DNA from: Luteithermobacter gelatinilyticus
GTDB taxonomy: Bacteria; Pseudomonadota; Alphaproteobacteria; Sphingomonadales; Emcibacteraceae
Reading direction: 5' to 3'
DNA length: 64,000 nucleotides
Assembly (NCBI RefSeq): GCF_005849285.1
Contig: NZ_CP040517.1
Coordinates: 1,060,501-1,124,500, forward strand
A model generated the notes under the pieces. The model did no database searches. It was given only the letters and a program-made list of their open reading frames with translations, and was not told where the DNA came from. Within the stretch, counting starts at the first letter, position 1. The number at the start of each line of letters is the position of its first letter. The translations under genes and the position numbers were made by a program. Shown piece after piece: positions 1-64,000 of the stretch.

Positions 1-1329
1 ACCCTGTATGCTGGTACGTTGAATTATGACTTTGAATGGGGGACATTTATTTCCTCAACCAGCTATCAGGACCGCCTCAACTCAAATTCCGCGGATCTTG
101 TAGCCACATTTGGTTCTCTTATTGAGTTGCTGTCAGGACAGCCCCCTGGCTCTGTCACATCGGCTCCTTTTACCGGCCTCATCAAGACGGAAAGGTTTGT
201 TCAGGAAGTTAGGCTGACTTCAAAAGAAAACCAGTCCCTTGAATGGTCGATTGGAGGCATATATTCCGATGAAAACAGCAGCAATATTCAACGACTTGAA
301 GGATTTCCCGGCGGCTTTTTGGCCCTTGATGTTGATCTTGGCAGTGGGGTCGAAGAGCTGGCCCTTTTTGGTAACCTGACCTATTATCTTGCCCAGAATT
401 TTGATGTAACAGCTGGTGCGCGGATTGCCTGGATTGATTCTGCGGTGGCCCTGACAGACGGCCCCGGTCTTATTGTGGCTGACCTGCCCGAAACCACAAG
501 CAGCGATACGGTGGACACCTACAGCTTTACCGCCCGTTACCGTCCGACCCCTGACCTGTCGCTTTATATGCGCATTGCCAGCGGTTATCGTCCGGAAAAC
601 GCCAACCTGCCGCTTCTGGATGCAATGGGGAACAATGCGGCCCCCGCGATCATAGCCACAGACACGCTCTGGAGTTATGAACTGGGAGCGAAGGGCTCTC
701 TGGCGGATAACAAGGTCAATTATGATCTTGCGCTGTGGTATATCGACTGGACCAATTTGCAGGTTGTGACCTTTGTGAACGGGGCGTCCACGGGGGGCAA
801 CGCCAATAGTGACGTTACGGCTTATGGCTTCGAGGCAAGTCTCACGACACGACTCAGTGACGGGTTTCGCCTGATATCCACCCTGTCCTTTTCACACAGC
901 ACGCTGGATGATGACGAGACAGCAGGCTTTGGCGCTCTGGCCGGGGAGAACCTGCATCTGTTGCCCAAGTGGTCCGGCTCTGTCCGCGGAATATACGATT
1001 TCCCCATTACCCACAATTTGGATGGTTTCGTAAATGCCGGCATCAAATATGTTGGCTCGAAAGATACAGGGTATGAAGGGGGCATCGGGGCGGATGGCAG
1101 CATCATAACACCGCTTATTGCCAATTTTACCTTAGACGACTATGTGGCCGTCAATCTGAGCGTCGGTATCCGCTTTGATAACATCGCGGCGTCTGTTTAT
1201 GCCCGTAACCTCTTCAACGAATATGCTTTTACTGGCGGTAGCGCCCGACCGCTTGTCGGCTTTACGCGAGCTACGGCAAATGTGTTGCAGCCGCGCACAG
1301 TTGGTGTTGTACTGAAGGTTGATTTCTAG
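1..1329 (+). CDS. TonB-dependent receptor, C-terminal part (cut by window start)
   Basis: The reading frame is open from the first base, so the gene begins before the window and only about 440 C-terminal residues are present. They are typical of an outer-membrane TonB-dependent receptor barrel: alternating aromatic strands, an ASGYRPENANLP-type segment, a plot of the form LWSYELGAKGSL, and a C-terminal strand ending in VVLKVDF, with a terminal phenylalanine as expected for outer-membrane insertion. The plug domain and TonB box lie outside the window, so the ligand cannot be read. The gene precedes a secreted serine hydrolase on the same strand, which suggests uptake of a substrate processed by the neighbouring peptidases (inference). 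Confidence 0.9.
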   Translation, partial: TLYAGTLNYDFEWGTFISSTSYQDRLNSNSADLVATFGSLIELLSGQPPGSVTSAPFTGLIKTERFVQEVRLTSKENQSLEWSIGGIYSDENSSNIQRLEGFPGGFLALDVDLGSGVEELALFGNLTYYLAQNFDVTAGARIAWIDSAVALTDGPGLIVADLPETTSSDTVDTYSFTARYRPTPDLSLYMRIASGYRPENANLPLLDAMGNNAAPAIIATDTLWSYELGAKGSLADNKVNYDLALWYIDWTNLQVVTFVNGASTGGNANSDVTAYGFEASLTTRLSDGFRLISTLSFSHSTLDDDETAGFGALAGENLHLLPKWSGSVRGIYDFPITHNLDGFVNAGIKYVGSKDTGYEGGIGADGSIITPLIANFTLDDYVAVNLSVGIRFDNIAASVYARNLFNEYAFTGGSARPLVGFTRATANVLQPRTVGVVLKVDF

Positions 1330-1342
1330 AGTAAATTGTGAC
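1326..1342 (+). repeat. End fragment of the TAGAGTGAATT repeat family
   Basis: CTAGAGTAAATTGTGA directly overlaps the stop of the TonB receptor gene. It differs by one base from the family end seen at 45070 and 53428. No partner end is seen nearby, so it is a solo or decayed end. Confidence 0.5.
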
Positions 1343-1430
1343 CGGTTTTAAGGGGGAGGGAGTATAACGCCTGTGGTATGAATTTGCTGCAGGCGTTTTC
1401 ATGAACATTAGTAAGGCAAGGGGAAGGGTG

Positions 1431-3326
1431 ATGTCTGTGGGGAAGTTTCTGGCCATTATCAGTATCTGTTTATGGGCGGTGTGGTCTGAAGGGGTGACAG
1501 ACCCCCTAAATGTGCCGGAAGACCAGATTGAAAGCTGGGCGGATACCACCTTTGAAGGGCTTGTTTCAGCAGGGCGCATATCCGGCGCGGTTGTCAGTGT
1601 GGTAAAGGACGGGCGGATTCTTCTTGAAAAAGGTTATGGACTGGGGGATGTGGTGGCGGGCACGGCAGCCGATCCATATCTCACACGGGCGCGGATTGGC
1701 TCCACCACCAAAACCTTTACCGCCACAATTATTGCGCAGCTCACGGCCGAGGGCAAAATTGCCTCCCTTCACGACCCGGCAAATACATATCTTGCGCGCT
1801 ATAAACTGCCTGAGAACAGGGGCGTGCCGATCACCTTGAAACATTTGCTGACCCATACTGCGGGCTTTGAAGACAAATTCTTCTTTATCAGCAGCGACAG
1901 GCCAGTGTCCGTGCCGGTGGAGGCAGAGCTTTATGACCAACTGAGGCCGGCTTTTGTGCGGCCTGCGGGGGAAAAGGTGGTGTATTCCAATTTCGGTGTG
2001 GCCACACTGGGCCTTGTGATAGAAGATATCATGGGCCTGTCCATTAACAAGGCAATGCAGGCGCGTATTTTCGGTCCTCTTGGCATGGCCTCAACCGACC
2101 TTGTCGTCACCATAGACGAACCCGAGGGGGTGGCGGTTCCGGGGCGGATTTCAGCGCAAGGAATCACAGGCCGGACCCCGTTTGCGGCGATCAATCCGGC
2201 AGTGGCCCAAACAGGAGCCATAGTTTCGACAGCCCATGACATGGCGCTGTATATGATGGCCCATATGGAAGGCTGGCCCGGATATGGTCGTGACCTTCAG
2301 GACCGGCTTTTTACGCGTCTTGCGGGCAACCACCCGGATATCGGGGGAGTGGGTATGGTTTTTTTTGTAGATGAATGGGCCGGTCGTAAAACGGTTTCCC
2401 ATGGGGGGAACTGGGCCGGGTTTCATACATGGATGACCATGGTGCCGGAAGAACGTCTCGGTTTTTATGTGACCCTTTTCAGTGATGCTGTCCCCACAGG
2501 GGTTGTTGAGCGGTTCTTGTCGGCTGTTGCGCCTTCACAAGGTGTGCCGCCATCTCCCGCCATGCTTTCCGCCTCTTCCCTGCATACCGCTTTTTTACAG
2601 CATTTCCTAGGGGATAAACGCCCTATGCTTTCCGTCGTTGAGGAGCCGTTGAAGAACTACGAAGGAATATACCGATCGGATCGACGCCCGTTTCATTCGG
2701 TTGAAGCGCTTTCGGCTGTCGTCTATTTTGGCGCAGATATTCTGCGGGTAACCTCCAAGGAAGACGGCCTTTATATCAGAGGCAACGGGCCGTTCAAACC
2801 CGTTGGTGCGGGCCGCTTCATGATGGATGCGCCGGGGCGGCCGATGATGACGTTCGCCAGAAATGAAAGGACAGGCGAACTTACCCTCAATCATGACCTG
2901 GGCATCTATACCTTCACAAAAATACCTCCTTATGCCCATTCAAAATGGCACGCTGTGGCCTTGCACCTGGTGTTGCCACTAGCGGCTCTGGGGATGTTGT
3001 GTCCTTTGGTTTTTAGGCGACAGAACGCTGCCTGGCCGTCATTTTCGATGGGCGTCTCGGCGTTTGTCATGGTATTGGCCGCGACGGTGGGGCTTGACGA
3101 GGGGCAGAGTTTGATGACGGGCTATTACGCAGGATATACGGGCCGTCTGGCTGTTTTTGTTACGGCTTTTCACGGGCTTCTTATCTCAACCATTGGGGCT
3201 GCTTTTTTCGTCTTGAAAGCGAAAAGTCGGGCATCACGCCTTGCGATTGGCGTTTTAACTGCAGTGGGGGCTGTAAGTGTTGTTTTGCTTCTGCCGTATA
3301 ATGTGTTGGGCTGGCGGATTATCTAG
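1431..3326 (+). CDS. Serine hydrolase, beta-lactamase/DD-peptidase (S12) family, with C-terminal membrane domain
   Basis: The catalytic triad of motifs of this fold is complete: STTK near residue 90, YSN near residue 186 and HGG near residue 324. A hydrophobic N-terminal segment looks like a signal peptide, and the last about 130 residues hold several membrane segments, so the enzyme should sit on the periplasmic face of the inner membrane. I chose ATG 1431 because AGGGGAAGGG lies just upstream; an in-frame ATG at 1401 without such a site would add ten residues. MlrB of microcystin degradation belongs to the same broad family, and an MlrC-like gene lies nearby, but many family members are esterases or D-aminopeptidases, so the substrate is open. 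Confidence 0.88.
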   Translation: MSVGKFLAIISICLWAVWSEGVTDPLNVPEDQIESWADTTFEGLVSAGRISGAVVSVVKDGRILLEKGYGLGDVVAGTAADPYLTRARIGSTTKTFTATIIAQLTAEGKIASLHDPANTYLARYKLPENRGVPITLKHLLTHTAGFEDKFFFISSDRPVSVPVEAELYDQLRPAFVRPAGEKVVYSNFGVATLGLVIEDIMGLSINKAMQARIFGPLGMASTDLVVTIDEPEGVAVPGRISAQGITGRTPFAAINPAVAQTGAIVSTAHDMALYMMAHMEGWPGYGRDLQDRLFTRLAGNHPDIGGVGMVFFVDEWAGRKTVSHGGNWAGFHTWMTMVPEERLGFYVTLFSDAVPTGVVERFLSAVAPSQGVPPSPAMLSASSLHTAFLQHFLGDKRPMLSVVEEPLKNYEGIYRSDRRPFHSVEALSAVVYFGADILRVTSKEDGLYIRGNGPFKPVGAGRFMMDAPGRPMMTFARNERTGELTLNHDLGIYTFTKIPPYAHSKWHAVALHLVLPLAALGMLCPLVFRRQNAAWPSFSMGVSAFVMVLAATVGLDEGQSLMTGYYAGYTGRLAVFVTAFHGLLISTIGAAFFVLKAKSRASRLAIGVLTAVGAVSVVLLLPYNVLGWRII

Positions 3327-3361
3327 AGTGAATTGAGCCAACCTTTGCACAATTCATTCTA
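3323..3361. repeat. Short palindromic member of the TAGAGTGAATT family
   Basis: TAGAGTGAATTG (3324-3335) is mirrored by CAATTCATTCTA (3350-3361) with one mismatch, giving a 38-bp palindrome between two convergent genes. It overlaps the stop of the serine hydrolase gene and could act as a transcription stop for both strands. A near-identical closed form lies at 35800-35837. Confidence 0.7.
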
Positions 3362-3378
3362 AATAATCTCAGATATGA

Positions 3379-4458
3379 TTATATCAGTTTCAATGTGGAT
3401 TCCGGCAGGTTCGCCATACGTTCATGAATAGAAGGAATTGGCGGCAGGGGGGCGCTGGGCACCGGTTCATACCAGAACGTCGTCACGGACCAGTCATCTT
3501 CGCGTTCATAGAGTTCAGCCTTATAATCCTCAATTTCCCGAGCACTGCCCGTGGGGTTGTGGCCAATTTGCTGAATGGTCGCCCTAAAGGCTGTTTCCCA
3601 GGTGATGGGGTCCAGCAGATGCCAGCGATACATGGACACAAGCCCCGTATCGGATACGCTGTTTTTTTCGCGCCAGTTCGCGCCATGATAACGAAAGGCA
3701 TTTTGTTGAATGCCCCAGGAAAGTCCCACATAATCTTCTGCACCCGTGCCGACAATGGTTGGGAAATCAGTATCCCCGTCGATATACGCCTTAAACTCAC
3801 CTTCCCCCCACCATAATTTGTCAAGGGGCCGGACACCAAAAACGGCTCCGATATACCGCCCTGGTCCGCTGCGGCGGTTCAGAATTTCCAGGTCGTGGGT
3901 TTTTTGGGTCGGGTTTTCACGCCTGAAGGAGACATGCAGCCGGCCTGTCCTTGTGCTGATTTTATCTCCCAGAGTATAATCAATCTGGAAAAAAAGTGGC
4001 ATCCTCGTTTCGGATTCGTTGACAATTTCTACCCGAGCCCGTGTCAGGAACGGCATGGGCAGCCAGATATTCATGCCGTTTTTTTCGCCTACGGAATGGA
4101 CGGCGGTTTCAAACGGCGGGGTTTGCCCGTGGGCGAAACCGAAAAAGTCACCTATCGGCGCCTCAATCGAAGGGTGCTTTTGGCCGTCCCAGTAGAACCG
4201 CAGGAGAACACCACGCAGCAATGCCAGTTTGGGATGTGTGGTCAGCCAGATATGGCGGATGATGCCCGGTCCTTCTATATCCGCCAAAATCAGGCTTTCC
4301 CCCGGATCCAGATGCCTTGCTGGACTCCCCTTGCGGCCCGGGCCAAGCGGACTGGCGGCTTTGGCACCGCTTCCAGGCACGCCTGTCGGGTTTTCGAAAC
4401 TGATGGAGCGCGATACTGTACCGGGGGTTACATCATAAAGGTCTTTCAGGCTGAACAT
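3379..4458 (-). CDS. DUF2961 family protein (GH172-like)
   Basis: The 359-residue protein matches the DUF2961 family: an N-terminal RSISFENPTG segment, GEGEFKAYIDGD followed by TIVGTGAEDYVG, and a C-terminal beta-rich part. The GTGAEDY region is the most characteristic block. Members now placed in glycoside hydrolase family 172 act on fructofuranose or arabinofuranose linkages, but most are uncharacterised and the specificity here cannot be read. There is no signal peptide. GGAGAAT sits 8 nt before ATG. It is the last gene of a minus-strand run and follows the M28 gene with a gap of only 5 nt, so it is probably cotranscribed with the peptidases. Confidence 0.8.
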   Translation of the reverse strand: MFSLKDLYDVTPGTVSRSISFENPTGVPGSGAKAASPLGPGRKGSPARHLDPGESLILADIEGPGIIRHIWLTTHPKLALLRGVLLRFYWDGQKHPSIEAPIGDFFGFAHGQTPPFETAVHSVGEKNGMNIWLPMPFLTRARVEIVNESETRMPLFFQIDYTLGDKISTRTGRLHVSFRRENPTQKTHDLEILNRRSGPGRYIGAVFGVRPLDKLWWGEGEFKAYIDGDTDFPTIVGTGAEDYVGLSWGIQQNAFRYHGANWREKNSVSDTGLVSMYRWHLLDPITWETAFRATIQQIGHNPTGSAREIEDYKAELYEREDDWSVTTFWYEPVPSAPLPPIPSIHERMANLPESTLKLI

Positions 4459-4463
4459 GCGGA

Positions 4464-5765
4464 TTATTCTCCAAGGTTTATTGTGCGGCTGACGATGGAA
4501 TGATCTCCAAAATGCATCGGGGCGGTATTTGCAGGGCGAAGGGCATGCAGTGTTGCTGCTTCTCCTGTTATGGAAAGGGGCGTCATGTCAAATATGCGGA
4601 ATTCGACTGCCGTCCCCGCCTCAACGGTGAGGCGCATGGGAAGTCCTTCCGGATCGCTGCCCATAAAGAGTGCGTGTGGCGCAGCGCTGTTCGGCGCTTC
4701 CAGGACCCGCTGGCCGGAAACTTCCAGGGTGTGTAATTTCATTTCCGGGGGAAAGCCGATGCCTGACAGCATGGCATTGCGACCATAGTGCAGTGTTGCG
4801 GTTATTATACGGATCTTTCCTTCGGTTGTATCAGAGATTAGGGTAAAACCAGGCGCTTCAAGTTTAAGGTCGGGAGCCGGTTTTAAGTATCCTGTGCGCG
4901 GTTTATATCCAAAATCATGATAGGGAAATTTCTCGTCCGGGAAATCTGCTTTCTGTAAATAGTGTCGATCGTCCGGACCATAGGTGAAAAGCTGCCATTG
5001 ATATGTGCCACTGCTTACATCCGCGCGGTAGATAATATTGGTGCTGCGCGGCCGTTCCGGTGTGTAGGCAGGCATCATGCTTGCAGCCAGGGTGGCCAGG
5101 GCGGCAACAAGCCCGGTTCCAACCAGCAGGCCGTGGTCTGAGCCGGCCTGCCGCCAGGTCAACATAAGGGGTAAGGCGGCTAGAGACAAAAGCAGGAGCG
5201 GGATCACTTTGAGGTGGCTCATATGAAAATTGACTACAACATCCAGCAACATGAAATGGTAAAAAGCCATATAGGCCGCAAGGGCGCTTCCTACGTAGCA
5301 CGCCACCTTTACCTTTAAAGAGGATTGCGGTTGGCGGAAGGAGAGAACCACAGCAGCCAATACCGCGCCAAGCAGGGGGATGATGAAAATATAGGACGCG
5401 CCGCTGAGGGTCAGGCTGCATAAAACAGCCGCAATGGCGTATATTCCCCAGACAACCTGAAACAGGGCCTTTTCGTCCAGCTTGCGCGCAAGCAGCCGCA
5501 GGACAAGGGCGGGCAAGAAAAGTCCCGTGGCGATCAGGGCAATTCGCTCGGGCCAGGGGTAAGGGTGGTCAAGCGGGTGACTGTCGCCCCAGTTTCCAAG
5601 GGGAAAGGAAAGAATCCAGCCCGTGGCTACTGTTGCGGCGCTAATCAGGATTACCGCGAGCAGGGCCAGAGGATTTTGATGGGGGCGGGTTTCTGTCGAA
5701 TGGCGACAAATATCAGACCTGCAAGGGCGGCGCCTGCGATCCAGATGCTGAGATGCGCGGGCCAC
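4464..5765 (-). CDS. M28 membrane peptidase, C-terminal fragment (downstream of a frameshift)
   Basis: The genuine part starts near 5690, at about residue 30; the arginine-rich first residues are out-of-frame reading of the upstream M28 gene. The fragment contains about seven membrane helices followed by a soluble beta-rich domain. This is the C-terminal half seen in membrane-anchored M28 peptidases, where the catalytic domain is followed by a membrane domain and a lumenal or periplasmic tail. No start or ribosome site of its own is convincing. Joining it to the preceding frame by restoring one base in the G run at 5681-5685 gives a single protein of about 758 residues. Confidence 0.7.
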   Translation of the reverse strand: MARASQHLDRRRRPCRSDICRHSTETRPHQNPLALLAVILISAATVATGWILSFPLGNWGDSHPLDHPYPWPERIALIATGLFLPALVLRLLARKLDEKALFQVVWGIYAIAAVLCSLTLSGASYIFIIPLLGAVLAAVVLSFRQPQSSLKVKVACYVGSALAAYMAFYHFMLLDVVVNFHMSHLKVIPLLLLSLAALPLMLTWRQAGSDHGLLVGTGLVAALATLAASMMPAYTPERPRSTNIIYRADVSSGTYQWQLFTYGPDDRHYLQKADFPDEKFPYHDFGYKPRTGYLKPAPDLKLEAPGFTLISDTTEGKIRIITATLHYGRNAMLSGIGFPPEMKLHTLEVSGQRVLEAPNSAAPHALFMGSDPEGLPMRLTVEAGTAVEFRIFDMTPLSITGEAATLHALRPANTAPMHFGDHSIVSRTINLGE

Positions 5766-6742
5766 ATGATCAGAAAATAGCCGAAAAAATCAATGTAAGT
5801 GGCATCGCTATCGCTGTGCAGAGACTCCAGATCCGTATTGCCGAAATGGCGGATGGCTGCAAGCATATTGTCGCCGTGATGCTGGAGGCTGGATTTGCTG
5901 AGATTTTCGATTGTATCATGGGGGGAGTGATAGAGGGAGACCCCGCGGGAAAAAGCGAAGTTCAGGGCCGGCAAGCCGCGTTCGGCATAGGCCATCAGAT
6001 CTGTGCCATTTGGCATGCGCTTATAGATTTCCACAAGCAAGCTGGTGCTCACAGGGCGTGGCGTGCTGTTGGCAAATCCCTGGACTTGCCGGTAATTTCG
6101 GGGGCCGGTTTCAAACATGAGGCTGGGGCCACTGACGCCACGAGCTTCCATATTTAGAATCATTCCCACACGGTCCATGAGGGGATGTTTTTTATTAAAC
6201 GCCATGGCGCCTCTAAGGCCACTTTCTTCCGCATCGGAAAAAAGAAAAATAACGTCATTTTCCAAAGGGTCGGATGCCTTGAGGTTGGTGATAATTTCAA
6301 GAAGAGCGGCGATACCCGCCCCGTCATCGGCGGCGCCGCCCGCGGCCGGGGCGCTGTCATAATGAGCTGTTGCCATCAGGGCTTTTCTACTGGGGTTTGA
6401 TCCCGGCAAGATGGCGATGACATTTTCAAGATATGAACACCCGGGGGCCAGGGGGGCGCAGTGAAAGTCCTGCTGTAGTTCAGGGCTGAGGCCTAGAGCA
6501 GAAAGTTTTTTCACCAAGCGTTCGCGAAGCAGTTTATTAGGGGCGCTGCCCGCCGGATGTGCGCCGATGCCCTCCAACAGTTCTCCCAAGAGGTCGTAAG
6601 CCCGATCGGCAGAAAAATGGCCTGCCGGAAGGGATGCAGGCTTTGGTGGGGGGCCTTCTGTTAAAATTCTGAGACCTGCGAGCATCAGAACCAGCACCAA
6701 GGCGGTCATGACAGACTCTTTTGTAAAAAAATTCCATATCAT
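5651..6742 (-). CDS. M28 family zinc aminopeptidase, N-terminal catalytic part
   Basis: One N-terminal membrane segment is followed by a full M28 catalytic domain. Metal ligands and catalytic residues are visible: AHYDSAP, AADDGAG, DAEESGLRG, NMEARG and YHSPHDT. The frame then enters a second membrane helix and stops after IKILWPCSR, where the neighbouring frame continues the membrane domain. The enzyme should cleave N-terminal residues or dipeptides in the periplasm. The gene starts 9 nt after the M81 gene stops, pointing to one operon. ATG 6709 is an alternative start. Whether the truncated product is made and active is unknown. Confidence 0.8.
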   Translation of the reverse strand: MIWNFFTKESVMTALVLVLMLAGLRILTEGPPPKPASLPAGHFSADRAYDLLGELLEGIGAHPAGSAPNKLLRERLVKKLSALGLSPELQQDFHCAPLAPGCSYLENVIAILPGSNPSRKALMATAHYDSAPAAGGAADDGAGIAALLEIITNLKASDPLENDVIFLFSDAEESGLRGAMAFNKKHPLMDRVGMILNMEARGVSGPSLMFETGPRNYRQVQGFANSTPRPVSTSLLVEIYKRMPNGTDLMAYAERGLPALNFAFSRGVSLYHSPHDTIENLSKSSLQHHGDNMLAAIRHFGNTDLESLHSDSDATYIDFFGYFLIMWPAHLSIWIAGAALAGLIFVAIRQKPAPIKILWPCSR

Positions 6743-6751
6743 GGGACTGCT

Positions 6752-8212
6752 CTAAAGTTCTACTGGGTCAAGAGGCCAGATGGGCCGAGTAATGTGTTTG
6801 TAAGGTCGCGTTGTCGCATCCCCGTTAAGTGTGCCAGGGGAATCCACAAACAGAACTTCTGCCGCCTTGTCGGCAAACCCCGCATAAAAATGGAAGGAGG
6901 ATTTCACTACAACCACGCGCTTGGACCAGGGGTCCGCCCCGGCAGCAATGAAGGCTTCCGGTCGGAAAGGCTGTTGACGTATTTCATTCAATACGATTTC
7001 GATTCCATGTGTTTCGAGAATTGCGGTCCGGCCAAGGTTGCACCAGGTGCCATCAGAAATATGGGGCTGACCGGCCTGTGAGCGGAGTTCCTTGACGGTG
7101 ACCTCAAGGTCCAGGGGCGGCCCCGAAAAAGGGCCGATTTTGCCGCCTATGCGCATGGGAAGGGTTGCCCCTTTGCCGGCGGCAAAAGCAATATTGAGCC
7201 CCACCGGATCCCATAAAAAACCGATCAGTGCATTTTTAATACCACCCCTGATCAACGCATCCAGGATAAAGGTGGAATCAGAACCTGCCCCGCCCCCGGG
7301 ATTGTCTGCCATGTCGGCAATAACAACCGTACCGTCTTTGACGTTTTTCAGAGCGGGAATGAGTTCTTGTGGTGTCAGAGTATGAGGAACAGCCTGCTCC
7401 TTAAGAGCAAAAAATTCCCGCCCCAGTTTTTCGGCGATCTTGTCCCCTTTGTCTTTCTGGTTGTCTGTTATAACCATCATGCAAGCCCCCGTGTCCTTGA
7501 AGTCCGCCCAGGGGAAGCCGTGGGCAAGGCTGACAGACAGGATGCCTTCTTCCTGCTCCTGGGCCATCATGGTATCGACAAATTCCCGCATGGGGGAGTG
7601 GGTGGTATGAAACAAACCCAGGGCAGGGATGCGGAAAAAACTGATCACTGGTGAAATGCTGCCTTTTGCCGCCTGTTCGATGAGGTCATAGAGTTCTTTG
7701 GCCCTGTCGGCAAAATCCGTATGCGGATATTCCTTGCAGGGGATGAGTGCTGTGGCGTTCCTGATCATGGCTTCGGTGATGTTGCCGTGGAGGTCAAGAA
7801 GCACGCCAACGGGTATATCGGGACCCAGAATCTGACGTACGCGGGCCAGCATATCCCCCTCGCAATCGTCATACCCCTGCGCCATCATTGCCCCATGCAT
7901 CATGAGGAAAACCATATCAACGGGGGCTGCCGCCTTTAGCTCAGAAAGAATGGTATCCCGCAAATATTCATAGTCTTTCCGGCGGCACGGAGCACTTGGT
8001 TGCGCCAGGGCGCAGGTGCCAACAATGGCGGTATGACCGCGTTTCTGCGCTTCCCTATAAAAATCTATGGCTCCTTTGAGCAGCGGAAGATGATCCGCAG
8101 GGTCACCCATGGCTGGTTTGTAAAGTCCGATTTCCTCAAAACTGCTTAAATCCGTCGGGATGGGCGAAAAGCTGTTTGATTCATGCGCAAAAAAAGCAAT
8201 GAAACAACGCAT
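6752..8212 (-). CDS. M81 family metallopeptidase (MlrC-like)
   Basis: The 486 residues cover the whole MlrC/DUF1485 family. Seen directly: AHESNSFSP at the N-terminus, MMHGAMMAQGYDDCEGD, LLDLHGN (Asp and His near residues 138 and 140) and CKEYPHTDF (His near 164), the expected zinc ligands, then ADNPGGGAGSDSTF. MlrC opens linear microcystin peptides after MlrA and MlrB, but many alphaproteobacteria carry homologues without the rest of that pathway. AAGGGAGAT lies 9 nt before ATG. It heads a minus-strand operon with the M28 and DUF2961 genes. A role in degrading modified or D-residue peptides fits the neighbours (inference). Confidence 0.88.
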   Translation of the reverse strand: MRCFIAFFAHESNSFSPIPTDLSSFEEIGLYKPAMGDPADHLPLLKGAIDFYREAQKRGHTAIVGTCALAQPSAPCRRKDYEYLRDTILSELKAAAPVDMVFLMMHGAMMAQGYDDCEGDMLARVRQILGPDIPVGVLLDLHGNITEAMIRNATALIPCKEYPHTDFADRAKELYDLIEQAAKGSISPVISFFRIPALGLFHTTHSPMREFVDTMMAQEQEEGILSVSLAHGFPWADFKDTGACMMVITDNQKDKGDKIAEKLGREFFALKEQAVPHTLTPQELIPALKNVKDGTVVIADMADNPGGGAGSDSTFILDALIRGGIKNALIGFLWDPVGLNIAFAAGKGATLPMRIGGKIGPFSGPPLDLEVTVKELRSQAGQPHISDGTWCNLGRTAILETHGIEIVLNEIRQQPFRPEAFIAAGADPWSKRVVVVKSSFHFYAGFADKAAEVLFVDSPGTLNGDATTRPYKHITRPIWPLDPVEL

Positions 8213-8260
8213 GGAACAATATCTCCCTTACAACTCTGTTTTTCTAGCCCGGGCACTACT

Positions 8261-8292
8261 GGCAAAAGACTCGTTTGGCAAAAGACTCGTTT
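8261..8292. repeat. Tandem duplication of 16 bp
   Basis: Two perfect adjacent copies of GGCAAAAGACTCGTTT lie between the divergent M81 and dadA-like genes. One of several short tandem duplications in intergenic DNA of this window. Confidence 0.8.
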
Positions 8293-8452
8293 TTTGCGCC
8301 TTGAAGCAGTTTAGCGGGTGTGTTTTGCTATCGTTCCTGGAACCGTAGCATGTTTCAAATAATTTTCAAATATGATAATTATTTTAGTTAGAGAAAAAAC
8401 ATCGAAAATTTATACTGGATCTGCTGGCGAAAGGTAAAACAGGGGCATCTTG

Positions 8453-9736
8453 ATGAAGATTATTATTATTGGCGGGGGAGTTATAGGGGTTTCATCAGCG
8501 TATGAGCTGCAAAAAGCCGGGCATCAAGTTCTGCTCCTTGAAGCCGGGGAAGATGTTGGTCGGGCCACAAGCTTTGCCAATGGGGGCCTTCTGACCCCCA
8601 GTATGTCTGACCCGTGGAACGCCCCGGGGGTATGGCGTGATTTGCTGCGGTATCTCGGACAACCGGCGGCGCCGATGCTGGTGCGTGTCGGGGCTTTGCC
8701 TTCGCTGGCTGTTTGGGGCACGCGCTTTTTGTATTATTCGGCAGAGGCGCGGTTCCACAAAGCGTTGCGAACGAATACGGAGCTGTCCCTCGTCAGCATG
8801 GAGGTTATGAGGGAGGTTTGCGCCAAAGAAAGACTGGAATTTGACGATAACAAAGGCGGCGTCCTGAAAATATACCGGGATCCGATTGCCCTGCGGAAGG
8901 GGGTTGAAAAAATGAACCGGGTGGCGGACCTTGGCGTCGTTACCTGCCTGCTTTCAAAAGAAGAAACGCTCCAGAAAGAACCGGCGTTGGTGCCTATTGG
9001 AAAACAGCTTGCCGGGGCGCTGTATTTTCCACAGGACTGGTCCGGCGATGCTGCCGCTTTTACCAAGTTGTTGGCGGCTCGTATTCAGGCGCGGGACGGT
9101 AAGATTCTTTGCGGGGAGACGGTTCGGAAAATTCACGTTGAAGAGGGGCGGGTCAGGGAGGTGATCACAGAAAACGTGTCCTTTACGGCAGAGGCGGTTG
9201 TCATAGCGGCAGGAAGCTGGTCAGGGCGACTCCTGAAGCCATTCTGGCGGGGATTGCCTGTCCGGCCTGTCAAGGGATACTCCCTGACCTTTGAGGGGGA
9301 TCGGGGCGTCGGAGCCGGTTTGCCGCGTATCCCGGTGGTTGACGATGATCTGCATGCGGCGGTTACCCCGCTGGGAAATCGTCTCCGGGTGGCTGGAACG
9401 GCAGAATTTGCGGGGTTTGATCCGCGGCTGAGACAGGACCGGTTGAATAATCTGAAAACCTTGCTGAAGGGGGTTCTTCCCGCCGTTGCGCATGACCTGC
9501 TTGCGGGACCGGTTGGGGCGTGGTGCGGGTTCCGCCCGGTGAGTGCCGACGGCATGCCTTTTATCGGGGAAACACCCATAGACGGTCTGTATTTAAACAC
9601 GGGGCACGGACCTTTCGGCTGGACCATGGCGATGGGGTCTGCACGTTTGTTGACCCAGCTCATAAGCGGCATGCCCCCGGCGATGGGGATGGCGGCGATC
9701 AGTCCGCTTAGGCACTGGCAGAAAAGAGCCGATTAG
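8453..9736 (+). CDS. dadA: D-amino-acid dehydrogenase (DadA-like FAD oxidoreductase)
   Basis: The N-terminus carries the FAD-binding IIIIGGGVIGVSSAYEL motif followed by an acidic LLLEAGE end of strand 2. SFANGG and the C-terminal GFRPVSADGMPFIGETP and GLYLNTGHGPFGWTMAMGSA blocks are typical of the DadA family. The enzyme oxidises D-amino acids to 2-oxo acids at the membrane and passes electrons to quinone. Start ATG 8453 has AGGGG 7 nt upstream; a TTG directly in front is less likely. It lies divergent from the peptidase operon and convergent with an XRE-cupin regulator that is a good candidate for its control. Other substrates such as sarcosine-like amines cannot be excluded. Confidence 0.85.
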   Translation: MKIIIIGGGVIGVSSAYELQKAGHQVLLLEAGEDVGRATSFANGGLLTPSMSDPWNAPGVWRDLLRYLGQPAAPMLVRVGALPSLAVWGTRFLYYSAEARFHKALRTNTELSLVSMEVMREVCAKERLEFDDNKGGVLKIYRDPIALRKGVEKMNRVADLGVVTCLLSKEETLQKEPALVPIGKQLAGALYFPQDWSGDAAAFTKLLAARIQARDGKILCGETVRKIHVEEGRVREVITENVSFTAEAVVIAAGSWSGRLLKPFWRGLPVRPVKGYSLTFEGDRGVGAGLPRIPVVDDDLHAAVTPLGNRLRVAGTAEFAGFDPRLRQDRLNNLKTLLKGVLPAVAHDLLAGPVGAWCGFRPVSADGMPFIGETPIDGLYLNTGHGPFGWTMAMGSARLLTQLISGMPPAMGMAAISPLRHWQKRAD

Positions 9737-9779
9737 AGAGAATAGTGATAAGGGGGTCTCAATGCGCGTTAAGTCCACA

Positions 9780-10409
9780 TCAGGGGTGGTGTGAGGGGAT
9801 GCTGGTCATCACATTCAATATCCGGGCGGGTTTGCCCCCGATCGCACGCACATTGTGGCCCATTGTGGAATCAATATAGATGCTCTCTCCGGCTTCCAGC
9901 CGGGTCGGCTCATAAAATTCCGTCAGTACTTCAATCGTGCCTTCCAGCACATAGATATATTCTTCCCCCTGATGGCGCAACAATTCGGGATTAAGATTGG
10001 CCTGAACCGTTATCACAGTGGGGACAAGTTTTCTATTTAGAAAATCCCAGGCATGATGTTCATAGATAGTCTGTTGGGTTTTTACCACATGGGCCTGCCC
10101 GGTTTTTGTGATGCTGCGCCGGCCTGTGATAACTGGGCCTTTGGGCATCGTCGGTTCGGATGGCGTGACCAGCTGCATGACATCAAGCCCCAGCGCATGG
10201 CTGACTTTCATCAGTTTCTGAATATTCAGGGACATCAAGCCGTTTTCCACCTTTGAGAGGGTAGAGACGGGGATGTCGGACATCTGGCTGAGTTTTTTCA
10301 GGGTCAGTTTGGCTTGTTTGCGTTTTTTACGAATACGGCTGCCCAAGCTTTCCGCCGAGGTGTCTGAAGGCCGTGTCGTTTCAGGAATTTTTGAAGCTGT
10401 GTCAGTCAC
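9780..10409 (-). CDS. XRE-family transcriptional regulator with cupin sensor domain
   Basis: Residues about 25-80 form a helix-turn-helix of the XRE type (LTLKKLSQMSDIPVSTLSKVENG). The C-terminal half is a cupin_2 domain with HQGEEYIYVLEGTIEV and LEAGESIYID. This architecture is common in regulators of amino-acid and polyamine catabolism, where the cupin binds a small effector. The start is GTG 10409. Its gene end faces the end of the dadA-like gene with 43 nt between, so it likely regulates that gene or the peptidase operon (inference). Confidence 0.88.
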   Translation of the reverse strand: MTDTASKIPETTRPSDTSAESLGSRIRKKRKQAKLTLKKLSQMSDIPVSTLSKVENGLMSLNIQKLMKVSHALGLDVMQLVTPSEPTMPKGPVITGRRSITKTGQAHVVKTQQTIYEHHAWDFLNRKLVPTVITVQANLNPELLRHQGEEYIYVLEGTIEVLTEFYEPTRLEAGESIYIDSTMGHNVRAIGGKPARILNVMTSIPSHHP

Positions 10410-10598
10410 TGGAATTCTCTAGCCGCGTTTCATTTCCACTGGTGTTAACATATTTCACTCAGAAAAAAAATCATATATGAAAATTTTTGGCTTTTGTCGT
10501 CTTTCTTTTACTGTTTTTGCCGCCCCGGATAGCTCACAACGGCACATGAGGTTTCATCGCGATATCCTTATGGTGGAGGGGGGCGCCTGCCGTCCAGT

Positions 10599-12941
10599 GT
10601 TGCAGCTGGACCTCAATTTCCGAAATGCTATGATCGTGATGATTAGTGGACTTGCGGAGATATGGTTGCAGCTGGACCTCAATTTCTGAAATGCTATGAT
10701 ATTATCCAGGGGGTCGAGTTTGATCGTCACGTTGCAGCTGGACCTCAATTTCTGAAATGCTATGATAGCCTCGAAATTCTTCAATGAGATGGTTGAGTTG
10801 CAGCTGGACCTCAATTTCTGAAATGCTATGATTGCGCGCCGACTGGGTCACCTTGGCGATGCGTTGCAGCTGGACCTCAATTTCTGAAATGCTATGATCT
10901 GAAGCCCGCAGGAACGGGCAGTTGTACTGTTGCAGCTGGACCTCAATTTCTGAAATGCTATGATTTCAGGCCGGGAATGCTTCTGCGTCTTTGCGTTGCA
11001 GCTGGACCTCAATTTCTGAAATGCTATGATGGACTCTGCCGGTTGGCGTGAACTCCTTGAGTTGCAGCTGGACCTCAATTTCTGAAATGCTATGATCTCG
11101 CACTTTGTTTCAATTCATAGTCTATCGTTGCAGCTGGACCTCAATTTCTGAAATGCTATGATCGTAAGCTGAAGTCGGGGTCGGGTCCCAGAGTTGCAGC
11201 TGGACCTCAATTTCTGAAATGCTATGATCCGCGCACAGGGTGTGGGTACAACCACTGCGTTGCAGCTGGACCTCAATTTCTGAAATGCTATGATTAGATA
11301 ACGCCTCAGAAATCGCCTGGGTAGGTTGCAGCTGGACCTCAATTTCTGAAATGCTATGATCCGCGCACAGGGTGTGGGTACAACCACTGCGTTGCAGCTG
11401 GACCTCAATTTCTGAAATGCTATGATCCGCGCACAGGGTGTGGGTACAACCACTGCGTTGCAGCTGGACCTCAATTTCTGAAATGCTATGATCTCGTAAT
11501 TGTCCTTCGTTCTGTTTAGTGGTTGCAGCTGGACCTCAATTTCTGAAATGCTATGATGTGTATGTATTTCAAAAGTGTCTTCATGCTGTTGCAGCTGGAC
11601 CTCAATTTCTGAAATGCTATGATATTTCCCACACCGAGGCCGGCAGCGGTTCTGTTGCAGCTGGACCTCAATTTCTGAAATGCTATGATCCAGGGTGTCA
11701 GGATCACCAGAACATGCGGGTTGCAGCTGGACCTCAATTTCTGAAATGCTATGATCAGATAAGCCAGCATTAACAAGGAATGCTCGTTGCAGCTGGACCT
11801 CAATTTCTGAAATGCTATGATCGCAAGGAAAACAGTTTGGGCGGAGGCCCTGTTGCAGCTGGACCTCAATTTCTGAAATGCTATGATGGGTTCGAATGTG
11901 TCTCACTGTACCATAGGTTGCAGCTGGACCTCAATTTCTGAAATGCTATGATGGGGTGGGGCTCACACACATGTTTATCTGGTTGCAGCTGGACCTCAAT
12001 TTCTGAAATGCTATGATCGGCGCAACCACAGAAACATTCACCACCGTGTTGCAGCTGGACCTCAATTTCTGAAATGCTATGATCAACCACAAGCCTTATG
12101 GTTTGAGGCTTGCGTTGCAGCTGGACCTCAATTTCTGAAATGCTATGATATTTTATGAACAGTCTCAGCAACCGCCACCGTTGCAGCTGGACCTCAATTT
12201 CTGAAATGCTATGATGTCTGTTGGGATCAGGTGCGGTCACGTTCCGTTGCAGCTGGACCTCAATTTCTGAAATGCTATGATGGAGGATAAGATGAATTAT
12301 TATGATAGCGCGTTGCAGCTGGACCTCAATTTCTGAAATGCTATGATATCCAGATCTACATTAAGAAGGATTTTATGGTTGCAGCTGGACCTCAATTTCT
12401 GAAATGCTATGATATAGCCCCCATGCCAGAACCGCTGCCCAGAGTTGCAGCTGGACCTCAATTTCTGAAATGCTATGATACTTCGGCCTATGGTGAGTCA
12501 AGCCTATGTGTTGCAGCTGGACCTCAATTTCTGAAATGCTATGATAATTGACCGTGTCGGGATCACGGAGCTGAGGTTGCAGCTGGACCTCAATTTCTGA
12601 AATGCTATGATTGCCGGCAATGTTGCGAGCATACAGGTTTCGTTGCAGCTGGACCTCAATTTCTGAAATGCTATGATGCGTTCCGTAATTGACCACACAC
12701 AAGCCGAGTTGCAGCTGGACCTCAATTTCTGAAATGCTATGATATTAAACGTAAACCATATTTTAATCCTGAAGTTGCAGCTGGACCTCAATTTCTGAAA
12801 TGCTATGATCAAACATATTGCCAAGCAGGTTGCCGCCCTGTTGCAGCTGGACCTCAATTTCTGAAATGCTATGATCCCAAGTTCCTTGATATGCTTTATA
12901 CCGCCGTTGCAGCTGGACCTCAATTTCTGAAATGCTATGAT
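10599..12941 (+). CRISPR. Type II-C CRISPR array, 36 repeats and 35 spacers
   Basis: The 36-bp repeat starts GTTGCAGCTGGACC and ends GAAATGCTATGAT. I counted 36 copies; only the first (10599-10634) differs, by one base. Spacers are 30 bp except three of 29 bp (11493-11521, 11888-11916, 11953-11981). Spacers at 11229-11258, 11361-11390 and 11427-11456 are identical. The plus strand is the crRNA strand because the tracrRNA anti-repeat at 18012-18036 is complementary to it. The repeat end TGCTATGAT resembles an extended -10 promoter box, as in Neisseria II-C repeats, so each unit may start its own crRNA. The divergent first repeat marks the older end; new spacers probably enter at the cas2 side. 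Confidence 0.98.
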
Positions 12942-12952
12942 ACGATGGTGGG

Positions 12953-12978
12953 AAACCTCTGAGAAATCAGAGGTTTTC
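12953..12978 (+). terminator. Terminator-like hairpin between array and cas2
   Basis: A perfect 10-bp stem AAACCTCTGA / TCAGAGGTTT with a GAAA loop is followed by TC on the plus strand. It lies 12 nt after the last repeat and 36 nt before the cas2 stop, so it can end array transcripts and perhaps the convergent cas operon. Confidence 0.6.
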
Positions 12979-13013
12979 TGCTGTTTGGCCTGATGAAAAC
13001 AGCGCCGTTCGGT

Positions 13014-13343
13014 TTAAAACAGGATAAGCTGATCGGGATTTTTAAAGGCCGGATTCTGTTTTTTGCCTGTAAAGCTGATGATGTTTTCATACTGTTTATC
13101 CGTAAATGTCAGAATATTCACTTTACCATATTCCGGCAGATTTTGCTGTATTTTGCGGCAGTAGGTTTCAACTTTTTCCTTACTGCTGCAAAACCTTAAA
13201 TATACGGAAAATTGGGACATCTCGAATCCCATATCCAAAAGAAAGTTCCGAAATTTACTGGCGGCTTTGCGCTGAGATATGGACATCACCGGCAGATCAA
13301 ACATGACAGCCATCCACATGATACGGTACCCACTCAACTCCAT
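13014..13343 (-). CDS. cas2: CRISPR-associated endonuclease Cas2
   Basis: The 109-residue protein has the ferredoxin-like Cas2 start YRIMWMAVMFDLPV with the conserved Asp near residue 16, followed by RKAASKFRNFLLDMGFEMSQFSVYLR. Cas2 is the structural partner of Cas1 in spacer integration. GAGGTGA precedes the ATG and the gap to cas1 is 4 nt, so the two are cotranscribed behind cas9. The order cas9-cas1-cas2 without csn2 or cas4 defines subtype II-C. Confidence 0.96.
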   Translation of the reverse strand: MELSGYRIMWMAVMFDLPVMSISQRKAASKFRNFLLDMGFEMSQFSVYLRFCSSKEKVETYCRKIQQNLPEYGKVNILTFTDKQYENIISFTGKKQNPAFKNPDQLILF

Positions 13344-13347
13344 TTTA

Positions 13348-14256
13348 TCACCTCACCCCTTGATCCAGCGGCAAGGGAGCGCCCGGCAGAACCAACTGGT
13401 CTTTACCGTCCGCCAGAGATTGGGCCAGAGAGGAGGCAAGGCGCTCGACACAAACGGCAAGCGGGCTGACGCCAAGATCTGTTGTCATGTCCTGGCGGCC
13501 AATCCTGGCGAGATAGGCCTTGGTATCTTTATCCAGAACGATCTGATCATTGATCATTAAACGCCGAACCCGCAGATCGACAAGCGGCCGGAACGGCTCC
13601 ATCAAATCATCCACCAGAGCCATCGCATTGTATTTATTGTGATGATGTAGGCCTATGGAAGGATGCAGCCCGGTGGCAGTTATCGCCCGGGCTGCCATGG
13701 CTCTCAGCACTGTATAGCCATAATTTAACAAGCTGTTGAGGCCCTCGGCGGACCGATCCCGTCTAAAATCCTTGCCGAAGAGCTGCAAAAAATACCGCCG
13801 GGCGGCCTGGGCTTCGATATTGTCCGGGTCGCCGGACCTGACGGATTTTTTGAGATTTCTGAGGCCGTCTGATTTAAGGTTCATGATGTCCAGGATATTG
13901 GCCTGATGATCAATCTTGCTTCGGACCAGGGTTTGCCATAACCGCTTTTGCAACGGTCTTCCGGCTTCGATTTGATGGCGAACGCGCCCACCCTGCTGAT
14001 GATGTCCCTCCATCGGCCAGAGCCAGGCTTTCGGCATATGATTGGGGCCACAGATGACCATAATGGCTTTGCGATCGGACAGCGCGGTGACCAGGTTATT
14101 GGTATAGGTCAGGCCATGGGCGTTGATAATCAGGGCAGAAATGTCATCCAGCGCCACCCGGCCCACCTCTTCACCATGACATTCCACCCGAAGAAAGCCG
14201 CGCAGGGCGCTCAGGTGACGATCGTCTTCGGCGATTTCAACAATATGTCCCACCAT
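13348..14256 (-). CDS. cas1: CRISPR-associated endonuclease Cas1
   Basis: Blocks typical of type II Cas1 are present: LNYGYTVLRAMAARAITATGL, then HPSIGLHHHNKYNAM and LVDDLMEPFRPLVD, holding the catalytic Glu/His/Asp set. Cas1 integrates new spacers with Cas2. ATG 14256 lies 1 nt after the cas9 stop codon and gives 302 residues, the usual length. A TTG at 14283 would overlap cas9 and add nine residues without family support. Confidence 0.96.
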   Translation of the reverse strand: MVGHIVEIAEDDRHLSALRGFLRVECHGEEVGRVALDDISALIINAHGLTYTNNLVTALSDRKAIMVICGPNHMPKAWLWPMEGHHQQGGRVRHQIEAGRPLQKRLWQTLVRSKIDHQANILDIMNLKSDGLRNLKKSVRSGDPDNIEAQAARRYFLQLFGKDFRRDRSAEGLNSLLNYGYTVLRAMAARAITATGLHPSIGLHHHNKYNAMALVDDLMEPFRPLVDLRVRRLMINDQIVLDKDTKAYLARIGRQDMTTDLGVSPLAVCVERLASSLAQSLADGKDQLVLPGAPLPLDQGVR

Positions 14257-14257
14257 G

Positions 14258-17200
14258 TCACGCGCCGTCTTTCGGATATCCAACCAGCCCTAGCTCATCG
14301 AGCCAGGCCTTGCGAATCCCATATTTTTGCAACGTTTCAGCCCCCATTTCTGTCATTTTAAAGGGGTCATCTTTATTGCGATGCCGTTGATCCACATTGC
14401 TTTCGTGATGTTCGGCCATGATCAGGGCACCTTTTGAGAACTTAATCACCTGCATCACTTTCCAGCCATTTTTCTCCTTTAACAGAACCATATCTTTTTT
14501 AAACAGACGCATGATTTTCCGGGCGGTGGGATGCTGCCGTTTCAGGGGGGAAATAAAATTGCCCTGGTTGGCGTCAAAAGTGGAAATAACCTCAGCTTTC
14601 CATTTGCCGTTGGGCAATTCATAGATGTCGTAACAGGCATTGGAATCGCCCTTATAACCTTTATAGGGAATGCCGTTTTTGTTCTTGATGGGTATGACGC
14701 GAAGTTTTTCCACAACCCGGACCCTGCGACAGCCGGTGTCTTTTGAATACCTGGCCAGCTCTGCGGAAAATTCCTTGTCCGAAAGCCCGTAAAGGCGGGT
14801 GAGGAGTTGTTCACGGATGACACGATCGCGGATGGTTTCAATTTTTCCTAACGACTTAAGCGACATTAGCGGTACCCGATGCACCACTTCCCGCACGCCT
14901 TTGGGATCAGGATCGCTGGCCAGGCCGTAAGCCGTATCATTATGCAGCGCCCCCTTCACATTGTGATCGGGGCGGTGGGAGACGATGACTTGGTCAAGCG
15001 CCGCCTTCAGGTCATCCCGAAAGGTGGGCCAGGGAACTGGCATGTCCACTACCAGTCGTTCAAGATCCTCTATTTCCGCCTGTCCGGCCTGGCGAGAGAT
15101 GCTGTTCAGCATGCTGCGGTCCGTCACCCCGACTACGGCAGCGTCTATGGCGTGATGGCGATGATCGGTGCGGTCCTTCAAATTATGATCGCTCAGCAGA
15201 TCGTTCAACCCCCACTTGCCGCGGAGCAGGGCGGTCAAGCGACCCGGGATCACCCAGACCTGATCACAGACATGGGTTAGATATTCCCGGGTCAGGCGGG
15301 ACAGGTATTGTGTATCGGTCAAGGCCCGATCCAGAAAATCGCGCTCTTCATTCTCAAACCGCTCCATGGCATCAGGCCCGAAGCGCCAGCGTTTGTTATG
15401 GGGCAGGGCGGCTGCCCGCTCCAGAATGTCCGGCCAGTCCGGGCGATGCCCAAAGGCCTCATGGGGACTTTGATTGCCCTTGTTCCGGTTGGCGTCTCTG
15501 AAGGACAGAGTTTTATTCGCGATGCTGTTATCCAGGGTGCGGGAGAAGGGCAGGATATGTTCAATTTCCACCTGATCCGAGAACAGATTTTTTATGTTGA
15601 TCCTTTTACCGCTGTAGGTGCAGCAGCGGTTAAAAGGGTCGTTCCGGTTCAGTTCTTCCCATAGTTTCAAGCGCAGGCGGTTTTCGCCGGTGTTGGGGAA
15701 GCCCTCCTTTGACAACAGGTCTTCATATCGTTCATTGCGCTCCCGGTTGAACTTCTGTTCTTTATTAATTTTATCTTTCTGTTTTTTATTGAGTTTTAAT
15801 TCCCGCGCCAGTTCCACAATAATTTGCCGGGGTGGGCCGTATTTCTTGCAAATTTTGTTGACCAGATGGCGCAACTGATTCAGGCCGATATGGACGGTCG
15901 GATTGGGCACTCGGCCATACCGGACCTCATCCGGATCATCCGGGTTGCCGCTGCCGAACCCAACGTGGCGTTCCATCAGTTTGCCGTAATACTCCAGTTC
16001 AGGTTTGATTTCATGGGCGTCAAAGGAAGAATGGTCATATCCCAAGGAACGGGCGGCTTGGGCATAGGTAATGACTTGTTTTTTCATCACCTCGACAATA
16101 TCCCGCATGGCGGTGGGGCCGAGGCTGGCGTGACCGTCCGGCAGGAATGCCCGGCTTGTCTTTTCCGCCTGTTCCGCGTCAAGGCCGCAGTCCCGAACCA
16201 GCCAGTCGATCATGACGGCTTCATTCTGTTCCGTCAGCAGCTTGTCGACAATCTCGCTTTGGCGATCAAAGGGGAGGGCGGCCCACTTGTCGCCAAAACG
16301 GTCTTTTTTACGCAATATCTCGGCGGTTTCATCGCCTTTCAGGTATTTACGGTTGTCTTGTTCCAGATTAAATTCACAGTCCGGCGTCAGCTTCAACGCT
16401 TTTCTGATCTGGGTGAAGGTCATTTTGGCTTTTGTCTTCAACGCATAAGCCAAAAGATCCCGTTGCTCCAAGGTCAGTTCATGCTGCGTCGGGTCATGGC
16501 CGACGGTATATTTCAAATTGTTCAGTTCCTGATAGATTCGGAATTCTTGCGCCAGCGGCATGGCCCGGGCGACTCTTTCCTCCCAACTGTTGAAGACGCA
16601 GCGGCCGGGCTGGACGGGCTTTAGATAGCGCTGGAAAAAGATCACGTCCTTGAGTCGGGCGTAATTTTCATCCGTCAGCAGGGCGGGATGATATTTTTTC
16701 TGCGCCCGCCATAAGGCGTCGAACTCGGCCTCATACATGGCGCGGGACGGGTAAAAGTCATAGAGTTCCTTTTCCTTGCCGTCGATGACATGCGTGGTCC
16801 GGCGCACCCGCACGGATTGCTGCTTTTTATGGCGCTGATAGAGCCATTCGCCCAGGGTGCGCGGCTTTTCCTCGGGGGAGGGGGCATCCGGATCACCAAG
16901 CTGTTGTTTAAGGCTTTTTACGCCCTGATTGATGAGGCCGCTGTCACTGTCCTTGCTGTCTGTTTTGCGATTGCTTTGAAAGCCGCGCCGCTGGTTGAGA
17001 TGAAACAGCGCCCGGCCCAGATGATGGGGATGAAGCTCTTCGTCCAGCCCCCGGGCGCGCAAGGCGTAAGGGTCGAGCTGTTCTAGGTCGCGGCGGCTAC
17101 GCCAGTCCGGGGGAAACAGCCCGGCTTCGGTCAGGGCCCGCATGACTTTCTGGCGGCGGCGCAGATATCGGTCCCGGCGGCGTCGGGCTGACCGGGCGAG

Positions 17201-17377
17201 GCGGCGGTCCACGGCCAGGGAGGCTTTGCCCTTGTTGGGTCGGCGGCCGTCGGAAAAGATCCGCACCCCCGCCCGGAGAATGCCGACGGGTCTGTTATTC
17301 TCATTCAGTTCATAAAGACACCAACCGATAGAGGTGGTGCCGATGTCCAATCCCAGGCGCGTTGGTTTATATGTCAT
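14258..17377 (-). CDS. cas9: CRISPR-associated endonuclease Cas9, subtype II-C
   Basis: About 1039 residues, the compact II-C size. Domains in order: RuvC-I LGLDIGTTSIGW with Asp near residue 11; arginine-rich bridge helix RRLARSARRRRDRYLRRR; alpha-helical recognition lobe; RuvC-II IIVELAREL near 519; HNH EIEHILPFSRTLDNS near 607 with the catalytic His; RuvC-III DHRHHAIDAAVVG near 740; C-terminal PAM-interacting region. All nuclease residues appear intact. I chose ATG 17377 because GGGGG lies 8 nt upstream; ATG 17383 is too close to it and TTG 17392 includes it. First gene of cas9-cas1-cas2. Its upstream DNA carries a 12-bp element matching a guide-like sequence beside the tracrRNA. Confidence 0.97.
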   Translation of the reverse strand: MTYKPTRLGLDIGTTSIGWCLYELNENNRPVGILRAGVRIFSDGRRPNKGKASLAVDRRLARSARRRRDRYLRRRQKVMRALTEAGLFPPDWRSRRDLEQLDPYALRARGLDEELHPHHLGRALFHLNQRRGFQSNRKTDSKDSDSGLINQGVKSLKQQLGDPDAPSPEEKPRTLGEWLYQRHKKQQSVRVRRTTHVIDGKEKELYDFYPSRAMYEAEFDALWRAQKKYHPALLTDENYARLKDVIFFQRYLKPVQPGRCVFNSWEERVARAMPLAQEFRIYQELNNLKYTVGHDPTQHELTLEQRDLLAYALKTKAKMTFTQIRKALKLTPDCEFNLEQDNRKYLKGDETAEILRKKDRFGDKWAALPFDRQSEIVDKLLTEQNEAVMIDWLVRDCGLDAEQAEKTSRAFLPDGHASLGPTAMRDIVEVMKKQVITYAQAARSLGYDHSSFDAHEIKPELEYYGKLMERHVGFGSGNPDDPDEVRYGRVPNPTVHIGLNQLRHLVNKICKKYGPPRQIIVELARELKLNKKQKDKINKEQKFNRERNERYEDLLSKEGFPNTGENRLRLKLWEELNRNDPFNRCCTYSGKRINIKNLFSDQVEIEHILPFSRTLDNSIANKTLSFRDANRNKGNQSPHEAFGHRPDWPDILERAAALPHNKRWRFGPDAMERFENEERDFLDRALTDTQYLSRLTREYLTHVCDQVWVIPGRLTALLRGKWGLNDLLSDHNLKDRTDHRHHAIDAAVVGVTDRSMLNSISRQAGQAEIEDLERLVVDMPVPWPTFRDDLKAALDQVIVSHRPDHNVKGALHNDTAYGLASDPDPKGVREVVHRVPLMSLKSLGKIETIRDRVIREQLLTRLYGLSDKEFSAELARYSKDTGCRRVRVVEKLRVIPIKNKNGIPYKGYKGDSNACYDIYELPNGKWKAEVISTFDANQGNFISPLKRQHPTARKIMRLFKKDMVLLKEKNGWKVMQVIKFSKGALIMAEHHESNVDQRHRNKDDPFKMTEMGAETLQKYGIRKAWLDELGLVGYPKDGA

Positions 17378-17742
17378 TGTCATATCCCCCAAATTATTAT
17401 CGATGTGCCAAATTTATATACAAAGAGTACATAATTTCAGCTTATGGCTGCAAGAGTAAAAAAAGAATGGCGAAATGTTCAAGAAGCCACCACCAAGCCG
17501 GACTTGTAAAAAGGAGCTGGATCTGGGCGAATATGTTTGAGGGGGCATTGGAGCAGTTGTCATTGGCGCCTTGGCGAGGCCGGCGTTGGGTCAGGGGGAC
17601 AGTTTTCTGAAATTTCTCACCTCCCGATCCAATTGTATGGATGTCAAGCTCAACAGATAGATGAAAAGAAAAGGCTTTCATGTCATATCGCCTTCATTAG
17701 GAGAGGCAAAAAAGCACTCCCCATATATATCTCCCCATATAT

Positions 17743-17748
17743 ATTATA
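17743..17748 (-). promoter_or_regulatory. Possible -10 box of the cas operon
   Basis: A consensus TATAAT on the minus strand points at cas9, about 365 nt before its ATG. No convincing -35 hexamer is seen at 16-18 nt, so the assignment is weak. Confidence 0.25.
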
Positions 17749-17796
17749 CGCCAAACATATCATGCTATAATATGAGTGTCCATAAAATTACCTTCT

Positions 17797-17808
17797 TAAA
17801 CAACACAG
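17797..17808 (-). promoter_or_regulatory. 12-bp target-like element upstream of cas9
   Basis: On the minus strand this reads CTGTGTTGTTTA, identical to plus-strand 17874-17885, the 12 nt that abut the degenerate repeat beside the tracrRNA. The minus-strand bases that would be the PAM side are AGAAGGTA. The match ends exactly at 12 nt on its 5' side. The element lies about 50 bp upstream of the candidate cas -10 box and 2 bp upstream of the -35 of the candidate long tracrRNA promoter. Confidence 0.5.
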
Positions 17809-17810
17809 CC

Positions 17811-17839
17811 TTGACTAAAAATTTTTTACGCAGTACTCT
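17811..17839 (+). promoter_or_regulatory. Candidate promoter of a long tracrRNA form
   Basis: TTGACT (17811-17816), 17 nt, then TACTCT (17834-17839). The -35 is strong and the -10 is weak. Initiation near 17846 would produce an RNA running through the guide-like 12-mer, the degenerate repeat and the tracrRNA. Confidence 0.35.
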
Positions 17840-17885
17840 TCTAACACAAACAATGTTGACATTTTGAAGGTGTCTGTGTTGTTTA

Positions 17886-17921
17886 GTTGCAGCCGGGCCT
17901 CAATTTCTGAAGTCTGCGAAT
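17886..17921 (+). repeat. Solitary degenerate CRISPR repeat beside tracrRNA
   Basis: It is in array orientation and matches the repeat at 25 of its first 27 positions, but its 3' end is replaced (TCTGCGAAT instead of TGCTATGAT), so the embedded -10 box is lost. It is 5 kb from the array and no second repeat follows. Loss of the promoter end with preservation of the pairing end suggests selection for pairing. Confidence 0.8.
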
Positions 17922-17966
17922 TGGGTCGGGGCCACAGAGCCAAACCCGACATATGGCGTTTCTGCC

Positions 17967-17996
17967 TTGACAATATATTGGCGAGTTGGTTACAGT
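17967..17996 (+). promoter_or_regulatory. tracrRNA promoter
   Basis: Consensus TTGACA (17967-17972), 18 nt, TACAGT (17991-17996). Initiation near 18003 would place the anti-repeat at the RNA 5' end, as expected for short tracrRNA. Confidence 0.75.
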
Positions 17997-18002
17997 TCTC
18001 TC

Positions 18003-18105
18003 ACTTAATAGTATTTCAGAAATTGAGGTCTGGATGTTAACAAGCTTCTGTTTGTAACAGAAAGACAGCACAAGATTAAAAGGCGGGCTCCGGCCTGCCT
18101 TTTTT
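18003..18105 (+). ncRNA. tracrRNA
   Basis: The anti-repeat (18012-18036) carries TTCAGAAATTGAGG, complementary to the array repeat, followed by a bulged region, an AAGCTTCTGTTTGTAACAG segment able to form a small hairpin, and a strong terminator. Length is about 100 nt. It is transcribed divergently from cas9 and pairs with the plus-strand array transcript so that Cas9 and RNase III can process crRNA, as known for type II systems. Confidence 0.88.
18081..18105 (+). terminator. Bidirectional terminator shared by tracrRNA and tRNA-Arg
   Basis: The stem GGCGGGC / GCCTGCC (18082-18088 with 18093-18099, one G-T pair) with a TCCG loop is followed by six T on the plus strand. On the minus strand the same stem is followed by TTTT, so it can also stop the convergent tRNA transcript. 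Confidence 0.85.
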
Positions 18106-18158
18106 ATGGCCTTTTATATCAGAATGACATACCAGCCAGATCAAATTTACGGGGAGAT

Positions 18159-18235
<77 letters not shown>

Positions 18236-18538
18236 TTCGTCGTTATCCGGGGCCGCTGTTGGGTCCCGTTCGGACAGGATGGGCGGAGACTACTTAAAAA
18301 TATTCCCGAGTGCAACGGTAAATTTACCGGAGGGAATAAATTTATGCGCCGGAGGCCTTTCCCGCTCTGCGTTTCCTATATCCCGCCCTATCTCCGCCTT
18401 ATAATATCCAAGTATCTCAGGGGGAAGGGAGCTTTGGTTTCTCCATAAAAAAACGGCCCCCCTGCGTGGGAGGCCGCCTGAAATGATCTGAAATGGTCTC
18501 AGAACTGGCTGGAAATTTTCCCCCAGTCCGCGACGATG
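18236..18538. other. Intergenic region between tRNA-Arg and the BI-1 gene
   Basis: It holds the tRNA promoter region and, at 18447-18479, a minus-strand terminator (CGGCCTCCC / GGGGGGCCG followed by seven T) that ends the BI-1-like gene. I see no gene in the rest. Confidence 0.6.
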
Positions 18539-19282
18539 TTATTCCCGATTGCCGAGGAAACGCAACAGGAACAGGAACATGTTGATGAAGTCGAGATAGA
18601 GCGCCAGAGCGCCCATGATGGCCTTTTTCTTTGCCGTTTCCTCATGATCATCTTCCAGATACATCAGTTTGATTTTCTGGGTGTCATAAGCGGTCAGTCC
18701 CGCGAAAATCAGCACCCCGGCCACGGAAATCACAAATTCCATAGCGGAAGACTGCATGAAGATATTCACGATTGAGGCGATGATCAGCCCAAACAGCCCC
18801 ATAATCAGGAAAGAGCCCATCCCGCTGAGATTCTTTTTCGTGGTGTAGCCGAACAGGCTGAGTGCGCCGAAGGCGGCGGCAGTCACGAAAAAGGTGCGGG
18901 CGATACTGGCGCCTGTATACATCAGCAGCACCGACGACAGGGACATGCCCAGAAGTCCGGCATAGACCCAGAAGATCGCCTGCGCGGTGGAAGCCTGCAG
19001 ATGATTGATGCGGAAGCTCAGAAAAAACACCAGCGCCAGCGGCGCAAAGACAATAATCAGACCCGGCAGGCTATAGCCGATCTCGCCGGCGGGACCCGTG
19101 GCATACATCAGGTTGAACAAGGCCGGGACGTGGGCGGTTACATAGGCGGCAAGCCCGGTCAGCACCAGCGCCGAAGCCATATAATTGTACACAGTCAGCA
19201 TATAGCTGCGCAAACCCTCGTCAACTTCGGCCGCGGTACGCGCCCCGGTGGTTGGAGAATAGCGAGTGTTATAGTCTACCAT
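18539..19282 (-). CDS. Bax inhibitor-1/YccA family inner-membrane protein
   Basis: The 247-residue protein has seven hydrophobic segments starting with SYMLTVYNYMASALVLTG and the family end LMYLEDDHEETAKKKAIMGALALYLDFINMFLFLLRFLG. Homologues such as YccA modulate the FtsH protease, and others form pH-sensitive calcium leak channels. AGGGATAG precedes the ATG. It stands alone, with its own terminator at 18447-18479. Confidence 0.92.
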   Translation of the reverse strand: MVDYNTRYSPTTGARTAAEVDEGLRSYMLTVYNYMASALVLTGLAAYVTAHVPALFNLMYATGPAGEIGYSLPGLIIVFAPLALVFFLSFRINHLQASTAQAIFWVYAGLLGMSLSSVLLMYTGASIARTFFVTAAAFGALSLFGYTTKKNLSGMGSFLIMGLFGLIIASIVNIFMQSSAMEFVISVAGVLIFAGLTAYDTQKIKLMYLEDDHEETAKKKAIMGALALYLDFINMFLFLLRFLGNRE

Positions 19283-19304
19283 TGAGTCTATCCCTAGTCA
19301 GTTT

Positions 19305-19336
19305 AATCAGTTGTTTGGCCCAAATCAGTTGTTTGG
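19305..19336. repeat. Duplicated 14-mer upstream of the BI-1 gene
   Basis: AATCAGTTGTTTGG occurs at 19305-19318 and 19323-19336, an 18-bp period, just upstream of the BI-1 ribosome site. Confidence 0.7.
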
Positions 19337-19454
19337 TTGTGAGTTCCATACTTTGTCGTGATCATATATTGGCATAAGCCGTATGAATTTCAAGAGAAAG
19401 CGGTGCGCCGGTGGCGAAAGAGTGATGTTCTGAAAAAAGCGGACCTCTGCGGGG

Positions 19455-19946
19455 TTACAACCCATGGGTGCGGCGGAGGTGATTTAACAGGCCACGTGCC
19501 CCGCGGTCCACGATGTCGAAAACCCGCTCGAAACCTTCCGGGCCGCCAAAATAGGGGTCCGGGACTTCGGTAATGCCGGGGCAGTCTTCAGCAAAACTCA
19601 TGAACAGGTGGAGCTTGTCGTGATAGCGGCTGTGGCTCATGCGTTTGAGGTGTTTGAGGTTTTCCCGGTCCATGGCCAGAAGATAGTCAAAATCCGCAAA
19701 ATCCTGCATCGAGACCTGGCGCGCGCGCAAGTCGCGCAGGTCCACCCCGTAGTGCAGGGCAATCTTCGTGGCGCGCGGGTCGGGGCGTTCGCCCACATGA
19801 TATCCGCTGGTGCCCGCCGAATCGATGTACAGGTGATGCAAAAGTCCGTCTTGGATGCCCGCCTCATTGACATGTTTGCGAAACACACCCTCGGCAGTGG
19901 GGGAACGACAGATATTGCCCATACATACAAATAGGACTTTCAGCAT
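19455..19946 (-). CDS. Low-molecular-weight protein-tyrosine phosphatase
   Basis: The catalytic P-loop VCMGNICRSP starts at residue 7 and the general acid loop PDPYFGG is near residue 130. The 163 residues are the usual length. It removes phosphate from protein tyrosines and small aryl phosphates in the cytoplasm. AAGGAT lies in front of the ATG. It is divergent from the sir2 gene with about 120 bp between. Confidence 0.93.
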   Translation of the reverse strand: MLKVLFVCMGNICRSPTAEGVFRKHVNEAGIQDGLLHHLYIDSAGTSGYHVGERPDPRATKIALHYGVDLRDLRARQVSMQDFADFDYLLAMDRENLKHLKRMSHSRYHDKLHLFMSFAEDCPGITEVPDPYFGGPEGFERVFDIVDRGARGLLNHLRRTHGL

Positions 19947-20068
19947 CGGTAAAAATATCCTTCAAAGATGGCCCTAACTGGCCCATAGTTATATAGAGAT
20001 TGGTGGGCAAAGCTCAAGATACAACACTGTTTTTTGATCTGGTTCCAGAAAAGGGAAGTCACGCCGGG

Positions 20069-20854
20069 ATGACGGATATATTGAGGACACATACAAAAGT
20101 GCCGAAAAATAGAAAATGGAACGTTAGGCGCATCGTAATCCTGACCGGATCGGGCATTTCTGCGGAATCCGGCCTGCATACCTTTCGCGACAAGGGGGGG
20201 CTGTGGGAAAAATACGACCTGATGGAACTGGCGACGCCGGAGGCTTTTGCGCGCAACCCGGCGCGGGTGCATGAATTCTATAATCTGCGCCGGGCCGGAC
20301 TGAGGGAGGTGAGTCCCAATGCCGCCCATGAGGCGCTGGTGCGCCTCGAACGAGAGTTTCCCGGGGACGTGTTCCTGATTACCCAGAATGTGGATGACCT
20401 GCATGAACGGGCAGGCAGCCGCACCCTGTATCATATGCATGGCGAACTATGCAAAATTCGCTGTACAGTTTGTGGCGTGGTGAAAAACTGGTCCCGGGAG
20501 TTGACAGTGACAACGCCGTGCCCGGCCTGCGACACCAGCGGAACATTGCGTCCCCATATTGTCTGGTTCGGGGAGGTGCCATTTTATATGACGGAAATTG
20601 AGGCTTTGCTCAGGGAATGCGACCTGTTTTTATCCATTGGTACCTCGGGGACGGTGTATCCGGCTGCGGGGTTTGCGGCCCGGGCAAAGGCGGGCGGGGC
20701 CCGCACGGTGGAACTGAATCTGGAGCCGTCCCAAGGGCAGGGAACGGAGCGGGAGGTGGATCAGGGAGAGCTGTTTGATGAAGGATATTATGGTCCGGCG
20801 ACACGGGTTGTCCCGGCCTTTGTGGATGAATTGTTGAAGGAGACGACGGAATGA
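20069..20854 (+). CDS. cobB: Sir2 family NAD-dependent protein deacylase
   Basis: Sir2 signatures in order: VILTGSGISAESGLHTFRD near residue 25, TQNVDDLHERAG, the catalytic HMHGEL, a zinc site of two Cys pairs (CTVCG and CPACD), then IGTSGTVYPAAGF. The Tyr/Arg pair of the CobB desuccinylase class appears as EFYNLRR. I chose ATG 20069 with GGGAAG upstream; TTG 20000 would add 23 residues unlike the family. It overlaps the next gene by 4 nt, so the two are cotranslated. Confidence 0.9.
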   Translation: MTDILRTHTKVPKNRKWNVRRIVILTGSGISAESGLHTFRDKGGLWEKYDLMELATPEAFARNPARVHEFYNLRRAGLREVSPNAAHEALVRLEREFPGDVFLITQNVDDLHERAGSRTLYHMHGELCKIRCTVCGVVKNWSRELTVTTPCPACDTSGTLRPHIVWFGEVPFYMTEIEALLRECDLFLSIGTSGTVYPAAGFAARAKAGGARTVELNLEPSQGQGTEREVDQGELFDEGYYGPATRVVPAFVDELLKETTE

Positions 20855-21150
20855 AACTGACGGATGCGGAAATTAGGGAAGCGCTGGCGGAACTGCCGGG
20901 CTGGAGCCTTGCCGGGGCCCGCGAAGCGATCAGCCGGACCTATAAGTTTGAGGACTTCAATCAGGCCTTCGGTTTTATGGCCCATGTGGCGCTCAAGGCG
21001 GAACGGATGAATCACCATCCTGAATGGTTTAATGTCTATAACCGAGTGGACGTGACGCTTACCACACATGACGCCGGCGGACTGACCCTGAATGACATCA
21101 AGTTGGCGCGTTATATGAACCATGCGGCCAGCCGGTATTTGAGGGAATAA
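20851..21150 (+). CDS. phhB: Pterin-4a-carbinolamine dehydratase
   Basis: The 99 residues carry the family core AFGFMAHVALKAERMNHHPEWFNVYNRV, with the catalytic histidines in NHHPEW, followed by TTHDAGGLTLNDIKLA. It dehydrates the 4a-hydroxy pterin formed by aromatic amino-acid hydroxylases; no hydroxylase gene lies in the window. The start overlaps the sir2 stop (ATGA) and AAGGAG lies upstream. Confidence 0.93.
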   Translation: MKLTDAEIREALAELPGWSLAGAREAISRTYKFEDFNQAFGFMAHVALKAERMNHHPEWFNVYNRVDVTLTTHDAGGLTLNDIKLARYMNHAASRYLRE

Positions 21151-21169
21151 AAAATAACCCGAATAAAAA

Positions 21170-21188
21170 TGGCCCCAAAAAGGGGCCA
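21170..21188. terminator. Bidirectional terminator between phhB and the SDR gene
   Basis: TGGCCCC / GGGGCCA with a five-base A loop. The minus-strand tail is TTTTTATT, the plus-strand tail GAATTTT. The genes on both sides converge here. Confidence 0.75.
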
Positions 21189-21228
21189 GAATTTTACAGA
21201 ATTTCACAGAATTTCACAGGGGGGCGGC

Positions 21229-21993
21229 TTATTTGGGCGCCATACGCAGGGCTCCGTCAAGGCGAATAGTCTCCCCATTCAGCATGCGGTTTTCGATAAT
21301 ATGCCGGGCGAGAGCGGCATATTCTTCGGGTTTGCCCAGACGGCTGGGGAACGGCACGCTGGCACCGAGGGAATCCTGCACTTCCTGCGGCAGGCCGAGC
21401 AACATGGGCGTGCCGAAAATGCCGGGGGCGATGGTGCAGATGCGGATGCCCAGCTTGGACAGGTCCCGGGCAATGGGCAGGGTCATACCGGCAATGGCGG
21501 CCTTGGATGAGGCATAGGCCACCTGGCCGATCTGGCCGTCAAAGGCGGCAATGGAGGCGGTGTTGACAATCACGCCGCGTTCGCCGTCTTCCAGGGCCTT
21601 GAGCCCGGCCATGCGGGCGGCAGCCAAGCGCAGTGTGTTGAAACTGCCAATCAGATTGACTTCAATGACTTTTTTATACAGCGCCAGGTCATGGGGGACA
21701 TTGTCCCGGCCGACAGTTTTCTGGGCAGGGGCAATGCCGGCACAGTTGACCAGGATGCGCGCCTCGCCGTGCGCTGCGGCGGCCTGATCCAGGGCGGCGA
21801 TGACGCTGTCTTCCGACGCGACATCCACCTCGAAAAACTTGCCCCCGATATCTTTGGCGACCTGTTCGCCACCTTCCCGGTTCAGATCGAAAACGGAAAC
21901 CTTTGCGCCGCGGGCCGCAAGATCCCGGGCGACGGCTTCGCCAAGCCCGGAGGCGGCCCCGGTAACGATGGCGGCCATATCTTTAATATCCAT
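21229..21993 (-). CDS. SDR oxidoreductase, 3-hydroxyacyl-CoA dehydrogenase type
   Basis: A Rossmann start [16 protein letters not shown] (TGxxxGxG), the acidic VFDLNRE for NAD preference, NCAG, and a YASSK active site give a complete classical short-chain dehydrogenase of 254 residues. The segment [25 protein letters not shown] resembles the HSD17B10 / type II 3-hydroxyacyl-CoA dehydrogenases, so fatty-acid or isoleucine breakdown is likely. AGAGGGAT precedes ATG. No beta-oxidation genes are adjacent. Confidence 0.88.
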
Positions 21994-22094
21994 GTTATCC
22001 CTCTTTCAAGATCTACTGTTGCAGCTGATATGTTACTCGTTGGTAACCCGTATAACTCATCATGATGAAATTGTCGAGCTATAGTTTTGGCCGT

Positions 22095-23009
22095 TTATTG
22101 CAACGGGTCAGGAGGAGTGCGCGGGGGCAATTGGGTGCGGGAAAGCCGGCTCTGCCGCCAGGCAATAAACAGGGTGGACAGGATAATCACTGCCGTGCCG
22201 GCCCAGGTGTAAGAATCCGGAACTTCGCCGAACGCCACATACCCAACCAAGGCGACAAATACGATGCGCAGATAATCAAACGGGGCGACAAGGGTGGCTT
22301 CCCCGTAGTGGTAGGCCCGTATAATGCAGTATTGGGTGAATCCTGAGGTGGCGGCCAGTCCCAGAAGCCATAATAGATTTTCCCCGGTTGGCGTAATCCA
22401 GTTCAGCAGGGCAAAGGGCAGGCACACTATAACCAGCGCCATATTGCCATAGATCATCATGGTGCCCACCCGGTCGGTCTTGGTCAGCTTCTTGGTAATG
22501 ATGGCATTGACGGAGGAGGCGATGGTTGCCGCCAGCAGAAACATCATGGCTGGGTGGGTTCCGCTGCCGGGTCTGAGGATGATCAAAATACCCAAAAACC
22601 CGGCAAACGTGGCCAGCGTGCGGGGCAAGCGCACTGCTTCCCCAAGAAACAGGGCGGCCAGCACCACCAGAAACAGCGGGCGTGTAAACTGCATGGCGGT
22701 CACCTGGACCAGTGGCAGATACATGATGGCGGTGAAATTGGCCATTACAATCACACACATCAGCAAACTGCGGGTGGCAATCAGCCCGGGCCGGGCAGGT
22801 TTCAGAAGGGCGGGGCTGAATTGTCGGGACAGCAGCACGGCCAACAGAACAATGACCGCAGAGCGCAAGAACACAACTTCGAAAATGCCAAGGGATTGAC
22901 CCGTCTTGCGGATGAATATTGTGCCTGCCGCCATGTTGACACCGGCCAGTATCATAAAAAGAATGCCAGTCAGATTATGGCGTGCGGTTTGGTCCTGTAT
23001 CCCGTTCAC
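22095..23009 (-). CDS. EamA/DMT family transporter (first of three in tandem)
   Basis: Ten membrane segments in two EamA repeats, with GVNMAAGTIFIRKTG at the start and PDSYTWAGTAVIILSTLF near the end. I set the start at GTG 23009, which overlaps the upstream transporter stop (GTGA) and has GGAGAAAGG in front. A longer frame would run through the neighbour. Exporters of this family move amino acids, nucleotides or metabolites; the substrate here is unknown. Confidence 0.85.
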   Translation of the reverse strand: MNGIQDQTARHNLTGILFMILAGVNMAAGTIFIRKTGQSLGIFEVVFLRSAVIVLLAVLLSRQFSPALLKPARPGLIATRSLLMCVIVMANFTAIMYLPLVQVTAMQFTRPLFLVVLAALFLGEAVRLPRTLATFAGFLGILIILRPGSGTHPAMMFLLAATIASSVNAIITKKLTKTDRVGTMMIYGNMALVIVCLPFALLNWITPTGENLLWLLGLAATSGFTQYCIIRAYHYGEATLVAPFDYLRIVFVALVGYVAFGEVPDSYTWAGTAVIILSTLFIAWRQSRLSRTQLPPRTPPDPLQ

Positions 23010-23992
23010 AGCCTTTCTCCCGGGGTTCGGGCGCAGATTCCCTCGCAGACTTCCCCGCTGATTTCCCTGCTGTGTGGCCTTGTCTTGTCTGTGGCCTTGT
23101 CGGGGGCGGCGGAAGCCTTGTTCCGCAGACGTTCGCGATGGGCCGCATACAGGGCGCTGCCGGCAATAAGGGAGGCCCCGATCCAAGTATAGATATCGGT
23201 TGCTTCATCAAAAAACAAATAGCCGATCAGAGCCGAAAAAATCAGTCGGGAGAAATCAAAGGGCATCAGCGCGCTGGCTTCGGCTTCGCTAAAGGCTTTG
23301 CTCATGCAGATCTGGGCAATACTGGCCAAGCCGCCGATCAGAACCAGGACCATCAGCTGCCCGGGACCAGGCCAGGTCCAGACCGGCAAGGCAAACACAA
23401 ATGTAACAGGCAGCGCACAAAGCAGGGCATAGGCAGTGATCACATGGGGTTTTTCGGTGCGGGCCAGAAACCGCACACAAATGGTGGTAACGGCAATGGT
23501 GATGGCTGACAGCAGCGCAGCGACGGTGCCGCTGTTGATGGCCATCTGGCCCGGCCGCAGCAGCACCAGCATGCCGATGAACCCAAATAGAATGGCAAAA
23601 ATACGTGGCAGGCGGATTTTTTCCCCAAGCACCAGCACGGCACCTATGGTGGCAAAAATCGGGGCCGCAAAGCTGTAGGACATGACGTCTGCGAGCGGGA
23701 TCACGGTCACAGCGTAAAAGGTGCATATAATGGTGAATGAAGAAGCCAGTCCCCGCAGCAAGTGGATGCCAGGTTTTCGGGTTTTCAGGCCCTCTCTCAG
23801 CCCGGTTGTGCGGAAAAATGGCAGCATGATCAGCAAGGCGATCACAGTGCGATAAAAAGCGGTTAAAAAAGGATGTACATCATCGGACACATAACGGATC
23901 AGCCCGCCCATGACGGAAAAACTCAGGCAGCTGATCAGCATGTATAGGGTGCCGAGCGGAACATTGTTTTTTTGCGGCGGGATGATGGTCAT
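23006..23992 (-). CDS. EamA/DMT family transporter (second of three)
   Basis: About ten membrane helices in two EamA units (TLYMLISCLSFSVMGG and PLADVMSYSFAAPIFATIGAV), then an unusual hydrophilic C-terminal tail of about 40 residues rich in Lys, Arg and Asp. It is clearly related to both neighbours. It overlaps the next gene by 4 nt, so the two are translationally coupled. Confidence 0.88.
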   Translation of the reverse strand: MTIIPPQKNNVPLGTLYMLISCLSFSVMGGLIRYVSDDVHPFLTAFYRTVIALLIMLPFFRTTGLREGLKTRKPGIHLLRGLASSFTIICTFYAVTVIPLADVMSYSFAAPIFATIGAVLVLGEKIRLPRIFAILFGFIGMLVLLRPGQMAINSGTVAALLSAITIAVTTICVRFLARTEKPHVITAYALLCALPVTFVFALPVWTWPGPGQLMVLVLIGGLASIAQICMSKAFSEAEASALMPFDFSRLIFSALIGYLFFDEATDIYTWIGASLIAGSALYAAHRERLRNKASAAPDKATDKTRPHSREISGEVCEGICARTPGERL

Positions 23993-24080
23993 GCGGGATA
24001 CAATCCGGGGTTTGGCTTCTGGTGGCCGGTTTCGGGGCGCGGGAATTTAACCCTACTGTTTGTCCCGTATTTTGTCAAAA

Positions 24081-24977
24081 TCACAATTTGCTTTGATTGG
24101 CCTGATGCCTTTTGCGATTTTCCCGGTACACCACATAGACGGAACTGCCCAGAATGATCAGGCCGCCCAGATAGGTCAGACCGTCCAGCGCATCTGTGAA
24201 TAAGAAATATCCTATCAGGGAAGCAAAGATCAGTCGGGTGAAATCCACGGGCAACAACGCCGTCATGTCGGCTTTGGATAAGGCGCCGGCTAGGCAGAAA
24301 TGCGCCAGACCGGAACATAATCCCATAAACAGCAGCAAAGGTATCTGATCCCAGCGGGGCCATTGCCAGTAAAACAGCGCGATGAAAAAACTGATGGGCA
24401 GCCCGAACAAATATCCGTAAAGAGTCACGATGCCCGGATGGTCCCGGCGGGTGAGAATCTTGATGGTAATCAATGTCCCGGCAAAGGCGGCCGCGGAAGC
24501 CAGTGCCGCCAGCATGCCGGCATTGATGTCCTGAAATCCGGGACGCAGCAGAATCAGCACACCTGTGAAACCGCAGGCCACGCCAAGCAGGCGCGGCAGG
24601 CGGATGGCCTCGCCCAGGAATATGGCGGCGAGAAGAGTTGCAAACAAGGGAGCGGCGTAACTGTAGGCGACGGCGTCGGCGAGCGGGATATGACTCACAG
24701 CGTAGAAGGCGCCAAAAACCGAAGTAATATTTAAAACCGCCCGGAGCAGATAGAGGGGGCGGGGGGCGGCCCGGATGGTGCCAAGATCCAATTTGCAGAG
24801 ACTTGGGAGAATAAATAACAACCCAAACAAGGTGCGATAAAAAACCAGCACAAAGGGGTGCAGATCCATTGACAACTGCCGAACAGAAACCCACAGTAGA
24901 GCATAAAAGAGGGCATAGCCGAGCATCAAAGTCAGGGCAACGCCATAGGCGCGTTTTGGGGGAGCAAGCGGCGACAT
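24081..24977 (-). CDS. EamA/DMT family transporter (third of three)
   Basis: The 298 residues carry the same two-unit EamA plan (YALFYALLWVSVRQLS and PLADAVAYSYAAPLFATLLAA). The PLAD(A/V)xxYSxAAPxFAT block shared with the second transporter shows descent by duplication. It is the first gene of the run on the minus strand, 88 nt before the second. No dedicated regulator is adjacent. Confidence 0.88.
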   Translation of the reverse strand: MSPLAPPKRAYGVALTLMLGYALFYALLWVSVRQLSMDLHPFVLVFYRTLFGLLFILPSLCKLDLGTIRAAPRPLYLLRAVLNITSVFGAFYAVSHIPLADAVAYSYAAPLFATLLAAIFLGEAIRLPRLLGVACGFTGVLILLRPGFQDINAGMLAALASAAAFAGTLITIKILTRRDHPGIVTLYGYLFGLPISFFIALFYWQWPRWDQIPLLLFMGLCSGLAHFCLAGALSKADMTALLPVDFTRLIFASLIGYFLFTDALDGLTYLGGLIILGSSVYVVYRENRKRHQANQSKL

Positions 24978-25069
24978 GACCGTAACAGAACCTGTTGTTG
25001 GTGCGGGATCAGGATGAGATCCCTACTATCCGTTTTTTTGTCAAAAAGTCAAAAACTCAAAGAAACTAA

Positions 25070-25160
25070 AGAGTATACATGATGTATTGAGTATATATAA
25101 ATCATGTTATAATCGTATAATACTAATATTATACTCATAAAATATTGACTTTTTAGGGGT
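25070..25160. promoter_or_regulatory. AT-rich island with palindrome and -10-like boxes
   Basis: This very AT-rich stretch contains several TATAAT-like strings and a 7-bp inverted repeat GTATAAT / ATTATAC with 6 nt between (25115-25134). It lies between the divergent EamA transporter and small-gene cluster and is a good place for a repressor to act on the latter. Confidence 0.5.
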
Positions 25161-25230
25161 TCTCTTATATATTGTGTTCGTTAGGCGCTTCTGTCACAAT
25201 TGCGTGTGGGTGGCATAAAGGAAAACAGGA

Positions 25231-25485
25231 ATGCCCGACGCGGACGAGGAACAGCCCAACCCTTTTGGGGGGTGGAGGGAGTTTGAAGGCCCGGACCGGC
25301 CTTTGGACGGGATGACGCGAGAGCCTGAGGAAGTGTCGGCGGAGGGTCCATCCGATTCTGTAACTAAAGAAATTCTGCGAATTCTTTTTGGAAGAGCTCC
25401 CCGCGCACAAAACGCAAGACGGCAAAAGGCGGGCTACAGATTGGGACGGGAGATACGACGAGTGCTGTTCGATGATTGGATATGA
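25231..25485 (+). CDS. Small acidic protein of unknown function
   Basis: I do not recognise the family. The 84 residues begin with an acidic proline-rich stretch (MPDADEEQPNPFGGWREFEGPD) and end with a basic helix (RRQKAGYRLGREIRRVLFDDWI). AGGAAAACAGGA stands before ATG. It is followed 12 nt later by a second small gene, so the two may form a unit. No toxin or antitoxin family can be named. Confidence 0.6.
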   Translation: MPDADEEQPNPFGGWREFEGPDRPLDGMTREPEEVSAEGPSDSVTKEILRILFGRAPRAQNARRQKAGYRLGREIRRVLFDDWI

Positions 25486-25497
25486 GGTGTTTTGCCA

Positions 25498-25782
25498 ATG
25501 AAGCGATATCAGATTGACATGACGCCGGCGGGGGTGAAGCGGCTTGAGGAACTGAAAGCGGCAATTGACGCCACTTCCAACAAGGATTTGTTTGATGAGG
25601 CGCTGACCCTTCTGGATTGGGCGGTCACCCAGGTGCAGAACGGGCGCATTATTGCGTCCATTGATGAAAAGAAGAACAGTTTTCGCGAATTGTCCATGCC
25701 GGGACTGGAAAAGGCCCGGCGTATGGCGCGCGAAACGGGAACAGAAGCCGAAACCTCCGCAACGGCGGTGGCGGAACGCTGA
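25498..25782 (+). CDS. Small protein with a possible ribbon-helix-helix fold
   Basis: The first 50 residues read YQIDMTPAGVKRLEELKAAI followed by SNKDLFDEALTLLDWAVTQV: a strand and two helices in the order of ribbon-helix-helix DNA-binding proteins. The remaining 45 residues are charged and contain no known motif. ATG 25498 has GAGGTG 9 nt upstream; a TTG six bases earlier is less likely. DNA binding, perhaps to the AT-rich palindrome upstream, is inference from the pattern only. Confidence 0.6.
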   Translation: MKRYQIDMTPAGVKRLEELKAAIDATSNKDLFDEALTLLDWAVTQVQNGRIIASIDEKKNSFRELSMPGLEKARRMARETGTEAETSATAVAER

Positions 25783-25928
25783 CCGGAACGGGAAGCCGGC
25801 TTGAGATATAATTTTTTTCGGCATGTAATTTTATCTTTCCCCTCTAGGGGGCATCAGGGGAGGGTGCCATAAAGGCGACGACGCAAACGGAAGAAGCCTC
25901 GAAAATCAGACGAGAGCCGGAGACGGAT

Positions 25929-26402
25929 GTGCCTTCGGGGCAGTGGCGGCATCATCTCTACCATGTGGGGGTGTCCTATGCCCCGCTGGCGATACTTCTG
26001 GCCTTGTGGATGGGGGTAAGCCTGTTTGTCTTTCTGCTGGCGCTGGGAAGCGGCGCGCTCACAGGGCTGTGGTTGTTCTTCGTTCCGCTAATCATTGCCA
26101 CGCTGGTTGTTTTGCTTTTTCGCCGACGCACGGTCAGCCGCATTCTCATTGGGGCGGGCTGTGCGCTGCTGCTGGCCCCGTCCGTCGGGTCTGTGGCGGT
26201 GCCGTTTGCGATTTTTGAAATCCAGTGGGGACAGGTGATCTTTCGCCTCGGCAATACGGAGGTTTCCTGGGGCTGGTCCATGATGCTGCTTGATCTGCTG
26301 GTCACGATAACCTTGTATTTTTTTGTTGTCAGACACATGTTTGCCTTTGCTTCGGGTTGGCGTCGCGAACATGAGTCCAATTTTCCTGAGAAAGCCTCAT
26401 AA
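25929..26402 (+). CDS. Small membrane protein of unknown function
   Basis: Four hydrophobic segments (PLAILLALWMGVSLFVFLLA, LWLFFVPLIIATLVVLLF, a third around residue 75 and the last about residue 125) in 157 residues. I do not recognise the family. The only usual start is GTG 25929; the frame is open some 80 nt further upstream but without ATG. It follows the two small genes on the same strand at a distance of 146 nt. Confidence 0.55.
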   Translation: MPSGQWRHHLYHVGVSYAPLAILLALWMGVSLFVFLLALGSGALTGLWLFFVPLIIATLVVLLFRRRTVSRILIGAGCALLLAPSVGSVAVPFAIFEIQWGQVIFRLGNTEVSWGWSMMLLDLLVTITLYFFVVRHMFAFASGWRREHESNFPEKAS

Positions 26403-26444
26403 CCTAAAAACATTATAAAAGGACATCGGGATATGCGTTGACAT

Positions 26445-26478
26445 CTCCCTTTTTGTTATTGGCCTCCCTTTTTGTTAT
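26445..26478. repeat. Duplicated 15-mer CTCCCTTTTTGTTAT
   Basis: Copies at 26445-26459 and 26464-26478 (19-bp period) lie between the small membrane protein gene and pntB. Confidence 0.75.
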
Positions 26479-26551
26479 GAGCAATGAGTGGCGCGTTGTT
26501 ATGAGCACCATATTTTCCCGGGGCACGCGGCAAGTCAGTTTCGCAAACGAA

Positions 26552-26586
26552 AACATCCCTCCCGAAAACCGGAAGGGATGTTTTTG
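26552..26586. terminator. Terminator between convergent genes before pntB
   Basis: AACATCCCT / AGGGATGTT with a run of T on both strands (TTTTTG on plus, TTTT on minus). It can stop both the upstream plus-strand genes and the pnt operon. Confidence 0.75.
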
Positions 26587-26619
26587 TATGAAGTCTTGAA
26601 TGCCTTTACAGGGCCTTGA

Positions 26620-28038
26620 CTACATGGCCTTGACGATATCCTCGACCATTTTTTTGGCGTCGGCAAAAAGCATCATGGTATTGTCCCGGAAAAACAGCTC
26701 GTTTTCCACGCCCGCATAACCGGAGCCGAGAGAGCGTTTGACGAACAGGACCGTTCCGGCACTTTCCACATCCAGCACCGGCATGCCGAAAATGGGGCTG
26801 GACGGATCGGTCTTGGCGGCCGGGTTGGTCACGTCGTTGGCGCCGATGACAAAGGCCACGTCGGTCTGACTGAACTGGCTGTTGATATCTTCTAGCTCAA
26901 ATACTTCGTCATAAGGGACATCCGCCTCGGCCAGCAGCACGTTCATATGTCCTGGCATGCGCCCGGCGACCGGATGGATGGCGTAGGAGACCTTAACCCC
27001 TTCTTCCTTCAGAATATCAGCCATTTCCTTCAGCGCATGCTGCGCCTTGGCTACGGCCATGCCGTATCCCGGCACGATAATGACGGAGCCGGCATTTTTC
27101 AGAATGAAGGCGGCATCTTCGGCGCTGCCCTGCTTGACCGGGCGCTCTTCGCTGCCGCCGGTCCCGGCGGGGCCGCTTTCGCCGCCAAAACCGCCCAGGA
27201 TTACGCTGAGAAACGCCCGGTTCATGCCTTTACACATGATGTAGCTCAGGATTGCGCCGGAGGATCCGACCAGCGCCCCGGTAACGATCAGCGCATTGTT
27301 GCCAAGTGTAAACCCGATTCCTGCCGCGGCCCAGCCGGAATAGCTGTTGAGCATGCTGACCACCACCGGCATGTCGGCACCGCCAATGGGAATGATGATC
27401 AGGAAACCGATGATGAAGCTCAGTGCCATGACATACCATAACAGATGCCCACCGCCGCTGGCTGCGCCTTCACTGAGCGCGAACGCCACAATGAGGCCGA
27501 TAATCGCCAGACCGAGGGCGCCATTGATCACATGCCGCCCCGGCAGAATGATTGGTTTGCCGGACATGTTGCCATTCAGCTTGGCGAAGGCAATGACAGA
27601 ACCGGAAAAGGTGATCGCCCCAATGGCCGCGCCAAGCGCCATTTCGATGCGGCTGGCCATATAGATGTTGCCGGCAAAATCGGTGATCCCGAAACTGTGT
27701 GGTTCGCTGAAGGCGGCGCCGGCCACCAGCACGGCAGCCAGTCCCACCAGGGAGTGAAAGGCGGCCACCAGCTGCGGCATGGCGGTCATGGGGATACGCC
27801 GGGCAATCACCAGGCCAACAGCCCCGCCCGCAATGAGGGCAATGATAATCCAGTTATAGCTGACAATTTCCGGATGAAGCACGGTGGTGATGATGGCGAT
27901 GGCCATGCCGAGCATGCCATAGGTGTTGCCCTTGCGGGAAGTTTCCGGGGAGGACAGCCCCCTGAGTGAGAGGATAAACAAAACCCCGGCTACCAGATAA
28001 GCGAGAGCGGTCAGGTCCGCAACCATTTGTTCAGACAT
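26620..28038 (-). CDS. pntB: NAD(P) transhydrogenase subunit beta
   Basis: The 472 residues comprise about nine membrane helices (domain II) and the C-terminal NADP(H)-binding domain III, seen as GYGMAVAKAQH, HPVAGRMPGHMNVLLAEADVPYDEV and NDVTNPAA. With the alpha subunits it couples proton entry to hydride transfer from NADH to NADP. GGGAG lies before ATG. It is the last of three genes in the order pntAA-pntAB-pntB. Confidence 0.96.
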   Translation of the reverse strand: MSEQMVADLTALAYLVAGVLFILSLRGLSSPETSRKGNTYGMLGMAIAIITTVLHPEIVSYNWIIIALIAGGAVGLVIARRIPMTAMPQLVAAFHSLVGLAAVLVAGAAFSEPHSFGITDFAGNIYMASRIEMALGAAIGAITFSGSVIAFAKLNGNMSGKPIILPGRHVINGALGLAIIGLIVAFALSEGAASGGGHLLWYVMALSFIIGFLIIIPIGGADMPVVVSMLNSYSGWAAAGIGFTLGNNALIVTGALVGSSGAILSYIMCKGMNRAFLSVILGGFGGESGPAGTGGSEERPVKQGSAEDAAFILKNAGSVIIVPGYGMAVAKAQHALKEMADILKEEGVKVSYAIHPVAGRMPGHMNVLLAEADVPYDEVFELEDINSQFSQTDVAFVIGANDVTNPAAKTDPSSPIFGMPVLDVESAGTVLFVKRSLGSGYAGVENELFFRDNTMMLFADAKKMVEDIVKAM

Positions 28039-28053
28039 TCTTTAAAACTCCCT

Positions 28054-28419
28054 CTATTTTTTCTGCCCGACCGCATCATCGGAAGCGGGTTTTTCTTTTT
28101 TCTTATACATGGCCAGCATGCGCTGGGTGACAGCAAAACCGCCAAAAATATTGACGGCTGCCAGCGCAACGGCGATCGTGCCCAGAATTTTGGCCAGACT
28201 TATTTCTTCGGGTCCGGCGGCAATTAATGCTCCCACGATAATGACGGAGGAAATGGCGTTGGTCACTGACATAAGAGGGGTATGCAGGGCGGGGGTCACA
28301 CTCCACACCACATAATATCCCACAAAAATCGCCAGCACGAACAAGGAAAGCTGGGACAGAAACGGGCTGGCATGGGCCGTTTGGGTGGCGAGGTCCGCCA
28401 TTTGCTGTAACTTTTCCAT
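28054..28419 (-). CDS. pntAB: NAD(P) transhydrogenase subunit alpha, membrane part
   Basis: The 121-residue protein has three to four helices ([53 protein letters not shown]), corresponding to the C-terminal membrane part of fused PntA. Separate genes for the two halves are usual in alphaproteobacteria. Its ATG shares one base with the stop of the preceding gene. Confidence 0.94.
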
Positions 28420-29600
28420 TAGTTCCCTCCTTTTGTGATATTTGCCGAAAGGTCAGCCGAAAAGTCAGGGTGGACAATCTGGCCCTCTCTGGTCAGAAGG
28501 ATGCCGGTGATAATTTCATCCTCCCAGTTGATGTTGAGAGTTTTGCTGTCCTTATCAACCAAGGGAGTGATGAAGTTCAGCAGGTTTTTGGCAAACAGGG
28601 CGCTGGCGTCTGCTGCCAGCCGGCTGGGCATGTTTAGGTGGCCGACAATCTTTACCCCGTTCACCTCGATGATTTCGCCGGGTTTGCTGAGAGCGCAGTT
28701 GCCGCCCTGTTCCACCGCCAGGTCCACAATCACGCTTCCCGGTTTCATGCTGTGCACCATCTCTTCGGTGATCAGCAGAGGCGCCGGTCGGCCCGGGATC
28801 AGGGCCGTGGTGATGGCGATATCCTGCTTTTTCAGGGTTTCGGCAATGAGTTTCGCCTGTTTCTGTTTATAGGCGTCGCTCATTTCCTTGGCATAACCGC
28901 CGGTGGTCTCTGCCTCGCGGGCTTCTTCGTCATCGACCATGACAAATTTCCCGCCCAGGCTTTCCACCTGTTCCTTGGCGGCTAGGCGCACATCCGTGGC
29001 CGAAATAATGGCGCCCAGGCGCTTGGCGGTGGCTATGGCCTGTAGACCGGCCACGCCGGCCCCCATCACCATCACCTTGGCCGGCGCCACAGTCCCCGCG
29101 GCGGTCATCATCATGGGAAAGGCCCGACCATATTCATACGCCGCGTCGATTACTGCGCGGTAACCGGCCAGATTGGACTGACTGGACAGGATATCCATGC
29201 TCTGGGCCCGGGTGATGCGCGGCATCAATTCCATCGCATAGGCGTCGATCCGGCCCTTGGCATAAAGTTCAAGGCTGTCTTTGGCGGTATAGGGGGAAAG
29301 AGAGGCCACCAGCATGGCCCCCGGTTTAATCAGCGCGACTTCATCCAGATCGCCCTCGCCGGGGCCAAGCGGGCGTTGTACCTTGAAAATGACATCTGCG
29401 TCCCTGTAGGTCTGTTCCGCATCCACGGCAATGCTGGCTCCGGCCGCCTCATAAGCCGCATCAGGAATGCTGCTGCCGTCTCCGGCGCCTTTCTCGACAG
29501 TCACCGTAAAGCCAAGCTCGATGAGTTTTTTTACGGTATCAGGGGTTGCTGCCACGCGTCGTTCCCGGGCGCGTCTTTCCTTTGGTACTGCTAGTTTCAT
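28419..29600 (-). CDS. pntAA: NAD(P) transhydrogenase subunit alpha, NAD-binding part
   Basis: The 393 residues match the alanine dehydrogenase/PNT N- and C-domains: [20 protein letters not shown] at the start, [22 protein letters not shown] for NAD binding, and [23 protein letters not shown]. It forms cytoplasmic domain I of the transhydrogenase. First gene of the operon, its promoter is in the 29601-29890 region. Confidence 0.95.
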
Positions 29601-30246
29601 GCCGACGTTCCTGTGTTTTTAGTGGTTGTTTTTATCCGTTGAATTTCCGGACTCCTGAAACAAGGGCGGGCTTCCCCAATGTCAGGTCATGTCGGATTCC
29701 CTCCCAAGGGCCGTTCCTGGTGTGCATCTCATCGAGTCAATCTCATTGCAATTCACTCTCACTGGCCACTATGTGTCATAGCGTATTTTTTTGTTTTTGT
29801 TTTTCACGTTGTTTCAAGTTTTGTTGACCGCTCGGGCTTTTCTAACAAAACAGCCAAAAAAACCAGCGGCCCGGTCCCCAAAGATGGTTTCTAGAGTGAA
29901 TTTTGAAGAGGTTGGCTTAATTCTGTTGGCGGATTGCGGCCCGCCTCACGCGGAAGACGCTGCCGGGCGATGCGGGGCATCGGGCCAGGCGTCTGACCCA
30001 GGCGTCTGACAAAGTGAGCGGCCCCAAGCCGCCAACCCAAAGGGCCGGGGCGGTCTGGCCCAGTTCCTGCGGGATTTGGCTGGGCCGTACCGCCAGTATG
30101 ACCTGCACCAAATCCCTAGCTCCTGAACCAGACCTGACCGGCAGAACGGGTCAACCTCTTCAAAATTCACTCTAGTGTAGTCGAAAATTTTAATGCTGCA
30201 ACGCAAAATGTAAATTATTTTCAATTTTTTGCATCGCAGCATTAGA
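29601..30246. other. Gene-free region upstream of pntAA with a MITE-like insert
   Basis: The first 290 bp should contain the pnt promoter; I do not see a clear consensus. The rest is the inverted-repeat element at 29891-30175 and about 70 bp AT-rich DNA before the pepF stop. Confidence 0.6.
29891..30175. mobile_element. MITE-like element with 24-bp terminal inverted repeats
   Basis: The 24 bp at 29891-29914 and 30152-30175 are perfect inverted copies starting CTAGAGTGAATTTTGAAG. The ends fit a TA target duplication outside GAGTGAATT. The 285-bp inside is GC-rich and has no credible gene. Its right end reads, in reverse, the same sequence as 53428 onward (GGTCAGGTCTGG and GGGCCGTACCGC), so this is the longest copy of a family dispersed through the window. 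A 13-bp tandem duplication (29985-30010) lies inside. Confidence 0.75.
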
Positions 30247-32046
30247 TTATTGCAGCTGGTCAATATAGTCCGAGATCATATTCAGCCCCGTGGACCAGAA
30301 TGCCGGGTCAGAGGCATCAAGCCCGAAAGGCGCCAGCAATTCGCGATGATGTTTCGAGCCACCGGCTTTGAGCATGTCGATATATTTTGCTTCGAACCCT
30401 TCGGGGTGTTCCAGGTAGGTGGCATAAAGCGAATTCACCAGGCAGTCGCCAAAAGCATAGGCATAGACATAGAAGGGAGAGTGGATGAAATGGGGGATAT
30501 AACACCAGAAATGCCGGTAGGCGTCATCAAAATGAAAAACCTCGCCCAGGCTTTCCTTTTGCACAGCCATCCAGATTTCACTCAAATCATCGGCGGAAAG
30601 TTCTTTGTCCTTGCGGGCGGTATGGACCCGGATCTCAAAGTCATAGAAGGCAATCTGGCGGATGACCGTATTGAGCATGTCTTCCACCTTGCCGGCCATC
30701 AAACGTTTGCGGCGTTTGTCGTCCTGTTCCTGATCAAGCAGCGACTGGAAGGTCAGCATCTCGCCAAAGACGCTGGCGGTTTCTGCAAGAGTAAGCGGGG
30801 TGGCGGCCAGCAGTTCGCCCTGCTGGGCGGCGAGGACCTGATGCACCCCGTGGCCGAGTTCATGAGCCAGTGTCATGACGTCCCGGCTTTTGCCCAGATA
30901 GTTCAGCAGCAGATACGGGTGAACGGCAGGTACGGTGGGGTGGGCGAAGGCGCCGGGGGCCTTCCCGGGCCGGACGGGGGCGTCAATCCAGGCATTGTCA
31001 AAGAAAGTGCGGCCGATTTCCGCAAGCTGTGGAGAGAATCGTCCATAGGCATCAAGCACGATGGTTGTGGCCTCATCCCACTGGTACAGCTTGTCATCGT
31101 CCCCGGGCAGCGGGGCATTACGGTCCCACCAGTCCAGCTTGTCCCGGCCGAACCATTGGGCTTTCAGCGCGTAATAGCGATGGGACAGTTTGGGGTAGGC
31201 GTCTTTCACGGCGTGGACCAAGGCGTCCACCACTTCCTGTTCCACCCGATTGGACAGGTGCCGTTCGGTGGCTGGAGTCTCATAGTTCCGCCAGCGGTCT
31301 TCAATTTCCTTGTCCTTGGCCAGCGTGTTGGTGATCAGGGTGAACAGGCGGATGTTTTGATCAAAGGTCGTATGCAGCGCCTCGGCGGCCGCCTTGCGGG
31401 CCGCACCGTCACGGCTGCTTAGATGATCCAGGCACGCCTCAAGGCCCAACTGTTGGACCACGCCGCTTTCCGGATCTTTGAAGTCGAACTGAAGCGCCGC
31501 CATCGTCTCATCAAACAGGCGGTTCCAGGCAGCCCGCCCGGTAACGGATTTTTCGTGCAGCAGCTGTTCCAGGTCATCACTTAGCTGATAGGGACGATAT
31601 TGGCGGATGGTCTCAAACCAGGGCTTGTAACGGGCCAGCGCCGTGGACTCTTGAAACCAGTTTTCGAGGGTATCATCTGCCAGGCGATTGATTTCGAGGG
31701 TAAAGAACAATATCGTCGTGCCTATCCGGTTCAGTTTTTCCTGCGTCGTCTGATAGAACTGGCTGATTTTGCCGTCTGTCATATCTTGCGCATGCAGCAA
31801 ACCGGCATAACTATAGATCCGGCCTATCAGTTCCTGCATCCGTTCATAGGTTTTGACGGCCTCCAGCATGGTGGAGGCCTTCAGTTCCGCCACCCGGCCT
31901 TTATAATGCTCGGCGAACTCTTTCGATATGTCTTCCAGCATGGCGTAATCCTGATGCAGTTTTTCGCTGTCCATGGCCGGATAAAGATCCTTAAGATCCC
32001 ACCGGGGAAGAAGCTCGGTATTCAGTGTTTGTGAAGATGAAGGCAT
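30247..32046 (-). CDS. pepF: Oligoendopeptidase F (M3B family)
   Basis: The 599 residues contain the zinc site TLAHELGHGVHQ near residue 390 with the family blocks GKAPGAFAHPT and SPFYVYAYAFGDCLVNSLY. It cleaves peptides of about 7 to 20 residues in the cytoplasm, finishing protein breakdown. It stands alone, divergent from the sigma54 regulator gene. Confidence 0.94.
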   Translation of the reverse strand: MPSSSQTLNTELLPRWDLKDLYPAMDSEKLHQDYAMLEDISKEFAEHYKGRVAELKASTMLEAVKTYERMQELIGRIYSYAGLLHAQDMTDGKISQFYQTTQEKLNRIGTTILFFTLEINRLADDTLENWFQESTALARYKPWFETIRQYRPYQLSDDLEQLLHEKSVTGRAAWNRLFDETMAALQFDFKDPESGVVQQLGLEACLDHLSSRDGAARKAAAEALHTTFDQNIRLFTLITNTLAKDKEIEDRWRNYETPATERHLSNRVEQEVVDALVHAVKDAYPKLSHRYYALKAQWFGRDKLDWWDRNAPLPGDDDKLYQWDEATTIVLDAYGRFSPQLAEIGRTFFDNAWIDAPVRPGKAPGAFAHPTVPAVHPYLLLNYLGKSRDVMTLAHELGHGVHQVLAAQQGELLAATPLTLAETASVFGEMLTFQSLLDQEQDDKRRKRLMAGKVEDMLNTVIRQIAFYDFEIRVHTARKDKELSADDLSEIWMAVQKESLGEVFHFDDAYRHFWCYIPHFIHSPFYVYAYAFGDCLVNSLYATYLEHPEGFEAKYIDMLKAGGSKHHRELLAPFGLDASDPAFWSTGLNMISDYIDQLQ

Positions 32047-32180
32047 GCTTTATTTCCGCTTTTTTTCTCGTAAAAGGTGTAAATTTTCCGGACTTTTGAG
32101 ATTTTTTAACCTTTGTCCCGTATTGGGACATAGAGAGGCTTTTTCAAACTACAAGTATGCGCAAAGGGGAAACGCGCGCA

Positions 32181-33701
32181 ATGACAAAAACGGTTCTGAT
32201 TGTCGATGACGAGGATACCCAGCGTCAAATGCTGAAGATCGCTCTGCAGAAGGCAGGGTATCAGGCCCTGCTTGCCAAAAGCGGACGGGAGGCTCTGGCG
32301 ATGGTTGGTGCCGAGGCTGTGGGGATGCCGGATCTGATCCTTCTGGATTTGGTTCTGGGTGATATTGATGGCATGGAGGTTCTGGAGAAAATCTGCGGAC
32401 AGGATCCGGGCCGTCGTCCGCCAGTGATCGTGCTTACCGCCCATAGCAGTGTGGATAAGGCGGTCAAGGCCATGAAGGCAGGAGCCGTGGATTTTATCGC
32501 CAAGCCCGCTGGCGTGGACCGGTTGCGGGTCTCGATTGAAAATGCGTTAAAACTTCATCAGCTTTCCGGGGAACTTTCCCGGCTGAGCCGCAGGTGGGAT
32601 GGGAGTCTGGGATTTGAGGACCTTCTGGGGGACAGCCCCGTCATGCGCCGGGCCCTTGAACTGGCCCGCAAGGGGGCACAAACCAATGTGCCTGTGCTTC
32701 TGGAAGGAGAAAGTGGGGTCGGCAAAGAGGTTTTTGCCCGCGCCATTCAGGGAAGCAGCGATCGGGCCGGCAAGGCTTTTGTGGTCGTGAATTGTGGGGC
32801 CATTCCCGCCAATCTTGTGGAATCCATTCTGTTCGGTCATGAAAAGGGCGCCTTTACCGGGGCCACGGAAAAACATGACGGGAAATTTGTTGAAGCCGAT
32901 GGCGGAACGATTTTTCTGGATGAAATCGGGGAACTGCCCCTTGACCTGCAGGCCAAGCTGCTCAGGGTTCTTCAGGAGGGCGAGGTGGACCCGGTAGGGG
33001 CCCGGGAACCGGTCAAAATTGATGTCCGGGTGATTTCCGCCACCAACCGAAACCTCAAAGAGTTGGTGGAAGCCGGCCGGTTTCGCGAAGATCTGTATTA
33101 TCGGTTGAATGTATTTCCCATCCTGTTGCCGCCGTTGCGCGACAGGACCGGCGATATCGAAACACTGGCCGTTCATTTTGTTGAAAAAATCAGCCTGTCC
33201 GAAGGGCGGGTTTGTAAACCCCTGTCGCCAGAGGCGCTGAAACTGCTGACCGGGTATTATTGGCCGGGGAATGTGAGGCAGTTGGAAAACGCCATTTTCC
33301 GGGCGGTGATCCTATCGGAAGGAAATGAAATCGGTATTGAAGATTTCCCGCAATTGCTTTCGGCGCGTCAACAAGACCGGTCGGCGGCAGAGAGCCTCTC
33401 GGGGAATGTAAATGGATTCTGTCTTGATGAGGGAGAGGCGGTGGAAAGCTTCTCCAGTATCCGGATACTGGATGACCAAGGGGAGATTCGCCCGATCAGT
33501 GAGGTGGAAAACGATATCATTCGTTTCGCCCTTCGGAAATACGGATATAAAATGTCGGAAGTGGCGCGCCGGCTGGGCATTGGCCGGTCAACGCTGTACC
33601 GGAAGGTAGGGGAACTGGATCCGGATCGGGAACCAGGCCAGGGGGGCGAACGGTCTGCGCGCCGTGACCAGAAGGGGGAGGGCACAGAGAGCGGCACATA
33701 G
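32181..33701 (+). CDS. Sigma54-dependent response regulator (NtrC family)
   Basis: Receiver domain at residues 1-120 ([10 protein letters not shown], phospho-accepting Asp in [10 protein letters not shown] near 57, conserved Lys in AKPAG); AAA+ domain with Walker A GESGVGKE near 176, the sigma54 contact loop GAFTGA near 223 and Walker [14 protein letters not shown]; Fis-type helix-turn-helix [18 protein letters not shown] at the end. It should activate sigma54 promoters when phosphorylated. No partner kinase is adjacent. ATG 32181 has AGGGGA upstream; an in-frame ATG at 32157 would add eight residues. The C-terminal tail after the HTH is unusually hydrophilic. Confidence 0.94.
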
Positions 33702-33825
33702 GGGGGTGTAGGTCAGGGGACGTGACGATCCCTCCTCCGGTATCCGGACTTGCATTTTTTTTTCAAACCGTCCTATAGTTCTGCCATAATCCTTTTTTCG
33801 GATACGACCATTTACAGGAAAATAT

Positions 33826-34056
33826 ATGATTTATGTTCTTGCGTTTCTTATTCCGCCGCTGGCGTTGTTATTTCAGGGCAAGATCTTTCAGGCCATCTTT
33901 AATGCTTTGATCTGGGGGGTGGGGCTGTTTTTTGTCTTGCTGGGGGGATGGATCCTCTGGGCCATTGCCGTGGGGCATGCCATTTTTGTCGTTCACGGCG
34001 CTCGTGCCGATGCCCGAACCCAGAAAATCGTCGATGCCATCAAGTCGGGAAAATAA
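33826..34056 (+). CDS. Small membrane protein, YqaE/Pmp3-like
   Basis: Two membrane segments in 76 residues, starting YVLAFLIPPLALLFQGKIFQAIFNALIWGVGLFF, resemble the YqaE/Pmp3 plan (FLPPLAVF, then a helix ending in H-A-I/L). The charged C-terminal tail ARADARTQKIVDAIKSGK is extra. Pmp3 proteins influence membrane potential in stress; function here is not established. AGGAAAATAT precedes ATG. Confidence 0.6.
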   Translation: MIYVLAFLIPPLALLFQGKIFQAIFNALIWGVGLFFVLLGGWILWAIAVGHAIFVVHGARADARTQKIVDAIKSGK

Positions 34057-34057
34057 A

Positions 34058-34080
34058 AAGGGCGGTTTTCACCGCCCTTG
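34058..34080 (-). terminator. Terminator of the gapR-like gene
   Basis: AAGGGCGGT / ACCGCCCTT with a 4-nt loop; on the minus strand it is followed by TTTTATTTT. It also sits 2 nt after the small membrane protein stop on the plus strand. Confidence 0.8.
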
Positions 34081-34120
34081 GAACATGGGGAAAACCCCAT
34101 AAATCCCCCAGAATAAAGGA

Positions 34121-34375
34121 TTATACGCCCCGGGTCATACCCAGCGCCGAGGCATAGAGGTCAATCAGGGCTTCCTGTTCCTGGCGTTCATGATCCTCCA
34201 TTTTGCGCATTTTGATGATCTGACGCATGATCTTTACATCAAAGCCGTTGGCCTTGGCTTCGGCATAAACGTCTTTGATATCTTCGGCCAGATTTTTCTT
34301 TTCTTCTTCCAGTCTTTCGATGCGCTCAATAAAGGACCTCAGCGCATCAACGGCAATGCCGCCTACGTCACTCAT
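34121..34375 (-). CDS. gapR: DUF2312 protein, GapR-like nucleoid-associated protein
   Basis: The 84 residues read as two long helices: [31 protein letters not shown], then [16 protein letters not shown] and a short end. This is the DUF2312 family, whose Caulobacter member GapR binds overtwisted DNA ahead of replication and transcription forks. AGGAGCGG lies in front of ATG. The symbol is by family; single-copy orthology was not tested. Confidence 0.85.
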
Positions 34376-34483
34376 CTTTGTCCGCTCCTGATTTTTAATC
34401 CTGATGTAATACTGTTGAAGGGGGCACCTTATCGGCCCCGCTCCGATGAGGCAACCTGAAAAAACCGGGAAGCCGGCGTTCTG

Positions 34484-34789
34484 TTACATTTGCTTGTTTT
34501 TTTTCACACTTTCATCCATGCGGCGCAACTGTTCCTCGGTGGCTTCGGTCTGGTGGAGGTTGACCCACTCCCCATAAGGCATGCCATAGATGATTTTACG
34601 GGCTTCCATTTTATCCAGGGTCACTCCTTTTTCCTCGGCGGCTTCCTGATACCAGGTGGCCAGACAGTTGCGGCAAAATCCTGCAAGGCCCATCAAGTCG
34701 ATATTCTGTACATCCGTACGTTTTCTAAGGTGAGCAACCAGCCGGCGGAAGGCGGCGGCTTCGACTTCGGTTCTGGTTTTGTCGTCCAT
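34484..34789 (-). CDS. DUF1244 family protein
   Basis: The 101 residues match DUF1244: AAAFRRLVAHLRKRTDVQNIDLMGLAGFCRNCL followed by WYQEAA and IYGMPYGEWVNLHQ. The FCRNCL pair of cysteines is conserved and may bind metal. Function unknown. AGGAT precedes ATG. It follows the N-formylglutamate amidohydrolase gene on the same strand. Confidence 0.85.
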   Translation of the reverse strand: MDDKTRTEVEAAAFRRLVAHLRKRTDVQNIDLMGLAGFCRNCLATWYQEAAEEKGVTLDKMEARKIIYGMPYGEWVNLHQTEATEEQLRRMDESVKKNKQM

Positions 34790-34868
34790 TACACTATCCT
34801 TTCCATTTCTTTATCCTGTTTATTCCCTTGACAAAGGGGATCAGCCCTACGCCCGATCAGCGGGCGGC

Positions 34869-35672
34869 TCAATAATGTTGAATTTTTTTCAGATCCGGCT
34901 GCTGCTGCAATTCGGCAAGCTCCTGATAGAGAATTTCGCTCCAGCGTCTTTGTCCGCTTTCGTCCAGGATTTCATCCTGGCGGATTTCAATGGTGACTTG
35001 GGGGAAACCGTGATCCGCGCCATGGCGATTCATAGTATGGAACAGGTCCTGACCGGAATAGGGTTTGTTGTCGCCGACCATCAGGCCGTGCTTATGTTGC
35101 AGCCGGTGAATGAGTTCCCGCGCCAGACGCGGATCTCGGTTCCATAACATACCGGCATGCCAAGGCCGACGTACGCCATTCATGACAGGTGTGAAACTGT
35201 GCATACCGCAGACCAGCGGCACATGCCCGGCCCCTTTGCGGTGCCGCACCAGGCGTTCGGCCCGCTCGTGAAATGGCCGGTAAAAACGGTTCAGGCGTTG
35301 CTCGCGCTCCGCTGGGGTAAGGGCCTGATTGCCGGGGATCGTGATGCCGTCGCTGATTTCCGGGATCAGGGTCTTATGATCGGGCTCCCGGTTGGGGTCA
35401 ATCAATAAACGGGAAAAGCGGGCCAGAAGCGCCGGGGCGTTCAGTCGTGCTGATAGCGTGCGGGTAATTGCCGCCATGCCGATGTCCCAGGCGATATGCA
35501 GCTCAAGATGGGACGGGTCAAGGCCAAGACGATCAAATTCATCAGGAATATGATTGCTCGCATGTTCACAGATCAACACCACATCCGCCCGGCCATAAGG
35601 ATTGAGCAGTTCATAGGATTCGGTAATTTCTGTGGCCTCAGTAATTTCGCTGTCAGGCGTTTTTTGTAACAT
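34869..35672 (-). CDS. N-formylglutamate amidohydrolase family protein
   Basis: Family blocks are CEHASNHIPDEFDRLGL, HIAWDIGMAAITRTLSARL, NREPDHKTLIPEISDG and CGMHSFTPVMNG. Enzymes of this family hydrolyse N-formylglutamate to glutamate and formate in one branch of histidine breakdown, but no hut genes are nearby, so another N-acyl amino acid is possible. Length of 267 is normal. Confidence 0.88.
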   Translation of the reverse strand: MLQKTPDSEITEATEITESYELLNPYGRADVVLICEHASNHIPDEFDRLGLDPSHLELHIAWDIGMAAITRTLSARLNAPALLARFSRLLIDPNREPDHKTLIPEISDGITIPGNQALTPAEREQRLNRFYRPFHERAERLVRHRKGAGHVPLVCGMHSFTPVMNGVRRPWHAGMLWNRDPRLARELIHRLQHKHGLMVGDNKPYSGQDLFHTMNRHGADHGFPQVTIEIRQDEILDESGQRRWSEILYQELAELQQQPDLKKIQHY

Positions 35673-36009
35673 GGTAATCTCTTACTCCGTCTTGAGGGCC
35701 TTTTCGGGGTCCCCTTTTCCTGAAATTTTATTCCCTAACTGTATCTGCCCCAATATAATTTGCCGTCAATTTTTATTGATCCCCAAATTTTGTTGGCCCT
35801 AGAGTGAATTGAGCCAACCTATTCACAATTCACTCTAAAACGGATTTAAGCAGTCCTTGCCCAAAATCAACGTCTGTTGTGCATCATCATGGACAAGTTG
35901 CCGTATTAACCGGATAACAGTTAATTGCAGTATTCTTTGAGATTCCCCTTTTTTCATCAGTATGTTATTAATTCCAGTATATATTTTATCTTTACATTAA
36001 GGAAACCTT
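35673..36009. other. Divergent intergenic region before pyk
   Basis: It holds a palindromic repeat (35800-35837) and about 170 bp AT-rich DNA in which the pyk promoter must lie. AAGGAAA stands before the pyk start. I see no gene. Confidence 0.55.
35800..35837. repeat. Short perfect palindrome of the TAGAGTGAATT family
   Basis: TAGAGTGAATTG (35800-35811) and CAATTCACTCTA (35826-35837) are perfect inverted copies with 14 nt between (AGCCAACCTATTCA). The inside matches the copy at 3324-3361, so both are the same short element with flanking TA. Confidence 0.8.
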
Positions 36010-37443
36010 ATGCATCGCCAGCGTTGTACCCGTATCATTGCCACTTTGGGCCCGGCCAGTTCTTCCGTGGACATTATTCGCAAGCTTTCTGATGCCGGGG
36101 CGGATGTGTTCCGTCTCAATATGAGTCACGGGGATCATAAATCCATCGCCGCGTTGCATGCCATGATCCGTGAGGTAGAAGTCCAGACGGGACGCCCCAT
36201 TGGCATTCTGGCGGATCTTCAGGGGCCGAAACTGCGAATCGGAAAATTTCAGAACGACAGAATTACCCTGGCAGCCGGGCAGAAATTCATTCTTGATATG
36301 GACAAGGCGCCGGGGTCCGACAAACGGGTTGAACTGCCGCATCCGGAAATTTTCGAAGCGGTGGAGAAGGGGACCGAACTGCTGTTGGATGACGGCAAGA
36401 TCCGTTTACATATCGAACAGGTGGAAAAAGACAAGATCCACACCAAAGTCGTGGTGGGCGGTGAACTGTCCAACCGTAAAGGGGTCAACGTGCCCAATGC
36501 CATTCTGCCGCTGGCGGCGCTCACGGAAAAAGACCGCAACGATCTGGACTTTGTGCTCAATCTGGGTGTGGACTGGGTGGGGTTGTCCTTTGTGCAGCGT
36601 CCGGAAGACATGCGCGAAGCGCGTGAGATCATAGGCGAACGGGCATGGCTGTTGGCCAAACTGGAAAAACCTTCGGCGCTTTATGCCCTGGATGAGATTA
36701 TTGCCTTGTCGGATGCGGTGATGGTGGCGCGCGGGGACATGGGGGTGGAACTGCCTATGGAAGAGGTGCCCGGCAAACAGAAAAAAATTATCCGCCATGC
36801 CCGGCGGGCCGGAAAAAGTGTGGTTGTCGCGACGCAAATGCTGGAAACTATGGTGCATAGCCCGGTGCCCACCCGAGCCGAGGTTTCTGACGTGGCCAAT
36901 GCGGTTTTTGACGGCGCCGACGCTATCATGTTGTCGGCGGAATCGGCGACCGGGGCCTATCCCGTGGAAGCGGTTAGCGTGATGGACCGGATTGCCCGAA
37001 AGGTGGAAAGTGAACCCAGTTACCGCAAAGCGCTCAACCGGGACAAGACCCCGCCGGAAGCCACTTCTGCCGATGCCATCAGCGCCGCCGCCAACCAGGT
37101 GGCAGCTACCATCCGAGCCAAAACCATAGTTACCTACACGGGATCGGGGTCCACGGCGCTCAGGGCCTCGCGGGAACGACCGGAAACCCCGCTTCTGGTG
37201 TTAACGCCCAATCTGTCCACGGCGCGTCGGTTATGTCTGTGCTGGGGCCTGAATTGTGTGCATACGGCGGATGCGGTGAATTTTCAGGATATGATCGACA
37301 AGGCCTGTCATATGTGCCTGACCCACAATTTTGCCCGGGTCAATGATCATATTGTGATCATGGCCGGTATGCCGTTCGGGACACCGGGCAAAACCAATGT
37401 GCTGCGTATTGCGCGGGTGCAGAGTTATCACAAGAAAGGCTGA
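36010..37443 (+). CDS. pyk: Pyruvate kinase
   Basis: Complete 477-residue enzyme: RCTRIIATLGPASSS start, RLNMSHGDH, active-site block VMVARGDMGVELPMEEVPGKQKKII, the ATQMLETM and SAESATGAYPVEAV loops, and the C-terminal allosteric domain (ADAISAAANQVAA). It converts phosphoenolpyruvate and ADP to pyruvate and ATP. AAGGAAA precedes ATG. Confidence 0.97.
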   Translation: MHRQRCTRIIATLGPASSSVDIIRKLSDAGADVFRLNMSHGDHKSIAALHAMIREVEVQTGRPIGILADLQGPKLRIGKFQNDRITLAAGQKFILDMDKAPGSDKRVELPHPEIFEAVEKGTELLLDDGKIRLHIEQVEKDKIHTKVVVGGELSNRKGVNVPNAILPLAALTEKDRNDLDFVLNLGVDWVGLSFVQRPEDMREAREIIGERAWLLAKLEKPSALYALDEIIALSDAVMVARGDMGVELPMEEVPGKQKKIIRHARRAGKSVVVATQMLETMVHSPVPTRAEVSDVANAVFDGADAIMLSAESATGAYPVEAVSVMDRIARKVESEPSYRKALNRDKTPPEATSADAISAAANQVAATIRAKTIVTYTGSGSTALRASRERPETPLLVLTPNLSTARRLCLCWGLNCVHTADAVNFQDMIDKACHMCLTHNFARVNDHIVIMAGMPFGTPGKTNVLRIARVQSYHKKG

Positions 37444-37521
37444 TCTCACCGGAACTTCACAGGATTTGCCGCCTTGGCTCGCGGTGACATTGTTTTTTCG
37501 TCATGGCGCGCACGAGAGGCG

Positions 37522-38145
37522 TCACAATTTCCCCTCAATCAGGCCAAGGCGGGTCAACCGGTCGCGCAGGCCCGCCGCTCCTTGGAACAGGTGAGCGTGA
37601 AAGCCCAACGCCTGTGCGGTTTCCACATTGTCTTTTCGGTCGTCAATAAACAGGGTGTTTCCGGGGGCTTGCCCGGTACGTTCAAGCAGACGTTGATACA
37701 AGGTGGGATCCGGTTTGATAATGCCTTCCGCCCCGGAAATGATCACCTCCCGAAACAGGGAAAGAAACCCGTATTTCTCCCGGAAGGCGGGGAATTTCTC
37801 GGCCGGAAAGTTGCTCAGCGCGTAAAGGGCATATTGTTTGCGGTGAAGTTCTTTCAGGATTTCCACCGTTTCCTCTATACTGCCGGCGAACATATCATCC
37901 CAATGGCTGTCATAGGCGGCAATCATATCGGCATAGTCTGGGTGATGTTTTTGCAAGTCCCGGATCGCCTGCTCAAAGGGTTCACCTGCGTCCAGGCGGT
38001 TATGCCAGTCCATATTGCAGACATGGTTGAGAAAATGATCCAGATCGCGCCTGTCTCCCTCAAACAGGGGGGCAAAGGCGTGACGGGGGTTCCAACGCAC
38101 CAGCACATTGCCCAGATCGAATACGAAACAGTGAATATCGCTCAT
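37522..38145 (-). CDS. HAD superfamily hydrolase (YihX/epoxide-hydrolase-like subfamily)
   Basis: HAD motifs: FDLGNVLVRWNP near the N-terminus, YALSNFPAEKF (motif II Ser), the Lys in GAEGIIKPDP and LFIDDRKDNVETAQALG. The cap is helical and inserted after motif I. Likely a small sugar- or nucleotide-phosphate phosphatase. I chose ATG 38145 because GGAG lies 9 nt upstream; ATG 38151 is too close to it. Confidence 0.88.
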   Translation of the reverse strand: MSDIHCFVFDLGNVLVRWNPRHAFAPLFEGDRRDLDHFLNHVCNMDWHNRLDAGEPFEQAIRDLQKHHPDYADMIAAYDSHWDDMFAGSIEETVEILKELHRKQYALYALSNFPAEKFPAFREKYGFLSLFREVIISGAEGIIKPDPTLYQRLLERTGQAPGNTLFIDDRKDNVETAQALGFHAHLFQGAAGLRDRLTRLGLIEGKL

Positions 38146-38158
38146 GACCATTCACTCC

Positions 38159-38203
38159 GAATCTTATCTGGCCGAATCTTATCTGGCCGAATCTTATCTG
38201 GGG
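38159..38203. repeat. Triplicated 15-mer GAATCTTATCTGGCC
   Basis: Two perfect copies and a third with two changed bases are in direct tandem immediately upstream of the HAD gene. Confidence 0.85.
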
Positions 38204-38263
38204 CACTCTGAACCCTATCGGGGGTAAGTATACGCAATTTTGTTGTCCCAAAATGAAGAAGAC

Positions 38264-38293
38264 CGTGCCCTTGGGGGGGAGGCACGGTCTCCT
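38264..38293. terminator. Terminator of rpmJ
   Basis: GACCGTGCC / GGCACGGTC with a C/G-rich loop; on the minus strand followed by TTCTTCATTTT. Confidence 0.7.
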
Positions 38294-38338
38294 ATTTACT
38301 GTCGGCATTGCACCAACAGCGAATCTTCGTCAATGTCA

Positions 38339-38464
38339 CTAACCCTGGCGCGCCTTAAAGCGGCGGTTGGTTTTGTTGATTACATAGGTGCGTCCACGGC
38401 GGCGGATTACACGGCAATCACGGTGACGGTTTTTTAATGACTTTAATGAATTTACTACTTTCAT
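38339..38464 (-). CDS. rpmJ: 50S ribosomal protein L36
   Basis: A 41-codon gene on the minus strand. It encodes [17 protein letters not shown], then [16 protein letters not shown], and ends RRFKARQG. The pattern SLKxxKxRHRDCxVxRRRGRxYVI is that of the longer, zinc-free (C-minus) L36 form common in alphaproteobacteria. The stand-alone position, divergent from the HerA-like gene, is also usual. Confidence 0.95.
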
Positions 38465-38700
38465 TTTTCTATCCGTCTCAAATTCTTTGTTAAGCGCCTT
38501 ATCGGCAGCGCCTGAACTTGCGGCGGAAAGTAATGTGTGTCTTGCGAAATGTCAACTCCCGAAAAACGGCTTTTTCAAAAAAAAGCGACACTCCCACATC
38601 CACAGTCACAAGCTACTGCAAAATCAACCAAATCTTTATCAATCATTAACGGAAGTCTGTTTATATTACAACATCCGGGTAAAATTACAATGTGAAAAGC

Positions 38701-40365
38701 ATGACATCGTTTCTGAATGAAAAACAAAGTGAAAAACTGAACCGCCTTGCCCTTGAAATGTCTAGGGAAATTGGGTTTGTCACCGAAGTCAGCGGCAGCG
38801 GCGCGGTGGCGTTGTGCAGTGTCAAAGCCCTCAACCGGTCCCTGCAAAAAGACGATTCGACCCTGCCAGCCGGTCAGATCGGTGCCACCGTCAAGATAAA
38901 GGTGAATAAAGGTTTTGTGTATGCGACTGTTCGGGAAGTCAAACGCCAGGAAAGTTCCACGGGGCCTGTAGAGCATATTATCATGTATCTCGATTATCTC
39001 GGGCACGGGCTCAAGGCTCCGTACCTGCCTACCGGGGTGCTGTTTGACCGGGGCATTTCGGATTTCCCCATTCCCGGACAGATGGTTTATGAAACCAATG
39101 AGGAAGATATCGAAGCCATATTCGGGGTTACTGATTCCACCCATTTTAATGTCGGCACGGTGTTTCCCCAGCATGTCACCCCGGCCAGCATCATTACGGA
39201 TAATATGCTGGGCAAACACTTTGCCGTATTGGGCAGCACAGGGACCGGGAAGTCGTGTACCGTCGCATTGCTGATCCACCGGCTGGTGGAACGTATGCCG
39301 AATGCCCATATCATCATTCTGGACCCGCATAATGAATATGAGGCGGCATTTGAAAGCTGCGGGGAGCCCTTTGACATCAATAACCTGCGCCTGCCGTACT
39401 GGCTGATGAATTTTGAGGAACATATTGAATTGTTCATCGGTCTCAGGCGGACGCTGGAGCGGGAAGTGGAAATTGACATTCTGCGTCGCTGTCTGCATGC
39501 GGCCCGCGTGGATGCCGCGGACGGTTTGAGCCGGGAAAAAATCACGGTGGATACGCCGATTCCCTATAAGCTGTCTTTTATGATGAAATATCTGGAAGAT
39601 GAGATGGGCCGGCTGGACAATCCCGACACGCTGACCCCTTATCTGCGTCTGAAACACAAGATCGAGGAATTGCGTCGCGATACCCGGTTCAGCTTCATGT
39701 TTTCCGGACTTCTGGCCCATGACAATCTGTCCGAGGTTATCGGCCGGCTGCTGCGTTTTCCCGTCAACAATAAACCCGTTTCCACCATTGACCTGTCCGG
39801 GGTGCCGGCAGAGATCGTGAATGTGGTGGTTTCCATGATCAGTCGCCTGGTGTTTGATTTTGCCGTGTGGAGCCGGGGCCGGGACGTGCGGCCCATTTTG
39901 CTGATTTGTGAGGAGGCCCACCGTTATGTGCCGACCGAGGATCACACCATTTTCGCGTCCACCCGCAAGGCGATCGAACGTATTGCCAAGGAAGGGCGGA
40001 AATATGGCGTCTCTCTGGGGCTGGTCTCCCAACGTCCGGCGGACGTGTCAGAATCCGCCCTGTCCCAGTGCGGCACCATTTTCGCCATGCGCATGAATAA
40101 CGAACGGGATCAGAAATTTGTAGAGCATGTCATGCCCGAAGGGGCCAAGGGGGGACTGGCGTCCCTGTCGTCCCTGCAAAACCGGGAGGCGCTGGTGGTG
40201 GGGGAGGGCGTGCGGGCCCCGATGCGGGTGCAGTTTGACAGCCTTGATGAAAATAAACGGCCTTCCAGCCATAATCCCAAGTTTTCCCAGGACTGGCAGC
40301 AGGACATAGAAAGCAACGCGTTTATCCAGGAAACCATCAAAAACTGGCGCGGGCAGGGTCGGTGA
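38701..40365 (+). CDS. HerA-like (DUF87) hexameric ATPase
   Basis: An N-terminal beta-barrel HAS-type domain (residues about 15-110) is followed by a RecA-type ATPase: Walker A VLGSTGTGKSC near 176, LDPHNEYEAAFE, Walker B ILLICEEAHRYVP near 400, and the conserved RPADVSESALSQC segment. HerA proteins are DNA translocases. No NurA nuclease or defence partner is adjacent, so it looks like the conserved solo alphaproteobacterial member. GTG 38692 is an alternative start; neither has a clear ribosome site. A 485-codon antisense frame opposite is a codon-bias shadow. Confidence 0.87.
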   Translation: MTSFLNEKQSEKLNRLALEMSREIGFVTEVSGSGAVALCSVKALNRSLQKDDSTLPAGQIGATVKIKVNKGFVYATVREVKRQESSTGPVEHIIMYLDYLGHGLKAPYLPTGVLFDRGISDFPIPGQMVYETNEEDIEAIFGVTDSTHFNVGTVFPQHVTPASIITDNMLGKHFAVLGSTGTGKSCTVALLIHRLVERMPNAHIIILDPHNEYEAAFESCGEPFDINNLRLPYWLMNFEEHIELFIGLRRTLEREVEIDILRRCLHAARVDAADGLSREKITVDTPIPYKLSFMMKYLEDEMGRLDNPDTLTPYLRLKHKIEELRRDTRFSFMFSGLLAHDNLSEVIGRLLRFPVNNKPVSTIDLSGVPAEIVNVVVSMISRLVFDFAVWSRGRDVRPILLICEEAHRYVPTEDHTIFASTRKAIERIAKEGRKYGVSLGLVSQRPADVSESALSQCGTIFAMRMNNERDQKFVEHVMPEGAKGGLASLSSLQNREALVVGEGVRAPMRVQFDSLDENKRPSSHNPKFSQDWQQDIESNAFIQETIKNWRGQGR

Positions 40366-40564
40366 TTTGCCGCAGGCCCTGTGCTTGCGGGAAACCGCGG
40401 ACCCTGCCCGGAAATGCCTTCCGAAGTCCTCTTCTCTGTTAACGATATCTTTAAGGTTAATAAGCTATAACCGACTATGAAGGGAGAGGTTTCCTGCATA
40501 TATACAAGCAGTTGGGGGCTCCCCGCTAGGATTCATTAGTTGAAATGGCTTGGTGAGAAAAAGC

Positions 40565-42790
40565 ATGAGTGACAAGAAAATATTTGGCTTCAGCTCGGGA
40601 AAAGTAGAAAACTTTTTCACAATCAGAAACTCTTTGTTTAGTGTTGTCGGGATACTGGTTTTATCCGTTGTAACCTTCAGCACCCTTTCGGCATTGAATG
40701 CCGCCAATGAGAAAGCTGAAGCAGAGAGAATCGTGACCGTCAATGAAACGTCCGATTATCTGCTGAAAGGCGAACACTATTTTTCCACAGAGCGCGGGGT
40801 GATGAACACGGCCCTGGGAAACGCGAGTGCAGGAACTTCGGATAAATGGGACATTATTCAAAAATCCCGCAAGGATGCCGAAACAGCTTATAAAAAAGCC
40901 TTGGTTTCAGTGAAAAACGGCTATGATTTTGCCGGAAAGCAGGATCTGATTGCTGAGGTGGAGAAGGCCTATAAAAAATATCTTGAGGCGCGCGCCGGTG
41001 CGGATCAGGCATTCCGTCTTTCTGCGGAAAACCGGGAAAGACGTGTGGCCCGGAATTTCAGCCGGGCGGCGACCGGCCTGATCGAATCCATGAGCCGGCT
41101 TCGGCTGGCCCAGGAACTTGAAGCCGGTATTTCCAGCGCCAAGATCATGATGTATCAGCAGCTCAAACATGCGCTGTCTGTGATGAGTGAATATGCGGAT
41201 CAGGAATGGGCCGTAATCGGTTCCGAGATCGCCCAGGGAGAACCGCTGTCTGAACTGCGTATGCAAATCCTTTCCGGTTATAGTGGCCAGATCGAATCCA
41301 ACTGGCGGCTGGTTCAGGAATATATCGGCAAGAGTTTTATGGATCCGCGTCTGAAGGAACTGGGTACCAAGGTCGGCAAAGAGTTTTTCCAGGATTATCA
41401 AGCCATTCGGGAAAGCGTTTATGCGGCCTCTCAGGCAGAGGAGCCTTATCCGGTCTCCACGGATGAATGGATAGAGGCGGCAACCTCTGCCACCAAAACC
41501 ATTCTGGATCTGAGCCAGGCGGCCGGCGAGATCACCAAAGGGTATGCTGAGGAGATCTCGGCCGAGGCGACGAGCAGCATGGTGGTTGCTCTGCTGGTGC
41601 TTCTGGCGACATTTATTGTCGCGGCAATGGCTGTCTGGCTGGTGGTCTACCGGGTGGTCCGGCCCCTCAACAGGCTGGGCAAAGTCATGTCGGTCATTGC
41701 CGAAGGGGATCTTGAAGCCGAGGTTCCCGATGTAAACCGGGGCGATGAAATCGGAATCATGGCCCGGGCATTGCAGGTCTTTAAGGATGCGGCCATTGAA
41801 AAAATCCATAATGATGAAGCCCAGCGTCTGAAAGAAGAAGAACTGCGCCGGCAAAAGGAAGCCGAAGAAGAAGCCCGCCGCAAGGCTGAGGAAGAGGCCC
41901 GTCTGCGGGAAGAAGAACGGGATCGTCAGGCCCGTGAAGAGCGGCGCAAGGAAATGCTGGCCCTGGCCGAGGAGTTTGAAGCGTCTGTGATGGAAATTGT
42001 CAACGGGCTGTCTACGGCATCCGGCGAAATGGAGGTGGCGGCGCAGAGCATGTCTGCGGTAGCTGAGGAAACCACGCGCCAGTCCCAGGCGGTGACCTCT
42101 GCGTCCGAACAGGCCAGCGCCAACATCCAGATGGTGGCCAGCGCCGCAGAACAGCTTTCCAAGTCCGTGAAAGAGATCAGCGGACAGGTTGCTCAGTCCA
42201 GCAGTTATTCCCGTAATGCGGTGAATGAAACCGAACGGGCGACTGAGGAAATCCGGGGTCTTGTCTCCGCAGCCCAGAAAATCGGGGATGTTATCAATCT
42301 GATTAACGACATTGCCAATCAGACCAACCTGCTGGCGTTGAATGCGACGATCGAGGCAGCCCGTGCCGGTGAGGCCGGCAAAGGCTTTGCTGTTGTGGCC
42401 TCCGAGGTGAAAAACCTTGCCAGCCAGACGGCAACGGCCACGGAAGAGATTACCAGCCAGGTCAGCGGTATGCAGGCGGCGACTGAAAAAGCCGTATCCG
42501 CCATTGCCGGCATTGAAAATGTGATCAAGCAGATTGACGAAACCTCTGTCACCATTGCGTCGGCGGTGGAAGAACAGGATGCGTCAACCCATGAAATTGC
42601 CCGCAATGTGTCAGAAGTGTCCGCCGGCACGCAGGAAGTGACCAGTAACATTCACGTGGTGAATGAAGGGGCGAAAAGCACGGGCGAGGCAGCTAATGCG
42701 GTTCTGGCGTCGGCCCAGCGTCTTTCCAGCCAGTCCTCCGAACTGCGTCAGCAGCTGGAGCGGTTCCTGAGCCAGATCCGCGCCGCCTGA
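40565..42790 (+). CDS. Methyl-accepting chemotaxis protein
   Basis: The protein has a membrane segment near residues 20-40, a periplasmic helical-bundle sensor of about 300 residues, a second membrane segment ([20 protein letters not shown]), a HAMP domain ([19 protein letters not shown]), then an unusual Glu/Arg-rich coiled coil ([20 protein letters not shown]) and the signalling tip [25 protein letters not shown]. No pentapeptide receptor tail is present. ATG 40565 has GGTGAG 9 nt upstream; a TTG 15 nt earlier is less likely. The ligand is unknown and no che genes are near. Confidence 0.93.
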
Positions 42791-42812
42791 GGTAAAAGTA
42801 CTGGAAAAAAAC

Positions 42813-42848
42813 AGCCTCTTATCCCATATAAGCCTCTTATCCCATATA
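42813..42848. repeat. Tandem duplication of an 18-mer
   Basis: Two perfect adjacent copies of AGCCTCTTATCCCATATA lie between the chemoreceptor stop and its terminator. Confidence 0.85.
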
Positions 42849-42850
42849 AA

Positions 42851-42876
42851 AGCGCCCCGGATCAATCCGGGGCGCT
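42851..42876 (+). terminator. Terminator-like palindrome after the chemoreceptor gene
   Basis: Perfect 12-bp stem AGCGCCCCGGAT / ATCCGGGGCGCT with a CA loop, followed by TAGTTTGTT. Confidence 0.7.
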
Positions 42877-43013
42877 TAGTTTGTTGACCCAATTCTCTGC
42901 TCTCAGTCCCACATCCACCCCGGGCTTGATCCGGGGTTCATTTCTATATCGATAGGATTCACAGAAGATACTGAAGATAAAGCGGGGGGCTCTATATCGG
43001 TAAAAATCGGAAC

Positions 43014-44015
43014 TTATACGGTCAGGATGATTTTTCCCATATGTTCGCCGCGCTCCAGCCAAGCATGGGCAGCGGCAGCCTCTTCCAACAGAAAGGTTTT
43101 GTTGATGATGGGGGTGACTGTTCCCTTTTCCAGAAGCGGCCAGACATGCTTGTGCAGGTTTTCAGCGATGGCCTGTTTGAATTCCGGTTCCCGTGCCCTT
43201 AAGGTAGAACCGGTGAAAGTCAGGCGTTTCAACATGATGGGTAGGACATTGATATCTGTTTTCGGCCCTTTTTGTACGGCGATCAGCACCAGCCGTCCTT
43301 CCGGGGCCAGACAGGACAGGTTTTTGTTGACATAATCGCCAGCCACCATGTCAAGAATAACATCCACCCCGCGCCCCTTGGTAAAATTCTTGACGGCTTC
43401 TACAAAATCCTCAGTTTTGTAATTGACGGCCAGATCGGCCCCCAGGTCGCGGCAGAAGGCGCATTTTTCCTCTGTGCCAGCGGTGGTGAGGACTGTGGCG
43501 CCAAAGGCTTTGGCCAGTTGGATGGCGGTGGTGCCAATGCCTGAGCTGCCGCCATGGACCAGAAAAACCTCTCCCCGTTTCAGCGCGCCCCGGTCGAATA
43601 CATTGGACCAGACAGTGAAAAAGGTTTCCGGAAGACCTGCGGCCTGGACGGGAGAAAGGCCCTGAGGGAGGGGAAGGCAGTGCCCGGCATGGGCCACACA
43701 ATATTCTGCATATCCGCCCCCGGAAACCAGCGCACACACCTGATCGCCAATGGTCCAGTTTTCCACCCTTTCACCCAAGGCGACAATCTCTCCGGCAACT
43801 TCCAGACCAGGAATGTCGGAGGCCCCGGGGGGTGGCGGATACATTCCTTTGCGCTGCATGATATCCGGACGGTTAACGCCCGCGGCTAGAACCCGGATCA
43901 ATACCTCGTCCGCACCGGGCGTGGGACAGTTGCGTTGGGCGGGGCGGAGTTTTTCCGCTTCTCCGGGTTCGGAAATTTCAATAACACGTATTTTTTCAGG
44001 CAGGGAGGCGGGCAT
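43014..44015 (-). CDS. NAD(P)H quinone oxidoreductase (PIG3/QOR family)
   Basis: A medium-chain reductase without zinc: GADEVLIRVLAAGVNRPDIMQRKGMYPPPPGASDIPGLEVAG at the N-terminal half and the nucleotide-binding HGGSSGIGTTAIQLAKAFGA. The PPPPGASDIPGLE block is characteristic of the TP53I3-like quinone reductases. It reduces quinones by one electron using NADPH. ATG 44015 is preferred because GAAGGA lies 8 nt upstream; ATG 44051 would add 12 residues. Confidence 0.9.
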   Translation of the reverse strand: MPASLPEKIRVIEISEPGEAEKLRPAQRNCPTPGADEVLIRVLAAGVNRPDIMQRKGMYPPPPGASDIPGLEVAGEIVALGERVENWTIGDQVCALVSGGGYAEYCVAHAGHCLPLPQGLSPVQAAGLPETFFTVWSNVFDRGALKRGEVFLVHGGSSGIGTTAIQLAKAFGATVLTTAGTEEKCAFCRDLGADLAVNYKTEDFVEAVKNFTKGRGVDVILDMVAGDYVNKNLSCLAPEGRLVLIAVQKGPKTDINVLPIMLKRLTFTGSTLRAREPEFKQAIAENLHKHVWPLLEKGTVTPIINKTFLLEEAAAAHAWLERGEHMGKIILTV

Positions 44016-44124
44016 GTATTTTTCCTTCGGTGGCCAAAAAACAGACGACATAAAAATCGGGTGATATAAGATGATATGATATGTAAGATGCCCCTAACCC
44101 TCAAAAATTTCAAGGGAGGCCCGT

Positions 44125-44319
44125 ATGGAAGAAGAAGATTTGCCGCGCCCGAAATCCTTGTTGGCCGAACTTTGCCAGGAGGATCTCACGCCTTATTCGG
44201 TGGCGGCGCTTGAGAACCGCGTTCGGCTGTTGCAGGCAGAGCTCGACAGGACCCGTGCGGCGATAGGCGATAAAAAGGGGGCGCGTTCCGCTGCCGAAAA
44301 TATTTTCAAGAAAACATGA
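44125..44319 (+). CDS. DUF1192 family protein
   Basis: 64 residues with the family core LCQEDLTPYSVAALENRVRLLQAELDRTRAAI, a single coiled-coil helix. Function unknown; common next to quinone oxidoreductase genes in alphaproteobacteria. GGGAGG precedes ATG. It is divergent from the oxidoreductase. Confidence 0.85.
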   Translation: MEEEDLPRPKSLLAELCQEDLTPYSVAALENRVRLLQAELDRTRAAIGDKKGARSAAENIFKKT

Positions 44320-44358
44320 ACGGATTAACGCGTCAGGAGAAACGCGCCCGCGATGACA

Positions 44359-44370
44359 CAATTCACTCTA
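44359..44370. repeat. Solo end of the TAGAGTGAATT family
   Basis: CAATTCACTCTA, identical to the right end of the palindrome at 35826-35837. It lies 40 nt after the DUF1192 stop. The opposite end is not seen nearby. Confidence 0.5.
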
Positions 44371-44378
44371 AACAACAT

Positions 44379-44405
44379 GCCCCCTGTTTTGGTGGGCAGG
44401 GGGCA
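44379..44405 (-). terminator. Hairpin downstream of hsp20
   Basis: GCCCCCTG / CAGGGGGC stem; on the minus strand followed by ATGTTGTTT. It can stop hsp20 transcripts. Confidence 0.55.
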
Positions 44406-44458
44406 TATAACGTATGAAACAGCTTCGGAAGGATTGCCAAAGGGCAATGCCTTTGACC

Positions 44459-44923
44459 TTAGGCGGCCTTATCTGAAATCGTTTTGACTTTTTTTCCGGT
44501 TTTGTTGATTTCAATCTTGCGCGGTTTCAGATGTTCGGGCACCTCGCGCTCCAGGTCAATTACCAGAAGCCCGTTTTCAAAGGTGGCGCCAAGCACGCGA
44601 ATGGTGTCAGCCAGTTTGAAACGGCGCTCAAAGGCCCGTTTGGCAATGCCGCGGTAAAGATAACGCTCGGCAGCCTCTTCATCCTCTTCGCCGCTCTTGC
44701 CGGAAATGACAAGCACACCTTCCTGAATGGAGACATCCAGCTCATCTTCCGTAAAACCGGCCAGCGCCATAGTGATGCGATAGGCATCCTCGCTGACTTT
44801 TTCAATGTCATACGGAGGATAGGTGACTTCCTTGTTGAGGTTGTTGAGGTTTTCAAACATGCGGTTAATGTGATCAAAACCGATTGTTGACCGCATTAAA
44901 GGGGTAAGATCTGGTGTACGCAT
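44459..44923 (-). CDS. Small heat-shock protein, Hsp20/IbpA family
   Basis: The alpha-crystallin domain occupies residues about 35-130 (YRITMALAGFTEDELDVSIQEGVLVISGKSG and AKRAFERRFKLADTIRVLGATFENGLLVIDLER), followed by PEHLKPRKIEI. It is an ATP-independent holdase. ATG 44923 fits the family start MRTPDLTPLMRSTIGFD and has AAAGGAT 8 nt upstream; ATG 44929 adds two residues. A heat-shock promoter lies about 100 bp upstream. Confidence 0.93.
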   Translation of the reverse strand: MRTPDLTPLMRSTIGFDHINRMFENLNNLNKEVTYPPYDIEKVSEDAYRITMALAGFTEDELDVSIQEGVLVISGKSGEEDEEAAERYLYRGIAKRAFERRFKLADTIRVLGATFENGLLVIDLEREVPEHLKPRKIEINKTGKKVKTISDKAA

Positions 44924-45021
44924 TTTCATATCCTTTCATATCCTTGTCTAAGCGATATTTTCGATATCCCGCCAACAGGCCGGGAAAATTGCCTCAGGCC
45001 CGATATCGGCGCCTGATACTT

Positions 45022-45052
45022 CATAGATAAGTTGTGTTTTCGCCTAATCAAG
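45022..45052 (-). promoter_or_regulatory. RpoH (sigma32-type) heat-shock promoter of hsp20
   Basis: On the minus strand CTTG (45052-45049), 17 nt, then CTTATCTATG (45031-45022). This matches the described alphaproteobacterial heat-shock consensus CTTG-N17/18-CYTAT-T--G at every specified position. Transcription would begin near 45014, leaving a leader of about 90 nt. Confidence 0.8.
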
Positions 45053-45069
45053 CCCCCTCTTATTTCTTT

Positions 45070-45085
45070 CTAGAGTGAATTGTGA
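45070..45085 (+). repeat. Solo end of the TAGAGTGAATT family
   Basis: CTAGAGTGAATTGTGA, identical to the start of the copy at 53428. No mate nearby. Confidence 0.5.
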
Positions 45086-45233
45086 TGAGAGAGCCTCGTC
45101 ATGGCGAGGCGCGCAATAACGCGGTCATCCATTCGCAAAACATTCTGTTTTTTTCACGGCGTTTTTTTTCGGTAAGACCCCATTAAGAAACGTCTTCTAT
45201 GATAGAATAAGAAAGGGTAGACAGGAGAATATC

Positions 45234-45716
45234 ATGACCAGCCGTCTGATGACCGGCGACGGTCGTCCGGAACCGAAATTTGTTGAAAAGTCTTACCGGG
45301 AAGCCTTGAATTTGACCATCTCTGTGGCCGGTTATCTGGCGCAGTCTTACTCGGCCGCTGCTGAACGGCCGTTTACCGCTGAACAGCAGATTGTCTATGC
45401 CCGGGAAAGCACGCGTATGACCTGTTGTCTGATGCAAGTGGTTTCGTGGCTGATGATTCAAAAAGGCGTGATTGCCGGGGAAATCACCCCCGAAGAAGCG
45501 TCAACCCCCAAATACCGCCTGGGGAATAGGGACGTTTGCCTGCTTCAGGCGGGGCGGGATCTGCGTCTTATGCCGGATGAATTTTGCGACTATCTGAAAA
45601 AGGCCCAGCGCCTCTATCGTCAGGTAGAGCGTTTGGAGCATATGCTGTATGAGCAGCAGAATGAGGGGCAAAATCCGGTTCACGAAATGTTTGACAGACT
45701 ACACCGGCCGGATTGA
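45234..45716 (+). CDS. rcdA: DUF1465 protein, RcdA homologue (regulator of CtrA degradation)
   Basis: 160 residues with the family core FVEKSYREALNLTISVAGYL, ESTRMTCCLMQVVSWLMIQKGVIAGEI and NRDVCLLQ. RcdA of Caulobacter is an adaptor that brings substrates such as CtrA to the ClpXP protease. AGGAGAATATC precedes ATG. Its presence with ccrM and gapR in one window supports an alphaproteobacterial cell-cycle network. Confidence 0.87.
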   Translation: MTSRLMTGDGRPEPKFVEKSYREALNLTISVAGYLAQSYSAAAERPFTAEQQIVYARESTRMTCCLMQVVSWLMIQKGVIAGEITPEEASTPKYRLGNRDVCLLQAGRDLRLMPDEFCDYLKKAQRLYRQVERLEHMLYEQQNEGQNPVHEMFDRLHRPD

Positions 45717-45737
45717 GAAGAATATTACATAAAAGCA

Positions 45738-45761
45738 AGGGCGCCCGGTGGAGCGCCCTGC
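45738..45761 (-). terminator. Terminator of rpmE
   Basis: GGGCGCCCGGTGGAGCGCCC-type hairpin; minus-strand tail TTGCTTTTAT. It also faces the rcdA end. Confidence 0.65.
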
Positions 45762-45801
45762 ATCATCAATCCATCGTGGGGGAGGAGGGATTGACGTAAA
45801 T

Positions 45802-46026
45802 TTATTTCTTGAGCTTGAAGCTGCCGAAACGTTTGTTAAAGGCGGCGACCCGTCCTTTTTCCGCAACTTTCTGGCTACCGCCAACCCATGCCGGATGAGA
45901 CTTGGGATCGACTTCCAGAGTCAGGGTGTCGCCTTCGTTGCCCCATGTGGAGCGTGTCTGATAGCTTGTGCCGTCCGTCATAACCACATTGATCATGTGA
46001 TAATCTGGGTGAATATCTTTTTTCAT
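45802..46026 (-). CDS. rpmE: 50S ribosomal protein L31
   Basis: 74 residues with the L31 start [20 protein letters not shown] and the HPAWVGG block. No zinc-binding cysteine pair is present, as in the C-minus form. It is divergent from the ABC exporter gene. Confidence 0.96.
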
Positions 46027-46216
46027 CGCTACTCATCTCCGCGAAAATAATTTGCGCCTGTATACCCAAGTCATCCCGCCAAGGCAACCCCGAATAAGGC
46101 AAGTTTTTCGAAAATTTGTGAATATTGCATATATTCTGGGCGCCAGACATTGCTGTCCTGCATGAGGGCTGCTATATGCATGTCAGTTTTACAACTGACA
46201 AGGTAATACAGGCATT

Positions 46217-48025
46217 ATGGCAAGAGGGCAGGAAAAACATACGCCGTCGGCTGACGCGTTTGAGCCGGAAAAGAAGAACGTAAAGGAAATCAGACTATTA
46301 TGGATTTTCTTGTCCAAATACCGGCTCACTATTTTTTTGGCTTTTGTGGCGCTGGTGGTGGCCGCTGGTGCGACACTGGCGATTCCACAGGCGGTGCGGC
46401 GGATCATTGATCTGGGATTTTCCAGCGATAATCTTGCCTTGATTGATGTTTATTTTCTGGCTCTGCTTGGAGTCGCCTTTGTGCTCGCCTTTGCGACTTT
46501 CTCCCGCTATTATCTGGTGACCTGGCTGGGCGAACGAGTCGTGGCGGATATCCGTAAGGCGGTTTTCAACCGGGTGATTTCCCTGGGGCCCACTTTTTTT
46601 GAACAAAACCGTTCGGGGGACATTGTGTCCCGGCTGACCACGGATACGACGGTGATTCAATCGGTGGTCGGTTCATCGGCGTCCGTGGCTTTGCGGAACA
46701 TTCTCACCCTGCTGGGCGGTTTGGGGTTTATGCTTTATACCAGTCTCAAGCTGATGAGTGTTGTGCTCATTGCCGTTCCGCTTGTTGTTGTGCCGATCAT
46801 TTTTCTGGGCCGTAAAGTCAAGCGGCTTTCCAAACAGTCCCAGGACCGTATCGCCGAGGCCAGCGCCATCGCCAATGAGACGGTGGGCGCGGTGCAGACG
46901 GTGCAGTCTTATACGCGTGAGGCTTATGAACGACGCCGTTTTGCCGACTATGTGGAGAACGCCTTTTCTACGGCGGTCAAACGGATCAATGTACGGGCCT
47001 GGATGACGGCGGTGGTGATTCTGCTGGTTTTCGGGGCGGTGGACCTGATTCTCTGGGTCGGGGCCTCGGATGTGGCCACCGGAAAAATGACCGGCGGGGA
47101 ATTGACGGCCTTTCTGATTTATGCCGTGCTTGTGGCCGGGGCCGTAGGATCACTGTCTGAAGTTTATGGGGAATTACAACGAGCGGCGGGAGCGGCAAGC
47201 CGTTGTTTGGAACTGATCGCCATGGAACCCGAGGTCAAGGTTCCGGAAAACCCCATTCCCTTGCCCCGACCTGTAAAAGGTTTGATCGAGTTCCGCGAGG
47301 TGAGTTTTGCCTATCCTTCCCGTCCCGGGGAAAAAATTCTTGATGGATTTTCGCTCACGGTCCGGGAAGGGGAGACCGTCGCTATTGTGGGGCCATCAGG
47401 TGCCGGAAAATCAACAGTTTTCCAGCTTTTACAGCGCTTTTACGATCCCACCAGCGGCCAGGTGCTGATTGACGGGGTGCCTCTTGAGCAAGCGGACCCG
47501 TCCGACATCAGGGCACAGATGTCTGTTGTGCATCAGGAAAGTGTGATTTTTGCCGCCACGGTGGAGGAAAATATCCGCTATGGCAATACGGAAGCGACGG
47601 ATGAGATGCTGCAAAATGCCGCGGAAGCCGCCCAGGCCAATGAATTTATCACCCGGCTGCCGGAGGGGATGAAGACCTGGCTTGGGGAGCGGGGTACCCG
47701 TTTGTCCGGAGGGCAGAAACAACGTATTGCCATTGCCCGGGCCATTTTGCGGGATGCGCCGATACTTCTTTTGGATGAGGCGACATCGGCGCTGGATGCG
47801 GAAAGTGAAAAACTGGTTCAGGCCGCACTTGACAAACTCATGCAGGGCCGCACCACGCTGGTGATTGCCCATCGGTTAGCGACGGTATTGCAGGCCGACC
47901 GGATTGTCGTGATGGATCGCGGGAAAATTGTTGATATCGGCAGCCACCAGGAATTGCTGCAAAAAGGCGGTCTTTATGCCCGGCTGGCCGAATTACAGTT
48001 CACGGATGGCAATAACGGAACATAA
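46217..48025 (+). CDS. ABC exporter, fused permease and ATPase
   Basis: Six membrane helices in residues about 30-320, with FFEQNRSGDIVSRLTTDTTVIQ, then the nucleotide-binding domain: Walker A GPSGAGKS near 392, LSGGQKQRIAIARAIL near 495, Walker B ILLLDEATSALD and H-loop IAHRLATV. It works as a homodimer. The family is close to MsbA and to the ABCB-type exporters; lipid or drug efflux is possible, and the substrate cannot be read. About 190 bp separates it from rpmE. Confidence 0.92.
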   Translation: MARGQEKHTPSADAFEPEKKNVKEIRLLWIFLSKYRLTIFLAFVALVVAAGATLAIPQAVRRIIDLGFSSDNLALIDVYFLALLGVAFVLAFATFSRYYLVTWLGERVVADIRKAVFNRVISLGPTFFEQNRSGDIVSRLTTDTTVIQSVVGSSASVALRNILTLLGGLGFMLYTSLKLMSVVLIAVPLVVVPIIFLGRKVKRLSKQSQDRIAEASAIANETVGAVQTVQSYTREAYERRRFADYVENAFSTAVKRINVRAWMTAVVILLVFGAVDLILWVGASDVATGKMTGGELTAFLIYAVLVAGAVGSLSEVYGELQRAAGAASRCLELIAMEPEVKVPENPIPLPRPVKGLIEFREVSFAYPSRPGEKILDGFSLTVREGETVAIVGPSGAGKSTVFQLLQRFYDPTSGQVLIDGVPLEQADPSDIRAQMSVVHQESVIFAATVEENIRYGNTEATDEMLQNAAEAAQANEFITRLPEGMKTWLGERGTRLSGGQKQRIAIARAILRDAPILLLDEATSALDAESEKLVQAALDKLMQGRTTLVIAHRLATVLQADRIVVMDRGKIVDIGSHQELLQKGGLYARLAELQFTDGNNGT

Positions 48026-48206
48026 CCTTCAAAGGATCTCTGGAACTCCCGTTATGAGCTATACCCGGATATTCCTTAAGGGGTATATCCTGCCATACTC
48101 TTTTAAGGATTTCGGGCTATTCACTTGCATATCAATGTAAATCCCCTTATTCTTTTCCGTAGCCTTTTGAATCAATAACTTAACGCTATGGGCTTGGGGA
48201 GGAAGT

Positions 48207-48803
48207 ATGAGTACCAGAATGTTGGGGGGAACTGATTTGCGGTTTGCTCAGGTTGAGTTCCAGCAATTCTGGGAATTTTGGAAAAGCATGCGCCATAAAA
48301 AGGTCGTCCCGTCGAAAAAAGACTTCCGACCTGAAAAAATTCCTCATCTCATTAAATACATGACGCTTTGTAGTTGGGATGAGGGGGGGCGTCTGCGGCT
48401 CAGGGTCATGGCCCGGAATATGGCGGAGAAAACCGGCATATGGGATCCGGGTGAAGACTTGCTGAAAAAAATGCATCCTGATGTGCGCAACGGGTTCGGA
48501 AAACATTTAAAGTCGATTTTTAATCATCCCGCCGGCTTAATTCATATCAGCCAGATCAGGGCTTTATGCGGGCAGATTTTCCAGTTTCAGCATTTGATTT
48601 TGCCGCTGAGCTGTGAGCCACAAGAGGATAATTTCATGCTGGTGTGCAGCTTGGCGCATGAAGGTGCTCAGGCGGAATATGATGGGGATCACCCGGATCA
48701 TATCATGCTGGGGGTTAAAGACATTCGGCTTTTGGATATTGGCGCAGGACTGCCCCATATCACCTTCCCAAAGAACTTATCCTGCAAAAACACTTCCCTC
48801 TAG
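48207..48803 (+). CDS. PAS_5 domain protein
   Basis: 198 residues: FQQFWEFWKSMRHKKVVPSKKDFRPEKIPHLIKYMTL at the start and a beta-rich remainder including ILPLSCEPQEDNFMLVCSL. This is the stand-alone PAS_5 family common, often in many copies, in alphaproteobacteria; function unknown. A strong GGGGAGGAAGT stands before ATG. No effector domain is fused. Confidence 0.8.
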   Translation: MSTRMLGGTDLRFAQVEFQQFWEFWKSMRHKKVVPSKKDFRPEKIPHLIKYMTLCSWDEGGRLRLRVMARNMAEKTGIWDPGEDLLKKMHPDVRNGFGKHLKSIFNHPAGLIHISQIRALCGQIFQFQHLILPLSCEPQEDNFMLVCSLAHEGAQAEYDGDHPDHIMLGVKDIRLLDIGAGLPHITFPKNLSCKNTSL

Positions 48804-48841
48804 AGTGAAGTGTGAATAGGTTGACCCATTCTGCCGTCCTG
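48801..48841 (+). repeat. End fragment of the TAGAGTGAATT family
   Basis: CTAGAGTGAAGTGTGAATAGG, then TTGACCCATTCTGCCG, matching the left part of the copy at 53428 with few changes. It overlaps the PAS_5 gene stop, which uses TAG of the repeat. Confidence 0.65.
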
Positions 48842-48874
48842 CGTTTGGGTCGCCATGCTCCTTTGGGGGAGGCG

Positions 48875-49960
48875 TCATTTCTGGGTCAGGCGCATTTCGA
48901 TCCGTCGGTTCTGTTCATAGGCTTCGGGGGTATCAGCTGGATTAATCGGGTGATATTGGCCAAATCCTGTCGCCGCCAACCTTTCCGGCGGAATGCCCTG
49001 ATTGATCAGAAATTTCACCACCGACAAGGCCCGGGCCGTAGACAAATCCCAGTTGGAGGGGAAGCGTTCCGTGCGGATGGGCAGCTTATCGGTGTGGCCA
49101 TCAACCCGAAGCACCCAGTTGATTTCAGGGGGGATGGTGGCGGCAATTTCTTTCAGGGTTTGGGCCAGTTTGGCCATTTCCTGCCGTCCTTCGGGGCCGA
49201 GTGTAGCAGAGCCGGATGCAAACAACACGGAAGAGGGAAAAATAAATCGGTCCCCCTCAATGCGAATATCGGAGCGTTGGGCCAGGACCTGTTTGAGGCG
49301 GCCGAAAAATTCCGAACGGTACTGGCTGAGTTCCTGGACCTTGGAGGCCAGGGCCGCATTCAGCCGTGCACTCAGATTTTTGATCGTGGCGCGTTGTTCA
49401 CGATCCCGGGCTTCGGAAGCGTCGAGCGCGTCCTGCAACGCCGCAAGCTGTTGTCTCAGGGCCGCAAGCTGGCGGTTGAGAAGGTCCACCTGTCGCCGGG
49501 CTTCCTGGCTGAGTTCCTTTTCCTTGGCGAGGGCTGCCGTGCTTTCCCGATAACGGTTCTGGATGTCTTCTAGCATACGGAGTTGTTCGTCATTGGATTT
49601 ACGGGCCTGCTGGGCCTGTTCCAGGTCTGCTTCCAGCTCACTGATGCGCGCTTGCAGCTCTTCGCGGGACTGATTGGCCGATTGCAAGGTGGCGGATATT
49701 TCATAGAATTCCGCTTTCAGGTCATCATGTTGCTGGCGTTCCAGAGCCAGGCTGCTTTCCAGGTCTGCAATTTGCTGACGCAGCTTTTCCAGGGCCTGGT
49801 CACGTCCGGACAGGGCCTGGCCCAGGAAAAACTGGGCAAGCATAAACACCGATAATAGAAAGATGATGACCAGAAGTAGGGTGCTTAGCGCATCCACAAA
49901 ACCCGGCCAGGTGTTTTCGCTGCTGCCGCCAGGACGTCTGCGAGACCGGAGAAGCGCCAT
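48875..49960 (-). CDS. MotB/OmpA-like peptidoglycan-binding protein
   Basis: One N-terminal membrane helix (FVDALSTLLLVIIFLLSVFMLAQFFL, with the Asp position of MotB-like proton channels), a coiled coil of about 130 residues, and an OmpA-like C-terminus (FASGSATLGPEGRQEM, then NWVLRVDGHTDKLPI and LSTARALSVVKFLINQG). It pairs with the MotA-like gene directly upstream (stop and start share a base). Together they should form a proton-driven inner-membrane stator anchored to peptidoglycan. This is a conserved alphaproteobacterial pair of unknown role, outside flagellar loci. Confidence 0.85.
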   Translation of the reverse strand: MALLRSRRRPGGSSENTWPGFVDALSTLLLVIIFLLSVFMLAQFFLGQALSGRDQALEKLRQQIADLESSLALERQQHDDLKAEFYEISATLQSANQSREELQARISELEADLEQAQQARKSNDEQLRMLEDIQNRYRESTAALAKEKELSQEARRQVDLLNRQLAALRQQLAALQDALDASEARDREQRATIKNLSARLNAALASKVQELSQYRSEFFGRLKQVLAQRSDIRIEGDRFIFPSSVLFASGSATLGPEGRQEMAKLAQTLKEIAATIPPEINWVLRVDGHTDKLPIRTERFPSNWDLSTARALSVVKFLINQGIPPERLAATGFGQYHPINPADTPEAYEQNRRIEMRLTQK

Positions 49961-51222
49961 CAGTCGTCATCCCTTTTCGCGCGCAGAGGGCGGGGCGTGA
50001 TGATGGGTTTCTTGTCCGCTTTGGGCTTGGGCTCGGGCATCTCATAGTCCATCTCGGCAGGCTTCTTGGCCGGACGGGGGGCCGGTTCGGAAGGTTCCGG
50101 CGTTGCGGGATGAGGCCGGCCGTCCAGTATGGCGCCGAGGGTGCGGGCGAGGAGTTTGAATTCGGCGCGAAGATCATCTGTTAATTGAGTGTTGCCCCGC
50201 ACGGTTTCTTCCAGAAGATGTTTCATCTGAACATCGATATTGCGCAGATGGGTGGCCGTGGTTTTGTCTTTGTCCTCGTCTTTTTGGGGCGTGAGAACAT
50301 CGACCAGCCGGTGCAGGACGGCGGTATTTTCATTCTGGCTGTCCGTCATGGCGGAAATTTGTCCGGACAGGTTGATCAGCGCCGTGTTGACTTCCGCGCG
50401 TTTTTCCTCACTGCGGCTGATGACTTTATGCAGATTGTCCAAACTGTCAGCGGTTTGTTCCAGCAGCGCGCTGACATAGGCCGGAACGGCTGCTGCGTCC
50501 GCTTCACCTTCCAGGGTGATGCCGCCTCCACGGGACAGTTTGGTAATGCCGGACAGCCAGTCTTCCAGGTCGTTAAAGAAACGGCTCTGGGCTTGCCCTG
50601 TCTGCAAATCCACAAAACCCAGAATCACGGATCCCGCCAGACCAAACAGGGAGGAGCTGAAGGCCGTGCCCATACCGCCAAGGGGGGCGGACAACCCCTG
50701 TTTCAGGTCTTCAAACAAATGGGTAATGTCGCCGCTGCCGACGGTCAGGCTGTCGATGGTTTCGCGAATGGAACTGATAGTGCCCAGAAGTCCCCAGAAT
50801 GTTCCCAGAAGCCCCAGAAAGATCAACAGACCGATCAGATACCGGGTTATTTCGCGGCTTTCATCCATGCGGGCGGCAATGCCGTCAAGAATGGTGCGCA
50901 TGGAAACAGCGGAAAGGGACTTGCGCCGGTTATCTTCGCCCATCATGGCCGCCATGGGCGAGAGAAGCGATGGCGGAGTACCCAGCGGTTCCATCTGGTC
51001 TTCCTTTTGGAATTCCCTGATCCATTTTACTGCCGGGGAGAGCATCATGACCTGGCGAATGGAAAAGACAATGCCGATCAGCAAAACCGTCGCGATCACC
51101 CCGTTTAAGGCGATATTGGTCACGAACGCCTGCTGCATACCGGGAAACAGGAGAACCAGTACGATAATTACGGCTGTAAGAAATAAAATAATCCGGTTCA
51201 AATATTTTGTCGGGCGGGTCAT
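49960..51222 (-). CDS. MotA/TolQ/ExbB proton-channel family protein
   Basis: Membrane helices at residues about 10-60, then LIGLLIFLGLLGTFWGLLGTISSIRETID and AFSSSLFGLAGSVILGFVDLQTGQ, the channel helices of the ExbB/MotA family. A long cytoplasmic tail of about 200 residues, partly coiled coil, ends in Pro/Lys-rich sequence (PKPKADKKPIITPRP). ATG 51222 is preferred; AAAAGGA is upstream and 51258 lacks a site. It is cotranscribed with the MotB/OmpA-like gene. Confidence 0.85.
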   Translation of the reverse strand: MTRPTKYLNRIILFLTAVIIVLVLLFPGMQQAFVTNIALNGVIATVLLIGIVFSIRQVMMLSPAVKWIREFQKEDQMEPLGTPPSLLSPMAAMMGEDNRRKSLSAVSMRTILDGIAARMDESREITRYLIGLLIFLGLLGTFWGLLGTISSIRETIDSLTVGSGDITHLFEDLKQGLSAPLGGMGTAFSSSLFGLAGSVILGFVDLQTGQAQSRFFNDLEDWLSGITKLSRGGGITLEGEADAAAVPAYVSALLEQTADSLDNLHKVISRSEEKRAEVNTALINLSGQISAMTDSQNENTAVLHRLVDVLTPQKDEDKDKTTATHLRNIDVQMKHLLEETVRGNTQLTDDLRAEFKLLARTLGAILDGRPHPATPEPSEPAPRPAKKPAEMDYEMPEPKPKADKKPIITPRPLRAKRDDD

Positions 51223-51377
51223 GTCCGGCCTAGTCCTTTTCGTTTCTTCCCTATACATCTTGTCAATGTCATGCGTTCTCGCATGGGTAACGGGTTTTCC
51301 GCTTCGGGCAATGTTATCAGGGCTTTATTCCAGAGTCTAAGGTTTAGTTGGGCAAGAATATGACCACGTAAACGGGG

Positions 51378-51830
51378 TCATTTCCTACGGATTGTGATTT
51401 CCAGTTTGTCCTGGGTAGCATAATCGGCGGCGCCGATGGCGTGCAGGATGATACGCTTTTCGCTGACCCCCGCCGTTTCCAGCAGCGCTTTGACATGCCG
51501 GGCGCGCTTGAAGGCCACTCTTACGGCGTCATGACGAGCGGCCTGTTCCGTAAGATTGCGCCGCATGCGCGGCAGGCCGGCGTAGCTGTAGACATGGACC
51601 GGCAGGGAATATTCTGCAATCTTGTGGGCCCAGGCTTGTATGATGGCACGGGTATTGTCGCCAATTCTGATTTCGCCTTTGTGAAAGGGGATTTCAAGGG
51701 GCGTATGTCCGGTAAGGGTAGGGGCGTTGAGGAACAGTCGTTCCGGGCTGTCTTGGGCAGGCTCTGCCCGCCCCCCGGCTGACGCCAGGAGAGACAGAAA
51801 AACAACGGTGGAAAGCAGCAGGTTCACCAT
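51378..51830 (-). CDS. Small secreted OmpA-like protein
   Basis: A signal peptide (MVNLLLSTVVFLSLLASAGGRA) is followed by about 125 residues resembling an OmpA C-terminal domain: TPLEIPFHKGEIRIGDNTRAI, ARHDAVRVAFKRARHVKALLETAGVSEKRIILHAIGA. Key peptidoglycan-binding residues are only partly recognisable. It lies between suhB and the MotA-like gene, all on the minus strand, so it may be part of the same envelope complex. AGGAGAGA precedes ATG. Confidence 0.72.
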   Translation of the reverse strand: MVNLLLSTVVFLSLLASAGGRAEPAQDSPERLFLNAPTLTGHTPLEIPFHKGEIRIGDNTRAIIQAWAHKIAEYSLPVHVYSYAGLPRMRRNLTEQAARHDAVRVAFKRARHVKALLETAGVSEKRIILHAIGAADYATQDKLEITIRRK

Positions 51831-51890
51831 TTTCTGTCTCTCCTATTTTGTCAGGCCATCAGATCGGGTGCCTCTTGTTGCAAGACGCGT

Positions 51891-52709
51891 TCAGGCATTT
51901 TCTGCACGAGTTTTCTTGAGGGCAGTTGCCAGAAGACGGGTGAGCGGGCCGTGCAGTTTCCCGTTTGTCGCCATGATCTGGCCGGTGTCAAGAACATCTG
52001 CCTTGCCGTCAAAGGTGGTGACCTGTCCGCCGGCCTCACGGACCAGCAAGATCCCTGCGGCAATATCCCAGGGTTTCAGATCGGTTTCCCAGAACCCGTC
52101 AAAGCGTCCTGCGGCAACATAGGCCAGGTCGAGAGCAGCCGATCCGAACCGCCGAATGCCGGATACTTCCGGCATGATGGTTTCGAGGCTGTTGAGAAAA
52201 AAGGCATGGTTGGGCCGGCCCAGAAACGGAATACCGGTCGCCAGAAGACTTTCCGGTAATTTGCGCCGGGCCGAGACCCGCAGCCGCCGGTTATTCAGAT
52301 AAGCGCCATGCCCCTTTTCCGCCCAGAAAAGATTGTCGCTCAGGGGTTCATAAATTAGTGCGGCCGTTATTTCCCCGTTTTGTTCAAGAGCGATGGAAAT
52401 GCAGAAGTGGGGAATGCCATGCAGGAAATTGGTGGTCCCGTCCAGCGGGTCCACAATCCAGCGACAGTGTTTGTTTCGACCTTCAATTTCTCCGTTCTCT
52501 TCCAGGAGAAAACCGAATTCCGGGCGGGCTTTGCTCAGTTCCTCGCGAATGACCTGCTCGGCACGGGTATCGGCGGCCGAAACAAAATCGGCAGGGCCTT
52601 TTTTGGAAACCTGAAGATGCTCCACTTCCCCGAAATCGCGGGCCAGCTTACGCCCGGCCTTTTCGGCGGCCCGTTGCATGACGGTAATGGTGGCTGACTT
52701 AAGCGCCAT
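51891..52709 (-). CDS. suhB: Inositol monophosphatase family protein (SuhB)
   Basis: Lithium-sensitive phosphatase motifs: DFVSAADTRAEQVIREEL, the metal site WIVDPLDGTTNFLHG and the second one, LKPWDIAAGILLVREAGG. Length 272 is typical. It dephosphorylates myo-inositol phosphates and in enterobacteria also acts in rRNA transcription antitermination. AAAGGAC precedes ATG; efp is 49 nt upstream. Confidence 0.93.
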   Translation of the reverse strand: MALKSATITVMQRAAEKAGRKLARDFGEVEHLQVSKKGPADFVSAADTRAEQVIREELSKARPEFGFLLEENGEIEGRNKHCRWIVDPLDGTTNFLHGIPHFCISIALEQNGEITAALIYEPLSDNLFWAEKGHGAYLNNRRLRVSARRKLPESLLATGIPFLGRPNHAFFLNSLETIMPEVSGIRRFGSAALDLAYVAAGRFDGFWETDLKPWDIAAGILLVREAGGQVTTFDGKADVLDTGQIMATNGKLHGPLTRLLATALKKTRAENA

Positions 52710-52758
52710 GGAAATGTCCTTTTTCTTTGTCTTGCTTCATGCAGGGCGGTTGGAAGCC

Positions 52759-53322
52759 TTATTTGGCGCGTTCCACATATGTGCTGTCTTCGGTATTTAC
52801 AATGATGCGATCGCCGGTATTGATAAAGGGCGGCACCATGACGCGCACCCCGTTCTCCAGAATGGCCGGTTTGTTGGAGGAGGCGGCCGTCTGGCCTTTG
52901 ACCACCGGTTCTGTTTCGGTCACTTCCAGTTCCACGGTCTGTGGCAGTTGTACGCTGAGGGGGCTGTCTTCGTAACTTTCTACAATGACTTCCATTCCAT
53001 CCTGAAGATAGACCGCCTTTTCGCCGACCAGGTCGCCGTCGATTTCCACCTGATCATAGGTTTCCGCATCCATGAAAGTATATTTGCCGTCGCTTTCAAA
53101 CAGATAGGTATATTCCTTCTGTTCAAGGCGTACCCGTTCCACTTTTTCCGAGGAACGGAAGCGTTCATTGAGCTTGCGACCGTCCTTCAGGTTTTTCAGT
53201 TCCACCTGCAGGTAGGCTCCGCCTTTGCCCGGCTGGGTATGCTGGATCTTTACGGCGACCCACAGTCCCCCCTGATGTTCAATAACGTTCCCCGGACGAA
53301 TTGCATTTCCGTCAATCTTCAT
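52759..53322 (-). CDS. efp: Elongation factor P
   Basis: 187 residues with three beta domains: [20 protein letters not shown] at the start, the modification loop QPGKGGAY with Lys 33, and the C-terminal [29 protein letters not shown] rescues ribosomes stalled on polyproline. No lysyl-modification gene (epmA/epmB) is in the window. First gene of efp-suhB-OmpA-MotA-MotB run. Confidence 0.97.
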
Positions 53323-53427
53323 GACTTTAGACCTTTTAAAGAACAGTGGTTGCAGTTGGCGCGCAAATTAACAGGTTGCGCCGTGGCATGCAAGCCAATC
53401 AAAGGCTCCGGAAAAGAAAACCCCCGT

Positions 53428-53522
53428 CTAGAGTGAATTGTGAAGAGGTTGCCCCATTCTGCCGGTCAGGTCTGGCCCTGTTCCTGCGGGGGGGGCTGGG
53501 CCGTACCGCATGGCGGAACGTT
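53428..53522 (+). repeat. Long end fragment of the TAGAGTGAATT family
   Basis: CTAGAGTGAATTGTGAAGAG, then GTTGCCCCATTCTGCCGGTC and so on, equal in reverse to the right half of the MITE-like element at 29891-30175. The other inverted end is missing, so it is a truncated copy between efp and ghrA. Confidence 0.7.
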
Positions 53523-54446
53523 TCAGTATTGAACCTGCCGGTCCACGAGATGTTTTAGGGAAGAGCCCTGTTTCAGGGCGTTAAAACTTTGCACAACATA
53601 ATCCGCCAGATCCTCAGGGTCGGTGACGCTGGCGATATGGGGGGTAATCAGGATACGGGGATGACGCCAGAGCGGGCTTACAGAGGGCAGCGGTTCTTCG
53701 CTGAACACATCCAGACAGGCACCGCCGAGATGGCCCTGATACAGGGCGTCCAGCAGGTCGTTTTCGTTCAGGTGGTCGCCCCGACCCACATTGATCAGAT
53801 AAGCGCCTTTTTTCATAGCTGAAAACAGGGTGCCGTTAAGGATACCCCGGGTCTCCTCCGTTAGCGGCAACAGGCAGACCACGTAATCCGCTTCGCAGAC
53901 AGCTTCCGTTAACATATCCTGGCCGTGACAGGTATGGCAATAGTCCAGTGTTTTTGCGGTCCGGCTCCAGCCGGTTACATCAAATCTCAGGGTGTTCAGT
54001 TGCCGGGCCGTGGCCTGCCCCAATTGCCCCAGCCCCAAAATGGTCACCTTGTTACCCCGACGCGGCATCCAGGGATGCCAGTTGCCAGCGGCCTGGTGCT
54101 CCCGATAATCAATCAGGCGCAGCCGATGATTCAGGATAACCCCGCTCACATAATCAGCCATTTGCCGGGACAGACTATCAGCGAAAAAACGACAAATAGG
54201 CACATCCACAGGCAGGTCGGGATCGTTAAAGATATGATCGACCCCAGCGCCATAGGAAAGGATCAGTTTGAGATTGGGCAGATTTTTCAGGGCGCCGTGG
54301 GGGTGTGCCCACACAACAGCCACATCAATCTCTTCCGGACGGCCGGTTTCCGGCCAGATGCGAATATCTTCGCCTGGCAGCTTTTTGTTTAATAGACCGG
54401 CGAGCTGTTCGGCTTTGGTGTCCGGCAGAAGCAGCAGAATGGCCAT
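53523..54446 (-). CDS. ghrA: Glyoxylate/hydroxypyruvate reductase A (D-2-hydroxyacid dehydrogenase)
   Basis: The Rossmann block TILGLGQLGQATARQL, the substrate Arg region INVGRGDHLNENDLLDAL, the catalytic His in LWRHPRILITPHIAS and the N-terminal VVWAHPHGALKNLPNLKLILSYGAGVDH define the GhrA class. It reduces glyoxylate and hydroxypyruvate with NADPH. AAGGACTG precedes ATG, 2 nt after the VOC gene stop, so they are cotranscribed. Confidence 0.92.
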   Translation of the reverse strand: MAILLLLPDTKAEQLAGLLNKKLPGEDIRIWPETGRPEEIDVAVVWAHPHGALKNLPNLKLILSYGAGVDHIFNDPDLPVDVPICRFFADSLSRQMADYVSGVILNHRLRLIDYREHQAAGNWHPWMPRRGNKVTILGLGQLGQATARQLNTLRFDVTGWSRTAKTLDYCHTCHGQDMLTEAVCEADYVVCLLPLTEETRGILNGTLFSAMKKGAYLINVGRGDHLNENDLLDALYQGHLGGACLDVFSEEPLPSVSPLWRHPRILITPHIASVTDPEDLADYVVQSFNALKQGSSLKHLVDRQVQY

Positions 54447-54448
54447 GT

Positions 54449-54877
54449 TCAGTCCTTGTAGTCTTTGTCAAAAATAAATTCCGGGGCGGCAAAGGCCTTG
54501 AATTCCAGATAATTTCCACTGGGGTCCTGAAGAAACATGGTGGCCTGTTCGCCGATTTCCCCTTCGTAACGGATATAGGGTGGAATGATGAAGTCCACAT
54601 TATGCCGGCGCAGCCGGTCGGCTAACTGATCCCATTCCTTGCGTGCCAGAATGACACCAAAATGCCGGGCCGGCACCTGTCGGCCGTCCACCGGATTCAG
54701 CGGAACCTCATCCATCTCTGAGACCAGATGCGCCGTGACCTGATGACCATACAGATTAAAATCAATCCAGCGCGGGGCTTCGCGCCCGGTGGTGCATCCC
54801 AGCAGACCGACATAAAATTCTCTGGCCTGTTCCAGATCCGTGACCGGAAAGGCCAGATGGAAAGGGTAAGAAGACAT
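54449..54877 (-). CDS. VOC family (glyoxalase-like) protein
   Basis: 142 residues with the vicinal-oxygen-chelate pattern: [30 protein letters not shown] (His ligand) and [17 protein letters not shown] (Glu ligand). The metal ligands His 7, His and Glu are in place. The [12 protein letters not shown] end resembles fosfomycin- and glyoxalase-type dioxygenases; the substrate is unknown. It lies between the M20 peptidase and ghrA in one operon. Confidence 0.87.
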
Positions 54878-54887
54878 TTTATCCCGT

Positions 54888-56222
54888 TTATTCCGCGTTT
54901 TGTGTTGTTTTCATTTTCAAATAATCCAGCGCCAGTGTGGACAGCGCCTGGACACCGGTTTTAAGGGCTGCCTCATCGACGTAAAAATACGGGGAATGGT
55001 TCGGGGCTGCGTCCTCTGGTGCTATGCCGGGTTTGCGCACGCCAAGAGAGAAATAAAATCCCGGGATTTCCCGTTGATAGTAGGCAAAGTCTTCGGCGCC
55101 CATGACCCGGTCGCTGACGCTGACTTTATCTTCTCCGACCACCTTTTTCAGAGATGGAACCATCATTTCCGTCAGGGCCGGATCGTTATAGGTGACCGGG
55201 GCGTAAGGTTTGATCCGGACGTCTGCCTTGGCACCGGCGCTCTGGGCGATATGGGTAACGGTTCTTTCCAGGTGATCAAGAAGCTGTTGGCGGATGCCGG
55301 TATCAAAGGTCCGGATCGTGCCCTGCATTTCGACGACTTCCGGAATAATATTGCCGCGGACACCGCCGTTGACGCTGCCGATGGTGATGACAGACGGTGC
55401 TTTGGTGATGTCGAGCTGGCGGCTGGGAATGGTTTGAAGTGCGGTCATGATTTGGGCTGAAATGATGATCGGATCAATTCCCCGCCAGGGCATGGAGCCG
55501 TGTGTCTGGGCTCCTTTGACGGTGATATACAGTTCATCGGAAGCCGCCAGGAACCCTTCAGGGCGGTATTTGATGCTGTTCAGCTCTTCGGGAAAAACAT
55601 GTAAACCGAAAATGGCTTCCGGTTTGTATTTACCCCCAAGCACGCCTTCCTTGATCATCAGTTTAGCGCCGCCTTCTTCTCCCGCAGGGGCGCCTTCCTC
55701 GGCCGGCTGGAAAATAAATTTAATTGTACCTGGAATATCCTCACGAATCTCCGAAAGGAGCTTGGCAACCCCCATCAGAATGGCCGTATGGGCATCATGT
55801 CCACAGGCATGCATGACACCGACTTCCTTGTTCTGATAGGTGGTGGTGACTTTGGAGGCAAAGGGCAGGTCCACCTTTTCCGTCACCGGCAGCGCATCCA
55901 TATCCGCTCGCAATGCGACCACGGGGCCCGGTTTGCCGCCTTTGAGAATCCCCACCACACCTGTATGGGCAATCCCTGTCTGCACCTCCAGGCCAAGGCT
56001 TTCAAGGTGTTGGGCAACGAGTTTGGCGGTGCGGAATTCCCGGTTGGACAATTCCGGGTGCTGATGAATATCGCGCCGCCAGGCAATCACCTGCGGTTCC
56101 AGCTCAAGGCTTTTCTGGTGGATCAGAGCGTCGATGGAGCCGTCCGCAAAAACGGGCCCCCCAAGCAGGAAAGCACTTATCACTGCGGGCAAGGCACAGA
56201 AAACCGGTTTGTTTTTGATCAT
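54888..56222 (-). CDS. M20 family amidohydrolase/carboxypeptidase, secreted
   Basis: A signal peptide ([20 protein letters not shown]) precedes the M20D amidohydrolase: [31 protein letters not shown], the metal site [37 protein letters not shown] and the dimerisation domain with [15 protein letters not shown]. Close to hippurate hydrolases and IAA-amino-acid hydrolases. It should act in the periplasm. AAGGGGAT precedes ATG. First gene of an operon with the VOC and ghrA genes. Confidence 0.92.
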
Positions 56223-56292
56223 GTAATTATATCCCCTTTTGTCATGTCAAAGGAGATATTAATCGCCCCCCAAGAAATATAAAGCTTAAAAG

Positions 56293-58128
56293 TTATAAAG
56301 TTTTTTGGCGTAGTGGTTGGGCAACTTTATCCCGGATAATGCAGGACCTCGGCAGTTTGATGGTGACGCTTGTACCTTCATGAAGCTGACTTTCCAGCTC
56401 CAGGGTGCCATCATGGGCTTCTGTAAGTTTTTTGGATAGAACCAGTCCCAGCCCGGCTCCGTGATGTTTGCGGTGGTAGGAGCTTTCTTCCTGAGTGAAC
56501 GGTTCGAAAATCTTTTCCATGGCTTCGGGCGCAATGCCAATACCTTCATCTCGAATGCGAATACAAAGCTCCTGATCGGTTTCAAATGTGGTCAGCCTGA
56601 CCGTATCGTCTGCGAGGGAAAATTTGTAGGCATTGCTCAACAGGTTGTAAATCACCTGTTTCAGGCGCGGCACGTCCACGTGGATCGACAGATCCGGGTC
56701 ATGGATTTGTGTTTCCAGTATAATATTATGATCTTGATAATTTTCCTTAACTAGGCTGATGGAACTGTGGATCAGCTCCTCCAGCCGGACGTTGTCTTTG
56801 ACCAAAGGAAAGTTTCCGGCTTCCAGTTGGGAAATATCCAGGATTTCGGCGATCATGCTCATCAGGTTCTGGCCGCTGTGGTGAATGTCTTTCAGATAAG
56901 CTTTATACTGGTCATTGCCTATGGGGCCCAGAAGTTCCTGCTGCATGATTTCCGTGAAGCCCAGAATGGCATTCAGCGGCGTGCGCAGCTCATGGCTCAT
57001 ATTGGCCAGGAATTCTGTTTTGGCTTTGTTGGCACTGATGGCTTCTTCCGTGAGATCACGCAGTTGCTGTTCTTCTTTTTTCTGCTGTGTTACATCCGAC
57101 AGGCCGACCAGAATAAAACGCATATTATTGATGTGGACGGAGATCATGCAGGTTTCAGCGATCCTGATATTATTTTCCGAGGCGGCAATCCGGAGCGTAT
57201 CCCTGACATATCCTTCTTCTCGGTTGGTTTTTAGCAAACAGTCGAGAAATCTGTCGGCTTCTTTGATCCGGCTGAGAAAATCAGGGTTCTGCTGATTGTT
57301 TTCCGGAATATTGAATAGTTCGTAAAATGCCTTGTTTGCGGTAATAAGGTCGGTTGTTCCCGCCTTGATCAGGCCCAAGGGATACATGGAAGCCCGGAAC
57401 AGCGACCGGAACAATTCTTCATTCTGACGGCTGGTTTCTTCGGCTTTCTTGCGCTGGCTCAACTCTTCGGCCAGTTTTTTGTTCAGGGCCTTCTCCCGGT
57501 GCAGACTCAAAAAAGACCCCCGGGTCAAGACACTGGTGTTGTGCATTTGCCAGTAGCCAAAAATATTCGCGGAAAACAGCATGGCGCTTTGCAGGAAAAA
57601 ATGTTCCACGTCAGGCGAAAAACGGGTGAGATTGACAATCTGCAATCCGATGGCCGTGGCGGTGCCAAAAATGATTTTGTGAAGATTGGTCATGGGGTAG
57701 ACCGTATATCCAATCGTAATCAGCACGAAGGCCGCCGCAAAATTCACCCAGTTGTCGCTGACAAACAGTCCGATGGACAGCAGGAAAATTCCCGTTGCGT
57801 TGAGTATGCATAGAAACGAAAGCAGCAGGAATCGTTCCGGCTTTCTCCTGTTCATAAACAGGGCCATGACAATGAATAGCGGAATGAAGCTTAAGGTGCG
57901 GGCGCCAATGTTGAAATAGGTTTGAAAATTATAGGCGTCTTTTTTCAGCAGGCTGAACAGGATGGCCAGCACAAATATGCCTGTCAGGGTATAGGTGAAA
58001 TATTTAAAATTCTTGACAAGGCGCGGCCACTGGTAATCGAGGAATTCCTTTTCCAAAACGGGTGAGAGGAATTCTCCCAATCGGTTAATATCTTTATCTT
58101 TTTCTGGTTCCGCAGCAGCTTTTAACAT
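56293..58128 (-). CDS. PAS-containing membrane sensor histidine kinase
   Basis: Six hydrophobic segments in residues 40-200 form a membrane input domain. A PAS domain follows (EELFRSLFRASMYPLGLIKAG), then the HisKA phospho-acceptor MSHELRTPLNAILGFTEIM with His near 383, and HATPase_c with NLLSNAYKFS, DEGIGI and HGAGLGLVLSKKLTEAHDG. No receiver is fused and no response regulator is adjacent. ATG 58128 is preferred to TTG 58143. Confidence 0.92.
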   Translation of the reverse strand: MLKAAAEPEKDKDINRLGEFLSPVLEKEFLDYQWPRLVKNFKYFTYTLTGIFVLAILFSLLKKDAYNFQTYFNIGARTLSFIPLFIVMALFMNRRKPERFLLLSFLCILNATGIFLLSIGLFVSDNWVNFAAAFVLITIGYTVYPMTNLHKIIFGTATAIGLQIVNLTRFSPDVEHFFLQSAMLFSANIFGYWQMHNTSVLTRGSFLSLHREKALNKKLAEELSQRKKAEETSRQNEELFRSLFRASMYPLGLIKAGTTDLITANKAFYELFNIPENNQQNPDFLSRIKEADRFLDCLLKTNREEGYVRDTLRIAASENNIRIAETCMISVHINNMRFILVGLSDVTQQKKEEQQLRDLTEEAISANKAKTEFLANMSHELRTPLNAILGFTEIMQQELLGPIGNDQYKAYLKDIHHSGQNLMSMIAEILDISQLEAGNFPLVKDNVRLEELIHSSISLVKENYQDHNIILETQIHDPDLSIHVDVPRLKQVIYNLLSNAYKFSLADDTVRLTTFETDQELCIRIRDEGIGIAPEAMEKIFEPFTQEESSYHRKHHGAGLGLVLSKKLTEAHDGTLELESQLHEGTSVTIKLPRSCIIRDKVAQPLRQKTL

Positions 58129-58286
58129 CAGGGACGTCTTCAAAAACCCAAACTCTTGATCAGGACAGAATACAACTCTACCTATTAAATATATATTAAA
58201 GATGAAACCCCGATATACACGAATTACTTTTCAGAAGATATATATATTTTGAGATGAAAATCTCCCTCGGCGACAGGGCATAAAAT

Positions 58287-58313
58287 GACCCGCCGTCGGG
58301 CAGGCGGCGGGCC
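58287..58313 (-). terminator. Terminator of ccrM
   Basis: GCCCGCCGCCTG / CGACGGCGGG-type stem; minus-strand tail TCATTTTATG. Confidence 0.6.
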
Positions 58314-58379
58314 AGAAAGTTTACCGGAGATTATTGTTATTGTTGTCTCTTGGGTCACGGGGACTTCAGAGGGATTTAT

Positions 58380-59613
<1,234 letters not shown>

Positions 59614-59641
<28 letters not shown>

Positions 59642-60264
59642 ATTAGGTTACAAATTGGGGCGAAGCTTTTACGGTGAAAACGACTCGGACCCACAAGCTT
59701 TAGTGCTTCCAGATGCTGCCGGGTACCATATCCTGAGTTTCGTTCCCAGCCATATTCGGGGTGTTTTTGGGCCAGATTTTTCATCAAAAAATCTCGTTCG
59801 ACCTTGGCGATGATGGAGGCGGCGGCGATGGAAAATGACCGACTGTCTCCTTTGACGAGGCACGACGCAGGGCAAATCAGGTCCGGGGCATGGGTGCCGT
59901 CTATAAGCGCGTGACCGGGAACGCAGGGCAGATTTTCGACGGCGCGGCGCATGGCCAGAAGAGTGGCGCGCAGGATATTCATCTGGTCAATTTCCTCCAC
60001 GCTGGCTTGCCCGATCCCCACTTGGGCGGTTTCCTTGATCGCATGGTAAAGTTGTTCGCGCCTTTTGGGGCTGAGCTTTTTGGAGTCATTGAGCCCAGCC
60101 GGGATATTGTTTGCATCCAGAACAACCGCCGCCGCAATGACCGGGCCAGCCAAAGGACCACGTCCTGCTTCGTCCACACCACAAACGATACCGCCGATTT
60201 TTTGTTCTGGTTCATAACTGGGGCCTGAAGGCGCCAGATCAAACAGGGTTGCCTGCCCGCGCAT
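59614..60264 (-). CDS. rnhB: Ribonuclease HII
   Basis: 216 residues with ICGVDEAGRGPLAGPVIAAAVVLD, the acidic active site, DGTHAPDL, and ASIIAKVERDFLM. It cleaves RNA in RNA-DNA hybrids and excises single ribonucleotides. GGGAGGGGAT precedes ATG. Followed by ccrM, a common alphaproteobacterial order. Confidence 0.95.
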
Positions 60265-60353
60265 AGCTTGATCCCCTCCCTTTAATTTCTGGGGTGTGAC
60301 CGTATTTGATGGTGCCGGGCAGTGTATCGGCTGATGAGGAAAATCAAAAGCCC

Positions 60354-61469
60354 CTAAAACAGGCTCATTTGTTTTCCGTCATCAAGTGGGACCCTGAACA
60401 GGTCAAGCCGTAATCGGTCGTCGCGTTTCTGGGGGTTGAGGCCGAGCCGACGACAGGCTTTTCTGAAGCGTTGAGCAATAAGTTCGGCATAGGGGCCTGC
60501 ACCCTTCATCCGGTGGCCGAATTGGGCCTTATAGTCCTTGCCGCCATGCATGCTCTGCAACAGATGCAGAATACGGTCCGCCCGGTTCGGGGCTTCTTCC
60601 TCCAGCCATTCCCGGAACAGCTGTTTGATTTCATGGGGCAGGCGCAGCATCACATAACCGGCGCTTCTCGCGCCGGCTTCCTGTGCGGCGGCCAGGATAT
60701 TTTCCATTTCGTGATCGGTGAGTGAGGGGATGACGGGCGCTACCATGACGCCGGTGGGAATACCGGCTTCTGTCAGTTTGCGGATCGCCAGAAGCCGACG
60801 TTCCGGGGTGCTGGCCCGGGGCTCCATACGCCGGGCCAGGCGGTGATTCAGCGTGGTGATGGAAAGAAACACCCGCACCAGATTCCGGCTGGCCATTTCC
60901 CCTAACAGGTCGATGTCACGGGTGACCAGAAAGGATTTGGTCACCACCCCGAACGGATGATTGAATTTTTTCAGAACCTCAATGATCTGGCGGGTAATTT
61001 TCAGGTCCCGTTCGATGGGTTGATAAATATCCGTATTGCCGCCAAGCGCAATAACGGCCGGGTGGTACCGGCGGTGACGCAATTCTTCTTCCAATCGTTC
61101 TGCTGCGTCATATTTGACCATCAGCCGGGTTTCAAAATCGAGGCCAGCGGAAAACCCCAGATAACAGTGGGTAGGACGGGCATAACAATAGATGCAACCA
61201 TGTTCGCACCCCCGATATGGGTTGACTGTCTGGTCGAAGGGGATATCCGGCGAGGTGTTATGGGCAATCACCTTTTTGCTTTTATCAGCCATAAGAAAAG
61301 TTTTGACCGGTTCCGGGTCCTGATCCAAGCTGTCCCAGCCGTCGTCCAGCGGAATACGCTGTTCCTTTTCGAAACGGCCGGTATCGGCGCTGCGCGCGCC
61401 ACGGCCGCGTCGGGCTTCTGGGCGCACCCAGTTGTTTTCCGTATGGGGGGCGAGTGTCTCTTTCTCCAT
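60354..61469 (-). CDS. PA0069-family radical SAM protein
   Basis: The Fe-S cluster site is CEHGCIYCYA, after DIPFDQTVNPYRG; the rest includes ALGGNTDIYQPIERDLKITR and the typical PVIPSLTDHEMENILAAAQEAG. This SplB-like family is of unknown function and is a frequent neighbour of rnhB-ccrM in alphaproteobacteria. The frame is open to 61496 through TTG, but ATG 61469 is a more likely start. Confidence 0.9.
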   Translation of the reverse strand: MEKETLAPHTENNWVRPEARRGRGARSADTGRFEKEQRIPLDDGWDSLDQDPEPVKTFLMADKSKKVIAHNTSPDIPFDQTVNPYRGCEHGCIYCYARPTHCYLGFSAGLDFETRLMVKYDAAERLEEELRHRRYHPAVIALGGNTDIYQPIERDLKITRQIIEVLKKFNHPFGVVTKSFLVTRDIDLLGEMASRNLVRVFLSITTLNHRLARRMEPRASTPERRLLAIRKLTEAGIPTGVMVAPVIPSLTDHEMENILAAAQEAGARSAGYVMLRLPHEIKQLFREWLEEEAPNRADRILHLLQSMHGGKDYKAQFGHRMKGAGPYAELIAQRFRKACRRLGLNPQKRDDRLRLDLFRVPLDDGKQMSLF

Positions 61470-61581
61470 AAGGAGTTTATAATGCAAAAAGAACAAAAAG
61501 TGAACAGATAAATTTTTTTTGATCTCGGATCAGTCATTTTTGTCTTGGCATGACGGCCTGTGCCGGGGCATGATCGCCGCT

Positions 61582-62244
61582 ATGATCACGGTGGTTATTC
61601 CAACTTTGAATGCGGCGGAGGATCTGACGCGGCTGTTGTCGAGGCTCACCGATGCTCTGGTGGAGGAGGTCATTGTTGCCGATGGCGGATCCCTGGATGA
61701 GACGGTGGAGATTGCCCGAAAGCATGGCGCACGAGTGGTTGTCACTGCGCCGGGCAGGGGCGGGCAGATGGCTGGCGGGGCGGCGGTCGCACGAGGAGAC
61801 TGGCTGTTGTTTCTCCATGCGGACAGTCTTCTGGTGCCGGGCTGGCAGGCGGTGGTACGGGCGCACCAACAGGCGGCTCCCGATCGGGCGCTTGTTTTCC
61901 GGCTGGGATTTGATGACCAGAGCTGGAAGGCGCGTTTTCTGGAGCTGGTGGTGCGCTGGCGTTGCCGGTTTCTGGCTTTGCCGTATGGTGATCAGGGCCT
62001 GCTGATTTCCCGCCGGCTTTATCAGGCACTAGGGGGATTTAAGGATATGGTGTTGATGGAGGATGTAGACATAGCGCGGCGACTGGGTCGGAAAAGGCTG
62101 GTCTTTTCGCCCCACCCGCTTATGACTTCCGCCCGGCGTTATCAGACGGCGGGATACGGGCGGCGCATCCTCAGGAATCTTTTTTGCCTCAGCCTCTATT
62201 TTCTGGGTGTCTCCCCGCAGCGCATCAGGAAGATTTATTCATGA
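61582..62244 (+). CDS. Glycosyltransferase, TIGR04283 family
   Basis: A GT-A fold family-2 transferase: ITVVIPTLNAAEDLTRLL, VIVADGGSLDETV, GRGGQMAGGAAVARGDWLLFLHADS with the DxD-like HAD. It matches the TIGR04283 family (rSAM/selenodomain-associated transferase 2, also called an arsenosugar biosynthesis glycosyltransferase). ATG 61582 fits the family start; ATG 61570 and an upstream TTG or ATG at 61519 are less likely. It overlaps the next gene by 4 nt. Confidence 0.87.
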   Translation: MITVVIPTLNAAEDLTRLLSRLTDALVEEVIVADGGSLDETVEIARKHGARVVVTAPGRGGQMAGGAAVARGDWLLFLHADSLLVPGWQAVVRAHQQAAPDRALVFRLGFDDQSWKARFLELVVRWRCRFLALPYGDQGLLISRRLYQALGGFKDMVLMEDVDIARRLGRKRLVFSPHPLMTSARRYQTAGYGRRILRNLFCLSLYFLGVSPQRIRKIYS

Positions 62245-62846
62245 GGCGACAGAATCATCTGGTGATTTTCCTCAAGGCCCCGCGCGTGGGGCAGGTGAAA
62301 ACCCGGCTGGCCCGTGACCTGGGGCCGGTACGGGCCTGGATGATGTATCGCCGCCTGTGCGGGACCTTGATCCGGCGGCTGGGCTGTAGCGCGGTCTGGC
62401 GGACCTGGCTGTATGTCAGCCCGGACATTTATGCGAAAAAGGGCGGTTTCTGGCCTCTCAACCTGCCGCGCCATCCCCAGGGACGGGGGGATCTGGGGGG
62501 CAGGATGCAACGGGCTTTCGATGGTTTGCCGCCCGGTCCCGTGGTAATTGTGGGCGGTGATATTCCCGACATTTGCCGGGCTGATATTCGGGCGGCTTTT
62601 GACAGGCTTTGCACTCACGATATGGTATTTGGCCCGGCCGAGGATGGCGGATATTGGCTGGTGGGTATGCGTCGTGCGCCCCGGATTTTGCGCCCGTTCA
62701 CGGGCGTGCGCTGGTCAACGGCCCAGGCGCTGCGCGATACGCTGGCCAACCTGCCCGCGGAGCGACAAATTGCTTTCCTGCGGACCTTGAACGATATTGA
62801 CGAGAGCCGCGATCTGCGCCGCCGGGAATGGCCGCTGACCTGGTAA
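62241..62846 (+). CDS. DUF2064 glycosyltransferase, TIGR04282 family
   Basis: 201 residues of nucleotidyltransferase-like fold: LVIFLKAPRVGQVKTRLARDLG at the start, PQGRGDLGGRMQRAF, VVIVGGDIPDI and VFGPAEDGGYWLVGM. TIGR04282 is regularly paired with TIGR04283, here by an ATGA overlap. The pair is annotated in arsenosugar synthesis, but no arsM, arsS or selenium domain gene is in the window, so the product is open. Confidence 0.87.
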   Translation: MRRQNHLVIFLKAPRVGQVKTRLARDLGPVRAWMMYRRLCGTLIRRLGCSAVWRTWLYVSPDIYAKKGGFWPLNLPRHPQGRGDLGGRMQRAFDGLPPGPVVIVGGDIPDICRADIRAAFDRLCTHDMVFGPAEDGGYWLVGMRRAPRILRPFTGVRWSTAQALRDTLANLPAERQIAFLRTLNDIDESRDLRRREWPLTW

Positions 62847-62862
62847 GGGGGGTGTTCCCCGA

Positions 62863-63384
62863 TTATCTTTCCTTGAGCCGGGGCAGAATTCCGACAAAAT
62901 TGCAGGGGCCGTGACGGCTGTCGAGCTGTTCTTTCAGAATATTGTCCCAGCCGTCCTTGCAGGCACCGGTGGAGCCGGGCAGGGCAAACATATAGGTGCC
63001 ATTGGCAATGCCACCCGTTGCTCGGGATTGCAGCGTCGAGGTGCCGATGAATTTATAGCTGATCATGCGGAACAGTTCTCCGAAACCGGGAATGGGTTTG
63101 TCATACAGGGATTCGAAGACCTCGGGTGTGTTGTCGCGGCCGGTCAGTCCGGTCCCGCCGGTGGAGATGATGACCTGAATTTCGTCATTGTCTATCCAAG
63201 ATTTGAGCCGGGTGGTCAACGCGTCCTTGTCGTCTGAAACCAAATCTCGTGCGACCAGATTGTGGCCGGCTTCCTGAATCCGATCGGCCAGAAGCTGTCC
63301 GGATGTGTCGGTTTCCGGGGTCCGGCTGTCGGAAATGGTGAGGATAGCGATATTCAGGGGAATAAACTCGTCAACGTTGGGCAT
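62863..63384 (-). CDS. moaB: Molybdenum cofactor biosynthesis protein B
   Basis: 173 residues with the MoaB/MogA fold: [41 protein letters not shown] and [17 protein letters not shown]. It adenylates molybdopterin in cofactor synthesis. I chose ATG 63384; longer starts (up to 63447) fall inside the transglycosylase gene and are not family-like. It overlaps that gene by 14 nt, so the two are cotranscribed. Confidence 0.9.
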
Positions 63385-64000
63385 GTCTCTGTCTCTTGGT
63401 TTTGTGATTTTCCTGGGCATGGTACAGGGGCCAGTCGCCGGACGCAACCTGATCCAGAGACGGCACGGCCTGTCCCAGCCGCAAGCGGTAAATCCAGTAA
63501 TTGCTGATCACCTTTTCAATATAGTTGCGGGTTTCGCGTACGGGAATGCTTTCAATAAACAGCAAGGGGTCATCCTGAAATTCGGCCCTGCGCAGCCATT
63601 TCTTCAGATTCCCCGGACCCGCATTATAAGCGGTGAGCAGTTTAAAAAGGTTCCGGTCCGCATAGTCCGGGCTCATCATGGCTTCCAGATATTTCTGACC
63701 CAACGCCATGTTATAACGCGGATTGTCCAGCTTGATGCGGCTGCCATAGCGTAAGGAGCGGTCGCGGGCAATATAACTCGCAGTACGCGGCATCACCTGC
63801 ATCAGGCCGCGTGCGCCAACGGTGCTGCGGGCCCAACTGTTGAATTCGGATTCCTGGCGCATGATGGCAAAGAGCAGCGCCCGGTCCAGGGTGAAACCGC
63901 CCTCGGGTTCCGCGTCCGGCAAGGGATAAAGGGTGCTGTCAAGGGCCGTGAGCTGTTTTTGTTCTTCGATCTTGCCGATTTTGAGCTGGGTGCCGGGCAA
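63371..64000 (-). CDS. Lytic murein transglycosylase, C-terminal part (cut by window end)
   Basis: The frame is open to the last base, so the start lies beyond the window. The SLT domain is present: FAIMRQESEFNSWARSTVGARGLMQVMPRTASYIA with the catalytic Glu in RQESEF, NMALGQKYLEAM and LLTAYNAGPGNLKKWL, followed by VRETRNYIEKV. It cleaves peptidoglycan glycan strands in the periplasm. Based on Slt70-type neighbours the missing part is probably a superhelical domain (inference). Confidence 0.92.
   Translation of the reverse strand: MPGTQLKIGKIEEQKQLTALDSTLYPLPDAEPEGGFTLDRALLFAIMRQESEFNSWARSTVGARGLMQVMPRTASYIARDRSLRYGSRIKLDNPRYNMALGQKYLEAMMSPDYADRNLFKLLTAYNAGPGNLKKWLRRAEFQDDPLLFIESIPVRETRNYIEKVISNYWIYRLRLGQAVPSLDQVASGDWPLYHAQENHKTKRQRHAQR

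Follow-up and report, generated by a model that had tools for sequence, protein, structure and literature searches.

The tracrRNA locus of a type II-C CRISPR-Cas system (array, cas2, cas1 and cas9), located in a window of 64 kb (the whole stretch of DNA that was analysed, G000:C1:1060501-1124500) of a 3.15 Mb genome, very likely encodes a natural single-guide RNA of the tracr-L type, which would direct Cas9 to repress cas9-cas1-cas2. The original prediction of such a guide in subtype II-C is supported comparatively: guides of related loci differ from one another, and each tends to match the leader of its own cas9 rather than those of other loci. To the extent that function can be read from sequence, we regard this relationship between guide and target in the relatives as the decisive evidence.

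According to the mechanism that we propose, two RNAs would be produced from the tracrRNA locus. The short form, starting from the promoter at 17967, would pair with crRNAs and serve immunity; the long form, once in Cas9, would bind the 12 bp that it matches (17797-17808), a short way upstream of the candidate cas9 promoter. Bound Cas9 would block transcription of cas9-cas1-cas2 without cutting, which we propose because the match is just 12 nt long (a short guide match leads other Cas9s to bind without cleavage), and this would amount to a negative feedback on the level of Cas9.

Anatomy of the locus in the window

The locus contains cas9, cas1 and cas2 and no fourth cas gene, as expected of subtype II-C (Table 1). 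There are no gene-like ORFs of 80 aa or more in the interval between cas2 and the array, and a Pfam scan of the five ORFs that neighbour the locus on the outside identified none as a cas gene. HNH and RuvC domains are recognised by Pfam in the window Cas9, for which we infer a start codon at 17377 (the ORF as listed starts at 17392), and whose catalytic residues we take to be intact from a reading by eye against the known motifs. One 30-nt spacer is present three times in the array, at 11229, 11361 and 11427. The genome also encodes a second, distant Cas9 (L133, G000:C1:3036693-3039179, 33% identity), which has its own array of 24 repeats with the repeat GTCATAGCTTCCCTTTTCACACCGATAGGCTATGAT.

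Table 1. Positions of the features of the II-C locus and of the region upstream of cas9, in window coordinates.
Feature	Position	Strand	Details and basis
CRISPR array	10599..12941	+	36 repeats of 36 nt, spacers 29-30 nt, repeat GTTGCAGCTGGACCTCAATTTCTGAAATGCTATGAT
cas2	13014..13343	-	NCBIfam TIGR01573, E 2e-18
cas1 (type II)	13348..14283	-	NCBIfam TIGR03639, E 4e-71
cas9, 1039 aa	14258..17377	-	NCBIfam TIGR01865, E 2e-195; Pfam HNH_4 + RuvC_III
Candidate cas9 promoter TGGACA-N17-TATGTT, TG before -10	17754..17782	-	consensus scan, weak
Putative PAM-side flank of self-target, AGAAGGTA	17789..17796	-	sequence
Self-target, 12-nt putative protospacer CTGTGTTGTTTA	17797..17808	-	exact guide match upstream of cas9
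Candidate long-form promoter TTGACT-N17-TACTCT	17811..17839	+	by eye
12-nt guide segment CTGTGTTGTTTA	17874..17885	+	sequence; abuts 5' side of degenerate repeat
Degenerate CRISPR repeat	17886..17921	+	same strand as tracrRNA, upstream; 26 predicted pairs with anti-repeat region
Predicted natural single-guide RNA (tracr-L)	17874..18105	+	fold; 5' end provisional
Candidate short-form tracrRNA promoter TTGACA-N18-TACAGT	17967..17996	+	consensus scan
tracrRNA anti-repeat	about 18008..18036	+	divergent from cas9, upstream of cas9
tracrRNA nexus (GTTAACAAG, from ~18035), hairpin, terminator-like stem with T-run	18037..18105	+	

The anatomy described in the original prediction is borne out by direct reading of the sequence. 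A degenerate repeat in array orientation precedes the anti-repeat, with which it shares a perfect 14-bp stem (CCTCAATTTCTGAA / TTCAGAAATTGAGG); its identity to the array repeat is 24/26 over the 5' part and 3/10 over the 3' part (27/36 overall), in keeping with the claim that its 3' end was lost and its pairing end kept. The flank on the PAM side of the target reads as had been given, and the exact opposite-strand copy of the guide is where it was said to be. With up to one mismatch, the only matches to the 12 nt in the 64 kb window are the guide and the target (two, with 0.19 expected); the exact matches in the whole genome are the same two and no others, and a reversed control pattern has one genome match. 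The leader between cas9 and the anti-repeat is about 630 nt long. The chance of an exact 12-nt match abutting the repeat, for a 690-nt leader and both strands, is ~8e-5 (2 x 690 / 4^12). The predicted fold of 17874-18107 (-94.6 kcal/mol, z -7.6; 0/200 shuffles equally stable) consists of a long repeat:anti-repeat stem followed by the tracrRNA hairpins. The layout of a tracr-L, that is, a same-strand repeat-like segment 5' of the anti-repeat, predicted to fold back on it, and a short guide that abuts this repeat and matches the region upstream of the cas operon, is therefore present in the window.

The same anatomy bears on a reading with two RNAs, in which a repeat-bearing scaRNA would pair with the tracrRNA in trans and regulate other genes. 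A degenerate repeat does lie beside the tracrRNA, as in Francisella, scaRNA:tracrRNA pairs are predicted in some II-C systems (in the accessible part of PMC6199352), and the degenerate repeats found on the other strand at two related loci (L076, L077) suggest that trans forms may exist. In the window, however, repeat and tracrRNA share strand and order and give a long self-pairing fold, and the guide has a single further exact copy in the genome, upstream of cas9; read from the sequence, what is found is not a separate RNA with a non-cas target but a segment apparently folded on the tracrRNA, with a target upstream of cas9. A terminator scan gave nothing between repeat and tracrRNA, which says little, since the scan of the region also failed to report the terminator stem of the tracrRNA itself (18037-18105). 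On balance we consider the two-RNA reading unlikely.

As to promoters, the one claimed for the short form was recovered by the consensus scan. The one claimed for the long form can be read by eye, but its -10 box matches at 3/6 positions and the scan is silent there. The -35 box of the candidate cas9 promoter starts 7 bases past the 8-nt flank of the target. Since 3 promoter-like sites were found by the scan in this region versus 1.9 expected from shuffles, these promoter predictions are weak evidence. A TTGAC box before the anti-repeat can also be read by eye in several relatives.

Guides and leaders of related loci

Relatives of cas9 were gathered from genomes, contigs and plasmids, with matches taken selectively, and 96 II-C-like loci were read, including the window and the second Cas9 of its genome; a few genome matches (for example, G067, G641, G483, G595, G740, G438, G847) and 40 of 45 plasmid records, mostly near-copies from Pseudosulfitobacter, were left out. 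The nearest Cas9 found is 53-54% identical to that of the window, and thus the window's own pair is not traceable in near relatives. A tracrRNA upstream of cas9 and on the opposite strand was recognised in 85 of the 96 loci (two of them via hand-given motifs). In 59 of these 85, including the Novosphingobium plasmids of strains ES2-1 and THN1 (L159, L160), the anti-repeat is at most 169 nt from cas9, which leaves little or zero space for a long form; in the other 26 the distance is 180 nt or more, and the leader is long.

For every long-leader locus the best repeat-like segment was picked by sequence alone, and the 12-mer abutting it was compared with its own leader and, as a control, with the 25 other leaders (650 pairs for the 26 guides). 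In 18 of the 26 loci, window included, at least 10/12 positions of the 12-mer agree with a site in its own leader, versus 17/650 swaps, kinship being otherwise uncorrected (Fisher p 5e-20). With an uninterrupted run of at least 9 from the repeat side required, the counts are 10/26 and 1/650 (Fisher p 1e-14). All 18 matching loci are within the window's class, taken to be Alphaproteobacteria from a named Novosphingobium plasmid in the best-sampled clade. The window target, ~420 bp from cas9, is the farthest among them (that of L134 is next, at ~350). The original prediction had looked to conservation of the 12-nt pair in relatives: the letters of the pair are not conserved, whereas the relationship between guide and target is kept. 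As an example, the guides are TAAATGGAGTAG in L092, TCCTCCATTTTA in L158, AAGAGTGGTAG in L150, ATTGGCTCTTA in L089 and AGCACTACGT in L155; they vary between loci, and each still matches its own target.

Similar proportions were obtained with other versions of the comparison. In a first version, restricted to the 9 loci with the best repeats, 9/9 guides match their own leader versus 2/162 swaps, and runs of at least 9 occur for 6/9 guides versus 40/2720 other positions in the same leaders. In a scan of 72 leaders, such runs were found at 10/88 repeat-start motifs versus 164/11364 other sites; 8 of these 10 coincide with predicted guides, and the other two (L082, L158) do not. Fifteen loci were fetched after the pattern had been seen: six of them have long leaders, of which 5/6 match (all six are counted within the 26). 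Of 10 further loci sampled throughout the phylum, 5 have a recognisable tracrRNA and a single one (L198) has a long leader; this locus stands outside the 26 and carries an 11-nt match with flank GGGAATTT.

The automatic rule fails in 8 of the 26 long leaders (L076, L081, L082, L085, L107, L122, L149, L194); of these, L082 reaches 10/12 solely with its repeat placed by eye. L091 passes at 10/12, yet its long match sits 2 nt off the repeat and the clade motif described below is absent. Two loci with shorter leaders, L087 and L124, have a clear repeat start and yet no guide match.

The pairs also bear on the possibility that the 12-bp inverted pair of the window is a protein operator or a cis-acting hairpin, its place beside the repeat being incidental. 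An inverted repeat in a regulatory region is what such a reading would expect. Against it, the 12-mers adjacent to repeats match their own leaders far above swaps, guides are unrelated between loci, and a common motif flanks targets within one clade; we consider this reading highly improbable. In the 18 matching loci the target is inverted with respect to the guide in 12 and is a direct copy of it in 6. Direct copies can be accounted for by an RNA guide but not by a simple hairpin or palindromic operator, which was rejected as a general explanation of the pairs. A merely conserved sequence was rejected as well, as guides differ and targets lie at various distances and on both strands.

Minimum-energy folds were calculated for 19 predicted long forms (the 18 matching loci and L082). 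At least 20 repeat:anti-repeat pairs are present in six of them (26 in the window and in L150, 25 in L090, 24 in L089 and in L155, 23 in L092), 6-18 pairs in seven, and none in the remaining six, in which other hairpins win. In these models a single-guide fold is clear for some loci, with the window among the best, and is unproven elsewhere.

Two of the leaders deserve separate mention. In that of L082, the guide region resembles by eye a target just upstream of cas9 across ~22 nt, interrupted by a single gap and a single mismatch; this likeness reads as if the guide were a copy of the target. In L091, an 18-nt identity between guide and target stands, by eye, 2 nt from the repeat; in L092, a near sister, the 12-nt pair is clean.

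Flanks of the targets and spacer matches

The motif NGGNNT follows the target in 9 of the 13 matching loci of one clade versus 6/426 control sites, i.e. other 12-mers matching at 10 or more positions in the same leaders, and versus a background of 203/14020, the motif having been chosen from the first loci and the clade after some flanks had been seen. This clade, labelled Sphingomonad-type after a named Novosphingobium plasmid within what is the best-sampled clade, omits 7 of the 26 long-leader loci (the window, L158, L134, L126, L114, L122, L076); L134, L126 and L149 are absent from the tree used for placement, and loci fetched late were placed by genus. Among loci fetched after the choice of the motif, it is present in 3/5 matching ones and then in 1/1 (L198), and over all matching loci in 9/18. 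Five of the nine flanks are GGGGATTG (L089, L150, L193) or AGGCATTG (L078, L155), next to guides that differ; the exceptions within the clade are GGAGTTTT in L092, GAGATTGA in L190, GGGGACTG in L192 and TACAGATT in L091. A shared NGGNNT beside unrelated targets is what a PAM of this clade would look like. Elsewhere the flanks are AGAAGGTA in the window, GAAAACAT in L158, GCGAACGT in L134, AGTTTTAC in L126 and GGAAACTT in L114; such differences are as expected if the Cas9s of these five loci differ.

By eye, the ATTG of the flank overlaps a TTGAC-, TTGAT- or TTGTT-like box at the targets of L078, L150 and L155, and this box could be the -35 element of the cas9 promoter.

The window flank falls outside the NGGNNT motif, and this is one of three points that would agree with a vestige, i.e. 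what is left of a one-time array end or of an earlier tracr-L, its expression lost; the others are the decayed 3' part of the repeat and the weak long-form promoter. An unused pair should drift, however, while the 12-nt identity of guide and target and the 26-pair stem are intact in the window, and the 3' part of the repeat is also missing in matching loci such as L089 and L126. A vestige thus appears very unlikely.

Matches to the spacers were also searched. The whole window array gave no match against phages at E up to 1, two Novosphingobium records against plasmids, with the match attributed to the repeats, and its own locus alone against 32 genomes of the family, its own included. Seven of the 35 window spacers were run as 18-20-nt exact patterns in IMG/VR: three found none and four led to 7 contigs. 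The two best of these match at 25/30, L165 with a 22-nt PAM-proximal run and flank CAATCGCC, L166 with flank ACAGTTAA, and the remaining five match at 20-24/30; the flanks of these matches disagree among themselves and with that of the window target, and no protospacer suited to deducing the PAM of the window Cas9 emerged. The arrays of L155 and L078 gave CRISPR records or weak matches against plasmids. With the spacers of L089, at least 8 matches were found in 298 genomes (two candidates scored per genome); seven of them (22-26/30) look like chance, and the eighth (L177; 26/29, PAM-proximal end intact), whose flank GGCGACGA is outside NGGNNT, may be a real protospacer match.

Relation to known guide RNAs and evolution

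These results can be compared with what is described for other systems in the accessible parts of the sources cited here. The tracr-L of type II-A is a long form of the tracrRNA in which a short stretch can pair with the cas promoter next to a PAM; it represses by binding (PMC11417352). In Streptococcus pyogenes the complementarity is 11 nt and cleavage is apparently prevented (PMC8616872); a review of tracr-L and scaRNA gives it as 9 bp (PMC8730458). The element described here resembles S. pyogenes tracr-L in having a short guide that matches the region upstream of the cas operon within a predicted long form of the tracrRNA. Unlike that RNA, it belongs to a II-C system (cas9-cas1-cas2) in which the tracrRNA and cas9 point away from each other; the target flank seen in relatives resembles NGGNNT, and even close relatives carry different guides. 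A 2021 review states, in its accessible part, that tracr-L is absent from other subtypes (PMC8616872); with cas9, cas1 and cas2 as its cas genes the present locus is not II-A, and would be a new setting for a tracr-L-like element.

The scaRNA of Francisella novicida (II-B) is similar in that a diverged repeat pairs with the tracrRNA and a short complementarity serves repression (PMC8730458), but it is a separate RNA acting on other genes, whereas here a single RNA is predicted, with its target upstream of cas9. In Neisseria meningitidis, likewise II-C, a CRISPR-associated small RNA also termed scaRNA is reported to be a post-transcriptional regulator of the efeUOB mRNA, and no autorepression of cas9 by it is described in the accessible part of PMC13431127. 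In Listeria monocytogenes a single transcription unit resembling crRNA:tracrRNA, sgRNA-like, is predicted in a II-A system; the accessible part of PMC6199352 proposes no cas-promoter target for this unit or for the II-C scaRNA units. The CreR RNAs of types I-B, I-E and V-A have partial complementarity to the cas promoter and cause autorepression (PMC13131331). The likeness is that of an RNA partly matching the cas promoter, and the difference is in the type of effector. The guide architecture of CreR also differs from that of the predicted tracr-L. In the open literature searched, which leaves most subscription papers outside, so that an earlier report is possible, we found no II-C tracr-L or natural guide targeting cas9, and the accessible parts of PMC12080349, PMC13187072 and PMC10013973 contain no II-C tracr-L or the like.

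The distribution of the trait was examined on a quickly made Cas9 tree with 69 rows, which omits the fifteen loci fetched late. With 11 of these rows marked as tracr-L, the tree requires 10 changes, about as many as with shuffled labels (10.3), and hence the trait is scattered, having been gained or lost many times. Even between the sister loci L091 and L092, close as they are, the guides are unrelated. Taken together, we think it probable that self-repression of Cas9 through an RNA guide is widespread among the II-C systems of Alphaproteobacteria and has been renewed repeatedly. New pairs of 9-12 nt would emerge time and again next to the tracrRNA, perhaps when part of the cas9 leader is copied to the side of an ectopic repeat; the turnover of pairs would be faster than that of Cas9, and in some loci the PAM would extend over the -35 box of the cas9 promoter.

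That a tracr-L signature recurs at many II-C loci whose guides differ points to self-repression as a general means of meeting the cost of Cas9. Such loci would also supply many natural short-guide silencing pairs and natural single-guide scaffolds for compact II-C Cas9 proteins, and leaders could be used to predict the PAMs of their own, uncharacterised Cas9s.

Finally, degenerate repeats were seen on the strand of cas9, i.e. opposite to the tracrRNA, in two of the relatives. In L076 the repeat is 124 nt upstream of cas9 and the best match of its flank is 9/12. In L077 it is 227 nt upstream of cas9, and its 12-nt 5' flank has a match of 11/12, read without a control, ~400 nt upstream of cas9, with flank GGGAACTT; this repeat is possibly part of a scaRNA-like trans guide.
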